Shown one piece after another: positions 1-64,000 of a stretch of DNA of 64,000 bases. A program made the position numbers and the translations under genes. The stretch is from Methylococcaceae bacterium (GTDB taxonomy: Bacteria; Pseudomonadota; Gammaproteobacteria; Methylococcales; Methylococcaceae). Below the pieces are notes generated by a model. That model searched no databases. It was given only the letters and a program-made list of their open reading frames with translations, and was not told the origin of the DNA. Where the stretch lies: NCBI GenBank assembly GCA_902812445.1, contig CADDZF010000001.1, forward strand, positions 22,838 through 86,837, given 5' to 3'. Every line of letters starts with the position of its first letter. Positions within the stretch are counted from its first letter, which is position 1.

Positions 1-691
1 AAAAGGTGATGTAACTCACGACCAGCACAATAATGATCTCAAAAAACTTGCCCCGGATATAGTTGCCGATCTGCACGTCGACTTCCCGCCAGACCTGCGT
101 GGGAAGGTGCCGCTCCCGCGGCAGGTACTGGCTGATCCAGTCAATGATCCTGGTCTTGTCCTTCAGGAAGAAGAACACCAACATGGGCACCAGAACCAGG
201 TACACGATGACGGTAAAGAAGCCGACCAGCGATGAGTAGGAATACGTCAGCATCGACTGGGCGTAGGCGAATAGCTCGCGTCGTATCACGGCCATCACTT
301 CGTAGATCTGCGCCTCGGTAATGAAAGTCGGATACTGCTCCGGCAGTTTCATCACCAGTTCCTGTCCGCGGTTGACCATGCTCGGAAGCTGCAGCATGAA
401 CTGTGCGGTCTGCTGATACAGCAGCGGCAGAAGAGCAACCAGAATGAACAGCACGAAGCAGAGGAAGAGGATGAAGACGATGACGACCATGCCGAGGCGG
501 GGCATTTTTCGGCGCTCGCCGAACGATACCAGGCTGTCCAGGAGATAGGCGATGACGGCGGCGGCGAACACCGGCGCCAGCCTATTTCCCAAGGTCATAA
601 TGATCACGAAACCGACGGCCAGCAGGATAGTCAGAGAGATGGCCTGGGAATTAGGCAGAATCCGCTTAATCCAGGCGCGTATCAGCTGCAT
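1..691 (-). CDS. AI-2E family transporter (PerM-like), partial; C-terminus lies beyond the left edge
   Basis: Own translation of the minus strand from ATG at 691: MQLIRAWIKRILPNSQAISLTILLAVGFVIIMTLGNRLAPVFAAAVIAYLLDSLVSFGERRKMPR..., hydrophobic, PerM-like. Confidence 0.8.
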   Translation of the reverse strand, partial: MQLIRAWIKRILPNSQAISLTILLAVGFVIIMTLGNRLAPVFAAAVIAYLLDSLVSFGERRKMPRLGMVVIVFILFLCFVLFILVALLPLLYQQTAQFMLQLPSMVNRGQELVMKLPEQYPTFITEAQIYEVMAVIRRELFAYAQSMLTYSYSSLVGFFTVIVYLVLVPMLVFFFLKDKTRIIDWISQYLPRERHLPTQVWREVDVQIGNYIRGKFFEIIIVLVVSYITF

Positions 692-810
692 CCTTTGATC
701 TCATGGTATTAGACGCTTTTATTATTAGGCGTCCCATCATACCGCAAACGGATTCTGCGGATCATGCCGCAATGCCCAGGTTGGTCTGAAGGCGTTAGGT
801 AGCGGGCGAT

Positions 811-852
811 TTCTGCACACGCTATCCACAGGTTTCCCACAGGTAATACACA
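811..852. promoter_or_regulatory. Array of four near-consensus DnaA boxes at 11-bp period upstream of nrdA
   Basis: TTCTGCACA (811-819), CTATCCACA (822-830), TTTCCCACA (833-841), TAATACACA (844-852); each has one mismatch to TTWTNCACA. Confidence 0.6.
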
Positions 853-895
853 TGATATTGGGCTTGACTATACCTATAACCACAGTGTATGGTGT
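848..895. promoter_or_regulatory. Pair of NrdR-like boxes upstream of nrdA
   Basis: ACACATGATATTGGGC (848-863) and CCACAGTGTATGGTGT (880-895); each matches about 12/16 of acaCwAtATaTwGtgt; 32 bp start to start. Confidence 0.6.
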
Positions 896-946
896 TTTCC
901 GCGTTTTTAATGGACAGCCCGTTCAACCGCAGCGAGGAGAGAAATT

Positions 947-3835
947 ATGGAGACAGAATCCGTTGTATTCAGCAAACCCGCCGCTCCTGCCGCGACCGAA
1001 AAGGCTCCCGCGGCCAGCGATCTTCACGCCGTCGCTCCCGGTGAGATCCGCGTTATCCGGCGCAACGGCAAAGTCACCGCGTTCGATGCCAACAAGATCA
1101 ATATCGCGATCACCAAGGCATTTCTCGCCGTCGAAGGCCACCACGCAGCGGCCAGCCGACGCATCCACGACACCGCGGCCGAACTGGCGCGGCAGGTTGC
1201 CAAAGCGCTCACCCGCAGGCTGCCGACCGGCGGTACGATTCACATTGAGGACATCCAGGATCAGGTCGAACTCGCCCTCATGCGCGGCGGCCATCACAAA
1301 ATCGCCCGCGCCTATGTGCTCTATCGCGAGGAACACGCCCGCCTGCGCGCCGAACAGGCCAAGCGGGAAATCCGCGATGAGACCGCCGGCATATTGCACG
1401 TTACGCTGCCCGACGGCAGCCGCAAACCGCTGGACGAAGCACGCCTGTACCGGCTGATCGAGGACGCTTGCAGCGGGCTCTCCGATACCGGCAGCGCCTG
1501 GATCATCGAAGAAAGCCGGCGCAGCCTGTTCGATGGCGTACCGGAAAAAGACGTCATGCCGACACTCGTCATGGCCGCTCGCACCCGCATCGAGCAGGAA
1601 CCCAATTATTCCTATGTCGCCGCGCGGCTGTTACTAGATGACCTGCGCCGTGAAGCGCTCAGCTTTCTAGGCAATGGCAAAGCGGAAGCGACTCAGGCCG
1701 AGATGAGCGAACGCTATGACGAATACTTTGCCGATTACATCAAGCGCGGTGCAGAACTGGAACTGCTCGCGCCCGAGCTGACCCGTTTCGACCTGGCCAG
1801 GCTCGGTGCAGCACTCCGGCCTGAACGCGACTTGCAGTTCACCTACCTCGGCCTGCAAACCCTCTACGACCGTTATTTCATCCATTATCGCGGCGTCCGC
1901 TTCGAACTGCCGCAAGCGTTTTTCATGCGCGTTGCCATGGGGCTCGCGATCAACGAAATCGACCGCGAAGCAAGAGCCATCGAATTCTATGACCTGCTGT
2001 CCCGCTTCGACTTCATGAATTCCACTCCGACTTTATTCAACGCCGGTACGTTGCGCCCACAGCTTTCCTCGTGTTACCTGACCACGGTCGCGGACGATCT
2101 CGACGGCATCTTCAGCGCGATCAAGGACGACGCCCTCCTCTCCAAATACGCCGGAGGCCTGGGCAACGACTGGACCCGCGTCCGCGCCATGGGTTCCCAT
2201 ATCAAGGGCACCAACGGCACCTCCCAGGGCGTGGTGCCTTTCCTAAAAGTGGCGAATGATACGGCGGTGGCGGTCAACCAGGGCGGAAAGCGCAAAGGCG
2301 CCCTATGCGCCTACCTGGAAAGCTGGCACCTGGACATCGAAGAATTCCTCGAACTGCGGAAAAACACCGGCGACGATCGACGCCGCACGCACGACATGAA
2401 CACGGCCAACTGGGTACCTGATCTGTTCATGAAGCGGGTCGCCGAAAATGGCCAGTGGACACTGTTCTCGCCCAGCGATGTACCCGATCTGCATGATCTC
2501 GTCGGTAAAGCCTTCGAGAAGCGCTACGTCGAATACGAAGAAAAAGTGGATCGTGGCGAAATCAAGTTGTGCAAACGTCTGCCGGCGATCCAGCTGTGGC
2601 GCAAGATGCTGTCCATGCTGTTCGAGACCGGCCATCCCTGGGTCGCCTTCAAGGACCCCTGCAATCTCCGTTATACCAACCAGCACGTGGGCGTGGTGCA
2701 TTCGTCCAATCTCTGTACGGAAATCACGCTGCATACCAGCGACAGCGAAATCGCCGTGTGCAACTTGGGCTCGGTAAACCTGGCCACTCATATCACCGAC
2801 ACAGGCGCTCTGGATGCCGAAAAGCTCGCGAAAACGATCGCTACCGCCATGCGCATGCTGGACAATGTCATCGACATCAACTACTACAGCGTATCGCAGG
2901 CGCGCCGTTCCAACCTGCGCCACCGGCCGGTGGGCCTCGGCATCATGGGCTTTCAGGATGCTCTCTACAAACTGCGCGTCCCCTACGCATCGGACGATGC
3001 CGTGGCATTCGCCGACCGCAGCATGGAGCTGGTCAGCTACCACGCCATCAAAGCTTCGACCGATCTCGCCGACGAGCGTGGCCGTTACTCGACCTATGAG
3101 GGTTCCCTGTGGAGCCAGGGCGTCCTGCCCATCGATTCGATCGCCCGGCTGGAGGAGGCCAGAGGCGGCTACCTGGAGGTCGACCGCTCAACCACGCTCG
3201 ATTGGGACGGCCTGCGCGAGCGGGTCAGGAGCGTCGGCATGCGTCATTCCAATACCCTGGCGATCGCGCCTACGGCCACTATCTCCAACATCTGCGGCGT
3301 GACTCAGTCCATCGAGCCCACCTATCAAAATCTATTCGTCAAATCGAATCTGTCCGGCGAGTTCACCGTAGTCAACCCGTTCCTGGCGCAGGATCTCAAA
3401 AAGCGCGGTTTATGGGACGCCGTGATGATCAACGACCTCAAGTACTACGATGGTAGCGTACAGCGCATCGAGCGCATTCCGGACGAACTTAGGGCGCTCT
3501 ACGCGACCGCCTTCGAGATCGACCCGCGCTGGCTGGTGGAAGCCGCTGCGCGCCGGCAGAAATGGATCGATCAGGGCCAGTCGCTCAATCTCTATATGGC
3601 GGAACCGAACGGCAATAAACTGGACGCGCTATACAGGCTGGCCTGGGTACGTGGATTGAAGACCACGTATTATCTGCGCTCCCTGGGCGCCACTCACGTC
3701 GAGAAAAGCACGCTAGCCGACGGCAAGCTGAACGCCGTCAAGACGGACCCGATCGATGATGCAATCCCGATGACGGCATCGGCGGTTGCCGCACAGTGCT
3801 CGATTAAGGATCCGGAGTGCGAGGCATGTCAATAG
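947..3835 (+). CDS. nrdA: Class Ia ribonucleoside-diphosphate reductase, alpha subunit, with N-terminal ATP-cone
   Basis: ATP-cone (IRVIRRNGKVTAFDANKINIAITKAF), NSTPTLFNAGT, SSCYL, NLCTEI, C-terminal CSIKDPECEACQ; GAGGAGAG upstream of ATG. Confidence 0.96.
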   Translation: METESVVFSKPAAPAATEKAPAASDLHAVAPGEIRVIRRNGKVTAFDANKINIAITKAFLAVEGHHAAASRRIHDTAAELARQVAKALTRRLPTGGTIHIEDIQDQVELALMRGGHHKIARAYVLYREEHARLRAEQAKREIRDETAGILHVTLPDGSRKPLDEARLYRLIEDACSGLSDTGSAWIIEESRRSLFDGVPEKDVMPTLVMAARTRIEQEPNYSYVAARLLLDDLRREALSFLGNGKAEATQAEMSERYDEYFADYIKRGAELELLAPELTRFDLARLGAALRPERDLQFTYLGLQTLYDRYFIHYRGVRFELPQAFFMRVAMGLAINEIDREARAIEFYDLLSRFDFMNSTPTLFNAGTLRPQLSSCYLTTVADDLDGIFSAIKDDALLSKYAGGLGNDWTRVRAMGSHIKGTNGTSQGVVPFLKVANDTAVAVNQGGKRKGALCAYLESWHLDIEEFLELRKNTGDDRRRTHDMNTANWVPDLFMKRVAENGQWTLFSPSDVPDLHDLVGKAFEKRYVEYEEKVDRGEIKLCKRLPAIQLWRKMLSMLFETGHPWVAFKDPCNLRYTNQHVGVVHSSNLCTEITLHTSDSEIAVCNLGSVNLATHITDTGALDAEKLAKTIATAMRMLDNVIDINYYSVSQARRSNLRHRPVGLGIMGFQDALYKLRVPYASDDAVAFADRSMELVSYHAIKASTDLADERGRYSTYEGSLWSQGVLPIDSIARLEEARGGYLEVDRSTTLDWDGLRERVRSVGMRHSNTLAIAPTATISNICGVTQSIEPTYQNLFVKSNLSGEFTVVNPFLAQDLKKRGLWDAVMINDLKYYDGSVQRIERIPDELRALYATAFEIDPRWLVEAAARRQKWIDQGQSLNLYMAEPNGNKLDALYRLAWVRGLKTTYYLRSLGATHVEKSTLADGKLNAVKTDPIDDAIPMTASAVAAQCSIKDPECEACQ

Positions 3836-3911
3836 CCGGCAAGGCGATAGGGGAAGCGCACCGCATTCCGCCAGCACCCCGGCCGGGTAATCGCAGAACG
3901 CCGCCTGGTAG

Positions 3912-4901
3912 ATGAAAATGCCCGATATTACGCGCGCGGGGTTGGAAAATCAGCGCAGCGAGGCGCTCCCGGTGGCAGTGTTCGCGCACAACGAGGAAAA
4001 AAACATCATCGCCTGCCTGGACAGCCTGCCGCGCTCGGCGTCCAATCGCCGGATCGAGGCGCACGTGCTGGTGAACGGCTGTACCGATCATACGCTGGGA
4101 ATCGTGTCAGATTACGCGAGGGAGCATGCGTGGGTCGTGGTTCACGCCGTCGAACTGGGCGACAAGGCCAATGCATGGAACGTCTATGTCCACGAGCTCG
4201 CGCCACGGGCGGACGCTCACTTCTTCATTGACGGCGATGTCGAGGCTTGTCCGAAGGCCTTGCTGAATCTGCAAGCGGCGCTCGATCGAGAGATACAGGC
4301 CTTCGCGGCGGCGGCCGTGCCTGCAAGCGGGCGCGGGCGCACGGCATCGATCCGAAGCATGTTGTCGACGCGAGAGCTGGCCGGCAATCTTTACGCCTTG
4401 CGCGGAAGTTTCCTGCAGCGCCTGAAGGCGGCTCAGATTCGCATGCCGCGAGGACTCATCGGCGAGGATTCGCTGGTGGGCGCCCTGGTCAAAACCGATC
4501 TCGAGCCGAGCACGTGGGACGATCACCGCGTGGTCACGGACGGTCAAGCCTGTTTCCGCTTTCGCTCACTGTCGCCCTTTTCACTGGCCGATTGGCGCCT
4601 CTATTGGCGACGCAAGATCCGTTACAGTCTGAGGCGCTTCCAGTTTCTGCTGCTGCGGGACCACTTCCGGAATGTCGGCTTCAGCGCCATGCCGGCGCGT
4701 ATCGAGAGTCTTTATGTTACCGCAGCGGACAGCCCGCGGCTGCGCTTGACCTGGCGTGGTTTGAATTCGCTGTTTGATTGGCTAGCACTGCGCCGCATCC
4801 AGATGGAGATAGGGCGAACGGGATTCGAAGATACAACGAAAAAACCGGTCGACGCTGCGCATACGCGGCACGGCACAAAGGAAACCAAGTCGAACCATTG
4901 A
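3912..4901 (+). CDS. Family 2-like glycosyltransferase (GT-A fold)
   Basis: PVAVFAHNEEKNIIACLDSL...VLVNGCTDHT...HFFIDGDVE, typical GT2 N-terminal and DxD-like motifs. Confidence 0.75.
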   Translation: MKMPDITRAGLENQRSEALPVAVFAHNEEKNIIACLDSLPRSASNRRIEAHVLVNGCTDHTLGIVSDYAREHAWVVVHAVELGDKANAWNVYVHELAPRADAHFFIDGDVEACPKALLNLQAALDREIQAFAAAAVPASGRGRTASIRSMLSTRELAGNLYALRGSFLQRLKAAQIRMPRGLIGEDSLVGALVKTDLEPSTWDDHRVVTDGQACFRFRSLSPFSLADWRLYWRRKIRYSLRRFQFLLLRDHFRNVGFSAMPARIESLYVTAADSPRLRLTWRGLNSLFDWLALRRIQMEIGRTGFEDTTKKPVDAAHTRHGTKETKSNH

Positions 4902-4937
4902 TCGGAACGTTGACGAAATGTTGAACTTAAAGGAGGC

Positions 4938-6125
4938 ATGACGATGTTGAACTGGGACGATGCTCTGGTCGGTCTGGGCCCGAGAGCCGCCGACAAGTCC
5001 ACCAAAGCCGCTACACGGGAAGCCGAATTCTCCCAAACCAAGAGCGAGAACGCGCGATCCGACATCAGTACCGGCGCGACAGGACTCGAAGCTATCGAAA
5101 TGGGCGCGCGTCGCATCCAGGTGGATGACAAGCGCATCATCAACTGCCGCGCCGACCTGAATCAACTGGTGCCGTTCAAGTATCAATGGGCCTGGCAGAA
5201 GTATCTCGATGCCTGCGCCAATCACTGGATGCCGCAGGAAATCAATATGAACGCGGACATCGCCCTGTGGAAGAGCCAGAACGGCTTGACCGAGGACGAA
5301 CGCACCGTCATCAAACGTAACCTGGGTTTTTTCACCACGGCGGACTCGCTGGTGGCCAATAATCTGGTCCTGGCCGTCTACCGTCACATCACCAACCCGG
5401 AATGCCGTCAATATCTCTTGCGTCAGGCGTTCGAGGAAGCGCTGCACACCCACGCTTATCAATACGTCGTGGAATCCCTGGCGATGGATGAGGGCGAAGT
5501 TTTCAATATGTATCGCGAGGTGCCGGCGGTGGCGCGCAAGGCGGAATGGGCGCTGCCCTTCACGCAGCACTTGGGCGATCCCCACTTCCGCACGGGCACA
5601 CCGCAAAACGACCAGAAGCTGCTACGCGAGCTGATTGCGTTTTACGTTGTTTTCGAAGGCATTTTCTTCTACGTCGGCTTCACTCAAGTGCTGTCGATGG
5701 GCCGCCGCAACAAGATGACCGGCACCGCCGAGCAGTTTCAGTACATCCTGCGGGACGAGTCCATGCACATGAATTTCGGTATCGACGTGATCAATCAGAT
5801 CAAGATCGAGAATCCCGATTTGTGGACAGACGACTTCAAGCGCGAAATCATCGCCATGATTCGTGAAGCGGTGGACATCGAAATCCAGTACGCTTGCGAT
5901 ACGATGCCGCGCGGCATTCTCGGTCTTAATGCCGGCATGTTCCGCGAATACCTGCAGTTCATCGCCAACCGCAGGTGCATTCAGATTGGCTTGCCGGAGC
6001 AATATCCAAGCGTTGGCAATCCCTTTCCCTGGATGAGCGAGATACTGGATCTCAAGAAAGAAAAGAACTTTTTCGAAACCCGCGTCACGGAATATCAGAC
6101 GGGCGGGACCTTGAATTGGGATTAG
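4938..6125 (+). CDS. nrdB: Class Ia ribonucleoside-diphosphate reductase, beta subunit
   Basis: [16 protein letters not shown] (metal ligands and radical Tyr context), [27 protein letters not shown] before ATG. Confidence 0.95.
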
Positions 6126-6243
6126 TGCGCACGAACTTCTGTCTTCTGGCGGCGCTCGAGATTGTCAGCCGAGGAGCGCGCATGGCAGCGAAGAGGATAG
6201 GAACAAATCCGGTCTGAACATCACTGCGCGAGCGAGACAGACA

Positions 6244-7527
6244 TCATGACTGCCTCGTTCTCGGCTGACCCGTTCTCGCAGCGGCCGATGGCCTGCGACG
6301 GCTTGGCGCAGAGGCATGCTCCGGCAGATTCTTTCTGCTTCCGCCGCCATAATTGAGCCGATGCGCCAGCGGCGCCGACTGCAGCGAGAAACCCGGCTCG
6401 AAGCCGGCTACCGTGATTCTAGGGATCTCCCGCTTGAGCAGGCGCTCAATGGCCGTCAGCTGCTTCATTTCCTCCTGACTGACCAGCGATAACGCCTCGC
6501 CGCTCGCGCCTGCACGTCCGGTCCTGCCAATGCGGTGCACATAGTCTTCCGGCACGTGCGGTAATTCGAAATTGACCACGTGGGGCAACTGATCGATATC
6601 CAGCCCACGGGCCGCGATGTCGGTGGCTACCAGCACGGCCACTTTACCGGCCTTGAAATCCGCCAACGCCTTGATCCGGGCACCTTGGCTTTTGTTCCCA
6701 TGTAAGGCAGCCGCCTTAATCCCGTCGCTCTCCAGTTGTTTTTCCAGGCGGTCGGCGCCATGCTTGGTGCGCACGAATACCAGCACCCGTCGCCAATTAC
6801 CGGCTCGTACCAAGTGCGACAACAAGTCTCGCTTGAGCGCCTGCGCCATTGGATAGATCGTCTGCGCCACGTTGTCCGCCGCAGCATTGCGCCGAGCGAC
6901 TTCGATTTCTAGTGGCGCTTTCAGCAACGTCCCGGCGAGGGCTCTGATGTCATCAGAGAAGGTGGCAGAAAATAACAGGTTCTGGCGCTTCTGCGGCAGC
7001 AGCGCAATGATCTTGCGGATATCGTGGATGAATCCCATGTCGAGCATGCGATCAGCCTCATCCAGGACAAGGATTTCCACCCACGAGAGATCCAGAGTCT
7101 TCTGGCGGACGTGATCGAGTAGACGGCCCGGAGTGGCTACTATGATGTCCGGCCCTCTGCGTAATCTTTGGATTTGCGAGTTCATGTTGACGCCGCCGAA
7201 AATGGCATCCGCTCGCAGGGGCAGATGCCTGCCATAGGTCTCGACACTCTGGCGGACCTGGGCAGCGAGTTCGCGGGTCGGCGTCACGATGAGTGCGCGC
7301 ACGCGACGCTGCTGTCTCGGAGCGGCCGGACGCTCATTCAGACGTTGCAGCAGAGGCAAGGTAAAACCGGCCGTTTTACCGGTTCCAGTCTGAGCGCCGG
7401 CAAGGACATCGTGGCCTTTTAAGATGAGCGGAATGGCTTTTTTCTGGACCGGGGTAGGCGATTGATAGCCCTGGTCGGATACGGCACGAAGGAGTTCGGC
7501 AGAAAGGCCGAGAATGGCAAAAGTCAT
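6244..7527 (-). CDS. rhlE: DEAD-box RNA helicase, RhlE family
   Basis: [51 protein letters not shown]. Confidence 0.92.
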
Positions 7528-7776
7528 AGATTTCCTTATTAAGCAGGATAAGCAGCGCCTGCCGGAGATTACTCCGAACCGATTCAGACGAGTGGGGGCA
7601 GTTAAAGCGGCGTTGACGCCGGTGAGAGCTCGACCGCAATGGCTTGAAGGCGCCGATCGGGCGGGCTTTTCAAGATTTCCTGCGCGCAGTATAACTTACC
7701 GATCCACCTGCACGCCACTGCCTTTTCCGCGGCTGAGTGGTAGTATCCGCCGCTGATCGGCTATTGCGAACGGGCT

Positions 7777-8655
7777 CTACTCAATTACCAGCTGTTTCAA
7801 ATAACTTTTGAATTCGTTCCGCAACTCGGGATGCTTAAGTCCTTGCTCGACCGTTGCGATCAGATAACCCAATTTCGAGCCGCAGTCGTAGCGCTTGCCG
7901 TAAAACTCATAGGCCAGTACCGGCTCTTCTTGCAACAGCTGGGCGATCGCGTCGGTTAGCTGGATTTCTCCACCGGCACCCTTTGACAGGCGATCTAATT
8001 TGTCAAAAATCGTAGGAGTCAGGATATAGCGGCCTACGACAGCCAGATTCGAAGGTGCCGCTTCTGGTTTTGGCTTTTCGACGATTTCACCGATTTTGCC
8101 CAGCCGGTCCGTGATCTGAGTCGCTCTGACGATGCCGTAGCTTTCCGTTTCGGCGGGATCGATTTTTTCAACGCCCAACAATGAACACTGCCAATCTTCA
8201 AAAATCCTCACCATTTGGCTCAGACAGCCCTTCTCTCCGTCATCGATCAAATCATCGGCCAACAAAACGGCAAACGGCTCATCGCCTATTACGGCCTTTG
8301 CACAGGACACCGCATGCCCCAGTCCCAAGGCTTCGGCCTGGCGGATATAAACGCAGGTTACGTGGGGCGGTACGATGTTTTGGACGATCTTCAGGGTTTC
8401 GATCTTGCCCCGGTTAGCGAGTTCGGTCTCGACTTCGTACGCTTTATCGAAATGATCGGGAATCGCGCGTTTGCTTCTCCCGGTAATGAACACCATGACG
8501 TCAATGCCCGCTCCCACGGCTTCTTCCACGGCATATTGGATGAGCGGTTTGTCGACGATCGGCAGCATTTCCTTGGGGCTGGCCTTTGTCGCTGGCAAAA
8601 ACCGCGTGCCCAAGCCTGCAACCGGGAAGATCGCCTTCCTAATAACCTTTTTCAT
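7777..8655 (-). CDS. galU: UTP-glucose-1-phosphate uridylyltransferase
   Basis: IFPVAGLGTRFLPATKASPKEMLPIVDKPLIQYAVEEA; YDCGSKLGYLIATVE. Confidence 0.96.
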   Translation of the reverse strand: MKKVIRKAIFPVAGLGTRFLPATKASPKEMLPIVDKPLIQYAVEEAVGAGIDVMVFITGRSKRAIPDHFDKAYEVETELANRGKIETLKIVQNIVPPHVTCVYIRQAEALGLGHAVSCAKAVIGDEPFAVLLADDLIDDGEKGCLSQMVRIFEDWQCSLLGVEKIDPAETESYGIVRATQITDRLGKIGEIVEKPKPEAAPSNLAVVGRYILTPTIFDKLDRLSKGAGGEIQLTDAIAQLLQEEPVLAYEFYGKRYDCGSKLGYLIATVEQGLKHPELRNEFKSYLKQLVIE

Positions 8656-8679
8656 CGCGTGTTCCTTAAGCCTGTTGTC

Positions 8680-9297
8680 TTATTGCGAACCATGCCGTAT
8701 TTTTCCCGCCTCGCGCAAGTAATCGATTATCCTTCGCGCGCATACGTCCAAGCCGTCCTCACCCGTGAAGATTGTCATTTCGGGGTCATCAGGCTCTTCG
8801 TAAGGCGAAGATATTCCGGTAAAATCGGCAATCTCTCCCAATCTTGCCCGTTTGTAGAGGCCTTTGGTATCCCTCTTCTCACAGATTTCTATCGGCGTGT
8901 TACAGTATATTTCGATAAAATCGCCTTGATCAACCAAAGACCTGACCAGCCTGCGGTCTTGGCGAAAAGGTGAAATAAAAGCAGTCAAGGCAATGACACC
9001 CGCATCGATGAAAAGCTTACTCATTTCACCGATGCGCCGGATATTCTCACTTCGGTCTTCCAAGCTAAAGCCGAGATCAGAGCAGAGGCCGTGTCTCACA
9101 TTATCGCCATCAAACACATACGTTTTGCAGCCATACTCATGCAAAATTTCTTCTACGCGGTGCGCCAGAGTGGACTTGCCTGCTCCAGACAAGCCGGTAA
9201 ACCATAGAATGAAACTTTTGTGTCCATTCTGCTGCTCACGCCGTCCACGTGTAATTAATGACTGATGCCAAACGATATCGTTTCTCATGTACAACAA
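8680..9297 (-). CDS. cysC: Adenylylsulfate kinase
   Basis: LWFTGLSGAGKSTLAHRVEEIL, FDGDNVRHGL, FISPFRQDR. Confidence 0.93.
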   Translation of the reverse strand: MLYMRNDIVWHQSLITRGRREQQNGHKSFILWFTGLSGAGKSTLAHRVEEILHEYGCKTYVFDGDNVRHGLCSDLGFSLEDRSENIRRIGEMSKLFIDAGVIALTAFISPFRQDRRLVRSLVDQGDFIEIYCNTPIEICEKRDTKGLYKRARLGEIADFTGISSPYEEPDDPEMTIFTGEDGLDVCARRIIDYLREAGKIRHGSQ

Positions 9298-9359
9298 GAT
9301 GCCTCAGACGAATTGCACTCGGTCGAGCGCGACGGCGTACGACTATAATGGATGGGCTC

Positions 9360-9388
9360 AAAAAAAAACAGGCTCTTTCAGAGCCTGT
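9360..9388 (-). terminator. Rho-independent terminator for the ComEA-like gene
   Basis: 9-bp perfect stem ACAGGCTCT/AGAGCCTGT with TTC loop; followed on the minus strand by a run of T. Confidence 0.85.
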
Positions 9389-9408
9389 CGTTAGGTCAAT
9401 AGCCGTAT

Positions 9409-9672
9409 CTATTTCACGGCGATCTTGTCACGGTTTTTCTCAACTGTGGCTTTACCAATTCCTTTGACTCGATTCAAATCTTCAATGGATTTAAATTTTC
9501 CATTCGTTTCACGATCTTTTACGATGGTTTCCGCCTTGGCTTTACCGACGCCTGTCATCGCCTCGGCTATTTGTTCCACCGTAGCGGTATTGATATCCAG
9601 CGGCTCCGCCCATGCAACGTTTGCGAATAACGCCAGTAGGCATATCGAAAGAAATCGTTTCAAGCGCTTCAT
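9409..9672 (-). CDS. ComEA-family helix-hairpin-helix protein, secreted
   Basis: Signal peptide plus DINTATVEQIAEAMTGVGKAKAETIV...IEDLNRVKGIGKATVEKNRDKI. Confidence 0.9.
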   Translation of the reverse strand: MKRLKRFLSICLLALFANVAWAEPLDINTATVEQIAEAMTGVGKAKAETIVKDRETNGKFKSIEDLNRVKGIGKATVEKNRDKIAVK

Positions 9673-9819
9673 AATTGCCTCTACTTCAAGTGGATAAGCA
9701 ACTTAAAGCCTAGACCAAGAGCCCACAACGTCAACTTACGCTCTGCTGCAATAATCGGTATCGGTGGAGCGCCGCCCAACAGCTTCACAGCGGCGTCGCA
9801 ACGCCAAATCAGCAGCCCG

Positions 9820-10263
9820 TTAGTAGTAGCCCGAAGTATTGTGCTCTACCCATCGCTCGCGGGCTTCCAACGTTTCTTTCTTCCAGAACGGCGCTCTGCT
9901 TTTCAGTTCCTCGATGATGTAACGGCACGCATCGAATGCCGCGCCGCGATGGCTCGACCAAACCGCGACCAGCACGATCGGCTCGTTCGGCAATATATTG
10001 CCCACCCGGTGAATTACCAGCGCGTCGATAAATCCCCATTCGGCATATGCTGCCGACACGATCTTCTCGAGCTGCTTCTCGGTCATGCCGGGATAGTGCT
10101 CCAGCATCATGTTGTGGACCGTGTCGCCTTCGTTGAGGTCGCGCATGGTACCGACGAAGCAGGCGGTCGCCCCGTAGCTCGCCTGTTCAGAGAGCGCGGC
10201 ACGCTGATGGCCCTGCAGCTCATCCCAGGGATTGAAGTTTGATCCGCGCAGCTCAATACGCAA
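9820..10263 (-). CDS. moaE: Molybdopterin synthase catalytic subunit
   Basis: [19 protein letters not shown]...LEHYPGMTE...WKKETL. Confidence 0.93.
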
Positions 10264-10266
10264 AGT

Positions 10267-10500
10267 TCAACCGCCAGTCACGGGTGGAAAAAAAGCGACT
10301 TCATCGCCGTCGTTCACGGGCGTATCCGCGCCTGCATATTCCATGTTGACCGCAGCCAGAATCGTGGCCGGCAACGGCTGACCTTCTCTCACCGCCTTCC
10401 ACACATCGGCTACGGTATGGATGCCTTCGCTTGTCAAGCAGTCATCGATGCGCCCCATCTGTTCTCTCAAGCTGGCGAAATATTTCACGTGTATCGACAT
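10267..10500 (-). CDS. moaD: Molybdopterin synthase sulfur carrier subunit
   Basis: Ubiquitin-like small protein ending in [13 protein letters not shown]; adjacent to moaE. Confidence 0.92.
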
Positions 10501-10560
10501 CGGGTCCGATATGGATTAGAAGGTATACGGTGGCTAGTTGATAACATAGTTTTGAGGGCG

Positions 10561-11046
10561 ATGTCCAAGTTTACTCATTTCAATGAATCCGGTGCAGCGC
10601 ACATGGTGGATGTGGCCGGGAAAACCTCGACCCGGCGCCTCGCCGTGGCCGAAGGCTTTATCGAAATGCGGCCCGAAACCCTCGCCCTGATCGAAGAAGG
10701 CGCTCACAAGAAAGGCGACGTGCTGGGCATCGCCCGCATCGCCGGAATCATGGCGAGCAAAAAAACAGCCGATCTGATACCGCTGTGTCATCCGGTACCG
10801 ATAACCCACATCGACGTCGTGCTGGAGGCCGAGGCGGCGAGAAGCCGCCTTCGCTGCAAGGTAACGGTCGAAACGGTGGGGCGAACCGGGGTCGAGATGG
10901 AGGCGCTGACCGCTGTGCAGGTCGCACTGTTGACGATATACGACATGTGCAAGGCGATCGATCGCGGCATGATGATCCAATGCGTGCGCCTTTTGGAAAA
11001 AGCAGGCGGCAGATCAGGCCATTGGCAGCGCAATGAAGCTTACTGA
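10561..11046 (+). CDS. moaC: Cyclic pyranopterin monophosphate synthase
   Basis: [47 protein letters not shown]; start moved to ATG 10561. Confidence 0.94.
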
Positions 11047-11078
11047 ACCCTTAGGGAAGCGTAATCCAATCTCGCGAT

Positions 11079-13331
11079 TCACAATTGCAGCCGCTGCAGA
11101 CGCAGTGCATTGCCGATCACCGACACCGAGCTAAAGCTCATGGCCGCCGCGGCGATCATCGGTGACAGCAGCAGGCCGAAGAACGGATACAACGCGCCAG
11201 CCGCCACGGGAATGCCCAGTGCATTGTAGATGAAAGCAAAAAACAGGTTCTGTCGGATGTTGCGCATAGTAGCCCGGCTCAGTTCCCGCGATCGGGCGAT
11301 GCCGCGCAGGTCACCCTTGATCAGCGTGATGCCGGCGCTTTCCATGGCTACGTCGGTGCCGGTGCCCATGGCAATTCCCACGTCTGCCTGAGCCAGTGCG
11401 GGAGCGTCATTGATACCGTCGCCCGCCATCGCCACGCGACGGCCTTCGCCCTGCAGTTGCTTGACGATCTCGCTTTTCTGCTCGGGCAACACTTCAGCCT
11501 CCACGCGATCGATGCCAAGTTTCTTCGCCACCGCTTCCGCCGTGGTTTTGTTGTCGCCGGTCAGCATGACGATTGTGATCTCCGCCTCGTGCAAGGCATT
11601 AAGAGCTTCGGGGGTCGAATCCTTGATGGGGTCCGCCACGGCAATCAGTCCGGCGGCCTTCCCGTCGATGCCGACGAACATCACGGTCTGTCCCTCCTGG
11701 CGCAACTGATTCGCCGGTTCCGCGAGCGGGCTCGCATCGATATCGAGCCGCTCCATCAGCTTCGCATTGCCGAGTGCAACCGTTCGCCCCGCGACTTCGC
11801 CCACCACGCCCTGGCCGGCAATGGACGCGAACTCTGCCTCAGGTGAAAGTTCTATGCCTTTTTCGTCTGCACCTGTGACGATCGCGGCGGCAAGGGGATG
11901 CTCGCTGGCCCGTTCGAGGCTTGCGCCCAGTGTCAGCACTTCATCCTCTGAAAAGCCCTCCACCGCGATTACGGACACGAGTCGCGGTTTGCCCTCGGTC
12001 AGGGTACCGGTCTTATCCACCACCAGGGTATCGATCTTCTCCATGCTCTCGAGCGCCTCGGCATTTTTGATCAACACCCCGGTCTGCGCCCCTCGCCCAG
12101 TGCCGACCATGATCGACATAGGCGTGGCAAGGCCCAAGGCACAGGGACAGGCGATGATGAGCACGGCGACCGCGTTGACCATGGCGTGAGCTAGGCGCGG
12201 CTCCGGTCCCCACAGCCACCAGGCGATCAGAGTGAGCACCGCAATGATCACAACAGCAGGCACGAAATAGGCTGCCACCACATCGACCAGTTTCTGGATT
12301 GGGGCCCGGCTACGCTGTGCGGCGCTCACCATGTGAACGATACGGGCGAGGAGCGTATCGCCGCCGACCTTCTCGGCGCGCATGAGCAAACTGCCGGAAC
12401 CATTGATCGTGGCGCCGATCAAGCGATCGCCGGGGTTTTTTTCCACCGGGATGGGTTCGCCCGTCACCATGGATTCATCCACGCTGCTGCGCCCTTCCAT
12501 CACTACTCCATCGACCGGGACCTTTTCACCGGGCCGCACGCGCAGAACATCGCCCGGCTGCAAGCGATCCAGAGGAATATCCACTTCCCTGCCGTCGTCC
12601 CGGACGATACGCGCGGTTTTCGGCGCTAATCCCAACAGCATCTTGATGGCCCGACTGGTGCGGCTGCGCGCGCGAAGCTCCAGTACTTGCCCGAGCAACA
12701 CTAACGTGGTGATGACCGCAGCCGCCTCGAAATACACCGCAACGGTCCCTTCTTCGCTGCGCATGATGGGCGGAAATAGCTGCGGAAAAAAAACCGCAAC
12801 CACGCTGTAGATCCAAGCCACCCCGACACCCAGGGCGATCAGGGTGAACATGTTCAGACTGCGATTGACCAGCGAAAGCCAGCCGCGCTGAAAGAAAGGC
12901 CAGCCGCCCCACAGCACGACAGGCGTTGCCAGGGCGAATTCGATCCATTGCAACCGACGGCCCGAGATCGATTCGGGGAGCAGCCCGGGAGATAAATCGT
13001 GACTCATCGCCAGAACGAAAACCGGAATGGATAGCCCCACGCCGATCCAGAACCTTCGACTCATGTCGATGAGTTCTTCACTCCTCTCCTCCTGCTCGCT
13101 GATGCTTCGAGGCTCCAAAGCCATGCCGCAAATGGGACAGGACCCCGGCTCACTGCGCACGACCTGCGGATGCATGGGGCAGACGTATTCGGTGTGCGGT
13201 TTGGCAGTGGCTTCGGCCGACAGCTCCAGCGCCATGCCACACTTGGGGCAATTGCCTGGTCCCTGTTGCCGAACCTCCGGATGCATGGGGCAGGTATAAA
13301 GCCCTGCCGTTAGGACCTGAGTATCCGTCAA
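11079..13331 (-). CDS. Heavy-metal (copper) translocating P1B-type ATPase with two N-terminal CPMHP heavy-metal-binding domains
   Basis: YTCPMHPEV...CPKCGMALE and YVCPMHPQV...[10 protein letters not shown] repeats; [44 protein letters not shown] start overlapping upstream stop. Confidence 0.92.
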
Positions 13332-14200
13332 CAGCTCTTCTCCTCCTTCAAGAAAAGGGGCCGCTTAATATCCATGGAAATGGGCAAGTGATCCGAACAG
13401 GCAAAATTGATGACCCGGACGTTTTCGACCTGCAAGCTCGGTGTGACCAGGATATGATCCAGCATCCGGTAAGGCCGCCAACTGGGAAAGGTTTTCAATT
13501 CCCGGGATGGGTCGCAGAGATTGGTAGCTGCGATCAACTTCCGCATCTCCCGCGAATCCGGCTCGAAGTTCAAATCGCCCATCAAGACGATGTACGACAA
13601 ATCGCGGATCAGTTCGCAGATGAATGAAATCTGCTTGAGACGCGCTTGGCGGCTCAATGCCAGATGAGCGATACACAGATAGAGCGAGCGCCTGGGATGT
13701 TCGCCGAAACGCACGATCAAAGCGCCTCTGCCAGGCAGTCCGGGTAATTTGTAATCGTGGATGAAACTCGGCTGCAGCCTGCTCAGCAAGCCATTGCTGT
13801 GCAGCGCCAGATTACCGATGCGGCGGTTGATCTGGTTGTACCAGAACGGAAATTCCGCGTGCCTGGCAAGATATTCGGTCTGCACGATGTTATGGCTACG
13901 GACCCCGCCACCGTCCACTTCTTGCAACCCCACGACGTCAAACTGCCGCAGCATCTGGGCGATCCTGTCCAGATTATGCTGGCGGCTGTCGGTGGGCCAG
14001 ATATGTTGCCAGCTATGGGTGATATATTCGCGGTAGCAGGAGGTATGAATGCCGGTCTGAATATTGAAGCTGGCAAGCCGAAGATACTTGTCGGGTTCCA
14101 GGTCGTCATCATTGATCTTGACGGTTGCCTTCCGTGTGAGCCGATTGCTCGTGCCTGGGCCGCGCAAGTGCTTAATTTCCGTCTCTGTAATCTTATTCAC
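13328..14200 (-). CDS. Endonuclease/exonuclease/phosphatase family protein
   Basis: [47 protein letters not shown] start at 14200 with GAAGG upstream. Confidence 0.82.
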
Positions 14201-14237
14201 GTGTTGCCTTCGGCACGTCGGTTTCCGCCGTGAGCGG

Positions 14238-14885
14238 TTACCGCGGGCTCCGAGTCGCGCTCTCCTTCGCAATGAGGAAATCGGTGATCGCGATCATCCT
14301 CGCATAGGTTTTGGCCAGCGGCCCACTGGTTCTATATTTTCCGTTAACCGAGATGCTGGGTGTGCCGGTAACGCCGTAGCGCGCCGCCATCGCCTCCGCC
14401 TGACGCATGCTCGTATCGACCGCAAAGGAATGATAGGCTTTTTGGAAATCGGCCTGCGATACCCCGTGTTCGGCGAAGAATTTGGCCAGATCTTTTTCGC
14501 TTTCGAGGGCGCGTTTTTTATTCTGGATGGCATCATAAAAATCGTCGTGGACCTTATCCACAATGCCCAACGCCTGCGCGGTGAAATAGGCCTTGGCGTG
14601 AGCGGCCCAGGTGGCGTTGAAAATGGCCGGCTGCCGGATGAACAGTACGTTGTCCGGCTTGCTTTTCAACCAGGCGTTCAGTTCCGGCTCAAAATGATAG
14701 CAATGCGGGCATCCGTACCAAAAGAACTCGATGACCTCGATTTTACTGGGATCCGCGGTCGGCTGAGGCGGATCGATGCGCTCATAATCGGTACCTTCTT
14801 TAAACGATTCCACCCCGACCTGCCCGGGGAAACCGGCGACCGAAAAAACGCACAGAAAGATGCAAGCTAACACATATCGGAACAT
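14238..14885 (-). CDS. dsbA: Thiol:disulfide interchange protein DsbA
   Basis: Signal peptide, VIEFFWYGCPHCYHFEPEL (CPHC active site). Confidence 0.93.
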   Translation of the reverse strand: MFRYVLACIFLCVFSVAGFPGQVGVESFKEGTDYERIDPPQPTADPSKIEVIEFFWYGCPHCYHFEPELNAWLKSKPDNVLFIRQPAIFNATWAAHAKAYFTAQALGIVDKVHDDFYDAIQNKKRALESEKDLAKFFAEHGVSQADFQKAYHSFAVDTSMRQAEAMAARYGVTGTPSISVNGKYRTSGPLAKTYARMIAITDFLIAKESATRSPR

Positions 14886-14993
14886 TGATTTTTTCCTTTG
14901 CTCTATTTCCAGATTCCCTTTAGGGGCAGGGCGCTGCAGAGGTTGCTCGGTCGCGCATTGACGATCAATGACTCGCTCCGAACCGGCCTTGCA

Positions 14994-15638
14994 TCACTTC
15001 AAGCCGGAAACGTAGTCAGCGACGGCGTTCGTCTCTTCCTCGCTGAGTTTCGACGCGATGGTTCGCATGATGGCATTCGGATCGTTATTGCGCTTGCCCG
15101 ATTTGAAGTCAGCCAGGGTAGTACTGACATAGGCCGCGTATTGACTCCTCAGCATAGGGAAACCGGCCGGACCATTGCCATTGCCGGTCGGGCCGTGGCA
15201 GCTGCTGCAGGCGGGTACGCCAGATGCGGCGTTGCCAGCACGGTAGAGCTTTTCACCGAGCGCATTGACCGGGGCGGTTGCCGTTTTTTCACTTTTTATC
15301 GCCATGCCGGAATAATAAGTGCTGATATCGGCGATATCCTGATCGCTCAAACTGGCAGCCATTGCATTCATGGTCGGATTGACTCGCCGCTGCGCCTTGA
15401 AATCCTCTAGCTGCTTGACGAGATAGTTGACGTGTTGGCCGGCCAGCTTCGGAAAGATCGGCGCATTCGCATTGCCGTCTTCGCCATGGCAGCCAGCGCA
15501 TACGCTCGACTTCGTTTTCCCGGCTTCGGAACTTCCTTGCGCTTCGACTCCGTTGAAGAGAGCGCTCGAAGCGAGGCATAGTATCGTGATTAGCGTTTTT
15601 TTTGTCATAGTTGCTCCATCCTTCTTCTTATCAAGCAT
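14994..15638 (-). CDS. Cytochrome c4 (dihaem)
   Basis: Two CxxCH motifs: CAGCHGEDGNA and CSSCHGPTGNG; signal peptide; next to dsbA and engB. Confidence 0.9.
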   Translation of the reverse strand: MLDKKKDGATMTKKTLITILCLASSALFNGVEAQGSSEAGKTKSSVCAGCHGEDGNANAPIFPKLAGQHVNYLVKQLEDFKAQRRVNPTMNAMAASLSDQDIADISTYYSGMAIKSEKTATAPVNALGEKLYRAGNAASGVPACSSCHGPTGNGNGPAGFPMLRSQYAAYVSTTLADFKSGKRNNDPNAIMRTIASKLSEEETNAVADYVSGLK

Positions 15639-15832
15639 CGACTATATGAAAGTTTCCGCGCTTCCGTTTAATCTCCAAACTGCGTTGTTGAGCGATCCCA
15701 TCGTTGACGCCGATCATTTTAATCAATCGTCGTCTGCTTTCACACTTGACACGATTCAATGCGCCACTACTCTCCGCTGTAAACCGTGCCGCTCACAAAA
15801 CGATAGCATATTCGATTGTCCTTAAAGTCCCG

Positions 15833-16438
15833 ATGAATCCGCTTTACCACCAGACACGTTTTCTGCTCAGTGCCCCGACTATAACAGAAGCGCCGCCCGA
15901 TGAGGGGCTCGAAGTCGCTTTTGCCGGCCGCTCCAATTCCGGCAAGTCCAGCGCTATCAATGCCATTGTGCAACAAAAGTCACTGGCCCGGACTAGCAAG
16001 ACGCCGGGCAGGACGCGGCTGATCAATTTTTTTATGATCGATGAACAGCGCCGATTGATCGATCTGCCCGGATACGGTTATGCCAAAGTCGCTGCCAGCC
16101 TTCAGCGTAGCTGGGGTCAGGCATTGGAGCGCTATCTCCGCGAGAGACGCTCGCTGCAGGGCGTTTTTCTGGTGATGGATATCCGCCATCCGGTGACATC
16201 GTTTGATCGCCAAATGCTGGAATGGTGTGCTCATTGCCGTTTGCCCGTACATATTGCGTTGACCAAAGCGGACAAACTGAGTAGGGGAGCGGCGTTGAAT
16301 ACGCTGGCGAAAGTGAAAAAATCCTTGCACGGTTCGGAAATTCCGCTCTCGGTACAGCTCTTCTCGGCGCCGATGCGGATCGGTGTGGATGACGCCCATG
16401 CGATTTTGGATCAATGGCTACGCGTTGAGGAGCGATAA
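15833..16438 (+). CDS. engB: Ribosome biogenesis GTP-binding protein YihA/YsxC/EngB
   Basis: EVAFAGRSNSGKSSAINAI...TSKTPGRTRLINFF...DLPGYGYAKV; ATG at 15833 inside ORF 15704-16438. Confidence 0.93.
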   Translation: MNPLYHQTRFLLSAPTITEAPPDEGLEVAFAGRSNSGKSSAINAIVQQKSLARTSKTPGRTRLINFFMIDEQRRLIDLPGYGYAKVAASLQRSWGQALERYLRERRSLQGVFLVMDIRHPVTSFDRQMLEWCAHCRLPVHIALTKADKLSRGAALNTLAKVKKSLHGSEIPLSVQLFSAPMRIGVDDAHAILDQWLRVEER

Positions 16439-16475
16439 AAAAACTCCGAAGCGAAGGGGGAATGCTCCGGAGTAT
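16436..16475 (-). terminator. Rho-independent terminator downstream of the GGDEF/EAL gene
   Basis: Minus strand reads ACTCCG...CGGAGT followed by a 7-T tract. Confidence 0.6.
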
Positions 16476-16698
16476 GCGAAAACCCGGTTGGGGGACCGGG
16501 TAAATCACTACTCAATAGGGAAAATGATGAGTAGTTAGCGTCGTTCCCGACACTTAAAAAATATGACCGAGCACTGACCGGAAAGTTCAGGAATTTCAGG
16601 CTGGCGAAATGGCGGTGGAGCGCCGTTTCCGGCAAGTGAACGTCAGGCGTGAGACAGAACGAGCACGTGCGTTTAAAGCGGTTCGGCAGAGTAGAGCT

Positions 16699-19600
16699 TT
16701 AGATGTTCGCCAACACGCCGGGTCTTTGGATGCCGAAACCTTGGGCATAATCGACGCCGATTTCGCTGAGCTTGCCGAGAATTTCCGCATTTTCCACGTA
16801 TTCGGCGATGGTTTTGATGCCGAGGGAATGGCCAATCTCATTCATCGACTTCACCATGACGTAATCTGACTCGCTCGTTGCCAGCTCTTTTACGAAGCTG
16901 CCATCGATTTTGAGGAAATCCACGTTTAGGTTCTTCAAATAGGCGTAGGACGAAAAACCGCTGCCGAAATCATCCAGCGAGAATCTGCAGCCGTACCGCT
17001 TGATCTGGCGAATAAACTTTTCCGCTTCAGCGAAATTCGCGATCGCGGAAGTCTCGGTGATCTCGAAGGTGATTTTTTCAGCCGACAGATCGGATCGCGT
17101 GAGCTCCGTATGGACGAACTGCAGAATTTCCTCGCTTCCCATGGATTGGCCGGAGAGATTGATGGAGAAGCCGCCGATGAGCGCGAACTTTTCCGGATTG
17201 GCTTGAATCCAGTCAAAGCTCGACCGCATGACCCAGCGATCGATTTCGGGCATGCGCTTGCAGCGTTCAACTGCAGCAAGAAACTGACCAGGCGCAGCGG
17301 CGGTGCCGTCATCGTTTTTGACGCCCAGCAGGATCTCGTAATGCGAGTGATCCGCGCCGCTCTGAGAAACTGGCGTAATCAGCTGACAGCGGAGAAACAG
17401 GCGGTCCTCTTTCAACATCTTGTCGATGCGACCCGCCCAATCCATCAGGTGCTGCTGTGCTTTGAGATCGCTATCGGTTTCACGGTACATCTGTATGTGA
17501 TTGCGGCCCTTGGTTTTTGCCGCCATGCACGCAGTGTCTGCGTTGTTTACGAGTGCACTGACGCTGTTCATGTGCTCCGTTAAGGCCGCGAGGCCGATGC
17601 TGACGCCCAAGGAATAACTCTTGTCTTGCCAGCAAAAATGATAGCTAGTGATCAAACGGCGCAGGTCTTTGGCGATACGATAACCCTCATCGCCCGAATG
17701 GGACTTGAGCAAGATGCCGAAGGCATTATCGCCGAAGCGCGCCAGGATATCGCTTGCCTGGATTCGCTTCTGTATCAAAAAACTGACACCTTTGAGGAGG
17801 GTATCGCCCGCTTCGAGACCGGAGCCAGCGTTGATGATTCTAAACTGGTCGATTTCGAGAAAACAGAGCATGTCATCCGTGTGCGGCTGGTCCAGCGCAA
17901 ACGATTGCACGCGCAACAGGCGCAGAAATTCCTTGCGATTGATCAGGCCCGTGACTGGATCATGGGTTGCCGCTTGAATGAGCTTGTCGTGCATATTTTG
18001 CATCATTCTATCGGCGGCTCGATCCACCAGGGGAACATCCAGATTGTCGATCCGTTTCACCCGACCGGCTGCAAACCTTTGTCCGAGGTCCTGCTTGCCG
18101 GCCTCGAGTTTTTCGATGCCCTGGCCATCGACAAAAACGTAAAGAGCCGGCGTTTCACCAATCCAGGCAAGCCTCAAGGGGGTCTGCGTCAAGGGCGTAA
18201 GCTGAAATTCCAGCCAGTCACCGACCCGCAACTGTTCCACCAGCTGGACCGATAACTCGTCCGCAGCGGTCTTGCTGTCTCTCTCCTCGGCAGGCGCCTC
18301 CGGGACGAACGAGTAGTCGGGTTTCTGCTTGGTTTTCGGTAGTCCTGCGCCGATCAGCAGAGCTGTCAACTCGTCGATAATTTTGTTCTGTTGCGGCTTG
18401 TCCGGGCTCACGGATGTGAGCTGCAGATCGACATAATTTATCAGCTCGAGCTTCTCGGCGACGGGACTTTCTGCGCTTGGAGTTTCTTCTGCCAGCCAGA
18501 GCAGCAGCTTATCGACAACCGCCAGTCCCCGACTCCAGTCGGCGTTGTCCGAGCCGCCTCGAATCTGAGCCGCTACCAAAAGCTGCCGCCAGCCGCCGTT
18601 CAGTAATGCCAAGACGATGTCGGGCGTCATTTTCCCCGCGATGCGCTGGTTGATCGCATCTTCAACCAGGCTTCTGGCCTGCTCGATGCGCTGTCTTGCC
18701 TCGCAGGCGTTGCGAACTCGCTCGAGTTGCGCGGCGCGGGCCGTGTCCAGCGGAATGACGATTCTTTCAAGTTCTTCCCTGGCTTCGGCAAAGACTGCGG
18801 GGTTGTTTGGCGCTTCCCTTACAATGCGATCGACCAGTCCGCGCAGTTCAACGGACGCGCCGGTTATTTCGCCGCTGTCGTTCGCCGCCAGAGCCAGATC
18901 GCCCAGTAGATCGAGTACTCGACGCGCCGGATGGCTCGCGTCGTCGAGAAATGCCGGCTCTTTGAGAGCGAGTCCGAGCAGCGGTAATTGCAGATTTCCG
19001 ATGTAGTCTTGAACGACGGGAGTGAGCGATGGGTCGGTCAAGGCAGTGTCAAGAAAACTGCTGACGACCTGGAACGTTTGTTGGTCGCTCGGGCTGATTT
19101 CCTTGGCATCGCCGAGCTGCTGCGAGAGAACGCCGATAAGCTCGCTTTCCAGCGATTGCTCGCTGAGATAGGTCGATCCGCCGGTTGCTTTCTGCTGCTG
19201 TAACGCCTTTAAGGCCGTCAGAAGCTCGCTCCTCTGGTAACGCGCGGCGCGCTCCGCATCAGCCTCCTCGTGAGCCGAACCGGTCGTTGCCGTCGCCCTG
19301 GCCGAGGGGTTGTGTTTCCAGTCGGCAAGCTCGAGCAACGTGCTGACGGTTTTCGTGATCCCTTGGCGGGGCGCCGGCGCGAGCCGTGGCGCTTTCAGTG
19401 GCTGGCCTGCTGGTGTGTCGTCGCATCGATCGGTATCTTCGACCGTAAGCGATGCGGCGCTCGCATTGACCGATGAGTGGACTCCCTGCGCCTTGATGGG
19501 CGCTAGTGGCAAGATGGCATTCAACTGCTGATATAGCTCGCCGAGGAAGGCGCACAGGGACTGCTCGAATACACGATACAAAATGAGCCGGGTTGCATTG

Positions 19601-20517
19601 TTGGCAGCCCTGTCCCTGAGGATCCAGCGGAAGCACTGACCAAGGGCATTCGGACCGAAAGGATCGTTCCTGTTATCAACGGGAATTCCCGCCAGAGCGC
19701 TGAGGCGTTGTTCCAGCACGTGCAGTTCAGAACCGAAAATGGCTTCCGTCTTGGCGACCTCCTCCATCAGGTTGAGCCAGTCCTCGAATTCTTCGTTATC
19801 CAGCAGCGCTAATGAACCCGTATCCGGCCTGCCTGGATAAAGGCTGCCGGCGGCGGCATAACCATCCGCCTGCTCCAGCGCTCGCTCGATGAATTCTTTG
19901 ATGACGGTTTCGCGCGCGTGATCGAGCTCTACGATGGCGTCGCGACAAGCGGTCTGCTCCATGTTCGAAGGAGCCTGGTCGGCCGCATCGTTCAAGGCCT
20001 CCGGCACGCGCTGGAAAAAACTCTCCAGGATAGCGCGCAGGCTGCGTTCCAAGGCGTCAGCGCAGGTTTGTTGCATACTATCCCGAGCTAGCGCGAGGCC
20101 GCCAGCGTCGGCGGCGCTGTCGAGCAATGGCGGTTTAGATTCAGCCACCTCGCGTAGCACCTGGATGGCATCGACGGGCGCGCGCTCGAAAGCGATGCCA
20201 ATACCATCGGCCGAAGCGTGGGCAACGCGCCCGCCCAAGGTAAAGGGACGCTCGCCCAAACTCGTGGACGCGGTGAACGAGACTTCGACGGTTTTTGGCA
20301 GCGCACTTCGCGAAGCAGCAAACGAAATGTCCTTGTGATTGATTTTTACAAATAGGCCGCCCCAGCAGAAATTCCGTATTTCACAGAGCACATCGCTCAA
20401 ACCAGGCGCTTTTAAGTGGGCCTGTTGAGTGACTGCTCTTCGCACATAGCGACGCCGGTTCGTCGAATTGACGGTGACGGCGGTTGGGCACCCCGGTTTG
20501 CGTGCATCTGCGACCAT
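16699..20517 (-). CDS. PilZ-like/DUF1631/GGDEF(degenerate)/EAL protein
   Basis: N-terminal PilZ-like (RRRYVRRAVTQQAHL...); DUF1631-like centre; GGDEF-domain motif replaced by GDNAF; EAL residues present (YEILLG, NLSGQS, EITE, DDFGSGFSSY, FLKIDGSFV, AEYVE, YAQGFG). Confidence 0.85.
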   Translation of the reverse strand: MVADARKPGCPTAVTVNSTNRRRYVRRAVTQQAHLKAPGLSDVLCEIRNFCWGGLFVKINHKDISFAASRSALPKTVEVSFTASTSLGERPFTLGGRVAHASADGIGIAFERAPVDAIQVLREVAESKPPLLDSAADAGGLALARDSMQQTCADALERSLRAILESFFQRVPEALNDAADQAPSNMEQTACRDAIVELDHARETVIKEFIERALEQADGYAAAGSLYPGRPDTGSLALLDNEEFEDWLNLMEEVAKTEAIFGSELHVLEQRLSALAGIPVDNRNDPFGPNALGQCFRWILRDRAANNATRLILYRVFEQSLCAFLGELYQQLNAILPLAPIKAQGVHSSVNASAASLTVEDTDRCDDTPAGQPLKAPRLAPAPRQGITKTVSTLLELADWKHNPSARATATTGSAHEEADAERAARYQRSELLTALKALQQQKATGGSTYLSEQSLESELIGVLSQQLGDAKEISPSDQQTFQVVSSFLDTALTDPSLTPVVQDYIGNLQLPLLGLALKEPAFLDDASHPARRVLDLLGDLALAANDSGEITGASVELRGLVDRIVREAPNNPAVFAEAREELERIVIPLDTARAAQLERVRNACEARQRIEQARSLVEDAINQRIAGKMTPDIVLALLNGGWRQLLVAAQIRGGSDNADWSRGLAVVDKLLLWLAEETPSAESPVAEKLELINYVDLQLTSVSPDKPQQNKIIDELTALLIGAGLPKTKQKPDYSFVPEAPAEERDSKTAADELSVQLVEQLRVGDWLEFQLTPLTQTPLRLAWIGETPALYVFVDGQGIEKLEAGKQDLGQRFAAGRVKRIDNLDVPLVDRAADRMMQNMHDKLIQAATHDPVTGLINRKEFLRLLRVQSFALDQPHTDDMLCFLEIDQFRIINAGSGLEAGDTLLKGVSFLIQKRIQASDILARFGDNAFGILLKSHSGDEGYRIAKDLRRLITSYHFCWQDKSYSLGVSIGLAALTEHMNSVSALVNNADTACMAAKTKGRNHIQMYRETDSDLKAQQHLMDWAGRIDKMLKEDRLFLRCQLITPVSQSGADHSHYEILLGVKNDDGTAAAPGQFLAAVERCKRMPEIDRWVMRSSFDWIQANPEKFALIGGFSINLSGQSMGSEEILQFVHTELTRSDLSAEKITFEITETSAIANFAEAEKFIRQIKRYGCRFSLDDFGSGFSSYAYLKNLNVDFLKIDGSFVKELATSESDYVMVKSMNEIGHSLGIKTIAEYVENAEILGKLSEIGVDYAQGFGIQRPGVLANI

Positions 20518-20662
20518 GAGAAGGCTCGACCCATATCTCGTTCATTTTGCTATCCAAAGTTTAGCCTGCATTCGGCGGATGCAGCTTCCCGGTGTGCATC
20601 CAACCGTACCAGCAAGCTCGACCGGCATGATGGAGAAAAGGAATACTGGTATCATCCCCGCA

Positions 20663-21433
20663 ATGAAACTGGCAAGCTGGAACGTCAATTCCCTGCGCGT
20701 GCGGCTCTCCCAAGTGATGGATTGGCTCGCGGTCCACCAGCCGGATGCGCTCGCGCTGCAGGAGACCAAAATATCCGATGCCGATTTTCCCCAGACGGGT
20801 TTTGAAACTGCCGGCTTTCATCCGGTATTCTGCGGCCAGAAGAGCTATAACGGCGTGGCGATCCTGAGCAGACAGCCGGCGGGCGAATGCCTGACCGAGC
20901 CGGTTCCCGGCGATGATCCGCAGCGGCGCGTCATCGCGGCGACGGTTGAGGGCATCCGGCTAATCAATCTGTATGTCCCGAACGGCAGCGAAGTCGGCTC
21001 GGAAAAATACGCCTACAAGCTCGATTGGCTGACGAAAATCACCGATTTCATCGGTGCCGAGCTGGAGCGCTATCCCAAGCTGGCGGTCGTCGGTGACTTC
21101 AATATCGCGCCGGAAGACCGCGACGTTTATGATCCCATCGCCTGGGGCGAGCAGGTATTGTGCAGCACACCCGAGCGCACGGCTTTCCAGCGCTTGCTGG
21201 CGCTGGGTCTGGTGGACACTTTCCGTTTGTTCGAGCAGGCCGAGAAAAGCTACACCTGGTGGGATTACCGCGCGGCGGGGTTTCGGCGAAACCTGGGTCT
21301 TCGCATCGACCACATCCTAGCGAGCGAGCCTTTGAGCCAACGATGCCTGTCCTGTCGCATCGACGTGGCCCCGCGCCAACATGAACGCCCGTCCGATCAT
21401 GCGCCGGTAATGGCGGAGTTTGAAGACCAATAG
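20663..21433 (+). CDS. xthA: Exodeoxyribonuclease III
   Basis: MKLASWNVNSLRVRLSQVMDWL...ALQETKISD...VVGDFNIAPEDRDVYDP...SDHAPV. Confidence 0.93.
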   Translation: MKLASWNVNSLRVRLSQVMDWLAVHQPDALALQETKISDADFPQTGFETAGFHPVFCGQKSYNGVAILSRQPAGECLTEPVPGDDPQRRVIAATVEGIRLINLYVPNGSEVGSEKYAYKLDWLTKITDFIGAELERYPKLAVVGDFNIAPEDRDVYDPIAWGEQVLCSTPERTAFQRLLALGLVDTFRLFEQAEKSYTWWDYRAAGFRRNLGLRIDHILASEPLSQRCLSCRIDVAPRQHERPSDHAPVMAEFEDQ

Positions 21434-21478
21434 CGCAGCGGGCAAGTTGCCGCACGGCTCAATTTTCCGGATAGTCCC

Positions 21479-22942
21479 ATGAAGTACCGAGACCTCCGCG
21501 ACTTCATCGGCCAGCTCGAGATAAGAGGCGAACTCAGGCGCATTCGGACCGAAGTCGATCCTTATCTTGAAGTGACTGAAATCTGTGACCGTACGCTGAA
21601 ACTCGGCGGTCCGGCGCTCCTGTTCGAGCAGCCGAAAGCCTCGCGCATACCTCTGCTCGCGAACCTGTTCGGCACGCCGTACCGGGTAGCGCTCGGCATG
21701 GGCGAAGAATCCATCGCGGCGCTGCGGGAAGTGGGCAAGCTCCTGGCTTTTCTGAGGCAACCCGAGCCGCCCAAAGGCATGCGGGACGCTTTTTCCAAGC
21801 TGCCGGTCTTCCGGCAGGTGCTGAACATGCACCCCAAGGAGCTGAAACACGCGCCGTGTCAGGAAGTGATATTGAGCGGCGGTGAGATCGACCTGGGGCG
21901 TTATCCGATCCAGACCTGCTGGCCGGGCGATGCGGGACCCCTGATTACTTGGGCGCTGGTCATCACGCGCGGGCCGCAGAAGGAGCGACAAAATCTCGGG
22001 ATCTATCGCCAGCAGGTCATCGCCAAAAACAAGACCCTCATGCGCTGGCTGGCGCATCGCGGCGGCGCGCTCGATTTCAGAGATTTCCAGGCAGCTCGCC
22101 CGGACCAGCCGTTTCCGGTCGCCGTAGCGCTGGGCGCGGACCCGGCGACGATCCTGGGCGCCGTCACGCCGGTGCCGGACAGCTTGTCGGAATATGGCTT
22201 CGCCGGGCTTCTCCGCGGCGGCAAGACCGAAGTGGTCAAGTGCCAGCTTAGCGATCTTAAGGCTCCGGCCAGCGCCGAGATCGTCCTCGAAGGCTTCATC
22301 TATCCGGGCGAAACAGCGCCGGAAGGCCCTTTTGGCGATCACACCGGCTATTACAACGAAGTGGAGGAGTTCCCGATATTTACCATCGAGCGTATCACCC
22401 AGCGGCAAAATCCCATCTATCACAGCACCTATACCGGAAGGCCGCCGGACGAGCCGGCGGTCCTCGGCGTGGCGCTCAATGAAGTATTCGTACCCATCCT
22501 GCAGAAGCAATTCCCGGAAATCATCGATTTCTACCTGCCGCCGGAAGGCTGCTCTTACCGCCTCGCCGTCGTCAGCATGAAGAAGCAGTATCCAGGGCAT
22601 GCCAAGCGCGTAATGTTCGGCGTCTGGTCGTTCCTCCGCCAGTTCATGTACACCAAGTTCGTCATCGTCACGGACGATGACATCGATGCGCGCGACTGGA
22701 AAGATATCATCTGGGCGATCACGACGCGCATGGACCCCGCGCGGGATATCACGCTGATCGAAAACACGCCCATCGATTATCTGGATTTCGCTTCCCCCGT
22801 CGCCGGCCTGGGCTCCAAGATCGGCATGGACGCGACCCGCAAATGGTCAGGGGAAACGGACCGCGAATGGGGCAGGCCGATCGCCATGTCCGCGGCGGTC
22901 AAGTCCCGCGTGGACGCTCTCTGGGCGGATCTGGGGATTTGA
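21479..22942 (+). CDS. ubiD: UbiD family decarboxylase (4-hydroxy-3-polyprenylbenzoate decarboxylase)
   Basis: [37 protein letters not shown]-type motif ([16 protein letters not shown]); [21 protein letters not shown]. Confidence 0.94.
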
Positions 22943-22982
22943 GTGTATTGGCCTGCGCAGTTGCGCGAGCGCCGACTCGCTG

Positions 22983-23753
22983 TCAGCCAGCCTTAACCCG
23001 GCCGATAATCCCGCGCGCGATCAAGCCTTGGAGGATCTCGACTCCACCGCGGATGACGGTTTCCGGCGCCGGGTGCCGCATTTCCGTGGCGATTTGACGG
23101 AGGACACCCTCCGCCCGGCAGGGTGCGTTTTCGTCGATGATCTGCAACAGGCGATAGGTCACGCGATTGATTTCCAGAAACCTGACCTCGTCGTCGCGGT
23201 CGCGGTAGACGACCAGATGGCTCGGCGTCGCTCCCGGCTCCTGCGGCTGGAACGCGGGCGACAGGTGGTGCACCGGAAAGCGGTAAGCCAGCGGCCAGGC
23301 CAGTTCCGACAGCGTGATGAAGTGCGCGAGAGGATCGTCCTGTAACTCGGCATCCTGCGGGGGCGCCTCGCCCTCGGCGATGGCCAGCGCGAGCTCGACC
23401 CATTCATAGTGCGCCAGCTCGAGCAGAAAAGGGGGATCATTCGGGCAGGGCGATCGCTCGTTTTGCAGATAATCAAGGAATTCTTCCGCAATATCCGAAA
23501 AATAAGGCGATTGGCTCTTGTGCCGGGCGAAAAAGTCCCGCGCCAGTTCATGCCAGGCCTCATCCCGCGTGATTTGCCTGAGGACCGGAAAATTTGCCGC
23601 CAGGAAGCCTTGAATAGTGTTGAAGAACAGCTCCCGGTAAAGCTTCATCCGCCGCCCGTCTAGATCAGCAGGCGGCGGATTATGTTCAGGGTCGCGGATA
23701 TACGCCGCGAATGCCTGCTGCAGCTCCGCGAGCGCGGGACGGACTTCAGGCAC
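22983..23753 (-). CDS. DUF2063 family protein, putative MNIO partner (BufC/HvfC-like)
   Basis: [22 protein letters not shown]...[20 protein letters not shown]...[15 protein letters not shown]; probable GTG start at 23753, overlapping the MNIO stop. Confidence 0.85.
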
Positions 23754-24609
23754 GGCGGCGTTGGCGGGATTGCGTGGAGCTCGCCTGCAGCGCGCCGATC
23801 CTTCCGATTTCGCGTAGCAGTTCGGACACCGGCGGAATATTGAAATCGCGCTCGAGCAGCGTGGGGAAAACGCCGTGAAGTTCATAAGCCCGGGCCAGCA
23901 GCCGCCAGACGGGATCGACGATGTCAGCGCCGTGCGTGTCGATGATCAGGTCTTCGGCTTCGACGTGATGCCCGGCGACGTGCCCATAAGCGATCCGCTC
24001 CGCCGGGACGGCCGCGAGAAAAGCCTCCGCGTCATAGCGGTGGTTGACGCTGTTGACATGGATGTTATTGATGTCCAGCAGCAGGTCGCAGTCCGCTTCC
24101 GCGAGTACGGCGTTGAGGAAATCGATCTCGTCCATCTCCCTGCCCGGCGCGGCGTAGTAGGAAACGTTCTCGATGGCGATTCGGCGCTCCAGGATGTCCT
24201 GCGCCCTTCGAATCCGCGCGGCCACGTGGCGGACCGCTTCCGCGGTGAACGGAATCGGCATCAGATCGTAGAGGTGGCCGTCGTCGCTGCAATAGCTCAG
24301 GTGCTCGCTGTACAGCTTTATCCGGTGCTGTTTCAGGAAACCCTTCAAGTCCTCAAGAAAACGCTCGTCCAGGGGAGCAGGGCCGCCGAGCGACAAGGAT
24401 AGACCGTGGCAGATGAAGTCGAACCGCTCCGTCATCGACCGGAACAGTTTGCCCCACCTGCCCCCGGTATTCATCCAGTTCTCCGGCGCGACCTCATAAA
24501 AGCCTACCGATGGAGGAGTCGTGGCGGACAGCGCACCCATGAAATCCCGCCTGAGGCCCAAGCCGGTGCCATGAATGGAACGAGGCCCCGCATCCATGCC
24601 GTGTCGCAA
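23746..24609 (-). CDS. DUF692 multinuclear non-haem iron oxidase (MNIO) family enzyme (BufB/HvfB-like)
   Basis: [78 protein letters not shown]. Confidence 0.93.
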
Positions 24610-24648
24610 AATAAATCAGCTCCTGGAAACGGGCGCGATTGTCCCGGA

Positions 24649-25044
24649 TTACTTCGATTTTTGATCACTGTCCGTGCCGGCCGGCGGCTGGCCGGCACCG
24701 GTCGGGCCTTCCTTGCCCTGGTCCGTCATGCCCGCGCACTTGCCTTCCATTTTTTTCTTGGCATCCTCGGGCTTGGCCGTTCCCTGCATGTTGGCCCCGC
24801 AGTTCATCTGCCCGGATTTCATCTTCTCCTGCATGTTGGCGCCACACGCTCCGGGCGCGCACTTACCTTCCTTGGGTGCAGACTTGGTCTGGCCTTCCTC
24901 GCTAAGCTGCATATAGCCGCCGGACAGGTCTTTCAGCGCGAAGGGATTGTCCGCCGCATTAACGCTTGCCGCCGCTGAAAGAGACGATATGACCGCCGTG
25001 CGAATGATGACCGCCACCGGTTTCCTTCCAAAATCTTTCTTCAT
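24649..25044 (-). CDS. Cys-rich secreted RiPP precursor candidate with EGKC motifs (bufferin/HvfA-like)
   Basis: MKKDFGRKPVAVIIRTAVISSLSAAASVNA leader; core contains KEGKCAPGACGANMQ, MNCGANMQ, MEGKCAGM; four Cys in total; directly upstream of the MNIO gene on the same strand. Confidence 0.85.
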   Translation of the reverse strand: MKKDFGRKPVAVIIRTAVISSLSAAASVNAADNPFALKDLSGGYMQLSEEGQTKSAPKEGKCAPGACGANMQEKMKSGQMNCGANMQGTAKPEDAKKKMEGKCAGMTDQGKEGPTGAGQPPAGTDSDQKSK

Positions 25045-25102
25045 TGCAAAAGGCCCTTAAGTTGTTGGTTGTGACATGCGGGCGGTTTGAGCCGCGCGAT
25101 GA

Positions 25103-25128
25103 TTAGACGCGTCGGCGCCAGGTAGTTG
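25103..25128 (-). promoter_or_regulatory. Possible ECF/sigmaE-like promoter for the MNIO operon
   Basis: Minus strand CAACTA-N15-TCTAA, resembling GAACTT-N15/16-TCTRA; about 59 nt before the precursor ATG. Confidence 0.3.
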
Positions 25129-25257
25129 CGGAAATGACAGAAATTTTCATCATATGAGAATCCACCAATAGTACCCGCCACACGGGTTTATTTTCACACA
25201 CTCGGATGAATTTTTGCACCGTTTCCAGGTTGCGCTTCAGTCATCGCGGGGCTCCTA

Positions 25258-26963
25258 TCACGGCAACCTGACCGATACTTTCAGGTCGCGGCTTTCGTCT
25301 GCCTTGGTTTTGACCAATAACCCCCGGCGCCCTTTCGACAGGTCCCGGCCATGAGGTGCGCTCGGATAAGCGACGTTCTCGCCTTTCAGGCCCGTCCACA
25401 ATGCGCGGTTGAAGGCGGTTTCATCGAGCCGGTCCTCGGCCGTGAAATCCTGTCCCCGCATCGCCCTCGCCCAGTACGCGGCATCGCGCTGCGGCTGCGC
25501 CTCAGTACGGGAGGCGGCGATCTGCCGCGGCTTGTCCGGCCGCGGAAGCTCCGTGATGTTGCGTCGCGCCGAGTCCCACAGGTAGCCGGCGCCAGCTTCG
25601 CCTTCCGGGCTGTCGGGCGCCTCTACATCGCTGGCGCCGGGCAACGGATCGGCGTCATTAGATTGATATGGATTGGCGGCCTTGCGTTCGATGAGGCTGG
25701 CCAGGCCGACGTTGATGTTGCGGTTGGTGCCTTCCCAGTCATAGCTCAGGCCGCGGCCGCCGTAATTCACCGCGACGGTCTTTTCGGTAAAGTCCGTGGC
25801 TCGCGCGGCCGTACGCCAGTTCCAGCCGTCGCGGCTCACTTCGCCGCTGTCGAAGAAGTGGTCCAGGGTAACGAAGCGGCGCGCCAGCTCATGATGGTTC
25901 GGGCTATAGGGCCCGAGTATGGCCAGACTGGGATCGCCGTTGCCTTTCTCGAGATCACCCAGCACCTGGTCGTAGGTGCGGTTTTCCTTGACGATGTAAA
26001 TCACGTGATCGATCCTTTGGCGCAGGCGCCATCACGCGGCGCACCTGCCGGCGACCGCGCTCATTGGCGAAGCCATTGTTTTCCGCCGTCTGCCAGGTGA
26101 GCCTCGCCAGCGCCGTGGCATTGGGCAAGGGCAGACTTAAAAGCCCCGCCCTGTGCAACTGCCAGACGTACTGGTTCTGGGCCCAGCAGGGATTGAGGGA
26201 GCCGGGCGCGATGGAAAGGGTATCCCGACAAGCCTTGGGATTCGGACCCGCATTGCTCTTGCCGTTGACGACGTACAGCCATTGTCCGTCCCGACTCAGG
26301 CTGACCGAGTTGGGATACCAACCGGTCGGCAACAGTCCGATCACGTTGCTGTGCCGGTGCTTTTCGTTGTCGAGCCGGATGACGGCGACCGAATTGCTGC
26401 CGCCGTTGGTGACGAACAGCGTCGTCTCGTCCGGCGACAGGCTGAGGCTGTTGGGGTTGCTGCCCTTGAACCCTTTGCGGTTACCGAACACCTGTTCAGG
26501 CGCCGTCGTGTCGATCTGTTCCAGGACGCCGTGGCTGGTGGTGTCAATCGTTGCCACCGCGTCGCTGTTGTCCAGGGCGACGAACAACCGGGTTTGCGCC
26601 GGATTGAGCAACATTTTATTCGGCTGGCCCGTGACAGGAATCCTGCCCACGACCGCGAGCCCGTCATCGGAAACATCGAGTACCACCAGTCGCGGTCGCG
26701 CTAGCTCGAAACATACTGATGTCGTAAACAAAAACATATTCGTAGGCTTCGGTCGCCACGCTCGCGCCGGTACTCCCGACGTTGCGGTTGTAGCCGCTGG
26801 TCAGCACCAGCAGCGTCTTGCCGTCTGGACTAATGGCCGTCATCACCGCCTGGCCGGCGAGAAAATCAGGACGCGTCAGCAAGTCCGGGTTCAAACTTTC
26901 AAACTCGGCGCCCGCCGCCGCGGGAATGATGCGCTTGCCGGTGGGGAGAATTTCTCCCTCCAC
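25258..26963 (-). pseudogene. Decayed YncE beta-propeller/phosphoesterase paralogue, with frameshifts and probable internal deletion
   Basis: Similarity spreads over three ORFs (26664-26963, 25955-26737, 25258-26004); frameshifts near 26700-26722 and 26029; middle region absent relative to 29391-32360. Confidence 0.7.
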
Positions 26964-27104
26964 GATACTCGCCGGATCGTGAGCAAGCAGTCGCTTTGAT
27001 TCTTCCGCCGCGAAGGCCGCGTACTCGCCGCGTAACGAATGGTGCCGATTGATGACGATGGCGACGCGTGCCTTGACGGGGCTCTGAATCGCCCCGCCGG
27101 CGCC

Positions 27105-29342
27105 TCAGTCGAAGCGCACGCGCACGCCGGCCCAGCCGGACAGCGGAGCGCCCGGCGCGAGGAAAGCTTCGGCGTTCCCGACGGGACTGCTGAAGGCGTT
27201 ACGGTTGATGAGACCGAAGGTCTCGTACCGCGCATCGAATACGTTGTTGGCCAGCGCGAATAGTTCGACGTGCCTGGTCAAGGCGTAACGGGTATTGAGA
27301 TTGACGACGACGTATTCATCCACTCGGGGAAACCGGTTGCTGTCATCGCCGCGCAGAAACCGGCGCGAGAAATACTGCAGATCCGCCCCCAGGAACCAGC
27401 CCGGCAAAAGCTCATAATCGGCGCCGACCTTCGCGGTCTGATCGGGAATGGCGGGAATCCGATCGCCTTTTCGTACCCGGACCGGACCGATGGCGTTTTG
27501 CAGGATGACGGCCGATCGATAGGTCGCATCGACATAGCCGTAACTGGCGTACCACGACAGCCGTCGCACGCCGCCGCGCATGCCGGCTTCGATCCCCTCG
27601 CGCCGCGTATCCCCGACGTTCTTGAAAAAGCCGCGGGTCAGCGTTCCCGGCGAGTTGATGAAGAGAATGTCGTCGGACAGATCGGTCCGATACCAGGCGA
27701 GATTCCAGTCCAGCGCTTTACCAAGTTTGCCGCGGAATCCCGTCTCGAAGGTTCGCGCGACGATGGGCTTGAGCGGTGGGTCAGCGACGAAATTGGTCGG
27801 CAGGCTGCAGGGCGCGGCGGGGTCGGCACAGGTCAGCTCTACTGGCGTGGGCACTCGAAAGCCCTCGTTGTAGCTGGCGAAAAAGCTGAGGTCCGGTAGC
27901 GACTGGTTTGGCGCCAGCGCCTTGAGCGGTTGCAGGGTGAAGCCCGCCGCCGGGTTGACCCGGCTGAAGGCATGTCTGCCGTCCAGCGATTCGGTATCGC
28001 CCTCGGGGTCCCGGCCGCTCCCATCGAGATGGATTTCCGCGCGGTTCCAGCGCCCGGCGCCGGTGATGTGCAGCCAGGGGGTCGGGGAAAAGGTATCGGT
28101 CAGATAGATCCCGTAATAACGGTTGGTCGCCGTCAGGGTCGTTTGCCGCGACGCGGCACCCTCCGGTTCAACGCCGCGGCTCGCGGTGAGTTCGGCGTCC
28201 TGCCGGGTTTGCTTGAAATCGGTGTCGCCAAAGTCGTAGCTGGCGCCTAGAATAGCTTGATTCACTCGATCCAGCAGCGTTCCCAGATAGCTGACCTGTA
28301 ACGAGCCGCCGACGCCGTCCTGCCGGGTCAGGGTCTGGTTGACGGTGGGCTCGGCTTCAAATTCATCCGTTTCCTCTTGCTCCACTTCCACGTCGCCGGC
28401 ATAGACGCCGAGGACATTGCGGCGGAAGTAGGCATTTCCCGACAATACCCAATCGTCGGTCACCAGGTGACTCAGGGCGAGATTGACGAAATGCAGGCGC
28501 GGAAGGGTGACTTCGGGATGGGCGTAAACGCCGTTACGTTCTAGGGCCAGGAGGCTCGCGGGTGCTACACCGTTGCCGGTCAGCTTGTTCTCGGCGTAGG
28601 TGTAGCTGAGATCGATGTCGCTGCGCTCATCTTCCCAGCCGAGCTTGACGAAGCCCTGTTTGACGCTGGAATGGGAAAAGTCGCGGAAGCCGTCTTCCTC
28701 GAACAGGTTGCCCGCGAAAAACCAGTCGAAGCCGCCGCGGGAACCCCCGTGTTCCGCTTCGATGGCCTTGCGCTCAAACGATCCCGCGTAAGCCTGGCCG
28801 CGCCAGCCAGCGTGACTGCGGCCGCTCTTGGTGCGCACCAACAGCGCGCCGCCGAGCGTGTTGAGGCCGAACAGGGGGTTCGAGCCGGGAATGAGCTCGA
28901 CGTTGGCGATGGCGACGCGCGGAATCAGGTCCCAGTTGACCATATCTCCGAAGGGCTCGTTGACTCGCACGCTATCCTGATAGACCGATAGCCCGATCGG
29001 CGTACCGAGGATGGGGGAGGCGGTGAACCCGCGGTAATTAAGGTCGAGCTGAAAGGGATTGGCCAGCACTTCATTGCCGCTCACGCTGGGAAGATTGCGT
29101 TTCATGAAGTCGCTCAGGTCGAGCGCTTCGTGCCTGTAAATATCGTCTCCGCGAGCGGTCTGGACGTTGCTGGAAGCTTTTTCCAGCGGCAGGCGGGAAC
29201 TCGGGAGCGGGCTCGTATCGATCACCGTTGTGGCGGGCAGCTCCATGTCGGTGAATGGGCTGACCGAACGCTGGCCGTCGTCTGCGAAGAGGAATGGCGG
29301 AGCGGTCGCGAACAGCAGGGCGAGCGACGATATGGACTTCAT
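27105..29342 (-). CDS. TonB-dependent outer-membrane receptor
   Basis: Signal peptide; plug (GDDIYRHEALDLSDFMKRNLPSVSGNEV...NYRGF...NVELIPGSNPLFGLNTLGGALLVRTKSG); C-terminal NVFDARYETFG...GAPLSGWAGVRVRFD. Confidence 0.92.
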   Translation of the reverse strand: MKSISSLALLFATAPPFLFADDGQRSVSPFTDMELPATTVIDTSPLPSSRLPLEKASSNVQTARGDDIYRHEALDLSDFMKRNLPSVSGNEVLANPFQLDLNYRGFTASPILGTPIGLSVYQDSVRVNEPFGDMVNWDLIPRVAIANVELIPGSNPLFGLNTLGGALLVRTKSGRSHAGWRGQAYAGSFERKAIEAEHGGSRGGFDWFFAGNLFEEDGFRDFSHSSVKQGFVKLGWEDERSDIDLSYTYAENKLTGNGVAPASLLALERNGVYAHPEVTLPRLHFVNLALSHLVTDDWVLSGNAYFRRNVLGVYAGDVEVEQEETDEFEAEPTVNQTLTRQDGVGGSLQVSYLGTLLDRVNQAILGASYDFGDTDFKQTRQDAELTASRGVEPEGAASRQTTLTATNRYYGIYLTDTFSPTPWLHITGAGRWNRAEIHLDGSGRDPEGDTESLDGRHAFSRVNPAAGFTLQPLKALAPNQSLPDLSFFASYNEGFRVPTPVELTCADPAAPCSLPTNFVADPPLKPIVARTFETGFRGKLGKALDWNLAWYRTDLSDDILFINSPGTLTRGFFKNVGDTRREGIEAGMRGGVRRLSWYASYGYVDATYRSAVILQNAIGPVRVRKGDRIPAIPDQTAKVGADYELLPGWFLGADLQYFSRRFLRGDDSNRFPRVDEYVVVNLNTRYALTRHVELFALANNVFDARYETFGLINRNAFSSPVGNAEAFLAPGAPLSGWAGVRVRFD

Positions 29343-29390
29343 CGGCGACCGGCGACGATTCGAGCAGGCCGGAAGGCGATCGCTGCGGTT

Positions 29391-32360
29391 TTATTGCCTG
29401 CGATCTTTGCGCGGCAGACCTTCCGACTTCATGATGGCATGCCGCAGCCTGACCTCGTCCGCATCGGGCCGGCTGAAGTCGATGGTCTTGCTGAGCGCCG
29501 TCCAGACGGGATTGGCCTTTTCGGCATAGCTGATCGGCGCAAAGCGATACGGCTCGAAGTCCGGCTGATCGGTAAACAGCTCGCGCAGGTCCGTCGCGGC
29601 GGCATCGTACTGGTTCAACGGCGGCAAGCCCAAAATCAGGTTGATCGTCTTGAACACGCTCGCCAGACTGGCGTGAGTCTTGTCCACGTACTGCTTCCTG
29701 GCCCATGGACTGATCACGATGAGAAGCGAGCGGTGGCCGTCCACGTGGTCAAAGCCGTTCTGGGTATCGTCTTCCACCACGAAAATGACCGTGTCTTTCC
29801 AGCATGGACTGTTGGAAATGAGCTCCACCGTCAGGCCAAGAGCCGCATCGTTATCCTGAACGAAGCGCTTGAACGACCATTCCGGACCGTTGGGGTTGAT
29901 ATCCGCACTGCCGCCGCCGTGATCGTTGGGATAGTAAAGATCAACGAAATCGGGCAGCCGGCACTCGCCTTTGGCGCGATCAACATAGTGCGCTTCGAAC
30001 ACCTGCCTGAAGCGGCTGAAGCGGCTGAAACGACCCGGATCGTCCGGCAGCGGCGCATCGGGAATATGGGTGTTGTAGGTGGGGTACAAGTGATCGCTGT
30101 TGTCGCGCAACACTTTTTCCATCGGCACGTTGGTATGCTCGCGAGCGCCCGTCGGATCGGCGCCGAACGGCTCGTCGATGACGGCGAATTCATAGCCGTT
30201 GCCGAAATTGACGAAGCGCTTGCCGTTGCGCTGCAGGTGCAGATAGATGCCGCCGTGCTGGTTGTAGTCATTGGGCTCCGGCGAACTGTTGGCGTCGGTG
30301 AAACCGATGCGGCCGGGGTAGTTCTTGATGATCTCCGGATCGTCACCGGAATCCCGCCGCTGGCCGCCATAAGAGGCCGGCCAGTGGGTTTCCTCGAATT
30401 CGCTCGTGTACTGGCCGGTCAGCCAGCGATGGCCGTCGGAAGATACCGAAGGCTCGAGGAAAAAATTATCGCTGAACGCAAATCGCAGGGCCAGTTCGTG
30501 GTGATTCGGGCTGGCATCGTAACCCAGCGAATAGCGCGGCTCGCCGTTGACGGCTTGGCCGCTGCGGGTGCGGGTGATGTCGCCGAGGAGCAGGTCGTGC
30601 GTTGCGTTTTCCTTGTTCAGAAAAATGACGTGCCTGATCTTCGGGCTCGCCCTGCCCGGTCGGTTCGGAATCGGATCATCGCCCTGTGGCGCCCCATCCG
30701 CTGCTACGAAACCGTTATTGGCATAGACGCGCTCGCTATAGGCCGCCAACTGATCGGCGTCCGGAAGCGGGATGATGTTCACGGTTCCGAGCACGCTGTG
30801 CTTGGGCGAGCCAAGATTGTCCGGCGGCGAATCGTTATTGGGCCCCGCGCCGCGGCCGCGCGCGTTGGCGACGTACAGGGTTTTGCCATCGGCGCTGACT
30901 TGAACGCTGCTCGGCCACCAGCCGACCGGGATATGGCCGATCAGGCGGCCTGACTTGTTGCCCAACTTGACCACGCCGATGGCATTGACGCCCGCTTCGG
31001 CGACGTATAGATAGTTCGTATCCGGACTCATGGCCAGAGCGACCGGCTGCACGCCTTTCAGCTTGCGATCGCGACCCTTGAGCGGCGAGAGTTTAATCCG
31101 GCTGATTTCCTCGTAGGTAGCGGGATGCAGCACCGAGAGGCTATCGTTATTGCCGTTCGCCACATAAATGGCATCCGGACCGATAACCACCGCGTTCGGG
31201 TGGCTGCCGCTGTAGGTCTCGATGCCCGATTCCCGCTGCCCCACCAAAGGCCCGGTCTTAACGGTCCGTTTCAGTTCAGGACGACCGGGGTTGCCGACGT
31301 CCAGCACGTAGACGGACGAGGCTTCTGGGGCATTCGGGCTGCCCAGTCCCGGCAGCTTGTACTCGATTTCGCGATCGACATAGCCGCAGCGAATGCCCGC
31401 CTCATCGCGTAGGTCCGAAGGCAGCGTGCGCGGATCGACCGGCTTGATCTTGAGGGTTTTGTCCGCGCCGGTCTCGTCCGGGTAGCCGGCGCCGGGATAG
31501 CACAGAGGATAATCTACGTTCGCATCGCCGACCGCATTGTCCGGCCGTAGGTGAGCGTACTGGAATACGCCCACGTGAGTGACGAAAAGCGTCCGGTTGT
31601 CCTGGGACAGCGATATGCCGAAAGGGTAACGCCCGACTTTGGCGCTTCCGGCCACGGCCTGGAAGTTGTCCGGCTCGACCAGGCGGCTCTTGGCATCGGT
31701 GCCGGTCTTGATTTGCCGAGTATCGACGACGAACACCCGAAAGCTTCCCTGATCGACCGCATAAAGGTAATTTCCATCCCGGCTCATTGCCATATTGCCT
31801 GGAAAGGCGCCTTTGAAACGGTTCTTCGGATTTTCCACGACGTCCAAAGGGCGGTCGAGCGGATGAGCCGGGCCGTTCAGATTGACCGAGCCGACGATTT
31901 TTCCGCTCGCCGCGTCCCCGAGCCAGATATTGCCGTTTTCCCCGCCCGACAGATAAAAGCGACTGCTGTCCGCTGAGAATACGACGCCCATAAAACTGGC
32001 GCTGACGTTCACCCGGTTGATTTTCGGCGTTTGTGCGTCCAGTTCGCTAATCAGCGTGGTCGAGAAGCGCGAGGCGCCGCTGTTGATGGTGGCGAGCGTG
32101 CGGCCATCGGGGGATAGCGCCAGGCCGAAGGGCTTGGGCGCATCGACGTTGATCTCTTTTCCCGCCGGTGTGATCAGGCGGCCGCTGGGCAGCACCGCTG
32201 CAGGCTGACCGCTAATGACGGTTTCCCGGGTCGCGGGCAACTGTCCGGCGGGCGCTGAATATTCGACAAAATTGCCGGCTGCTGAATGTTCTGCCGCGAT
32301 CAGCAGACCACAGAGCAGTAACAACACTTTGCTTTGTCTAAACCGAACTCGGCTGGCCAT
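29391..32360 (-). CDS. Secreted bifunctional YncE-like beta-propeller/phosphoesterase (alkaline phosphatase superfamily)
   Basis: Signal peptide MASRVRFRQSKVLLLLCGLLIAAEHSAAG; YVTN-type repeats (MSPDTNYLYVAEAGVNAIGVVKL); phosphoesterase region HVIFLNKENATHDLLLGDI...SPNHHELALRF...VIFVVEDDTQNGFDHVDGHRSLLIVISPW. Confidence 0.88.
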   Translation of the reverse strand: MASRVRFRQSKVLLLLCGLLIAAEHSAAGNFVEYSAPAGQLPATRETVISGQPAAVLPSGRLITPAGKEINVDAPKPFGLALSPDGRTLATINSGASRFSTTLISELDAQTPKINRVNVSASFMGVVFSADSSRFYLSGGENGNIWLGDAASGKIVGSVNLNGPAHPLDRPLDVVENPKNRFKGAFPGNMAMSRDGNYLYAVDQGSFRVFVVDTRQIKTGTDAKSRLVEPDNFQAVAGSAKVGRYPFGISLSQDNRTLFVTHVGVFQYAHLRPDNAVGDANVDYPLCYPGAGYPDETGADKTLKIKPVDPRTLPSDLRDEAGIRCGYVDREIEYKLPGLGSPNAPEASSVYVLDVGNPGRPELKRTVKTGPLVGQRESGIETYSGSHPNAVVIGPDAIYVANGNNDSLSVLHPATYEEISRIKLSPLKGRDRKLKGVQPVALAMSPDTNYLYVAEAGVNAIGVVKLGNKSGRLIGHIPVGWWPSSVQVSADGKTLYVANARGRGAGPNNDSPPDNLGSPKHSVLGTVNIIPLPDADQLAAYSERVYANNGFVAADGAPQGDDPIPNRPGRASPKIRHVIFLNKENATHDLLLGDITRTRSGQAVNGEPRYSLGYDASPNHHELALRFAFSDNFFLEPSVSSDGHRWLTGQYTSEFEETHWPASYGGQRRDSGDDPEIIKNYPGRIGFTDANSSPEPNDYNQHGGIYLHLQRNGKRFVNFGNGYEFAVIDEPFGADPTGAREHTNVPMEKVLRDNSDHLYPTYNTHIPDAPLPDDPGRFSRFSRFRQVFEAHYVDRAKGECRLPDFVDLYYPNDHGGGSADINPNGPEWSFKRFVQDNDAALGLTVELISNSPCWKDTVIFVVEDDTQNGFDHVDGHRSLLIVISPWARKQYVDKTHASLASVFKTINLILGLPPLNQYDAAATDLRELFTDQPDFEPYRFAPISYAEKANPVWTALSKTIDFSRPDADEVRLRHAIMKSEGLPRKDRRQ

Positions 32361-32579
32361 TATACCCTCGCTTGCCCGGCGGGTCGCGGGCGCTTGTTGG
32401 TTTCCGTCTGATTGAGGATGATCTCGCCGGTGTTGACACAGCCTGGAGCGGCTCCCGGCGAAAGAACGGTAATCCTGCAATATGTCAAGCTGATTAAAGT
32501 CTGAGCGTGATGGCGATGGAAAACGGCGGAGAGGAGGCGTCTAGTTCACCGTCAGCCGCGATGTAGCCACAGGACCCCG

Positions 32580-33218
32580 TCACGCAAGCCCGGACTTGTG
32601 TGGATATTCGCACAAGTCCGCGATCACGCAACTGCCGCAGCGCGGCTTACGGGCAATACAGGTGTAGCGGCCGTGCAGGATCAAGAGATGATGGACGTCT
32701 TTCTTGAAGGCGTCGGGTACGTATTTTTCGAGTCCTCGTTCCACCTCGAGCACATTCCTGCCAGGTGCCAGACCGGTGCGGTTGGCGACCCGGAAGATGT
32801 GCCGGTCGACGGCGATGACGGATTGGCCAAAGGCCGTGTTGAGAATCACGCTGGCGGTCTTCCGTCCGACGCCGGGGAGGGCTTCCAGCTCTTCGCGCGT
32901 CTCGGGTACGCGCCCACCGTGCTTGTCCAGCAGAATGCGCGATAGCGCCAGGATGTGCCTGGCCTTGCTGTTGTAAAACCCGATCGTCTTGATGTATTCC
33001 TTCAATCCCTCTTCCCCCAGTGCCAAAATCGCGGCTGGCGTATTCGCCACCGGAAACAGCTTCGCCGTCGCCTTGTTGACGCCTTTGTCCGTCGACTGGG
33101 CCGACAGGATGACCGCTACCAGGAGCTCGAAGGGAGTCGCATAATGGAGCTCCGTGGCCGGATTAGGAATCGTGGCGGCCAGGCGCTCGAGGATGAGTTT
33201 GCGTTTTGCCTGATTCAT
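32580..33218 (-). CDS. nth: Endonuclease III
   Basis: HhH LEALPGVGRKTASVILN; VDRHIFRVANRTGL; C-terminal 4Fe-4S CIARKPRCGSCVIADLC. Confidence 0.95.
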   Translation of the reverse strand: MNQAKRKLILERLAATIPNPATELHYATPFELLVAVILSAQSTDKGVNKATAKLFPVANTPAAILALGEEGLKEYIKTIGFYNSKARHILALSRILLDKHGGRVPETREELEALPGVGRKTASVILNTAFGQSVIAVDRHIFRVANRTGLAPGRNVLEVERGLEKYVPDAFKKDVHHLLILHGRYTCIARKPRCGSCVIADLCEYPHKSGLA

Positions 33219-33275
33219 GGGGATGCACGTACGACATACTGCTCGATACAGTTGCCGATTCTATATTGTTATTCC

Positions 33276-33302
33276 GGCCCGAAATACCTGGTATTTCGGG
33301 CC
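33276..33302. repeat. 27-nt near-perfect palindrome in the nth-pdxJ intergenic region
   Basis: GGCCCGAAATACC-T-GGTATTTCGGGCC, 13-bp arms. Confidence 0.85.
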
Positions 33303-33556
33303 ATCGCCCAGGCCAGTACCCGCCCGGCATTGGCTCACGCAGCTTGGCGCCGCGCTTTCGGCTCCCTGCCCTTTTATTAATTCGGCCTATTGAAGGGCCG
33401 GGTTAATAGTTGGCGGTGAAGCGGAGGCGATGAGCGCTTGAAGCATCCGCTTACATCCGTTGCCTTTATCTGGCAGAATCCGCTTATCCGGCGAAGCCGT
33501 GTTCCGCCCGCGGCGGCATATGCCGGAGCTTGAAATTAACTTTGCGGTCGATTGCT

Positions 33557-34306
33557 ATGAGAGAAACACCCCCCATCCGGCTCGGCGTCAACATAGACCA
33601 CGTAGCGACGCTCCGTCAGGCGCGGCGGACGAAATACCCGGCGCTGCTGCAGGCCGCGCTGCTGGCAGAACAAGCCGGCGCCGATGCCATCACGGCGCAC
33701 CTGCGGGAAGACCGCCGGCACATCCAGGATCGCGACATCGAGCTGCTGCGCGAGATGATTCAGACCCGTCTGAACCTCGAAATGGCGGTGACCGGCGAGA
33801 TGATTTCCATCGCTAGGCGCATCCGCCCCGCGGCGTGTTGCCTGGTTCCGGAAAAGCGGGAGGAATTGACCACCGAAGGCGGACTCAACGTGGTTGCTCA
33901 ATTCGATAAAATCAGCCGGGCCTCCAACGCACTTAGCGATGCAGACATCGAAGTCTCGCTGTGTATCGATGCCGAGCCGGCACAGGTCGATGCGGCGGCG
34001 AAAACGGGCGTACCCTTCATTGAACTGCATACCGGCCACTACGCCGATGCCGAGGATGCGACACAGACGAAACATGAACTGGAGCGCCTGCGCCGGGCGG
34101 CGGCGCAGGCGCGTGCCGCGGGGCTCGGCGTCAATGCGGGCCATGGGCTACATTATCACAATGTCGAGGCGGTCTGCCGCATAGCGGAAATTGGTGAATT
34201 AAACATCGGTCATTCGATCATCGCCACGGCCCTTTTCACCGGTCTGGAAAAGGCCGTGGCCGACATGAAAGCCATCATGCGGGCGGCGCGATCGCCAATG
34301 GATTGA
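33557..34306 (+). CDS. pdxJ: Pyridoxine 5'-phosphate synthase
   Basis: [56 protein letters not shown]. Confidence 0.95.
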
Positions 34307-34419
34307 CCGGCTATAGCCGTTCTGTCATATTTGATGATCTCAGTTTGCCGGGCTGCGAGCGCCGCCGGGCTGGGATTGTCACTTGAGAGTCTTGCGCATT
34401 GACCGAGTGGGAGGCCCGT

Positions 34420-35088
34420 ATGCAGAACGCCCATAACAATAACACCAATGAGAGCGCCCATGATCTCGAGCATCGGCAGTGGTTGACAAGTCATGCGTTG
34501 GTCCGCCAGCAAAAGATCAGGACCCGGATCATGCTGAGCTTGCTGCTGTTAAGCTTGTTCCTCATGGTTTTGCTGCTTCCCGCCAAGAACCTGCTCGACA
34601 TCTACGAGATCAAGCTTGCCATGGGCCCCAACGATGACGACCGGATGCAAGGGTATAACCAGGAGGTAGAGGCTCTGCAGCACAAAATCAGCGGTCTCAT
34701 CACCGCCTCGATCGAAAGCAAGCTGCAGGTCATCGAGAACCGCATTCAGAGCGGAAAAATCTCTCTCGACGACATCAAGACCATCGAAGAGCTGAAAAAC
34801 GATTTGAGCGTTCTGGAGGCGTATACGGTGAGGCCTGCGCTAATCAAGAGGACGGAAAAGCCGGCGTCCGCCGCGCGGCCGCGCAAGGCCGTGCACCCGC
34901 AAGACGGGCTGCTGGAAGAAGTTGCGCAGCTGAAGAGTCTCTTTTACTTCGCCGTCGCTTGTTTCGGCGTCATTGTCACGGTCATCGGCGGCTACTGGCT
35001 ACAAGGCAGTTTGGGCTACAAGCGTATCGCGTCCGGCTTTGCAAAGTCACCCGCTTTGCTGGGAAGCAAAGAGCCGCCGAGCGATTAA
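34420..35088 (+). CDS. Hypothetical membrane protein, two TM segments with a coiled-coil-like loop
   Basis: IMLSLLLLSLFLMVLLLPA and LFYFAVACFGVIVTVIGGYWL; GGGAGG upstream of ATG 34420. Confidence 0.65.
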   Translation: MQNAHNNNTNESAHDLEHRQWLTSHALVRQQKIRTRIMLSLLLLSLFLMVLLLPAKNLLDIYEIKLAMGPNDDDRMQGYNQEVEALQHKISGLITASIESKLQVIENRIQSGKISLDDIKTIEELKNDLSVLEAYTVRPALIKRTEKPASAARPRKAVHPQDGLLEEVAQLKSLFYFAVACFGVIVTVIGGYWLQGSLGYKRIASGFAKSPALLGSKEPPSD

Positions 35089-35268
35089 CCCTTCATTGAG
35101 CGGTCGACGAGCCTTTAGCGGCACGGCATCGCCCATGCTCGGCCTGGACCCATGTTGTTCTCCAAGCCTTGGCGCAGCGCCGATGATCGCGTCCGGCAAA
35201 ATGCTCCTTCGGTCACTGGCGCGGCCTTATTCGGACCGCGCGGTTCCATCTTCGAAGCGGACTGAAAC

Positions 35269-36294
35269 GTGAACAGCCCGATTTCCGTCGCTCCGATGAT
35301 GGGCTGGACCGACCGCCATTGCCGTTACTTTATGCGGCTCATTTCTCGCCATGCCCTGCTGTATACCGAGATGATCACGGCCGGCGCCCTTCTACACGGC
35401 GATCGCGATCGTCTCTTGGGCTTTCATCCGCAGGAGAAGCCGCTGGCCATCCAGCTCGGCGGAAGCCATCCAACTGAGCTGGCGCAGTGTGCGGCGATCG
35501 CCGAACGCTATGGCTACGATGAAATCAATCTCAACGTCGGCTGCCCGAGTGACCGCGTGCAAAAGGGGCGCTATGGGGCTTGTCTCATGGCCGAGCCCAA
35601 GCTTATCGCCTCCTGCGTAGCCGCGATGATGGAAACCGTCTCGCTGCCCGTCACGGTAAAAACCCGGATCGGCATCGATCAGCGAGATCGCTACGAGGAT
35701 CTGGCGCACTTCGTCGCAACGATTGCCGCCGCCGGCTGCCGCAAGTTAGTCATTCACGCCCGGAAAGCCTGGCTACAGGGACTGTCTCCCAAGGAAAACC
35801 GGCAAATCCCGCCGCTCCGCCACGATCTGGTATGGCGGATCAAAAAAGACTTTCCGGCGTTGGAAATCGTCCTCAACGGCGGCATAGGCGATCTCGATGA
35901 GGCTGAGCGGCAACTGCACCACGTCGATGGCGTGATGATAGGCCGCGCGGCTTATCATCACCCTTACCTGTTGGCCGCGGTGGACCGCCGTTTCCACGGC
36001 GACTCGGGCCCGGTCAAACCGCGAGAACAGATCGTCGATGACATGATTCCTTATATCGAGGAAGCATTAGCCGGCAATGTGCGTCTAAACAGTATCACGC
36101 GGCACATGCTGGGTCTGTTCCATGGCGTCTCGGGCGGGCGGCGCTGGCGTCGCTATCTGAGCGAAAAAGCCGGGAAGCCGGGTGTTGCGGCCGACTTGTT
36201 GCAACGGGCGATTGATCGGCGGGATGATCGAATGCAGTCAAGCCTTGCGCGACAGGATCAGACGTCTGTGGCCGATTCGGATCGGCTGGGTTAA
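35269..36294 (+). CDS. dusA: tRNA-dihydrouridine(20/20a) synthase
   Basis: ISVAPMMGWTDRHCRYF; LNVGCPSDRVQKGRYGACLM; HARKAWLQGLSPKENRQIPPL. Confidence 0.96.
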   Translation: MNSPISVAPMMGWTDRHCRYFMRLISRHALLYTEMITAGALLHGDRDRLLGFHPQEKPLAIQLGGSHPTELAQCAAIAERYGYDEINLNVGCPSDRVQKGRYGACLMAEPKLIASCVAAMMETVSLPVTVKTRIGIDQRDRYEDLAHFVATIAAAGCRKLVIHARKAWLQGLSPKENRQIPPLRHDLVWRIKKDFPALEIVLNGGIGDLDEAERQLHHVDGVMIGRAAYHHPYLLAAVDRRFHGDSGPVKPREQIVDDMIPYIEEALAGNVRLNSITRHMLGLFHGVSGGRRWRRYLSEKAGKPGVAADLLQRAIDRRDDRMQSSLARQDQTSVADSDRLG

Positions 36295-36318
36295 ACCTTA
36301 TCATTTGAGTATCGAGCC

Positions 36319-36873
36319 ATGCACAGGGAAATGGAAACCTCTTATTCGCAACTGCTTCATGCCATCGGCGAAGACACTTCGCGCGAAGGTTTGGTCGATA
36401 CGCCCAAACGCGCTGCGGCGGCTTTTCGCTTTCTCAACGGCGGTTACCATCAATCCTTGGAGAGCGTGTTGAACAACGCGGTCTTCGAAGCCGATACGCA
36501 GGACATGGTCATCGTCAAGAACGTCGAGCTGTACTCGCTTTGCGAACATCACCTGTTGCCGTTCATCGGCAAATGCCACGTCGGCTACCTGCCGAAAGGC
36601 AAAGTGATCGGCCTGTCCAAAGTCGCCCGCATCGTCGAGATGTATGCGCGCCGCCTGCAGATTCAGGAGCGGCTCACCAAACAGATCGCCGATGCCATCC
36701 AGACCGCGGTCAGTCCTTCAGGCGTCGCCGTCGTCGTTGAGGCCAAGCACTTGTGCATGATGATGCGCGGCGTGGAGAAGCAAAACTCGGTGATGACGAC
36801 CTCGTCCATGCTCGGCCTGTTCCGCGACCGCATCAGCACGCGCTCCGAGTTTCTCGACCTGATCAACCGTTGA
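36319..36873 (+). CDS. folE: GTP cyclohydrolase I
   Basis: [54 protein letters not shown]. Confidence 0.96.
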
Positions 36874-37895
36874 ACGAACTTCCATTGCCTCTGACCGGCG
36901 CGCTACCCGCAGGCGAGGGTCCTGGAATCCTGCTGGTTAACCTGGGCACGCCCGAAGCACCGACACCCACCGCCTTACGCCGCTACTTGGGCGAATTTCT
37001 ATGGGATCCACGCGTCGTCGAAATCCCGCGTCCGATCTGGTGGCTGATCCTGCACCTTTTCGTGTTATCTATCCGCCCGCGCCGGTCGGCCAAAGCGTAT
37101 CGAAAAATCTGGACCGAGCGCGGCTCGCCTTTGCGTTTTTTGACCCAGGACTTGAGCCGCGCGTTGCAGAATGCCCTCGAAGTTCGCCTGGGTGGCCCTC
37201 TAACCGTCGCAACGGCCATGCGCTACGGCCAGCCGTCCATCAGGCAGGGGCTGGAAGCGCTGCGCCAGTCCGGTGTAAAATCCGTTATCGTATTGCCGCT
37301 CTACCCGCAATATGCAGCGGCCTCGACCGGTTCAGCGTTTGACGCTGTAGCCGATACGCTGAAAAGCTGGCGGCATATTCCGGAACTCCACTTTATCAGC
37401 GATTATCACGCCGATCCCGGCTACACCGGCGCGCTTGCCGAATCCATCCGACACTACTGGTCGGTCAGCGCGAAGGCACACTATCTTTTGTTCTCCTTTC
37501 ACGGCCTACCGCAACGCTCCAGCTCGCAAGGCGATCCCTACTACGATCAATGCCAGCGCACCGCTCGCTTGCTTGCCGAAGAACTAGGGCTTGCGGACAC
37601 TCGCTGGAAGCTGGTTTTTCAATCGCGTTTCGGTGCCCAGAAATGGCTGCAACCCTATTGCGTGGAGGTTCTGCAACAACTCCCACGACAGGGAATCCGC
37701 GAGGTAGATGTGGTCTGTCCGGGCTTTGCCGTGGATTGTCTGGAAACCCTGGAAGAAATCGCTATGACCAATCGAGACGTGTTCCTGCATGCCGGCGGCT
37801 CAGATTACCGCTATATTCCGGCCTTGAATGCAACACCCGCGCACGCCGAGGCGCTGGTCGATGTGATCCTTGCCAGGTTGCGGGGCGTCCGCTAG
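36870..37895 (+). CDS. hemH: Ferrochelatase
   Basis: [56 protein letters not shown]; probable TTG start overlapping folE stop. Confidence 0.94.
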
Positions 37896-37947
37896 CCGGC
37901 ATCCCCTTTGGTGCCAGCTCCTTGCCCTTGCATGCGAAGCGCTGCCT

Positions 37948-38790
37948 TCAGCCCCAATAAATCAGTTGAAAAAGCTCACGAAACTGTCTGTCCACTTCAC
38001 CGTCGATCGCGTCCACAATGGTCTTATCGAGCGAGAGGAAACACCAGAGGGATGAATCCATGGCATCCGCGCGAGCGTTCAGGCTGAGAAGGCTTGCCAG
38101 CGTGACGATGCCCGCCTCCTGAGCGAACAGGAGGGCATCTTGCGGATGGCCGTGATGCTCGATCGTGATGGCAATCACCTCGGGCAGCCGCCAGCGCTTC
38201 GCGAGTTCTGCACCGACTTCATAATGATCAAAGCCCATCGTCCTGACTTCCGCCGACCGCTCGCCCACGCCTTCAGCTTTCATCAGCAACGCGGCCGCGC
38301 GTGCCAGCTCCGGAATGCGGTGGTAAATGACCAGTCGCCCCACTTCGTGCAGCAGGCCGCAAATGAATACTGAGTTCAGTCGCTTGCCCAACCGGTGCCG
38401 GTCCGTGAGGGCCTTGGCGAACAGTGCGCAGCGCACGCTGACGATCCAGAACTCGCGCATGGACAGGATGCTGTTGGGGAGCGATGAAAACTTGTCCACG
38501 ACCAACGTCGCCAGGACGAGGTTTCTCAAGTCGCGCTCGCCGAGGATGGTGACGGCGTGGGCGATCGACGTGGTTCTCGAGGGAAACCCATAGAAAGCGC
38601 TATTGACGATTTTCAGCAGCCGCGCCGCCAGACCAGGATCGTGTTGGATGATGTGGGCGACGTCTTGCGCCGTCGCGTCAGGGTCTTCGAGCGCCCGATT
38701 GATCGCGAGAAATAACTCGGGCGGGGAAGCCAGTTGCACATTGCCGGCGAGAAGCTCGCGGACGCTTATGGCGGGTAGATCAGGATTCAT
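37948..38790 (-). CDS. HDOD domain-containing protein
   Basis: IIQHDPGLAARLLKIVNSAFYGFPSRTTSIAHAVTILGERDLRNLVL; LLHEVGRLV. Confidence 0.88.
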   Translation of the reverse strand: MNPDLPAISVRELLAGNVQLASPPELFLAINRALEDPDATAQDVAHIIQHDPGLAARLLKIVNSAFYGFPSRTTSIAHAVTILGERDLRNLVLATLVVDKFSSLPNSILSMREFWIVSVRCALFAKALTDRHRLGKRLNSVFICGLLHEVGRLVIYHRIPELARAAALLMKAEGVGERSAEVRTMGFDHYEVGAELAKRWRLPEVIAITIEHHGHPQDALLFAQEAGIVTLASLLSLNARADAMDSSLWCFLSLDKTIVDAIDGEVDRQFRELFQLIYWG

Positions 38791-38904
38791 TTATGCTGTC
38801 GTGCTTATCGGCTCGAGAGCCATCTTTCCCGGTAATGAGCGGCAGGTTAATATGATGGGTCATCCGTCGTATCGATCCCGCATTTCGCACCCCTTCTCCG
38901 CTTC

Positions 38905-40743
38905 ATGACCCGACACCAGCACTTGCGGCAACAGGCCATCATCATCGCAGAATCTGACGAGCGGCAGAGGAATCAGATTGCCGCCATTCTCAGAGAGGCG
39001 GGGATCGGCAATCTGATTTTTGCCGAGCATCGCAACGATATCCTCAAGAAGCTGAGAAGCTATCAGTATAGCCTCGAGACGGTCGGACTGATGATTTTGA
39101 GTGATGCGTTGCTGGAGCATGAGACGAAGAATTTCTGCGCGTCGATCGCCTCGGTCGAGAGCGGCTTCGGCATACCGGTGATCGTGCTTCAGGATGAGAA
39201 CGCGTTTGCGGAAATCCAGCAGTTCGTTCCGCTGGACGCCCTGGGTTTCCATATCGTGGCCAAGCCGATCCGCGTGCGCGAATTTTTACCCATCGTCAAT
39301 CTCTGTCTGCTGCTGAGACACGAACGGCAATTACGCCAGCGGCAGGAAGAACAGCTGATCAATCAATTGTCCGAGCGCAAAGTCATGGAAGCCAGGCTCA
39401 AGTATCTGGTCGCCCATGATGAACTGACAGGTCTTGCAAACCGCCGCACCCTCGAAAAGAAATTGCAAGCGGCCATTCATCGCTGCGTCAACTTCGGTCA
39501 CCCGAGCGCGTTGCTCTATCTCGACCTGGACCACTTCAATCTCATTAATGACATCGAAGGCCATGAGGCGGGCGAGCGCCTGTTGCTTGCCGTGATCAAT
39601 CTGCTGCATGCCCACCTCGACAACGAACATTTCGCCGCCCGCATCGGTTTTGATGAATTTTGCATCTATCTGGACGGCGCTTCGCGCCAGCACGCCTTGA
39701 CCATCGCCGAACGCCTGCGCCGCGCGCTGGATGAATTCCGCTTCGTCACGGGCAACGACAGTTATCGCATTTCGGCCAGCATCGGCATCGCTTTGTTGGA
39801 GCCTTCCCGGCATATCGATCACGCTAATCAGTTGATCGCCGATGCGCATCAGGCCTGTTATACCGCAAAGAAAAACGGCCGCAACACGGTGTATCTGCAC
39901 AGCGAGCAGAATATCGAGGTGCATAGGCGACATAAAGACATGGCGTGGCTGCCCCTCATCCGCGAGGCGCTGATCGAAAACCGTTTCTTCCTGGTGTTTC
40001 AGCCCGTGGTGCGCCTGGCGGACGGGCTGATCACGCATCATGAGGCGCTGATCAGGATGAAAGGCAAAGACTCTGAGGTAGTCAGACCGGGCGAATTCAT
40101 CCCGGTGGCCGAAAGAATGGGGCTGATCCACCACATCGATCTGTGGGTCGTGGAGAATGCGATCGATTTTCTCGCCTCCTTGCCCGAGCATTCCGCTGTC
40201 AACCTGACGATCAACTTGTCCGCCCACGCCTTTCAGGCGCGCTCGCTGCTGCCGCTGATCCAGCGGAAACTCGAAACGACCGGGATTTCGGCTTCCCGCA
40301 TCACGTTCGAAATCACCGAAACCGCCATGGTCGGCAATTTCGAGCAGGCGCGCGAAATGATCGCCCGCATCCGAGCGCTGGGCTACCGCTTCGCGCTGGA
40401 CGACTTCGGTTCCGGTTTCAGCTCGTTCGACTATATTAAAAAGTTTCCCGTCGACTTTCTGAAAATCGACGGTCAGTTCATTCAAAATCTTCTGGATGAC
40501 GAAACCGATCAAGTGCTGGTGAAGGCAATGATCGATATCGCCCGCAAGTTGGGCAAGCTGACGGTGGCCGAATATGTCGAAAACCCCAAGGTGCTCGATC
40601 TGTTGATCCATTTGGGCGTTGATTTCGCCCAGGGCTATCTCCTCGGCAAACCATCCACCGAATTGTTGCCGTTCCAGCGGATTTCCCTCGGCGACCATCG
40701 CCGCCTGTCGCCGCCGATATCCGATCCAGCGCCGCGGGATTGA
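38905..40743 (+). CDS. Receiver-like/GGDEF/EAL domain protein
   Basis: REC-like N-terminus (IIIAESDERQRNQIAAILREAG...VAKPIRVREFL), GGDEF-like (RIGFDEF), EAL (HHEALIRM, EITETAMVGN, DDFGSGFSSFDYIKKFPVDFLKIDG). Confidence 0.88.
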   Translation: MTRHQHLRQQAIIIAESDERQRNQIAAILREAGIGNLIFAEHRNDILKKLRSYQYSLETVGLMILSDALLEHETKNFCASIASVESGFGIPVIVLQDENAFAEIQQFVPLDALGFHIVAKPIRVREFLPIVNLCLLLRHERQLRQRQEEQLINQLSERKVMEARLKYLVAHDELTGLANRRTLEKKLQAAIHRCVNFGHPSALLYLDLDHFNLINDIEGHEAGERLLLAVINLLHAHLDNEHFAARIGFDEFCIYLDGASRQHALTIAERLRRALDEFRFVTGNDSYRISASIGIALLEPSRHIDHANQLIADAHQACYTAKKNGRNTVYLHSEQNIEVHRRHKDMAWLPLIREALIENRFFLVFQPVVRLADGLITHHEALIRMKGKDSEVVRPGEFIPVAERMGLIHHIDLWVVENAIDFLASLPEHSAVNLTINLSAHAFQARSLLPLIQRKLETTGISASRITFEITETAMVGNFEQAREMIARIRALGYRFALDDFGSGFSSFDYIKKFPVDFLKIDGQFIQNLLDDETDQVLVKAMIDIARKLGKLTVAEYVENPKVLDLLIHLGVDFAQGYLLGKPSTELLPFQRISLGDHRRLSPPISDPAPRD

Positions 40744-40813
40744 CCGCCGAGTCCCGACAGCGGAACAGCGCACCGGCCACAAACCCACTCGATCCTTGGT
40801 CTGATCACTCACG

Positions 40814-43141
40814 ATGGCCAGAAAACGGCGCTCAATCCACCGACCAAAACGCAACCGAAGGCATTCGAGCTTCCTCATCGTCAGGCTGAGACGCTTTGCG
40901 CTTTGGCTGCTCTTGCCGGCACTCGCGCTGTCACTGGCCTATATGGTCTATCAAGACCACGCCGTGCGCCAGCAATTTGAAGGCAAGCGCTGGTCGCTGC
41001 CCGCGCACGTCTATGCCAGTCCGCTCGAGCTATACGCCGGCTACGCCATCGACGCCGACCAGCTCGAAGCGATACTCGAACAACTGAAATATCGCAACGA
41101 CCCCGCGCTCTCCTCGGGCGCCTCCTATTATCGCCGGGGCAACCAGATCGCGTTGCGAACGCGCGCTTTTCAGTTCGCCGACAAGATCGAGCCGGCGCGC
41201 CAAGTCCGGCTCCGGTTTTCCAGCGGAGCGCTGCGCTCCATCGACGATCTGGAAACGTCCGCGGGTCTTGCGATCATGCGCCTGGAGCCCATGCAGATCG
41301 GCAGTTTTTATCCCAAACTCAAGGAGGACAGGCTACTCATCAAGCTCGACCAGGCGCCGAAGCTGCTGCTGCAGGGCCTGTTCGCGACTGAGGATCACGA
41401 TTTCTACCGCCATCACGGACTGTCCGCGAAAGCGATCCTGCGCGCCGTGTGGGCGAATGTCCGCGCCGGAGGCGTGGTCCAGGGCGGCAGCACGCTGACC
41501 CAGCAGTTGGTGAAAAATTTCTATCTGAGCGCCGAGCGCAGCTTGTGGCGCAAGCTGAACGAAGCACTCATGGCGCTGCTGTTGGAGATGCATTACTCCA
41601 AGGATGAAATCCTCGAAGCCTATTTGAACGAAATTTACCTCGGCCAGGACGGCGCGCGGGCGATTCACGGCTTTGGCCTCGCCAGCAACTATTACTTCAG
41701 CCGCTCGCTCCATGAACTGGAACTGCGCCATATCGCACTGCTGGTGGCGCTGGTGCGCGGGCCTTCCTACTACGATCCGCTGACTGCTCCGGAGCGGGCG
41801 AAAAAACGCCGCAATCTGGCGCTCGATGCCATGGCCGCGCAAGGTTATATCTCCGTGGAGCAGGCCGATGAGGCCAAGGCTCAGCCGCTGGACGTGGTCG
41901 ACAATCCGCATCAATCGATCAGCCGCTATCCGGCATTCCTCGACCTGGTCAGACGCCAGTTGCAGCGAGAATACCGCGATGAGGACTTGACGTCAGAAGG
42001 TTTGCGCATCTTCACCACGCTGGATATTAATGTGCAGCAGCAGCTCGAAACCGCCATCGCCACAACCCTGAAGACGCTCGATCAGCGCACCCGAAGCGCT
42101 CAACTCGAAACCGCCGCCGTTATCACTCGCCGGGCGAACGGCGAAGTGGCGGCGCTGGCGGGCGCACGCGATCCTCTCCAATCCGGGTTCAATCGCGCCC
42201 TGGACTCGGTGCGGCACGTCGGCTCCCTGTACAAGCCGGTGGTTTATCTCACCGCTCTGGACGATCCCGGCAGGTTCACCTTGGTGACGCCGGTAGAGGA
42301 CAAGAGCATCCGCGTCAAGAGCGGAAAGAATCGCACCTGGACGCCGAAGAACTATGACCACCGCGAGCACGGAGTGGTCGCGCTACACACGGCACTGGCG
42401 CATTCCTATAACCTGGCGACGGTACGCCTCGGGCTCGAGGTCGGCGTCGCCCATACCGTGAAAACCCTGCGCAAGCTGGGAGTCGAACGCCGGGTCGAGC
42501 CGGTCCCCTCGCTGCTATTGGGCACCGGTGCCCTGACACCGCTGGACGTCGCGCAGATGTACCAGACGCTCGCCGACGACGGATTCGTCACACCCTTACG
42601 CGCCATTCAATCCGTCGTTTCGAGCGATGGCAAGCCGCTGCAGCGTTATCCCCTGAACGTGCGGCAAACGCTCAACCCGGCCGCCGTCTATCTGGTCAAT
42701 ACCATCCTGCAGGAAGCCGTTCGGGAAGGGACCGGACGATCGGTTTATGCCTATTTACCGGATTCGTTCAACGCCGTAGGCAAAACAGGCACCAGCAACG
42801 ACTTGCGCGATAGCTGGTTCGCCGGATTCACCGGTGATTATGTGGGCGTCGTCTGGATTGGGCGGGATGACAATCAATCCGCTAGGCTGACCGGCGCCCA
42901 GGGCGCCTTGCACCTGTGGGCTCGAACCATGAAAAAGATTAGCCAGGAGCCTTTGATGCTGACGGCTCCGGACGGCATCGAACGGGTCTGGATCGACCGC
43001 GCCAACGGCCTCAGAACCAGCGAATCCTGTGCCAGTGCAGCGCAATATCCGTTCATCGCTGGCTCGGCGCCGCAGCAATTCTCACCGTGCGGGGACGCGC
43101 TCGATCACGAGGGCGGCTCATGGTTCAAGGAGCTGTTCTGA
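40814..43141 (+). CDS. mrcB: Penicillin-binding protein 1B
   Basis: UB2H-like N-terminus; GT51 (TEDHDFYRHHGLSAKAILRAVWANV...GGSTLTQQLVKN); transpeptidase motifs VGSLYKPVVYL, SYN, KTGTSND. Confidence 0.92.
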   Translation: MARKRRSIHRPKRNRRHSSFLIVRLRRFALWLLLPALALSLAYMVYQDHAVRQQFEGKRWSLPAHVYASPLELYAGYAIDADQLEAILEQLKYRNDPALSSGASYYRRGNQIALRTRAFQFADKIEPARQVRLRFSSGALRSIDDLETSAGLAIMRLEPMQIGSFYPKLKEDRLLIKLDQAPKLLLQGLFATEDHDFYRHHGLSAKAILRAVWANVRAGGVVQGGSTLTQQLVKNFYLSAERSLWRKLNEALMALLLEMHYSKDEILEAYLNEIYLGQDGARAIHGFGLASNYYFSRSLHELELRHIALLVALVRGPSYYDPLTAPERAKKRRNLALDAMAAQGYISVEQADEAKAQPLDVVDNPHQSISRYPAFLDLVRRQLQREYRDEDLTSEGLRIFTTLDINVQQQLETAIATTLKTLDQRTRSAQLETAAVITRRANGEVAALAGARDPLQSGFNRALDSVRHVGSLYKPVVYLTALDDPGRFTLVTPVEDKSIRVKSGKNRTWTPKNYDHREHGVVALHTALAHSYNLATVRLGLEVGVAHTVKTLRKLGVERRVEPVPSLLLGTGALTPLDVAQMYQTLADDGFVTPLRAIQSVVSSDGKPLQRYPLNVRQTLNPAAVYLVNTILQEAVREGTGRSVYAYLPDSFNAVGKTGTSNDLRDSWFAGFTGDYVGVVWIGRDDNQSARLTGAQGALHLWARTMKKISQEPLMLTAPDGIERVWIDRANGLRTSESCASAAQYPFIAGSAPQQFSPCGDALDHEGGSWFKELF

Positions 43142-43304
43142 TTGGGCTGGGAAAGCCTTTGCGTATAGTTAAGGCGGCGATCGGCTAGCGCAAGGCCTGG
43201 TATGCGCGTAAGCCGAGCGGTTGCAACGGAACCTGCCATCATCGGTAGCATCATTTACCGGGCGAGGGAACCGTTCATCGGCTGACAGGCTGGCTGAAAC
43301 TGAA

Positions 43305-43333
43305 TTGACGGCAAAGTTCTGTATAATTATTTT
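43305..43333 (+). promoter_or_regulatory. Candidate sigma70 promoter for the lipoprotein/yoaA/tsaB genes
   Basis: TTGACG-N17-TATTTT ahead of ORF 43363. Confidence 0.35.
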
Positions 43334-43362
43334 TTGGCGGTTTTTTATGGATCGATGCGAGC

Positions 43363-43908
43363 ATGATGAAGACGCGCGGCGTTGGCCTGGTTTTGCTGAT
43401 CCTTGTGCAGATGAGTTGCGCCATGGTGGCGCCTCCACCTGGGCGATCAGGGCGTGCGGCGGCAACGACTGGAGCCGAGCAGCCGGAACGAGCCACTCCT
43501 GGTCCGCTCATCATGGGACCCGAAGAAAGCGAGGAGGCAGCGCAGGCGCTCCCTCCGGAGCTCCCGAGAGCGCAACCGGAGCCGGCTTCGCCGCCAGCGG
43601 TGCTGGCTTTGATGCACGAAGCCGAGAACGACCGTAGCGCGGGGCAACTGGATGCCGCGGCCGCGACGCTGGAGCGGGCGATCCGCATCCAGCCGAGCAA
43701 CCCGAGACTCTGGCAGCAACTCGCCGCGCTGCGTCTCGAACAGCATCAGCCGGGGCTTGCCGAAGACCTGGCAAAAAAATCCAATCTGCTCGCGGCCGGT
43801 AATTTTTCCGTGATTGAAGAGAACTGGCTGCTGATCGCCAAGGCGCGGCGGCTGAGGGGCGATGAAAGCGGCGCTGTGGCGGCTGAAACCAAAGCCAGAA
43901 GGTTTTAG
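43363..43908 (+). CDS. TPR-type putative lipoprotein
   Basis: Lipobox-like LVQMSC; TPR-like DAAAATLERAIRIQPSNPRLWQQLAALRL. Confidence 0.75.
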   Translation: MMKTRGVGLVLLILVQMSCAMVAPPPGRSGRAAATTGAEQPERATPGPLIMGPEESEEAAQALPPELPRAQPEPASPPAVLALMHEAENDRSAGQLDAAAATLERAIRIQPSNPRLWQQLAALRLEQHQPGLAEDLAKKSNLLAAGNFSVIEENWLLIAKARRLRGDESGAVAAETKARRF

Positions 43909-45836
43909 TGCGGCGATTGGAAGCCGTTTTTGCGCCGGATGGTGCACTAGCCGCAACCATCCCTGGCTTTAATGCGAGAGCTGCTCAGATCGAGATGGCG
44001 CTGGCGGTCGAGGAGGCCATCGAACAGGAATGCTCGCTCATCGCCGAAGCCGGAACCGGTATGGGCAAGACGTTCGCGTATCTGGTTCCGGCGATTCTCT
44101 CGGGTAAACGAACGGTCATTTCCTCGGCCACAAAGAACCTCCAGGATCAGCTCTTCAGCCAAGACCTGCCGGTCGTCAGGGCCGCGCTGGCGATCCCCTT
44201 CAAAGCCGCCTTGTTGAAAGGACGCGCCAATTATCTCTGCCTCTACCGACTGGAAAACACTCTAGGTTTCCTGCCGCACCACGGCCGCACCGAAGCGGCG
44301 GCGATCGAGAGCATTCGCCGCTGGGCGGCGCGGACACGAACCGGCGATATCGCCGAAGTGAGCGATGTGCTTGAGATATCGCCATTATGGCCCGCGGTCA
44401 CTTCGACGGCCGACAATTGTCTGGGGCAGGAATGTCCCCAATATTCCGACTGCTTCCTGGTCAAGGCCAGGCGCAAGGCACAGGAGGCGGACATCTTGGT
44501 CATCAACCATCACCTATTGTGCGCTGACTGGAGGCTGAAAAGCGACGGCTTCGGCGAACTGTTGCCCGATGCCCGCATCATCGTCGTCGATGAGGCGCAC
44601 CAGTTCGCCGAAACCGCGCTGCAGTTTCTCGGCGCATCGCTGAGTTCGCGTCAGCTACAGGGTCTTGCCAACGATATCCGGGCGGAGCAGGCGAAAGATG
44701 CTGGCGATATGCCGGAGCTCGGGCAGGCGGCCGAAGCGCTCGCCGCGAAAATTATCAGCCTGCGATCTTTGTTCGCGCGAGTGCCAAAACGCGCTCCCTG
44801 GCAGGAGCTGGAACGTAACCCCGCGCTGATGAGCGGACTGCAGGCGCTCGTCAGACAGCTGGCGACGCTGGCCGCGACGCTGAAGCCGGCGGCCGTGCGC
44901 GGCAAGGGGCTGGAGTCCTGCTGGAAGCGCTGCGCAGAAAGCGAAGCGCGCCTGCGTCTGCTCCTGGAGGAGACCCAGAGTGAATCCGTACGCTGGGCTG
45001 AAACTTACCCGCACAGCTTTAGCCTGCACCGGACGCCGCTCGAGATCGCCCCCGCATTCAAGCAGTTTGCGAGGCAAGCCCGCGCCACTTGGCTGTTTAC
45101 GTCGGCGACACTGAGCGTCGCCAAGCGCTTCGACCACTTTGCCGCCATGCTGGGGCTGGAAAACGTTGCCACGAAAAGCTGGGACAGCCCCTTCGACTAT
45201 CAAAGCCAGTGCCTTCTGTACCTTCCGCCCGAGTTGCCGGATCCGGCCTCGAGCGCTTTTGCCGAAGCGGTCGCGTATGCCGCATTGCCGGTTCTAACAG
45301 CCAGCCAGGGCCGTGCGTTTTTTCTGTTCACCAGCCATCAGGCGCTGCAGCAGGCGGCTCGCGTGCTGACGCGCGAATCCGACTATCCCCTGTACATCCA
45401 AGGCAGCCAGCCGAAACAAGTCTTGCTCGAGCTGTTCAAGCGGGCGGGGAACGGCGTTCTGCTGGGCACGGCGAGTTTCTGGGAAGGCGTCGACGTGCGC
45501 GGACCGGCGCTTTCCTGCGTGATCATTGACCGGTTGCCTTTCGCCGCGCCCGGCGATCCGATTCTCGCCGCGCGATTGGAAGCCCTGCGCCGCCAGGGCC
45601 GAGACCCGTTTGGAAGCTTTCAATTGCCGGCCGCGGTGATCGCGCTGAAACAGGGGATAGGGCGGCTGCTACGCGACCGCCAGGATCGCGGCGTCGTGAT
45701 GTTGGGCGATCCGCGCGTGCGGACCAAGGCCTATGGCAAAGTCTTCCTCGACAGCCTGCCGCTGATGCAGCGCACGAGCGCCATTGAAGATGTCGAGCGG
45801 TTTTTTGCCGCGGAAGTGGCGGGGACGGTGCGATGA
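43908..45836 (+). CDS. yoaA: DinG/YoaA-family ATP-dependent helicase
   Basis: IAEAGTGMGKTFAYLVPAI; FeS-type Cys region CLGQECPQYSDCFLVKAR; VDEAHQF; SATLS; SFWEGVDVRG; QGIGRLLRD. Confidence 0.88.
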   Translation: MRRLEAVFAPDGALAATIPGFNARAAQIEMALAVEEAIEQECSLIAEAGTGMGKTFAYLVPAILSGKRTVISSATKNLQDQLFSQDLPVVRAALAIPFKAALLKGRANYLCLYRLENTLGFLPHHGRTEAAAIESIRRWAARTRTGDIAEVSDVLEISPLWPAVTSTADNCLGQECPQYSDCFLVKARRKAQEADILVINHHLLCADWRLKSDGFGELLPDARIIVVDEAHQFAETALQFLGASLSSRQLQGLANDIRAEQAKDAGDMPELGQAAEALAAKIISLRSLFARVPKRAPWQELERNPALMSGLQALVRQLATLAATLKPAAVRGKGLESCWKRCAESEARLRLLLEETQSESVRWAETYPHSFSLHRTPLEIAPAFKQFARQARATWLFTSATLSVAKRFDHFAAMLGLENVATKSWDSPFDYQSQCLLYLPPELPDPASSAFAEAVAYAALPVLTASQGRAFFLFTSHQALQQAARVLTRESDYPLYIQGSQPKQVLLELFKRAGNGVLLGTASFWEGVDVRGPALSCVIIDRLPFAAPGDPILAARLEALRRQGRDPFGSFQLPAAVIALKQGIGRLLRDRQDRGVVMLGDPRVRTKAYGKVFLDSLPLMQRTSAIEDVERFFAAEVAGTVR

Positions 45837-46522
45837 GGATTCTCGCCGTGGAGAGCGCAACGGAAGCCTGCTCCGCCGCGCTGTATATCGATGGCCAGGT
45901 GCTAGAGCGTCACACCGTCGCGCCCAGGGAACATAATCAGTTGATTCTGCCGATGCTGGAATCTCTGCTGGCTGAAGCGGGGATCGATTTAGCCCAGCTC
46001 GATGCACTTGCTTTCGGGCGCGGGCCGGGCTCGTTTACCGGCGTGCGTATCGCAGCGGGCGTGACCCAAGGCATCGCCCTGGGCACCGGATTGCCGGTCG
46101 CGCCGGTCTCCACGCTGGCTGCCCTCGCCCTGGAAGCGCTCATGGAGGTGGCCGACGAGTATGTCTTTGCCGGTCTGGACGCCCGTATGAGCGAAGTGTA
46201 CTGGGGCGTATTCCGGCGCACGTCCGCTGCCATGCCCGAATTGATCGGCGAGGAAGTCGTCGCGCCGGCCGATCGGGTCCCGTTTCCACCGGCGGCCAAT
46301 GGCGCCGGCATCGGCAGCGCTTGGGGCACCTACCGCGAAGTGTTGCAGCAGCGTCTGTCCGGGCGTTTGAGCAGGATTTTAACCGACCGTTTCCCCAGAG
46401 CTTCCATGATCGCCCGGCTCGGCGCGGAAAGCTTCCGACTCGGCCTGGTGGTATCCCCCGACCAGGCGTTGCCGGTTTATTTGCGCGACAACGTGGCAAA
46501 AAAGCCGGATGCTGCGTTCTAG
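45833..46522 (+). CDS. tsaB: tRNA threonylcarbamoyladenosine biosynthesis protein TsaB
   Basis: MRILAVESATEACSAALYIDGQ; FGRGPGSFTGVRIAAGVTQGIALG. Confidence 0.94.
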   Translation: MRILAVESATEACSAALYIDGQVLERHTVAPREHNQLILPMLESLLAEAGIDLAQLDALAFGRGPGSFTGVRIAAGVTQGIALGTGLPVAPVSTLAALALEALMEVADEYVFAGLDARMSEVYWGVFRRTSAAMPELIGEEVVAPADRVPFPPAANGAGIGSAWGTYREVLQQRLSGRLSRILTDRFPRASMIARLGAESFRLGLVVSPDQALPVYLRDNVAKKPDAAF

Positions 46523-46569
46523 CCGAACCGATCCACGATGTTGACCTGGAGAGCGGAGCGAAGCCCGTG

Positions 46570-47064
46570 ATGGATATTGTCCTCCAAGAACTCACGGCCG
46601 GTTTGCCGGATGCGGACCGGCTGATCCGGGTGACATTGCGCCTCCTCACCGCCCTGCTGCTCGGCGCGGTGATCGGTTCACAGCGCGAGCGCGCCGGCAA
46701 ACCGGCGGGCCTTAGAACCCACATGCTGGTCGCCATGGGTTCTGCCCTGTTTGTGCTGATTCCCGCCGAATTCGGCATATCGGAGGAGGGTTTAACTCGC
46801 GTGTTGCAAGGGCTGGCTAGCGGAATCGGCTTCATCGGCGGCGGTGCGATCCTCAAACTGACCGACGAGCACCAGGTCAAAGGGTTGACCACGGCCGCCG
46901 GCATCTGGCTGACCGCGGCGGTCGGGGCGGCCGCCGGCCTGGGTCGCCTGGGCTTGGCAATTCTCAGCATGGCCCTGGCGTGGATCACCCTTGCACTGCT
47001 CGGCCAAATCGAATGCCGCATCGAGACATTCCGCAGAGCGCGGCGTAACGAGGCGGACGAATGA
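46570..47064 (+). CDS. MgtC/SapB family membrane protein
   Basis: LLTALLLGAVIGSQRERAGKPAGLRTHMLVAMGSALF; GIGFIGGGAIL; VKGLTTAAGIWLTAAVGAAAGLG. Confidence 0.9.
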   Translation: MDIVLQELTAGLPDADRLIRVTLRLLTALLLGAVIGSQRERAGKPAGLRTHMLVAMGSALFVLIPAEFGISEEGLTRVLQGLASGIGFIGGGAILKLTDEHQVKGLTTAAGIWLTAAVGAAAGLGRLGLAILSMALAWITLALLGQIECRIETFRRARRNEADE

Positions 47065-47154
47065 CAGGCCTTCGGGTGCGGGACGATCAAGAACGTCGCG
47101 GCTGCCGGCAGAAAATTGCCTGACGCCAGAATGTCTGTAGTAAACTGGCGCTAA

Positions 47155-47787
47155 ATGGCGCAGTATTTTCGAATTCACCCGCAAAATCCTCAATTACGGC
47201 TCATTCGTCGGGCGGTCGATATCATCCGTGAAGGGCGGGTGATCGTTTATCCGACCGATTCGTCCTATGCCTTGGGTTGCCAATTGGATGACAAGCACGC
47301 GATGGAGCGCATCCGCTGGATCCGGCAACTGGAGGACACGCACAATTTCACGCTGGTCTGCAAAGATCTGTCGCAGGTCTCGAGTTTCGCCAAGATCGAT
47401 AATGAAGCCTATCGCTTGATCAGGTCGTTAACGCCGGGACCGTTCACCTTTATCCTCAAGGCGACAGGAGAGGTGCCGCGCAGGCTGCAGCACCCGAAGC
47501 GCAAGACCATCGGCATCCGCTTGCCGGAAAACCCGATCGCCAAAGCGTTGTTGACCGAACTCGATCAACCGTTGTTGAGTTCGACCCTGATCTTGCCCGG
47601 CGATGAGGAAGCGCTGGCCGATCCGGATGAAATCCGCGAACGCGTGGGAAAAGAGGTCGATCTGATCATTAGTGCGGACCACGTCGGCTATGCGCCGACG
47701 ACCATCATTTTAATGACGGAAGCGATGCCGCAAGTAATCCGCCAGGGAAAAGGTGTCGCCAGCGTGCTCACCAGAGAGGCGATGTAA
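47155..47787 (+). CDS. YciO/Sua5/YrdC family (L-threonylcarbamoyladenylate synthase-like)
   Basis: EGRVIVYPTDSSYALGCQL; LTPGPFTFILKATGEVPR; KTIGIRLP. Confidence 0.9.
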   Translation: MAQYFRIHPQNPQLRLIRRAVDIIREGRVIVYPTDSSYALGCQLDDKHAMERIRWIRQLEDTHNFTLVCKDLSQVSSFAKIDNEAYRLIRSLTPGPFTFILKATGEVPRRLQHPKRKTIGIRLPENPIAKALLTELDQPLLSSTLILPGDEEALADPDEIRERVGKEVDLIISADHVGYAPTTIILMTEAMPQVIRQGKGVASVLTREAM

Positions 47788-47901
47788 AGACGTCCCAACC
47801 GCGGGTGCCGAAAGATGGGCGCCGGGCAGCCCTCTCAGGGCTTTACGTAGCGGTTCGAGGACGGCTGCAGCCGCCCGATCAATAGCGAGAAAGAACATTC
47901 G

Positions 47902-48549
47902 ATGGAAGAACTGACACTGATACAGCGCATCGCCATCTGGGTTTTACCGGTACTCTTCGCCATTACCTTGCATGAAGTGGCTCATGGCTGGGTAGCCAAT
48001 CTGCTGGGCGATAGCACGGCGAAGCAACTGGGGCGCCTTTCGCTCAACCCCATTAAACACGTCGATCCCATTGGCACCGTGCTGGTTCCGGGGTTGCTGC
48101 TGCTCTTGGGCGGTTTCATTTTCGGCTGGGCCAAGCCCGTTCCGGTCGACTGGAAGAAGCTGCGACGTCCGCAGCGAGATATGGCTATCGTCGCCATTGC
48201 CGGACCGAGCGCCAATTTAGTGATGGCGATCGGCTGGACCTTACTGGCCAAGTTCGCGGTGATGCTCAATATCGACTTTATCTCGCGTCCTCTGGTCTAT
48301 ATGAGCGGCGCCGGCATCGTGATCAATATCGTGCTGATGATGCTGAATTTGCTGCCCATCCCGCCGCTGGATGGCGGCCGCGTCGTCACCGGTCTGTTGC
48401 CCATTCGGCTGGGCGAGCAATTCGGTAAGCTCGAGCCTTACGGATTTTTCATCCTGCTGGCGCTGATCGCGACCGGCCTGTTGTCCCATATCCTAGGCTA
48501 TCCGGTCAGCCTGATGCAGAGAACGCTGTTCGCTATGGCGGGGCTTTGA
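47902..48549 (+). CDS. Site-2 protease family (M50) zinc metalloprotease
   Basis: ITLHEVAHGWVANLLGDSTAKQLGRLSLNP; LPIPPLDGGRV. Confidence 0.91.
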   Translation: MEELTLIQRIAIWVLPVLFAITLHEVAHGWVANLLGDSTAKQLGRLSLNPIKHVDPIGTVLVPGLLLLLGGFIFGWAKPVPVDWKKLRRPQRDMAIVAIAGPSANLVMAIGWTLLAKFAVMLNIDFISRPLVYMSGAGIVINIVLMMLNLLPIPPLDGGRVVTGLLPIRLGEQFGKLEPYGFFILLALIATGLLSHILGYPVSLMQRTLFAMAGL

Positions 48550-48589
48550 GGCGGGCGATGCGTTGCGGCAGCACCGGTCACCTACGGTC

Positions 48590-49387
48590 ATGAATGGGCA
48601 GATCGCCCCTGCGCAGGCGCGCATCGCTCGGGTTAAGGGAGCGCCCTTCACCGACTTGCCCGAGGATCTCTACATTCCGCCGGATGCCCTGGAAGTCTTT
48701 CTCGATGCTTTCGAAGGTCCTCTGGATTTACTGCTCTATCTGATCAGGCGGCAAAATCTGGACATTTTCGACATCCCGGTCGCCGCCATCACCCGCCAGT
48801 ACATCAGTTATATCGAGACGATGAACGTACTGCGTATGGAACTGGCGGCGGAATATCTAGTGATGGCGGCCATCTTGGCAGAGATCAAATCGCGCCTGCT
48901 GCTGCCGAAACCGCAAAGTCCAGCCGAGGAGGAAGAAGATCCGCGCGCCGCCCTGATCAACCAGCTACGCCTCTACGAGCGGTTCAAGACCGCGGCCGAA
49001 AACCTGGATGCCTTGCCGCGCTTTGAACGCGACGTTTTCGGAACGTTCGTCGATGCCAGCGCGATAAGCGTACCCAGGAATTATCCGGAAATCGATCTGA
49101 AGGAAGTGGTGATTGCGTTTCAGGACGTCTTGCGCCGGGCCGAGCAAATGGGTCATCATCGTGTCCGGCGCGAGCCGCTATCGGTACGCGAACGCATGTC
49201 GAGCATTCTTGAGCGATTGAGGTCGAGCGACAGCCTGGCTTTTCCCGAGCTGTTTTGCCGGCGCGAAGGCAGACAGGGCGCGGTCGTATCCTTGCTGGCG
49301 ATCCTCGAACTATGCAAGGAGCGGCTAATCGAGCTGGCCCAGAACGAGCCCCTGGCCGAACTTCAGATCAGGATTCGGAGGAATTAG
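48590..49387 (+). CDS. scpA: Segregation and condensation protein A
   Basis: FEGPLDLLLYLIRRQNLDIFDIPVAAITRQY; EYLVMAAILAEIKSRLLLP. Confidence 0.94.
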   Translation: MNGQIAPAQARIARVKGAPFTDLPEDLYIPPDALEVFLDAFEGPLDLLLYLIRRQNLDIFDIPVAAITRQYISYIETMNVLRMELAAEYLVMAAILAEIKSRLLLPKPQSPAEEEEDPRAALINQLRLYERFKTAAENLDALPRFERDVFGTFVDASAISVPRNYPEIDLKEVVIAFQDVLRRAEQMGHHRVRREPLSVRERMSSILERLRSSDSLAFPELFCRREGRQGAVVSLLAILELCKERLIELAQNEPLAELQIRIRRN

Positions 49388-49400
49388 CCCGATCACTAAG

Positions 49401-50000
49401 GTGGACTGGAAGAGAATCATCGAAGCGGCTCTATTTGCCGCCGACAAGCCACTTCACGTCGAGGACATCGAAGGCATCTTCGCCGCCGAAGGTCTGCATG
49501 TGGCCACCATCCGGACAGCGCTGTCCGAAATCGCCGCCGACTATCAGGACCGGCCCATCGAGCTGAAGGAAGTCGCCAGTGGCTACCGTTTTCAGGTGCG
49601 GGACGCATACTCTCCTTGGATAGCGCGCCTTTTCCAGGAACGGCCGGCGAGATATTCGAGGGCCTTGCTGGAAACTCTGGCGATCATCGCCTACCAGCAG
49701 CCGGTCACGCGCGGCGATATCGAGGCGATTCGCGGCGTTAGCGTCAGCTCGCTCATCGTGCGCAGCCTCATGGAGCGCGAGTGGGTTGCAATCGTCGGTC
49801 ACAGGGAAGTTCCCGGCCGGCCCGCCCTGTATGCAACGACGCGCGAATTTTTGGATTATTTCAATCTCAAAAGCATCAGTGATTTGCCCCCCTTACCCGC
49901 TTTCGCCGGACCTGAAGCGGACAACCGGGCTTCTCCAGAAGCCGCTGAAGGCGGCTTATGGCTGGAATCAACCGATATCGCGGGCGCGGAAAATGGCTAG
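49401..50000 (+). CDS. scpB: Segregation and condensation protein B
   Basis: LKEVASGYRFQVR; LLETLAIIAYQQPVTRGDIEAIRGVSVSS; VGHREVPGRPALYATTREFLDYFNL. Confidence 0.94.
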   Translation: MDWKRIIEAALFAADKPLHVEDIEGIFAAEGLHVATIRTALSEIAADYQDRPIELKEVASGYRFQVRDAYSPWIARLFQERPARYSRALLETLAIIAYQQPVTRGDIEAIRGVSVSSLIVRSLMEREWVAIVGHREVPGRPALYATTREFLDYFNLKSISDLPPLPAFAGPEADNRASPEAAEGGLWLESTDIAGAENG

Positions 50001-50847
50001 CTCGCCTGGTCGATCGAACCGTACGGTCACCGATGATAGCGAGCGCATCCAGAAAGTCCTCGCCCGCGCGGGCCTTGGCTCGCGACGCGAGATCGAGGAG
50101 TGGATCAGCCGTGGCAAAATTCGCATTAACGGCGCCGTCGCAAAACTGGGCGACCGCTATCACGAGGGCGATCAGCTAACGCTCGATGGGAGATACCTGA
50201 ATCTCTCCAAACGGCTCCAGCAGCCGACGCGGGTGCTCGCGTATCACAAACCGGCCGGCGAACTGGTGACCCGGCGCGATCCCGAGGGCCGGCCCGTCGT
50301 CTTCACCCAGTTGCCGAAATTGCAGCAGGGCCGCTGGATTGCCGTGGGGCGCCTCGACCTCAATACGCAGGGCCTGTTGCTGGTGACCAATAACGGCGAA
50401 CTGGCGAACCGTCTGATGCACCCGTCACGGCAGATAGAGCGGAAATACGCCGTGCGCGTGCTCGGGCCGATCGGTGAGGAAACTTTGTCGCGGCTGGCGC
50501 AAGGCATCGAGCTGGACGATGGGTTCGCCCGCTTCGAAAGCCTCCAGGCGGCCGGCGGTGAAGGTGCCAACAAATGGTTTCACGTAACGCTGAGAGAAGG
50601 GCGTAACCGGATCGTCCGCCGACTATGGGAATCTCAGGGGGTCACCGTCAGCCGGCTCATTCGCATCAAATTCGGCGATGTTGCGCTGCCGCCTCGTCTC
50701 AAAGCGAGAACGTTTTACGAGCTAAAAGCGAATGAACTGGCTGATCTGATGCAATCGGTCAGTCTCGCGCCGGAGCCCGCAGAAGTCATCCACCGCGAGA
50801 AAAGCCGCACGCCCTTGAAGCCACGCTTGCACCGACCGAAATCCTGA
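49993..50847 (+). CDS. rluB: 23S rRNA pseudouridine synthase RluB
   Basis: S4 domain (ERIQKVLARAGLGSRREIEEWISRGKIRING), GRLDLNTQGLLLVTNNGELANRLMHPS; start overlaps scpB stop. Confidence 0.93.
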   Translation: MASSPGRSNRTVTDDSERIQKVLARAGLGSRREIEEWISRGKIRINGAVAKLGDRYHEGDQLTLDGRYLNLSKRLQQPTRVLAYHKPAGELVTRRDPEGRPVVFTQLPKLQQGRWIAVGRLDLNTQGLLLVTNNGELANRLMHPSRQIERKYAVRVLGPIGEETLSRLAQGIELDDGFARFESLQAAGGEGANKWFHVTLREGRNRIVRRLWESQGVTVSRLIRIKFGDVALPPRLKARTFYELKANELADLMQSVSLAPEPAEVIHREKSRTPLKPRLHRPKS

Positions 50848-50867
50848 CGCCAGTCAAGGAGCTTGAT

Positions 50868-51764
50868 TCATTCTGCGAGGTCGGCCACAACCCGGTTGCG
50901 CCCCTGCCGTTTCGCCCGGTACATCGCTTCGTCGGCCCGCCGCAGCAGGTTCTCCCGGGTTTCATCGGCCTTCAGGCTGGCAACGCCCAAGCTGGCGGTG
51001 AGCGTCCATGCTTTGTCGGCGAAAGTAGTGCCCAGATGGGCGATCGCGCTACGGATTCTTTCCGCCAGCCGGACCGCTCCCTGGCCCGTCGTGTTGCTCA
51101 TCAACACGACGAATTCCTCACCGCCGTAGCGAAACACCATATCGCTGGCGCGCGCCGTTCTCTTCATGCACTCTGCGATCGCACGCAGCACTTCATCGCC
51201 GGTGGCGTGGCCCAAAGCATCGTTGATCGACTTGAAATGGTCGGCGTCCAGGAAAATGACTGCCAGCGGCGTCCCATGGCGGCGCGCCAGTTGCCATTCC
51301 CTTTGGAGGCTCACCCCCAGCGCGTTTCTGTTGTGCACTCCGGTCAGAGGATCCGTGTGCGCAGCGCGCAGCGCCTGCAGATAGAGCAGCGCATTGCGCA
51401 AGGGATAAATCAGCAGGGCCAGCACGTCTTCCAGCTCAGCCAGCTCATCGGCACTGAAACGCGTACGCCGCATCAGCTTGAGCTCGCCCAGCGGCTCTTG
51501 CGCGGTCGCGAGCTGGTAGCTGCAGCTGTGGTTCGCCCGGTAGCCGTCCGTGATTTCAAGATCGAGGCGCTCGTTTTTAAAACAATAACCGTCGTGCGGG
51601 AGACTCGCCTGCAGCCGATCGCAGAATAATCTGATCAGCTCCTCCGCCTCCAGGGTCGTTTGCAGGATATCGATGATCGTGCGATGGCGCTCGGTGCGTG
51701 GCGAACGCCTGGTTGGTAATCTGTCGCCATGGACCATTGCCAGGTTAAGGGTTTTTCGTTTCAT
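50868..51764 (-). CDS. GGDEF diguanylate cyclase, probably active, with I-site
   Basis: DPLTGVHNRNAL, FLDADHFKSINDALGH, RASDMVFRYGGEEFVVL (RxxD I-site plus GGEEF). Confidence 0.9.
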   Translation of the reverse strand: MKRKTLNLAMVHGDRLPTRRSPRTERHRTIIDILQTTLEAEELIRLFCDRLQASLPHDGYCFKNERLDLEITDGYRANHSCSYQLATAQEPLGELKLMRRTRFSADELAELEDVLALLIYPLRNALLYLQALRAAHTDPLTGVHNRNALGVSLQREWQLARRHGTPLAVIFLDADHFKSINDALGHATGDEVLRAIAECMKRTARASDMVFRYGGEEFVVLMSNTTGQGAVRLAERIRSAIAHLGTTFADKAWTLTASLGVASLKADETRENLLRRADEAMYRAKRQGRNRVVADLAE

Positions 51765-52012
51765 GTCCCTCCCACAACTCGCATCGCGATGGTTGCAATG
51801 AATCGGTTTGTAGCGCCTAGCAATCTCTATGCTAGACAGAACAGCGAAGGAAATCAATCCACCCGACGGCCCTGTCGAATCGCTATGTGGCGATGAAGCG
51901 GCGCCTCACCTCCAACTTCCTGTCGCCTCCTTGCAAAGTTTGCAGAGACGCGCTTTCTTCCGCCGGTACGTCCTAACGCCACGGCCAATGAAAGTCGATA
52001 TCCAGCAGCCTG

Positions 52013-52561
52013 TCAGATCATATTGAGCTGTAACTTGGCGGCCTCGGACATCATCTCGCGCGACCAGGGCGGATCGAAAACGAGCTCGATGGCGACTCTG
52101 CGGACGCCGGGCAGCCGCTTGATGGTCACTTCCATGTCGTTTTGCAGCACCGGCCCCATGCCGCAGCCCGGCGCCGTGAGCGTCATGGCGATCTCGACGT
52201 CGTTCTGACCTTCTGCTACGGGAATCACTCGCAAGTCATAGACCAGCCCCAGGTCCACGATATTGACCGGGATCTCGGGATCATAGATCGTTTTCATCAC
52301 TTCCCAGACGTTTTTTTCCACCGCTTCGGCGTCGGCGCTCATGATCACACCGCTCAGGCTCGCGGGTTCCTTCCCCAGCGCGTCGGCGTCCGCTGCATCG
52401 ATGCGCGCCATAGAGCCGCTTTCGGTCACGACGGTGAAGTTACCGCCGAGCGACTGATAGAGTACGACGATTTCGCCTTTCGCCAAACTGATCGGTGTCC
52501 CGTCCGGGATCTGCACGGCATTGACGTCCCGTCGCAAGACGATGCTTTCACTCGCATACAT
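52013..52561 (-). CDS. sufT: Putative Fe-S cluster assembly protein SufT (DUF59)
   Basis: VWEVMKTIYDPEIPVNIVDLGLVYDLRV...MTLTAPGCGMGP; N-terminal SufT-type extension. Confidence 0.9.
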   Translation of the reverse strand: MYASESIVLRRDVNAVQIPDGTPISLAKGEIVVLYQSLGGNFTVVTESGSMARIDAADADALGKEPASLSGVIMSADAEAVEKNVWEVMKTIYDPEIPVNIVDLGLVYDLRVIPVAEGQNDVEIAMTLTAPGCGMGPVLQNDMEVTIKRLPGVRRVAIELVFDPPWSREMMSEAAKLQLNMI

Positions 52562-52612
52562 GGCGTTTACCTAGACATTAAATGACCGCAAACACTATAC
52601 CATACTGAAATC

Positions 52613-53293
52613 CTAGGATAGCGTTCCGCCGTCGAGCCAGGTGAGCAGGTCCTTCGGCTCTGTCAGCAGCGCGCTAGCGCCCCATTCCTGAGGTTTGTCG
52701 TCAGCGCCCAAATAGCCGTAAAGCGCCACCAGCGTACTCATGCCGGCGCGCCGGCCGGCCTCGACGTCGCGCTGCGCATCGCCGATGTAAACGCAGTTTC
52801 GCGGCTCGCTGCCAAGACGCCTGCAGGCTTCGAGCACGGGTTGCGGATGGGGCTTGCGGTATTGCGTCGTGTCCCCGCTGATGATGCAGCCGGTCCGGTG
52901 ATATAAACCCAGCGCCCGCAGTAACGGATCCGTCAGCCAGCCCAGTTTATTGGTGACGATACCCCAGCCGAGCTTGCGCCGCTCGATCTCGCCGATCACG
53001 GCTTCCATGCCGTCGAAAAAACGCGTCTGATCGGAGATGTGCTGACGGTAGATCGCCAGCATGCGCTGCAACAGCCGCGCGTACTCAAGCTGATCCTGTC
53101 GCTCGCCGAAGGCGAGCCGGATCATGGCGGCGGCGCCGCCCGAGATGCGCGGCTTGAGGCTGTCAATCGACAGGGGACGCAAGCCTTCTTCCCGAACCAC
53201 CGCGTTCAGCGCAAATGCGAGATCGGGGGCGGTGTCCAGTAGCGTTCCATCCAGATCGAAAAGGATGCTGTGCCAAGATGTCGGCACTGGCAT
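52613..53293 (-). CDS. gph: HAD-family phosphoglycolate phosphatase
   Basis: ILFDLDGTLLDTAPDLAFALN; KPHPQPVLEACRRLG; YIGDAQRDVEAGRRAGM. Confidence 0.9.
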   Translation of the reverse strand: MPVPTSWHSILFDLDGTLLDTAPDLAFALNAVVREEGLRPLSIDSLKPRISGGAAAMIRLAFGERQDQLEYARLLQRMLAIYRQHISDQTRFFDGMEAVIGEIERRKLGWGIVTNKLGWLTDPLLRALGLYHRTGCIISGDTTQYRKPHPQPVLEACRRLGSEPRNCVYIGDAQRDVEAGRRAGMSTLVALYGYLGADDKPQEWGASALLTEPKDLLTWLDGGTLS

Positions 53294-53297
53294 CGGG

Positions 53298-54008
53298 CTA
53301 GTCCTCGGTGCGCCGGAAAGCCGCCAGATAATTGACATCGACATTCCGGCTAAGCTTGAAAGCACCCCCCAGCGGCTGGTACTCGATCCCTGCGATGGCG
53401 ATCTGCTCGAGACTCGCTCCGCGCGCCCAGCGATTGAGCTCGGACGGGCGGATAAAGCCGGCGTAATGATGAGTGCCGGGCGGAATCAGTCGCAGCAGGT
53501 ATTCGGCGCCGACGATGGCCAAGAGGTACGATTTCAGATTACGGTTCAGGGTAGAGAAGAATAGGTGACCGTTCGGCTTGACCAGGCGGGCGGCGGCCGC
53601 GACCACCGAAGCGGGATTCGGTACGTGCTCGAGCATCTCCATGCAGGTCACGAGATCGAAGCTTTCAGCCTCGCGTTCGGCCAGCCGTTCGGCGCTGACG
53701 TTTTGGTACCCGACGTGGATACCCGACTCGAGACCGTGCAACTCAGCGATCTCCAAAAGCTCATCACTCAAGTCTATACCGGTCACCTCGGCGCCTTGCC
53801 GCGCCAAACCCTCGCTCAAGATGCCACCGCCACAGCCGATATCGAGCACCTTGCGGCCGCTCAGCTCGGCGTGTTCGCGAATGAACTGGATGCGCAAAGG
53901 GTTGACGGCGTGGAGAGTTTTAAAATCGCCATCCGGATCCCACCAGTGCCCCGCCCGGGCGGCGAATTTTTCGATTTCGCGGGGATCTACGTTGTTTGTC
54001 ACGGTCAT
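53298..54008 (-). CDS. ubiG: Ubiquinone biosynthesis O-methyltransferase UbiG
   Basis: EIEKFAARAGHWWDPDGDFKTLHAVNPLRIQFI; VLDIGCGGGILSEGLARQGAEVTGIDLS. Confidence 0.95.
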   Translation of the reverse strand: MTVTNNVDPREIEKFAARAGHWWDPDGDFKTLHAVNPLRIQFIREHAELSGRKVLDIGCGGGILSEGLARQGAEVTGIDLSDELLEIAELHGLESGIHVGYQNVSAERLAEREAESFDLVTCMEMLEHVPNPASVVAAAARLVKPNGHLFFSTLNRNLKSYLLAIVGAEYLLRLIPPGTHHYAGFIRPSELNRWARGASLEQIAIAGIEYQPLGGAFKLSRNVDVNYLAAFRRTED

Positions 54009-54090
54009 GTGCGTCGTTTCGGCTGCTCACATCGCCTTTTATTCAGGATGGCAGTGGTTTTCATCGTAAAGCCCCCTCATCCGGCGAACC

Positions 54091-55731
54091 CTACATTCGT
54101 TCGGACAATCGCCCGGTACGTTCGATGCCCCGCACCAGGCGATACGTGAACCACAATGCCAGCGCATAACCCACGGCGGCCACCAGCGGTATGGCGCCCA
54201 GGTGCGGACCGCTGCCCTGCAGCATAACGATGGAGGCGGCGATGTAAAGACCCATGGTCACCAGCGCCATGGCGACGCGGTTACTACTGCGATCGATGTG
54301 CTTCTCGAAGTTTTCGATGCCGCTGTGGTAGACCCGCAGCACTACCCCGTCCCGACGCAGCTTGTGAATCAGCGTGCCGAGATCCGCCGGCAAGTCCTGG
54401 ACCGACAACGCCGTCTCGTATTTCAGACGCGTCGCATCAGCCTTCTGGATCGCCTTACGCAGGGTTTCGCCCATGATCGTATCGGCTTTGAGGGCTAATC
54501 CGTTGAGGAAATTGAAATCCGGGTCCAGGCTGCGCAAGGTGTTTTCCACCAGGAACATGGTGCGCATCCACAACAGCAGATTATGCGGGATTCGAATATT
54601 TTCACTCTGCGTCATGCGGGCGATGTACAAAAACGCTTCGGCGATCGACAGCTCCTTGAGCGGCAGATTGGCGTAGGCGTGGATGATTTCTTCCAGGGCG
54701 AAGCGGAAGTCGGTATGGTCGAAGTCGTTGCCGAGCCGGAACAAATCCACATAAGCGTCCATCAACCAGTCGGTATCCTGATGGATAAAAGCTTGTATGA
54801 AGCCGGCGAGGCTCTTGCGCGTGCCGTTGTCGAGAAAGCCCACCAGCCCGAAATCCAAAAAGCCGATGCGACCGTCGTTCAGCACCATGACGTTGCCGGG
54901 GTGCGGGTCGGCGTGAAACAGACCCATGACGAAGAACTGATAGAGATAGCTCTCCATGAAGATCTGGCCCAGCAGCGGGCCTTTCTCCTGCACCGAAGGA
55001 TCGTCCACCCGCCGCCCGCTGGCCATGGCCTGAACCAGCACCGATTCGCTGTAAAGCCCTTTGATGAGAGGCGGAACGTAGACGCTATCGGAATCCCGGA
55101 AGGCTTCCATGAAACGCCTGATATTGCGAGCCTCCTGGCGGAAATCAGTCTCCTTCAGGAGGTTTGCCCACGTCTCGCGGATCACCGCCAGCGGTTGATA
55201 GCGCCACATGAAAGGTAGAAAAAACAGCGCCAAGCGCGCCACCCGGTTCGCCAGTCGCATATCCCGGTCGATCTGACCCTGAATATCCGGGCGCCGCACC
55301 TTGACCACCACCCAACGGCCGTCGTGCAGGCGCGCCCTGTGCACTTGAGCGATGGAAGCGGCCGCCAGCGGTTCACGATCGAACTCTGCGAACAACTCGC
55401 CGATCGGCCGACCCAGGGATCGCTCGATTTCGCGCATGGCGATGGCCGCATCGAAAGGCGCCACACGGTCCTGCAGGCTTTGCAGGGCGGCGATATACTC
55501 GTCCGGCAGCAGGTCCTGACGCATGCTGAAACCCTGTCCCAGCTTCACGAAGGTTGGCCCCAGTTTTTCGAGCGTCAGCGAAAGCCGCTGCGCGGGCGTC
55601 TGCGTTGCCCTGCGAAGGCGCAGAGCAACCAGCAGACGCCAGATGATGAATGCGGCGAGCACCAGACTCACTTGCACCAGGCGGCCGAGCAAGCTGAACA
55701 GGTGACTTCCGGTTTTCTGCACAGGGATCAC
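54091..55731 (-). CDS. UbiB/ABC1/ADCK family kinase-like protein
   Basis: LGPTFVKLGQGFSMRQDLLPDEYIAALQSLQDRV; AAASIAQVHRARL; FHADPHPGNVMV. Confidence 0.92.
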   Translation of the reverse strand: MIPVQKTGSHLFSLLGRLVQVSLVLAAFIIWRLLVALRLRRATQTPAQRLSLTLEKLGPTFVKLGQGFSMRQDLLPDEYIAALQSLQDRVAPFDAAIAMREIERSLGRPIGELFAEFDREPLAAASIAQVHRARLHDGRWVVVKVRRPDIQGQIDRDMRLANRVARLALFFLPFMWRYQPLAVIRETWANLLKETDFRQEARNIRRFMEAFRDSDSVYVPPLIKGLYSESVLVQAMASGRRVDDPSVQEKGPLLGQIFMESYLYQFFVMGLFHADPHPGNVMVLNDGRIGFLDFGLVGFLDNGTRKSLAGFIQAFIHQDTDWLMDAYVDLFRLGNDFDHTDFRFALEEIIHAYANLPLKELSIAEAFLYIARMTQSENIRIPHNLLLWMRTMFLVENTLRSLDPDFNFLNGLALKADTIMGETLRKAIQKADATRLKYETALSVQDLPADLGTLIHKLRRDGVVLRVYHSGIENFEKHIDRSSNRVAMALVTMGLYIAASIVMLQGSGPHLGAIPLVAAVGYALALWFTYRLVRGIERTGRLSERM

Positions 55732-57059
55732 GAGCCTGCCAAGTTTTTGGGCGGCGCCAGTTTATTTTGCCAGTGCGCCGCCCGTTGCCGGATATCGGCC
55801 AGATCGAGCGCAGTCAGTTGTCTGGCTTTCAGCAGCGGGCGCCCGGCGACCCAGACGTCGCTCACCTGTTCCCGGTCCGCTGCGTAGACGATCTGCGACA
55901 CCGGATTGTACAAGGGCTGTGTCTCGATGGCGTCCAGCCGGATGGCCGTCATGTCGGCCGACTTGCCGACTTCCAGCGAGCCGATCTCCGCTTCCAGCCC
56001 GAGCGCCCGCGCGCCGTTCAGCGTCGCCATGCGCAACGCCACGGTGGCGGGAACCGCATCGGCGCGTTGCGACACACCTTTCGCCAGCAGGGCGGCCGTT
56101 CGCATCTCGCTCAAGATATTGAGATCGTTATTGCTGGCCGCGCCGTCCGTGCCCAAGCCCACATTGACGCCGGCGGCGAGCAGTTTCGCCAGTGGGCAGA
56201 AGCCGCTGGCGAGCTTCAGGTTGGATTCCGGGCAGTGCACGATGTGACCGCCGGATTCGGCGAATGCCTGAATCTCGCCGTCGTTCACCTGGGTCATGTG
56301 CACCGCGATCAGCGAGGGCCCGGTAAGCTCGAGTTGCTGCAATAGCTTGAGCGGGCGCATGCCGTATCGTTGCAGGCATTGCTCGATCTCGCCCTGGGTT
56401 TCGTACAGGTGAGTGTGCACCGGCCGGTCCAGCTCCTCAGCCAGGATGCGCATTTTCTTCAGCGTATCGATGGATACCGTATACGGCGCGTGAGGCGCGA
56501 ACACGGTCGATAACAACGGCTCGTGGCGCAGCTCATCGCACAGGGCCAGGCCCTTGGTCAGATATTCGTCGGCCGAGCCGGCCCAGGCGCTGGGAAAATC
56601 GATCAGGATCAGGCCGATACTCGCTCGCATGCCGCACTTGCTGACCTGCTGGGCTGTGATTTCGGGAAAGAAGTACATGTCGTTGAAGCAGGTGATGCCG
56701 CTGCGCAGCATTTCGGCGATGGCGAGATCGGTGCCGTCGCGCACGAACGATTCGCTAACCCACTGCCGTTCCAGCGGCCAGATATGGTTGCCAAGCCATT
56801 CCATCAGCGGCAGATCATCAGCGATGCCGCGCAGCAAGCTCATCGCAGCGTGGGTATGCGCATTGACGAAACCGGGTATCAAGGCATGCTGGGGCAAGTG
56901 TTCGACGGTAACGGCCTGATAGTTGGCGAGCGCTTCTGTCTGCGGCAGAATGTCGATAATCTTACCGCCGGAGACGGCGACGGCGTGGTGTTCGAATATC
57001 GCTCCATCCGGTACAACCGGTATAATCCAGCGCGCGCAGATGAGGGAATCGATTGGCAT
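55728..57059 (-). CDS. mtaD: TRZ/ATZ family amidohydrolase, MTA/SAH deaminase-like
   Basis: LIPGFVNAHTHAAMSLLRGIADDLPLMEWLGNHIWPLE; VHTHLYETQGE; LGTDGAASNNDLNI. Confidence 0.9.
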   Translation of the reverse strand: MPIDSLICARWIIPVVPDGAIFEHHAVAVSGGKIIDILPQTEALANYQAVTVEHLPQHALIPGFVNAHTHAAMSLLRGIADDLPLMEWLGNHIWPLERQWVSESFVRDGTDLAIAEMLRSGITCFNDMYFFPEITAQQVSKCGMRASIGLILIDFPSAWAGSADEYLTKGLALCDELRHEPLLSTVFAPHAPYTVSIDTLKKMRILAEELDRPVHTHLYETQGEIEQCLQRYGMRPLKLLQQLELTGPSLIAVHMTQVNDGEIQAFAESGGHIVHCPESNLKLASGFCPLAKLLAAGVNVGLGTDGAASNNDLNILSEMRTAALLAKGVSQRADAVPATVALRMATLNGARALGLEAEIGSLEVGKSADMTAIRLDAIETQPLYNPVSQIVYAADREQVSDVWVAGRPLLKARQLTALDLADIRQRAAHWQNKLAPPKNLAGS

Positions 57060-57210
57060 AAGCATCCGGTCGACAATGAGTTTCGCCAACTTTAGCATGC
57101 CGGTGTTTTACTTTGCAGCGTTTTGGCGGCAGCGCTGAAAATGTGGCGGCGTGCTGTGCCATTGGCGCTCGCCCGCATCGAGCGATCGGCAGATTCAGCA
57201 GACGGAGAAA

Positions 57211-58290
57211 ATGAGCTCACACGAGAGGAACGGCATGCCGATGACAAGCTCTGGCAACGATTCGGTCCGCGCGCTGGAATGGTCAGAGGCGGGACTGCGC
57301 TTGCTCGATCAGCGCAAGCTGCCGGGCCGCATCGAATACGAAACGCTTACCACCAGCGCGGGCGTTGCCGATGCCATTGCGGCCATGCGCGTCCGTGGTG
57401 CACCGGCGATCGGCATTGCAGCGGCCTATGGCGTCGCGCTGGCGGCGCGAGAACGCTATGCGGAAGACTCCGAGCAGTGGAAGCAGCGCATCGAAGCCGA
57501 TTTGCGCCGACTGGCCGCGGCCCGGCCTACGGCGGTCAATTTGTTCTGGGCACTGGAGAGGATGCGGGCGGAAATGAGTAGACTGGACGGTGATCCTTTT
57601 TTGCCCTTGCTCGCGGCGGCGAAACGTCTTCACGATGAGGACATCGCCGCGAATCGGACCCTGGGCGAGCTCGGCGCGGCTTTGCTGAACGATGCGGCGG
57701 GCGTGCTGACCCACTGCAATACTGGATCGCTTGCCACCGGCGGTTACGGCACCGCGCTGGGCGTGATTCGCAGCGCCCATAAACGCGGTGCGCGCAGAAT
57801 TTTTGCGACGGAGACTCGCCCCTGGCTGCAGGGCGCCCGTCTGACCGTCTGGGAGCTGGCGCAGGACCGTATCCCGGCGACGCTCATCGCCGATGCCGCC
57901 GCCGCTTATCTGATGCGAAGAGGTCGCGTGCAGTGGGTGATCGTGGGCGCTGACCGGATTGCCGCCAACGGCGATACTGCCAATAAAATCGGCACCTATT
58001 CACTCGCCGTGCTTGCCCGTCATCATGGCGTGCGCTTCATGGTCGCCGCGCCGACCTCGACCATCGACTGGCAAACGCGGCGCGGGGACGACATCGAAAT
58101 CGAAAGCCGCGCACAAAGCGAGTTGCTGAACGATTACTTCCTGCGCGATGATAGCGTGATCGATGCCTGGAATCCGGTGTTCGATGTCACGCCCGCCGAA
58201 CTGATCGACGCGATCGTGACCGAGAAGGGCGTGGTATTGAAGCCGGACGCGATGCGTCTGCGCCAACTTTGGGGAAGCGGGGGCGTGTGA
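57211..58290 (+). CDS. mtnA: Methylthioribose-1-phosphate isomerase
   Basis: [77 protein letters not shown]. Confidence 0.95.
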
Positions 58291-58539
58291 CGATGAGGGA
58301 CGTCTCCGGGTCATGGCATCGAAAGGAGCTGCCAGCGAAATGGTCAGATCAAGGGCGATATGCTAGGGTATTTCATCGTCGCTCACCCGGCGCGTGATCA
58401 TGATGAATAGGGCTGTTGCTGCCGGCGTTCGCTTTCCGCGCTCTGACGGCATGCGCGGGCTGCTTTTCCTTGGCAGCGGCTCGGGTTCACGGCCGGAACG
58501 GATGCAATCGGTGAACGGCGACGAGAGCTACAGGCGCCA

Positions 58540-59226
58540 ATGAGCCAGCTTTTCGCCACCGCCATCGGCGGCTCCATCGGCGCGCTGATGCGCTTTTGGG
58601 TCGCGACGTCGATTTATGCCTGGCTCGGCCGCGGATTTCCGTACGGCACGTTGTTCGTCAACGTGTCGGGCTCATTTCTGATGGGCCTGCTGACCGAATT
58701 GATGCTGCAGCGGTTTGCCTTATCGGTCGAATACCGAGCCGCCATCCTGATCGGGTTTCTGGGCGCGTATACCACGTTTTCGACGTTTGCCATCGAAACG
58801 CTCTATCTGATCGAGGAGGGCAGCTTCTCGAAGGCAGGCCTGAACGTCGTTCTCAGCGTGATGCTGTGCCTTACGGCGGTGTGGAGCGGGCTGATCATCG
58901 GGAGGCAGCTTTTCGCCAACGACCTCTATCCCTGGCTTGGACACGGGTTTCCTTACGTCCGTCTGGCAAGCTGCTTGGTCGTCGCTTTTTTGCTGGGCGT
59001 CCTGGCCGAGACGGTTTTCCGCAGGATGCACCTAACACTGGAAAACCGCGCCATGATTTTAGTGACCCTGATGGGTATGATGACGGTCGCATCGACACTG
59101 CATCTGTTTACCGGTCTTGCCGAATCGAAGACGGATTTTCAGGGGCTGATCGGCATTTTCGCCATCACTGCGCTCGGGAGCGCGGCGGCGGTCTGGGCGG
59201 GATTACAGGCGGGGAGACAGCTATGA
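58540..59226 (+). CDS. crcB: Fused tandem CrcB/Fluc fluoride channel; second repeat degenerate and lacking most of TM1
   Basis: Repeat 1 has NVSGSFLMGLL and GFLGAYTTFSTF; repeat 2 (QLFANDLYPWLGHGFPY...) is homologous but lacks pore residues; CAGCTTTTCGCCA direct repeat at 58546 and 58906. Confidence 0.88.
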   Translation: MSQLFATAIGGSIGALMRFWVATSIYAWLGRGFPYGTLFVNVSGSFLMGLLTELMLQRFALSVEYRAAILIGFLGAYTTFSTFAIETLYLIEEGSFSKAGLNVVLSVMLCLTAVWSGLIIGRQLFANDLYPWLGHGFPYVRLASCLVVAFLLGVLAETVFRRMHLTLENRAMILVTLMGMMTVASTLHLFTGLAESKTDFQGLIGIFAITALGSAAAVWAGLQAGRQL

Positions 59227-59537
59227 CGCAGCAGCGGGTGACGATCGCACGGATTTATATTCGGGAAGGCGAGCACCTTCTCAACAGAGTCCTGAATTTT
59301 CTGCGGAAAGAGGAGAACGTCGCCGGTGTCACCGTGCTGCGGGGCATCGCAGGTTATAGCGACGCCGGAGAATGGCATACCGCCTCGCTGATCGATCTGG
59401 CGCTCGACTTGCCGCTGGTGATCGAATTCTTCGACGAGCCGGAACGCATCGAAATGGTCATCGACCGGCTGCAGCAAAGGCTGCCGGTCGCCCACGTGAT
59501 CAGCTGGCCGGCGACTCGGCATACGTCTAAACCGTAA
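59223..59537 (+). CDS. DUF190 family protein
   Basis: ARIYIREGEHLLNRVLNFLRKEENVAGVTVLRGIAGYSDAG...LPLVIEFFDEPERI; ATGA overlap with crcB. Confidence 0.9.
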   Translation: MTQQRVTIARIYIREGEHLLNRVLNFLRKEENVAGVTVLRGIAGYSDAGEWHTASLIDLALDLPLVIEFFDEPERIEMVIDRLQQRLPVAHVISWPATRHTSKP

Positions 59538-59546
59538 CCCGCCTGA

Positions 59547-60836
<1,290 letters not shown>

Positions 60837-61290
60837 ACAGCTGCTGGCTTTGCCGAGCGGATACATACTCCCGCTAACTCGGCTGCGCGGTCGGCAGGAT
60901 GTTTCATACGCCATCGAGAGGTTTTCCTGCCGCGAGATCGGACAACTCCGATCAGATGATATGTAAACTCTACCGGCTGACCTGGCGCCAGGCCGGCCAA
61001 ACAGCCTGCGGGCACTTTTCGCTAACCTTTCTCAACGGTAAAATTGACCGGACCAATAGTAATTATTACCGGAACCGCGTCAGTGGCGTATGATCCCGTT
61101 CTCGACGGCGTCGTGTGTGCGCCTATCTAGCGCTGAGCCACTTGCGGGCATGGACATTGCTCATCTTGGAAAGCTTTAGGCTCAAGTTGCGCGGCGACGC
61201 CGTGCCGGAGCTTCGAGCCGAAAGGTGCTGCAGGGGCTGATAAAGCCGGCTGCCATAGGCTGGGTAACGATGAAATGGGGAGGAGGTAAC

Positions 61291-61809
61291 ATGAAAAACA
61301 AAACCGAAATCCTGCGTAATCCTTTACGCCCTTTGATTGTCATATTTCCATTCGGTTTGCTGGCGCAGTCAGGCGTTTTCGGGCTGATCTACCACTTTTC
61401 GGGCCATGCCACAATGGCCTGGATAGCTTACTGGATGATGGCCGCCGGCATCGTCGGCGGTTTTCTGGTAGCGCTGTCCGGCTTGAAGGACTGGCCCATA
61501 ATCGTGGTGCGCGCACGTCCCCGCTGCATGGGAGTCGTGTATGGTCTCGGCAATATCCTGGTGTTGCTGTTCTTTATCGGTAGTTGCCTACGCCAGCGCG
61601 AAGCGCCCGACATGCCGGATGCGCTTGCCTATCTGCTGGCCTTCATCGGTATGGGACTTGCCTTGATGACGGCTGGGCTGGGCGGGGCGTTGATCGATCG
61701 GCTCGGTGGCGGCCGGCACGCAGACAAGAATGCGCCGGTCGGCAACGTCGTTGCGCTGAACTCGCTATCCCACCGGCAAGCGAACTGGACTTCGCGAAGA
61801 CTCTCCTAG
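61291..61809 (+). CDS. DUF2231-like membrane protein
   Basis: Four predicted TM segments; GGAGGAGGTAACATG start context; NPLRPLIVIFPFGLLAQSGVFGLIYHF. Confidence 0.75.
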   Translation: MKNKTEILRNPLRPLIVIFPFGLLAQSGVFGLIYHFSGHATMAWIAYWMMAAGIVGGFLVALSGLKDWPIIVVRARPRCMGVVYGLGNILVLLFFIGSCLRQREAPDMPDALAYLLAFIGMGLALMTAGLGGALIDRLGGGRHADKNAPVGNVVALNSLSHRQANWTSRRLS

Positions 61810-61835
61810 CGCTAACCCCCCAAACAGGGTATCCC

Positions 61836-63611
61836 ATGAATGCAGCCTACCCCCGCCCGCAGCTCAAGCGTGAAAGCTGGCTGTCGCTGAATGGTCCATG
61901 GCGTTTTGCGTTCGATAACGACCTGCGTTTTCGCACGCCGCGCGAGATCAGCCATTGGCCGTTGACGATCCACGTGCCGTTCGCGCCGGAGAGCGCGAAA
62001 AGCGGCATCGGCGATCTCGGTTTCCATCGCGCCTGTTGGTACGAACGTGAATTCGACCTGCCCGACGACTATCGCAGCGGGCGCGTCTTGCTGCACTTTG
62101 GCGCGGTGGATTACCACGCCCGCGTGTGGGTCAACGAGACGAAGGTAACGGAACACGAGGGCGGACACACGCCATTCAGCGCCGACATCACCTTCGCACT
62201 CCTTCCCGGGCGGCGACAGCGCGTGACCGTCTGGGCCGAGGATGACCCGCAGGATCTGGAAAAGCCGCGCGGCAAGCAGGACTGGCGGCCAGAACCGCAT
62301 AGCATCTGGTATCCGCGCACGACCGGCATCTGGCAGACGGTATGGCTGGAATCGGTCGCCGATATTTATGTCGACGCCCTTCGCTGGACGCCGGACCTGG
62401 AGCGTTGGGAAATCGCCTTCAGCGCCTTTCTCGCCGGCGGTCCTGCCGAAAACTTGCGTCTGTCGGTGCGCCTCATCTGTGGCGCGCACGTGCTCGCCGA
62501 CGACAGCTACCAAGTGATCGGCGGGGAGATCCATCGCCGCATAGGACTGGCCGATCCGGGCGTGGAGGATTACCGCAACGAAATGCTGTGGACGCCCGAG
62601 CGGCCGACACTGCTCAATGCCGAGATCAAGCTCTGGCGTGGCGAACGCCTGGTCGATACCGTTCGTTCCTATACGGCGCTGCGCAGCATCAGCGTGCAGC
62701 GTGAGCGGATCGTCCTGAACAGCCGCCCGTATTGCTTCCGTATGGTGCTCGATCAGGGTTACTGGCCAGACAGCTTGATGACCGCGCCGGACGACGACGC
62801 ACTAAAGCGGGACGTCGAACTGGCCAAGGCGATGGGGTTCAACGGCGTGCGCAAGCACCAGAAGATCGAGGATCCGCGCTATTTGTACTGGGCCGATGTG
62901 CTGGGACTGGTGGTATTCGAGGAGATGCCGAGCGCCTACCGCTTTACGCCTAAATCGATCCGCCGTCTGCTGCGCGAATGGACCGAAGCGATCGCCCGCG
63001 ACAGCAGTCATCCGTGCATCGTCATCTGGGTACCCTTCAACGAATCCTGGGGCGTGCCGGACATGCACGCTCTGCCCGCACCACGCGATGCGGTCGCCGC
63101 CTTCTACCATTTGACCAAGACGCTGGACCCGACGCGCCTCGTCATCGGCAACGATGGCTGGGAAAGCTCGGCGACCGATATCATCGGCATCCACGATTAC
63201 GATACCAATCCGATCCACTTGCGCGTCCGCTACGGACCTGAAGTGAAACCGCAGGAGCTGGTTGATCGGCGCTGGGCCGGCGGACGCATACTGACGCTGG
63301 ACGGCTATCCGCATCGCGGTCAGCCGATTTGCTTGACCGAGTTCGGCGGCATTGCCTACGTCAAACCGGACGAAGACCGTGAAGCGTGGGGTTACGCGCG
63401 CTGTCAGGAGCTGGACGAATATGAAGCGCTGTGCTGCACCTTGCTGGAAGTGGTGCGCACGACCGCGATGTTTAGCGGCTTTTGCTATACCCAGTTCGCG
63501 GATACTTTTCAGGAGGCCAACGGACTCCTGTTCGCAGACCGCACGCCAAAAATTCCGCTGGAACGCATCGCCGCCGCCGTGTGCGGAGAGCCCCCCCATG
63601 TATGCGCTTGA
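61836..63611 (+). CDS. Glycoside hydrolase family 2 (beta-galactosidase/glucuronidase-like)
   Basis: [71 protein letters not shown]. Confidence 0.92.
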
Positions 63612-63975
63612 GCTGACCAAGCCGGATGGCCGTACGCTTACGCTGTACAGCCGCCGTCCTATTCCGTGGAATCTCAGTGCACCGAGTCCGTCTACGCAAC
63701 CTGTCGCGGCCAATCCACACCTGCGCTGGCATCCCTTGCGCGGCGAGTGGGTGGCTTACGCGGCTTATCGGCAGGGGCGCACCTTTATGCCGCCAGCGGA
63801 ATACAATCCGCTCGCGCCGACTTCCGATCCGGCCCATCCGACCGAATTGCCACAAGGCGATTATGACGTCGCCGTGTTCGATAATCGATTCCCTACGCTG
63901 ACGCCCGCCGCCCACGATCCGCCGCCATGCATCGTGGAGACCTTGCCTGCCAGCGGCCAGTTCCGTGCCGGCTAG
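63598..63975 (+). pseudogene. galT: Galactose-1-phosphate uridylyltransferase N-terminal fragment; frame stops at codon 126
   Basis: [30 protein letters not shown]...[15 protein letters not shown] then ...GQFRAG*; far shorter than full-length GalT; no GalT continuation visible in the last ~25 nt in any frame. Confidence 0.55.
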
Positions 63976-64000
63976 ATACTTGAGTTTATCGGCACTGCGG

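Follow-up and report, generated by a model that had tools for sequence, protein, structure and literature searches.

A seven-helix, fused Fluc-type protein of methanotrophs as a candidate single-chain antiparallel fluoride channel

The window analyzed here, a 64,000-nucleotide stretch of a Methylococcaceae genome, carries a crcB-type gene on its forward strand (58540..59226, +) whose coordinates, frame and translation were verified. Its product has 228 amino acids and seven predicted transmembrane (TM) helices, which exceeds the 120-130 amino acids and four TM helices that are the norm for Fluc/CrcB proteins, and it belongs to a set of 213 orthologous full-length sequences. The first domain, hereafter D1 (58540..58914, +), is a complete four-helix Fluc domain as judged by profile match, AlphaFold2 model, fold match and hydropathy. 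The Pfam family CRCB (PF02537) matches residues 6-118 with 96.8 bits (cut-off 32.9), NCBIfam also classes D1 as CrcB, and Fluc chains in the PDB match residues 3-126 only in a sequence search, with pore-residue numbering identical to that of Fluc-Ec2. The second domain, D2 (58945..59220, +), consists of the counterparts of TM2, TM3 and TM4 and has no TM1, as indicated by the AlphaFold2 model, the repeat alignment, hydropathy and purifying selection. On its own, D2 yields weak CrcB matches that stay below cut-off (NF010791, E 3.6e-10; Pfam CRCB, E 0.02, 15.6 bits). Between the two lies a junction (58915..58956, +) that has no TM helix and carries a remnant of the TM1-TM2 loop (NDLYPWLGHGFPY versus SIYAWLGRGFPY), with W132, G134 and P138 conserved.

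The characteristic Fluc/CrcB motifs, namely GxxGxxTTFSTFxxE in TM3, PxGTxxxN in TM2 and the TM1 arginine, occur in D1 only, where they are invariant or nearly so across the 213 sequences. The NVSGSF segment of D1 (58660..58677, +) contains N41, the essential pore asparagine of Fluc-Ec2 under the same numbering, which is present in 213/213 sequences. The TTFSTF segment (58771..58788, +) forms the phenylalanine box with F80, S81 and F83. Its degenerate counterpart in D2 is TVASTL (59083..59100, +), which keeps the equivalent of Ser81 (S185) and has lost both phenylalanines.

The start codon of a DUF190 (PII-like) gene (59223..59537, +; PF02641, 67.7 bits) overlaps the crcB stop codon in the sequence ATGA, and the two genes probably form one operon. 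DUF190 genes adjoin crcB in 83 of 133 loci, beside single-copy and fused forms alike, and therefore the association is not tied to the fusion; the DUF190 protein could serve as a regulator of the channel. No fluoride riboswitch scored above cut-off in the window, in 20 relatives or in the window genome. This CrcB is the sole one in its genome, and thus there is no separate partner gene.

Across the 213 orthologues, the mean identity between D1 and D2 is 28.8% when they are offset by exactly 104 codons and 6-14% at each neighboring offset, and a peak of this kind indicates an internal repeat rather than chance. The offset leaves 16 codons (120 - 104), those of TM1, missing from D2. The first-pass annotation of this DNA had described the two halves as internal repeats that differ in exactly this way, and had noted that NVSGSF and GFLGAYTTFSTF are kept by the first repeat and lost by the second. 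Both descriptions hold; in D2, CLVVAF and TLMGMMTVASTL stand in their place. Also present, as reported there, is an exact 13-mer, CAGCTTTTCGCCA, at 58546..58558 (+) and, 360 nucleotides further, at 58906..58918 (+). We considered whether this word is a relic of the duplication and rejected the idea. A shared word longer than 10 nucleotides at these two sites is private to the window genome (1/213), and exact repeats of at least 13 nucleotides occur somewhere in 22 of the 213 family genes, so the 13-mer is uninformative on origin. The QLFA/QLFA match at the junction is likewise largely coincidence, because residue 123 is T, G, R or Q in relatives and ...GRQL is how the ancestral single CrcB terminates.

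More informative are the conserved junction residues W132, G134 and P138, which correspond to positions of WLGRGFP, the loop that connects TM1 with TM2. This remnant of loop 1 implies that D2 starts immediately after TM1. A loss of 16 codons, as originally proposed, is not required as an event, since a partial tandem duplication that began within loop 1 leads directly to the 4+3 form and is the simplest account of the fusion. A single unequal exchange that fused the end of a crcB copy with loop 1 of its neighbor would produce this arrangement in one step. Also possible is a 4+4 precursor from which TM1 was later lost; no protein of the 4+4 type was seen. In the reading that we favor the fusion arose once in the order, and a phylogeny of D1 is compatible with this: constraining the fused forms together gave a tree 27 log units better than that of the unconstrained search (p-AU 0.85). 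A first quick tree had split the fused forms, and was set aside because the tree that keeps them together has the higher likelihood.

The 213 distinct full-length 4+3 sequences come from nearly every family of the Methylococcales-type order. Matches were found in 59 of 61 relatives, most across the full length, and order-wide in 286 of 311 genomes, nearly all full length among the matches listed. Carriers include Methylotetracoccus oryzae, Methylolobus aquaticus, Candidatus Methylumidiphilus alinenensis, Methylococcus sp. UBA6136 and Methylococcaceae bacteria. Among the matches listed for a sample of 369 genomes from the class, only sequences of the order reach beyond about residue 140, and no 4+3 form lies outside it; other gammaproteobacteria have ordinary CrcB proteins of 124-130 amino acids that end in ...GRQL. 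Within the order, a single-copy form occurs in two families (f6 and f7). Moreover, two relatives with complete genomes have reduced forms with an intact D1. The protein at locus L035 (133 amino acids) has lost D2 entirely, and that at L028 (160 amino acids; 1501-1985) retains roughly one helix of it. Both should be useful as natural controls.

Family-averaged hydropathy has seven maxima, at residues 13, 47, 76, 112, 151, 182 and 211. The junction is short (16-18 residues) and polar, and none of the 213 proteins has a TM-like window within it (residues 118-142). An AlphaFold2 model built from 15 sequences is of low to moderate confidence (pLDDT 72.9, pTM 0.51) and places D1 helices at residues 2-29, 35-58, 63-77 plus 80-92, and 96-125, and D2 helices at 136-163, 167-194 and 201-227. 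The pair 63-77 and 80-92 is the broken TM3 of Fluc proteins. A rerun with seven full-length rows only was poorer (pLDDT 59.6). Against crystal structures of Fluc, Foldseek aligned about one subunit of the model, with a TM-score to target of 0.69-0.78, and returned no match to a two-domain FEX structure. The proposed 4+3 helix count is thus borne out by hydropathy and by the model, and a search for an eight-helix arrangement, for a TM1 in the second repeat or for a linker helix found none of these among the 213 sequences. With four helices in D1 and TM1 missing from D2, the two copies are offset by an odd number of helices, and it follows from this parity that D2 should be inserted inverted relative to D1. 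The inverted second half suggested in the first-pass annotation is supported to this extent, as an inference from helix count. The bias in lysine and arginine charges is near zero (mean -0.7, sd 1.7), a value that does not discriminate between models of how the domains pair.

Selection has acted to preserve D2. Over 71 independent pairs, D1 has a median dN/dS of 0.048 and D2 one of 0.099; the highest D2 value is 0.27, and D2 is the faster-diverging domain in 62 of the 71. D2 is therefore under purifying selection with a constraint about twice as loose as that on D1, which argues that it is neither decay nor artefact.

The pore residues of the two domains have had very different fates. In D1, R18, T37, N41, F80 and F83 are present in 213/213 sequences and S81 in 99%. 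At the F83 position of D2, leucine is found in 191/213 (85% weighted). The F80 equivalent of D2 is leucine, alanine, glycine or serine in most members and phenylalanine in 13% (weighted), the residue corresponding to E86 is hydrophobic, and that corresponding to T37 has been lost. D2 does keep the equivalents of G75 (92%) and S81 (86%) as well as the asparagine equivalent to position 106 (residue 210, 86%). The S84 equivalent, residue 188, is now aromatic (tyrosine 62%, tryptophan 23%), and is histidine in the window protein. The N41 equivalent (N145) separates two clades, being present in 150/154 members of clade A and in 2/59 members of clade B, to which the window protein belongs; N210 is present in 152/154 of clade A. 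As a separate observation, Tyr188 is found in 153/154 clade A proteins, and the single-copy CrcB proteins sampled have serine at this position (35/35).

Each Fluc pore is formed by TM2, TM4 and one phenylalanine of one subunit, with the other phenylalanine supplied by the partner (PMC4969038, PMC5417652). In Fluc-Ec2, the mutations F80L, F80A, F80S, F83L, N41S and N41Q are each inactivating, F80M works, and the TM3 residue S84 points into the pore of the partner (PMC5636608). These mutant data, taken together with the phenylalanine losses in D2, imply that each pore of a D1:D2 pair lacks one essential phenylalanine: the D1-built pore is without the Phe80 equivalent of D2, and the D2-built pore is without Phe83. 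The earlier proposal that one of the two pores is vestigial therefore disagrees with the residue pattern, because in most members either pore of the cis pair misses one phenylalanine and D1 keeps both throughout. Judged by its residues, a dimer between the D1 domains of two chains (D1:D1') would have two perfect pores.

We favor, with about an even chance of being right, the view that the protein is a single-gene, seven-helix Fluc in which D1 and D2 pair in cis and in antiparallel fashion around a remodeled, D1-based pore. D1 and D2 would fold back on each other to form an antiparallel Fluc pair within one chain. Fluoride, the ion that the D1 sequence suggests is conducted, would then pass along the polar track of D1 TM2 and TM4 (T37, N41, F83, E86, N102 and S106, all from D1). 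TM3 of D2 would complete the path from the opposite side with Ser185 and the aromatic residue 188 (Tyr, Trp or His), which lies a single turn away from where Phe80 has been lost. The D2-based pore would be degraded, most of all in the clade of the window protein, where the N41 equivalent is gone. Both the intramolecular pairing and the identity of the conducting pore are our inferences from this pattern.

We prefer D2 as the partner of D1 because the retained equivalents of G75, S81 and position 106 are hard to explain outside a Fluc interface or pore. The clade A equivalent of N41 and Tyr188 are further retained features that we count for pairing in cis. Also, engineered tandem fusions of Fluc conducted only if antiparallel (PMC3755343). 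Several findings count against this reading. Its chief difficulty is that, judged by Ec2, both cis pores are one phenylalanine short, and that F80 of D1 is invariant (213/213) even in the clade without the asparagine, although it would serve only the D2-built pore; FEX proteins let positions that serve the degraded pore drift (PMC5417652). In addition, L035 and L028 have lost all or most of D2, so D1 evidently can do without it. The low pTM of the AlphaFold2 model (0.51) also weighs against it, and mean-field direct coupling analysis gave a set of D1-D2 couplings that was not significant (Fisher p 0.38). A pair near the top of that set, V114-G153, matches a published inter-subunit contact (T114-G49'); we discarded it because the set fell short of significance and the pair lacks phylogenetic independence. 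A correlation between S84A in D1 and loss of N145 in D2 was likewise discarded as explained by phylogeny.

The strongest competitor, less probable in our estimate yet a serious contender, places the function in D1:D1' double-barrelled dimers formed across oppositely inserted chains, with D2 lying outside as an accessory that stabilizes, spaces or regulates. The invariance of every D1 pore residue, both phenylalanines included, is what such a dimer would predict, and L028 and L035 retain exactly the domain it needs. The near-zero charge bias resembles that of dual-topology proteins, but it is equally expected from a fused antiparallel pair that is functional in either orientation. What this arrangement leaves unexplained is the set of buried polar D2 residues (N145, S185, N210 and G179) under purifying selection.

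An improbable variant of cis pairing would have two half-altered pores that both work with one phenylalanine each, instead of a live pore beside a dead one. The D2-built pore of clade A indeed has N145 and N210 together with F80 from D1, and the Fluc of Mycobacterium tuberculosis likewise departs from the usual coordination (PMC5636608). However, single phenylalanine losses kill Ec2 pores, and N145 is nearly absent from the clade of the window protein. We consider it very unlikely that D2 is a decaying, non-functional tail left by a degenerate duplication. Its faster divergence and its loss by a few relatives fit such a history, but a dN/dS of 0.10 that never rises beyond 0.27, a near-constant length across the order and residues that are invariant clade-wide do not. 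Least credible of all are the ideas that the protein is a parallel tandem of eight helices or that it reflects faulty assembly or gene calling. Nothing was seen in their favor, no eighth hydrophobic segment exists in the 213 proteins, and the same gene occurs in many complete genomes.

The protein can be compared with several known systems. Like the bacterial homodimers Fluc-Ec2 and Fluc-Bpe, it contains an entire Fluc domain in which all pore residues are present and numbered as in Ec2, but it carries a TM1-less second copy on the same chain, unlike the canonical protein of 120-130 amino acids and four TM helices (PMC3755343). Eukaryotic FEX proteins are fused pseudodimers with one functional and one vestigial pore (PMC5417652). 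They share with the methanotroph protein two Fluc domains per chain, a second domain inverted by helix count and an asymmetric decay of pore residues. They differ in being 4+1+4 with an inversion-linker helix, where the present form is 4+3 with a three-helix D2 and a short polar junction, and one FEX pore keeps both phenylalanines, whereas no D1:D2 pore has the full pair in most members. The paired heterodimeric Flucs La1 and La2 also comprise two diverged copies per genome, and drift of one pore has been considered possible for them (PMC5636608); they are separate complete genes, in contrast to the single reading frame with a truncated second copy found here. DUF606 and other inverted-repeat membrane proteins are single-chain, pseudosymmetric descendants of dual-topology dimers (PMC3962082). 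Their repeats are odd-helix units, however, and units with an even number of helices have been described as evolutionarily frustrated with respect to fusion; a 4+3 layout avoids this obstacle.

A 2024 review covers homodimers, heterodimers and FEX. In the open-access literature we found paired Flucs and eukaryotic fused Flucs and no description of a bacterial 4+3 Fluc, which appears to be a route, as yet undescribed, by which an even-helix membrane protein could become a single-chain, back-to-front pair. It is about as probable as its opposite, in our judgment, that an even-helix dual-topology channel became a single-chain inverted repeat through one partial duplication, with no linker, and was kept across the order as a working channel with a remodeled, asymmetric pore. 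The natural occurrence of 4+3 proteins in cultivable methanotrophs offers a simple second route to such fusions, and the order also contains single-copy and secondarily reduced relatives with which they can be compared. A further, sharp question is how a Fluc partner without either phenylalanine makes, or fails to make, a pore. Another candidate for a double CrcB, the 270-amino-acid 'CrcB' of NCBIfam NF002454 (seen via loci L280 and L281), was rejected because its second half matches separate proteins that, on our reading of their sequence, are DUF302-like; it is probably not a tandem Fluc.

Two further arrangements of 4+3 genes were seen within the order. In one family (f5), two diverged 4+3 crcB genes adjoin on opposite strands (L052, G057:C1:2479551-2481265; L058, G060:C58:1597-3290). 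Elsewhere, the clade A version of the 4+3 gene is broken (L250, G604:C29:209886-210332; L109, G466:C73) in genomes that also have an intact clade B copy, which suggests that one type has been replaced by the other.
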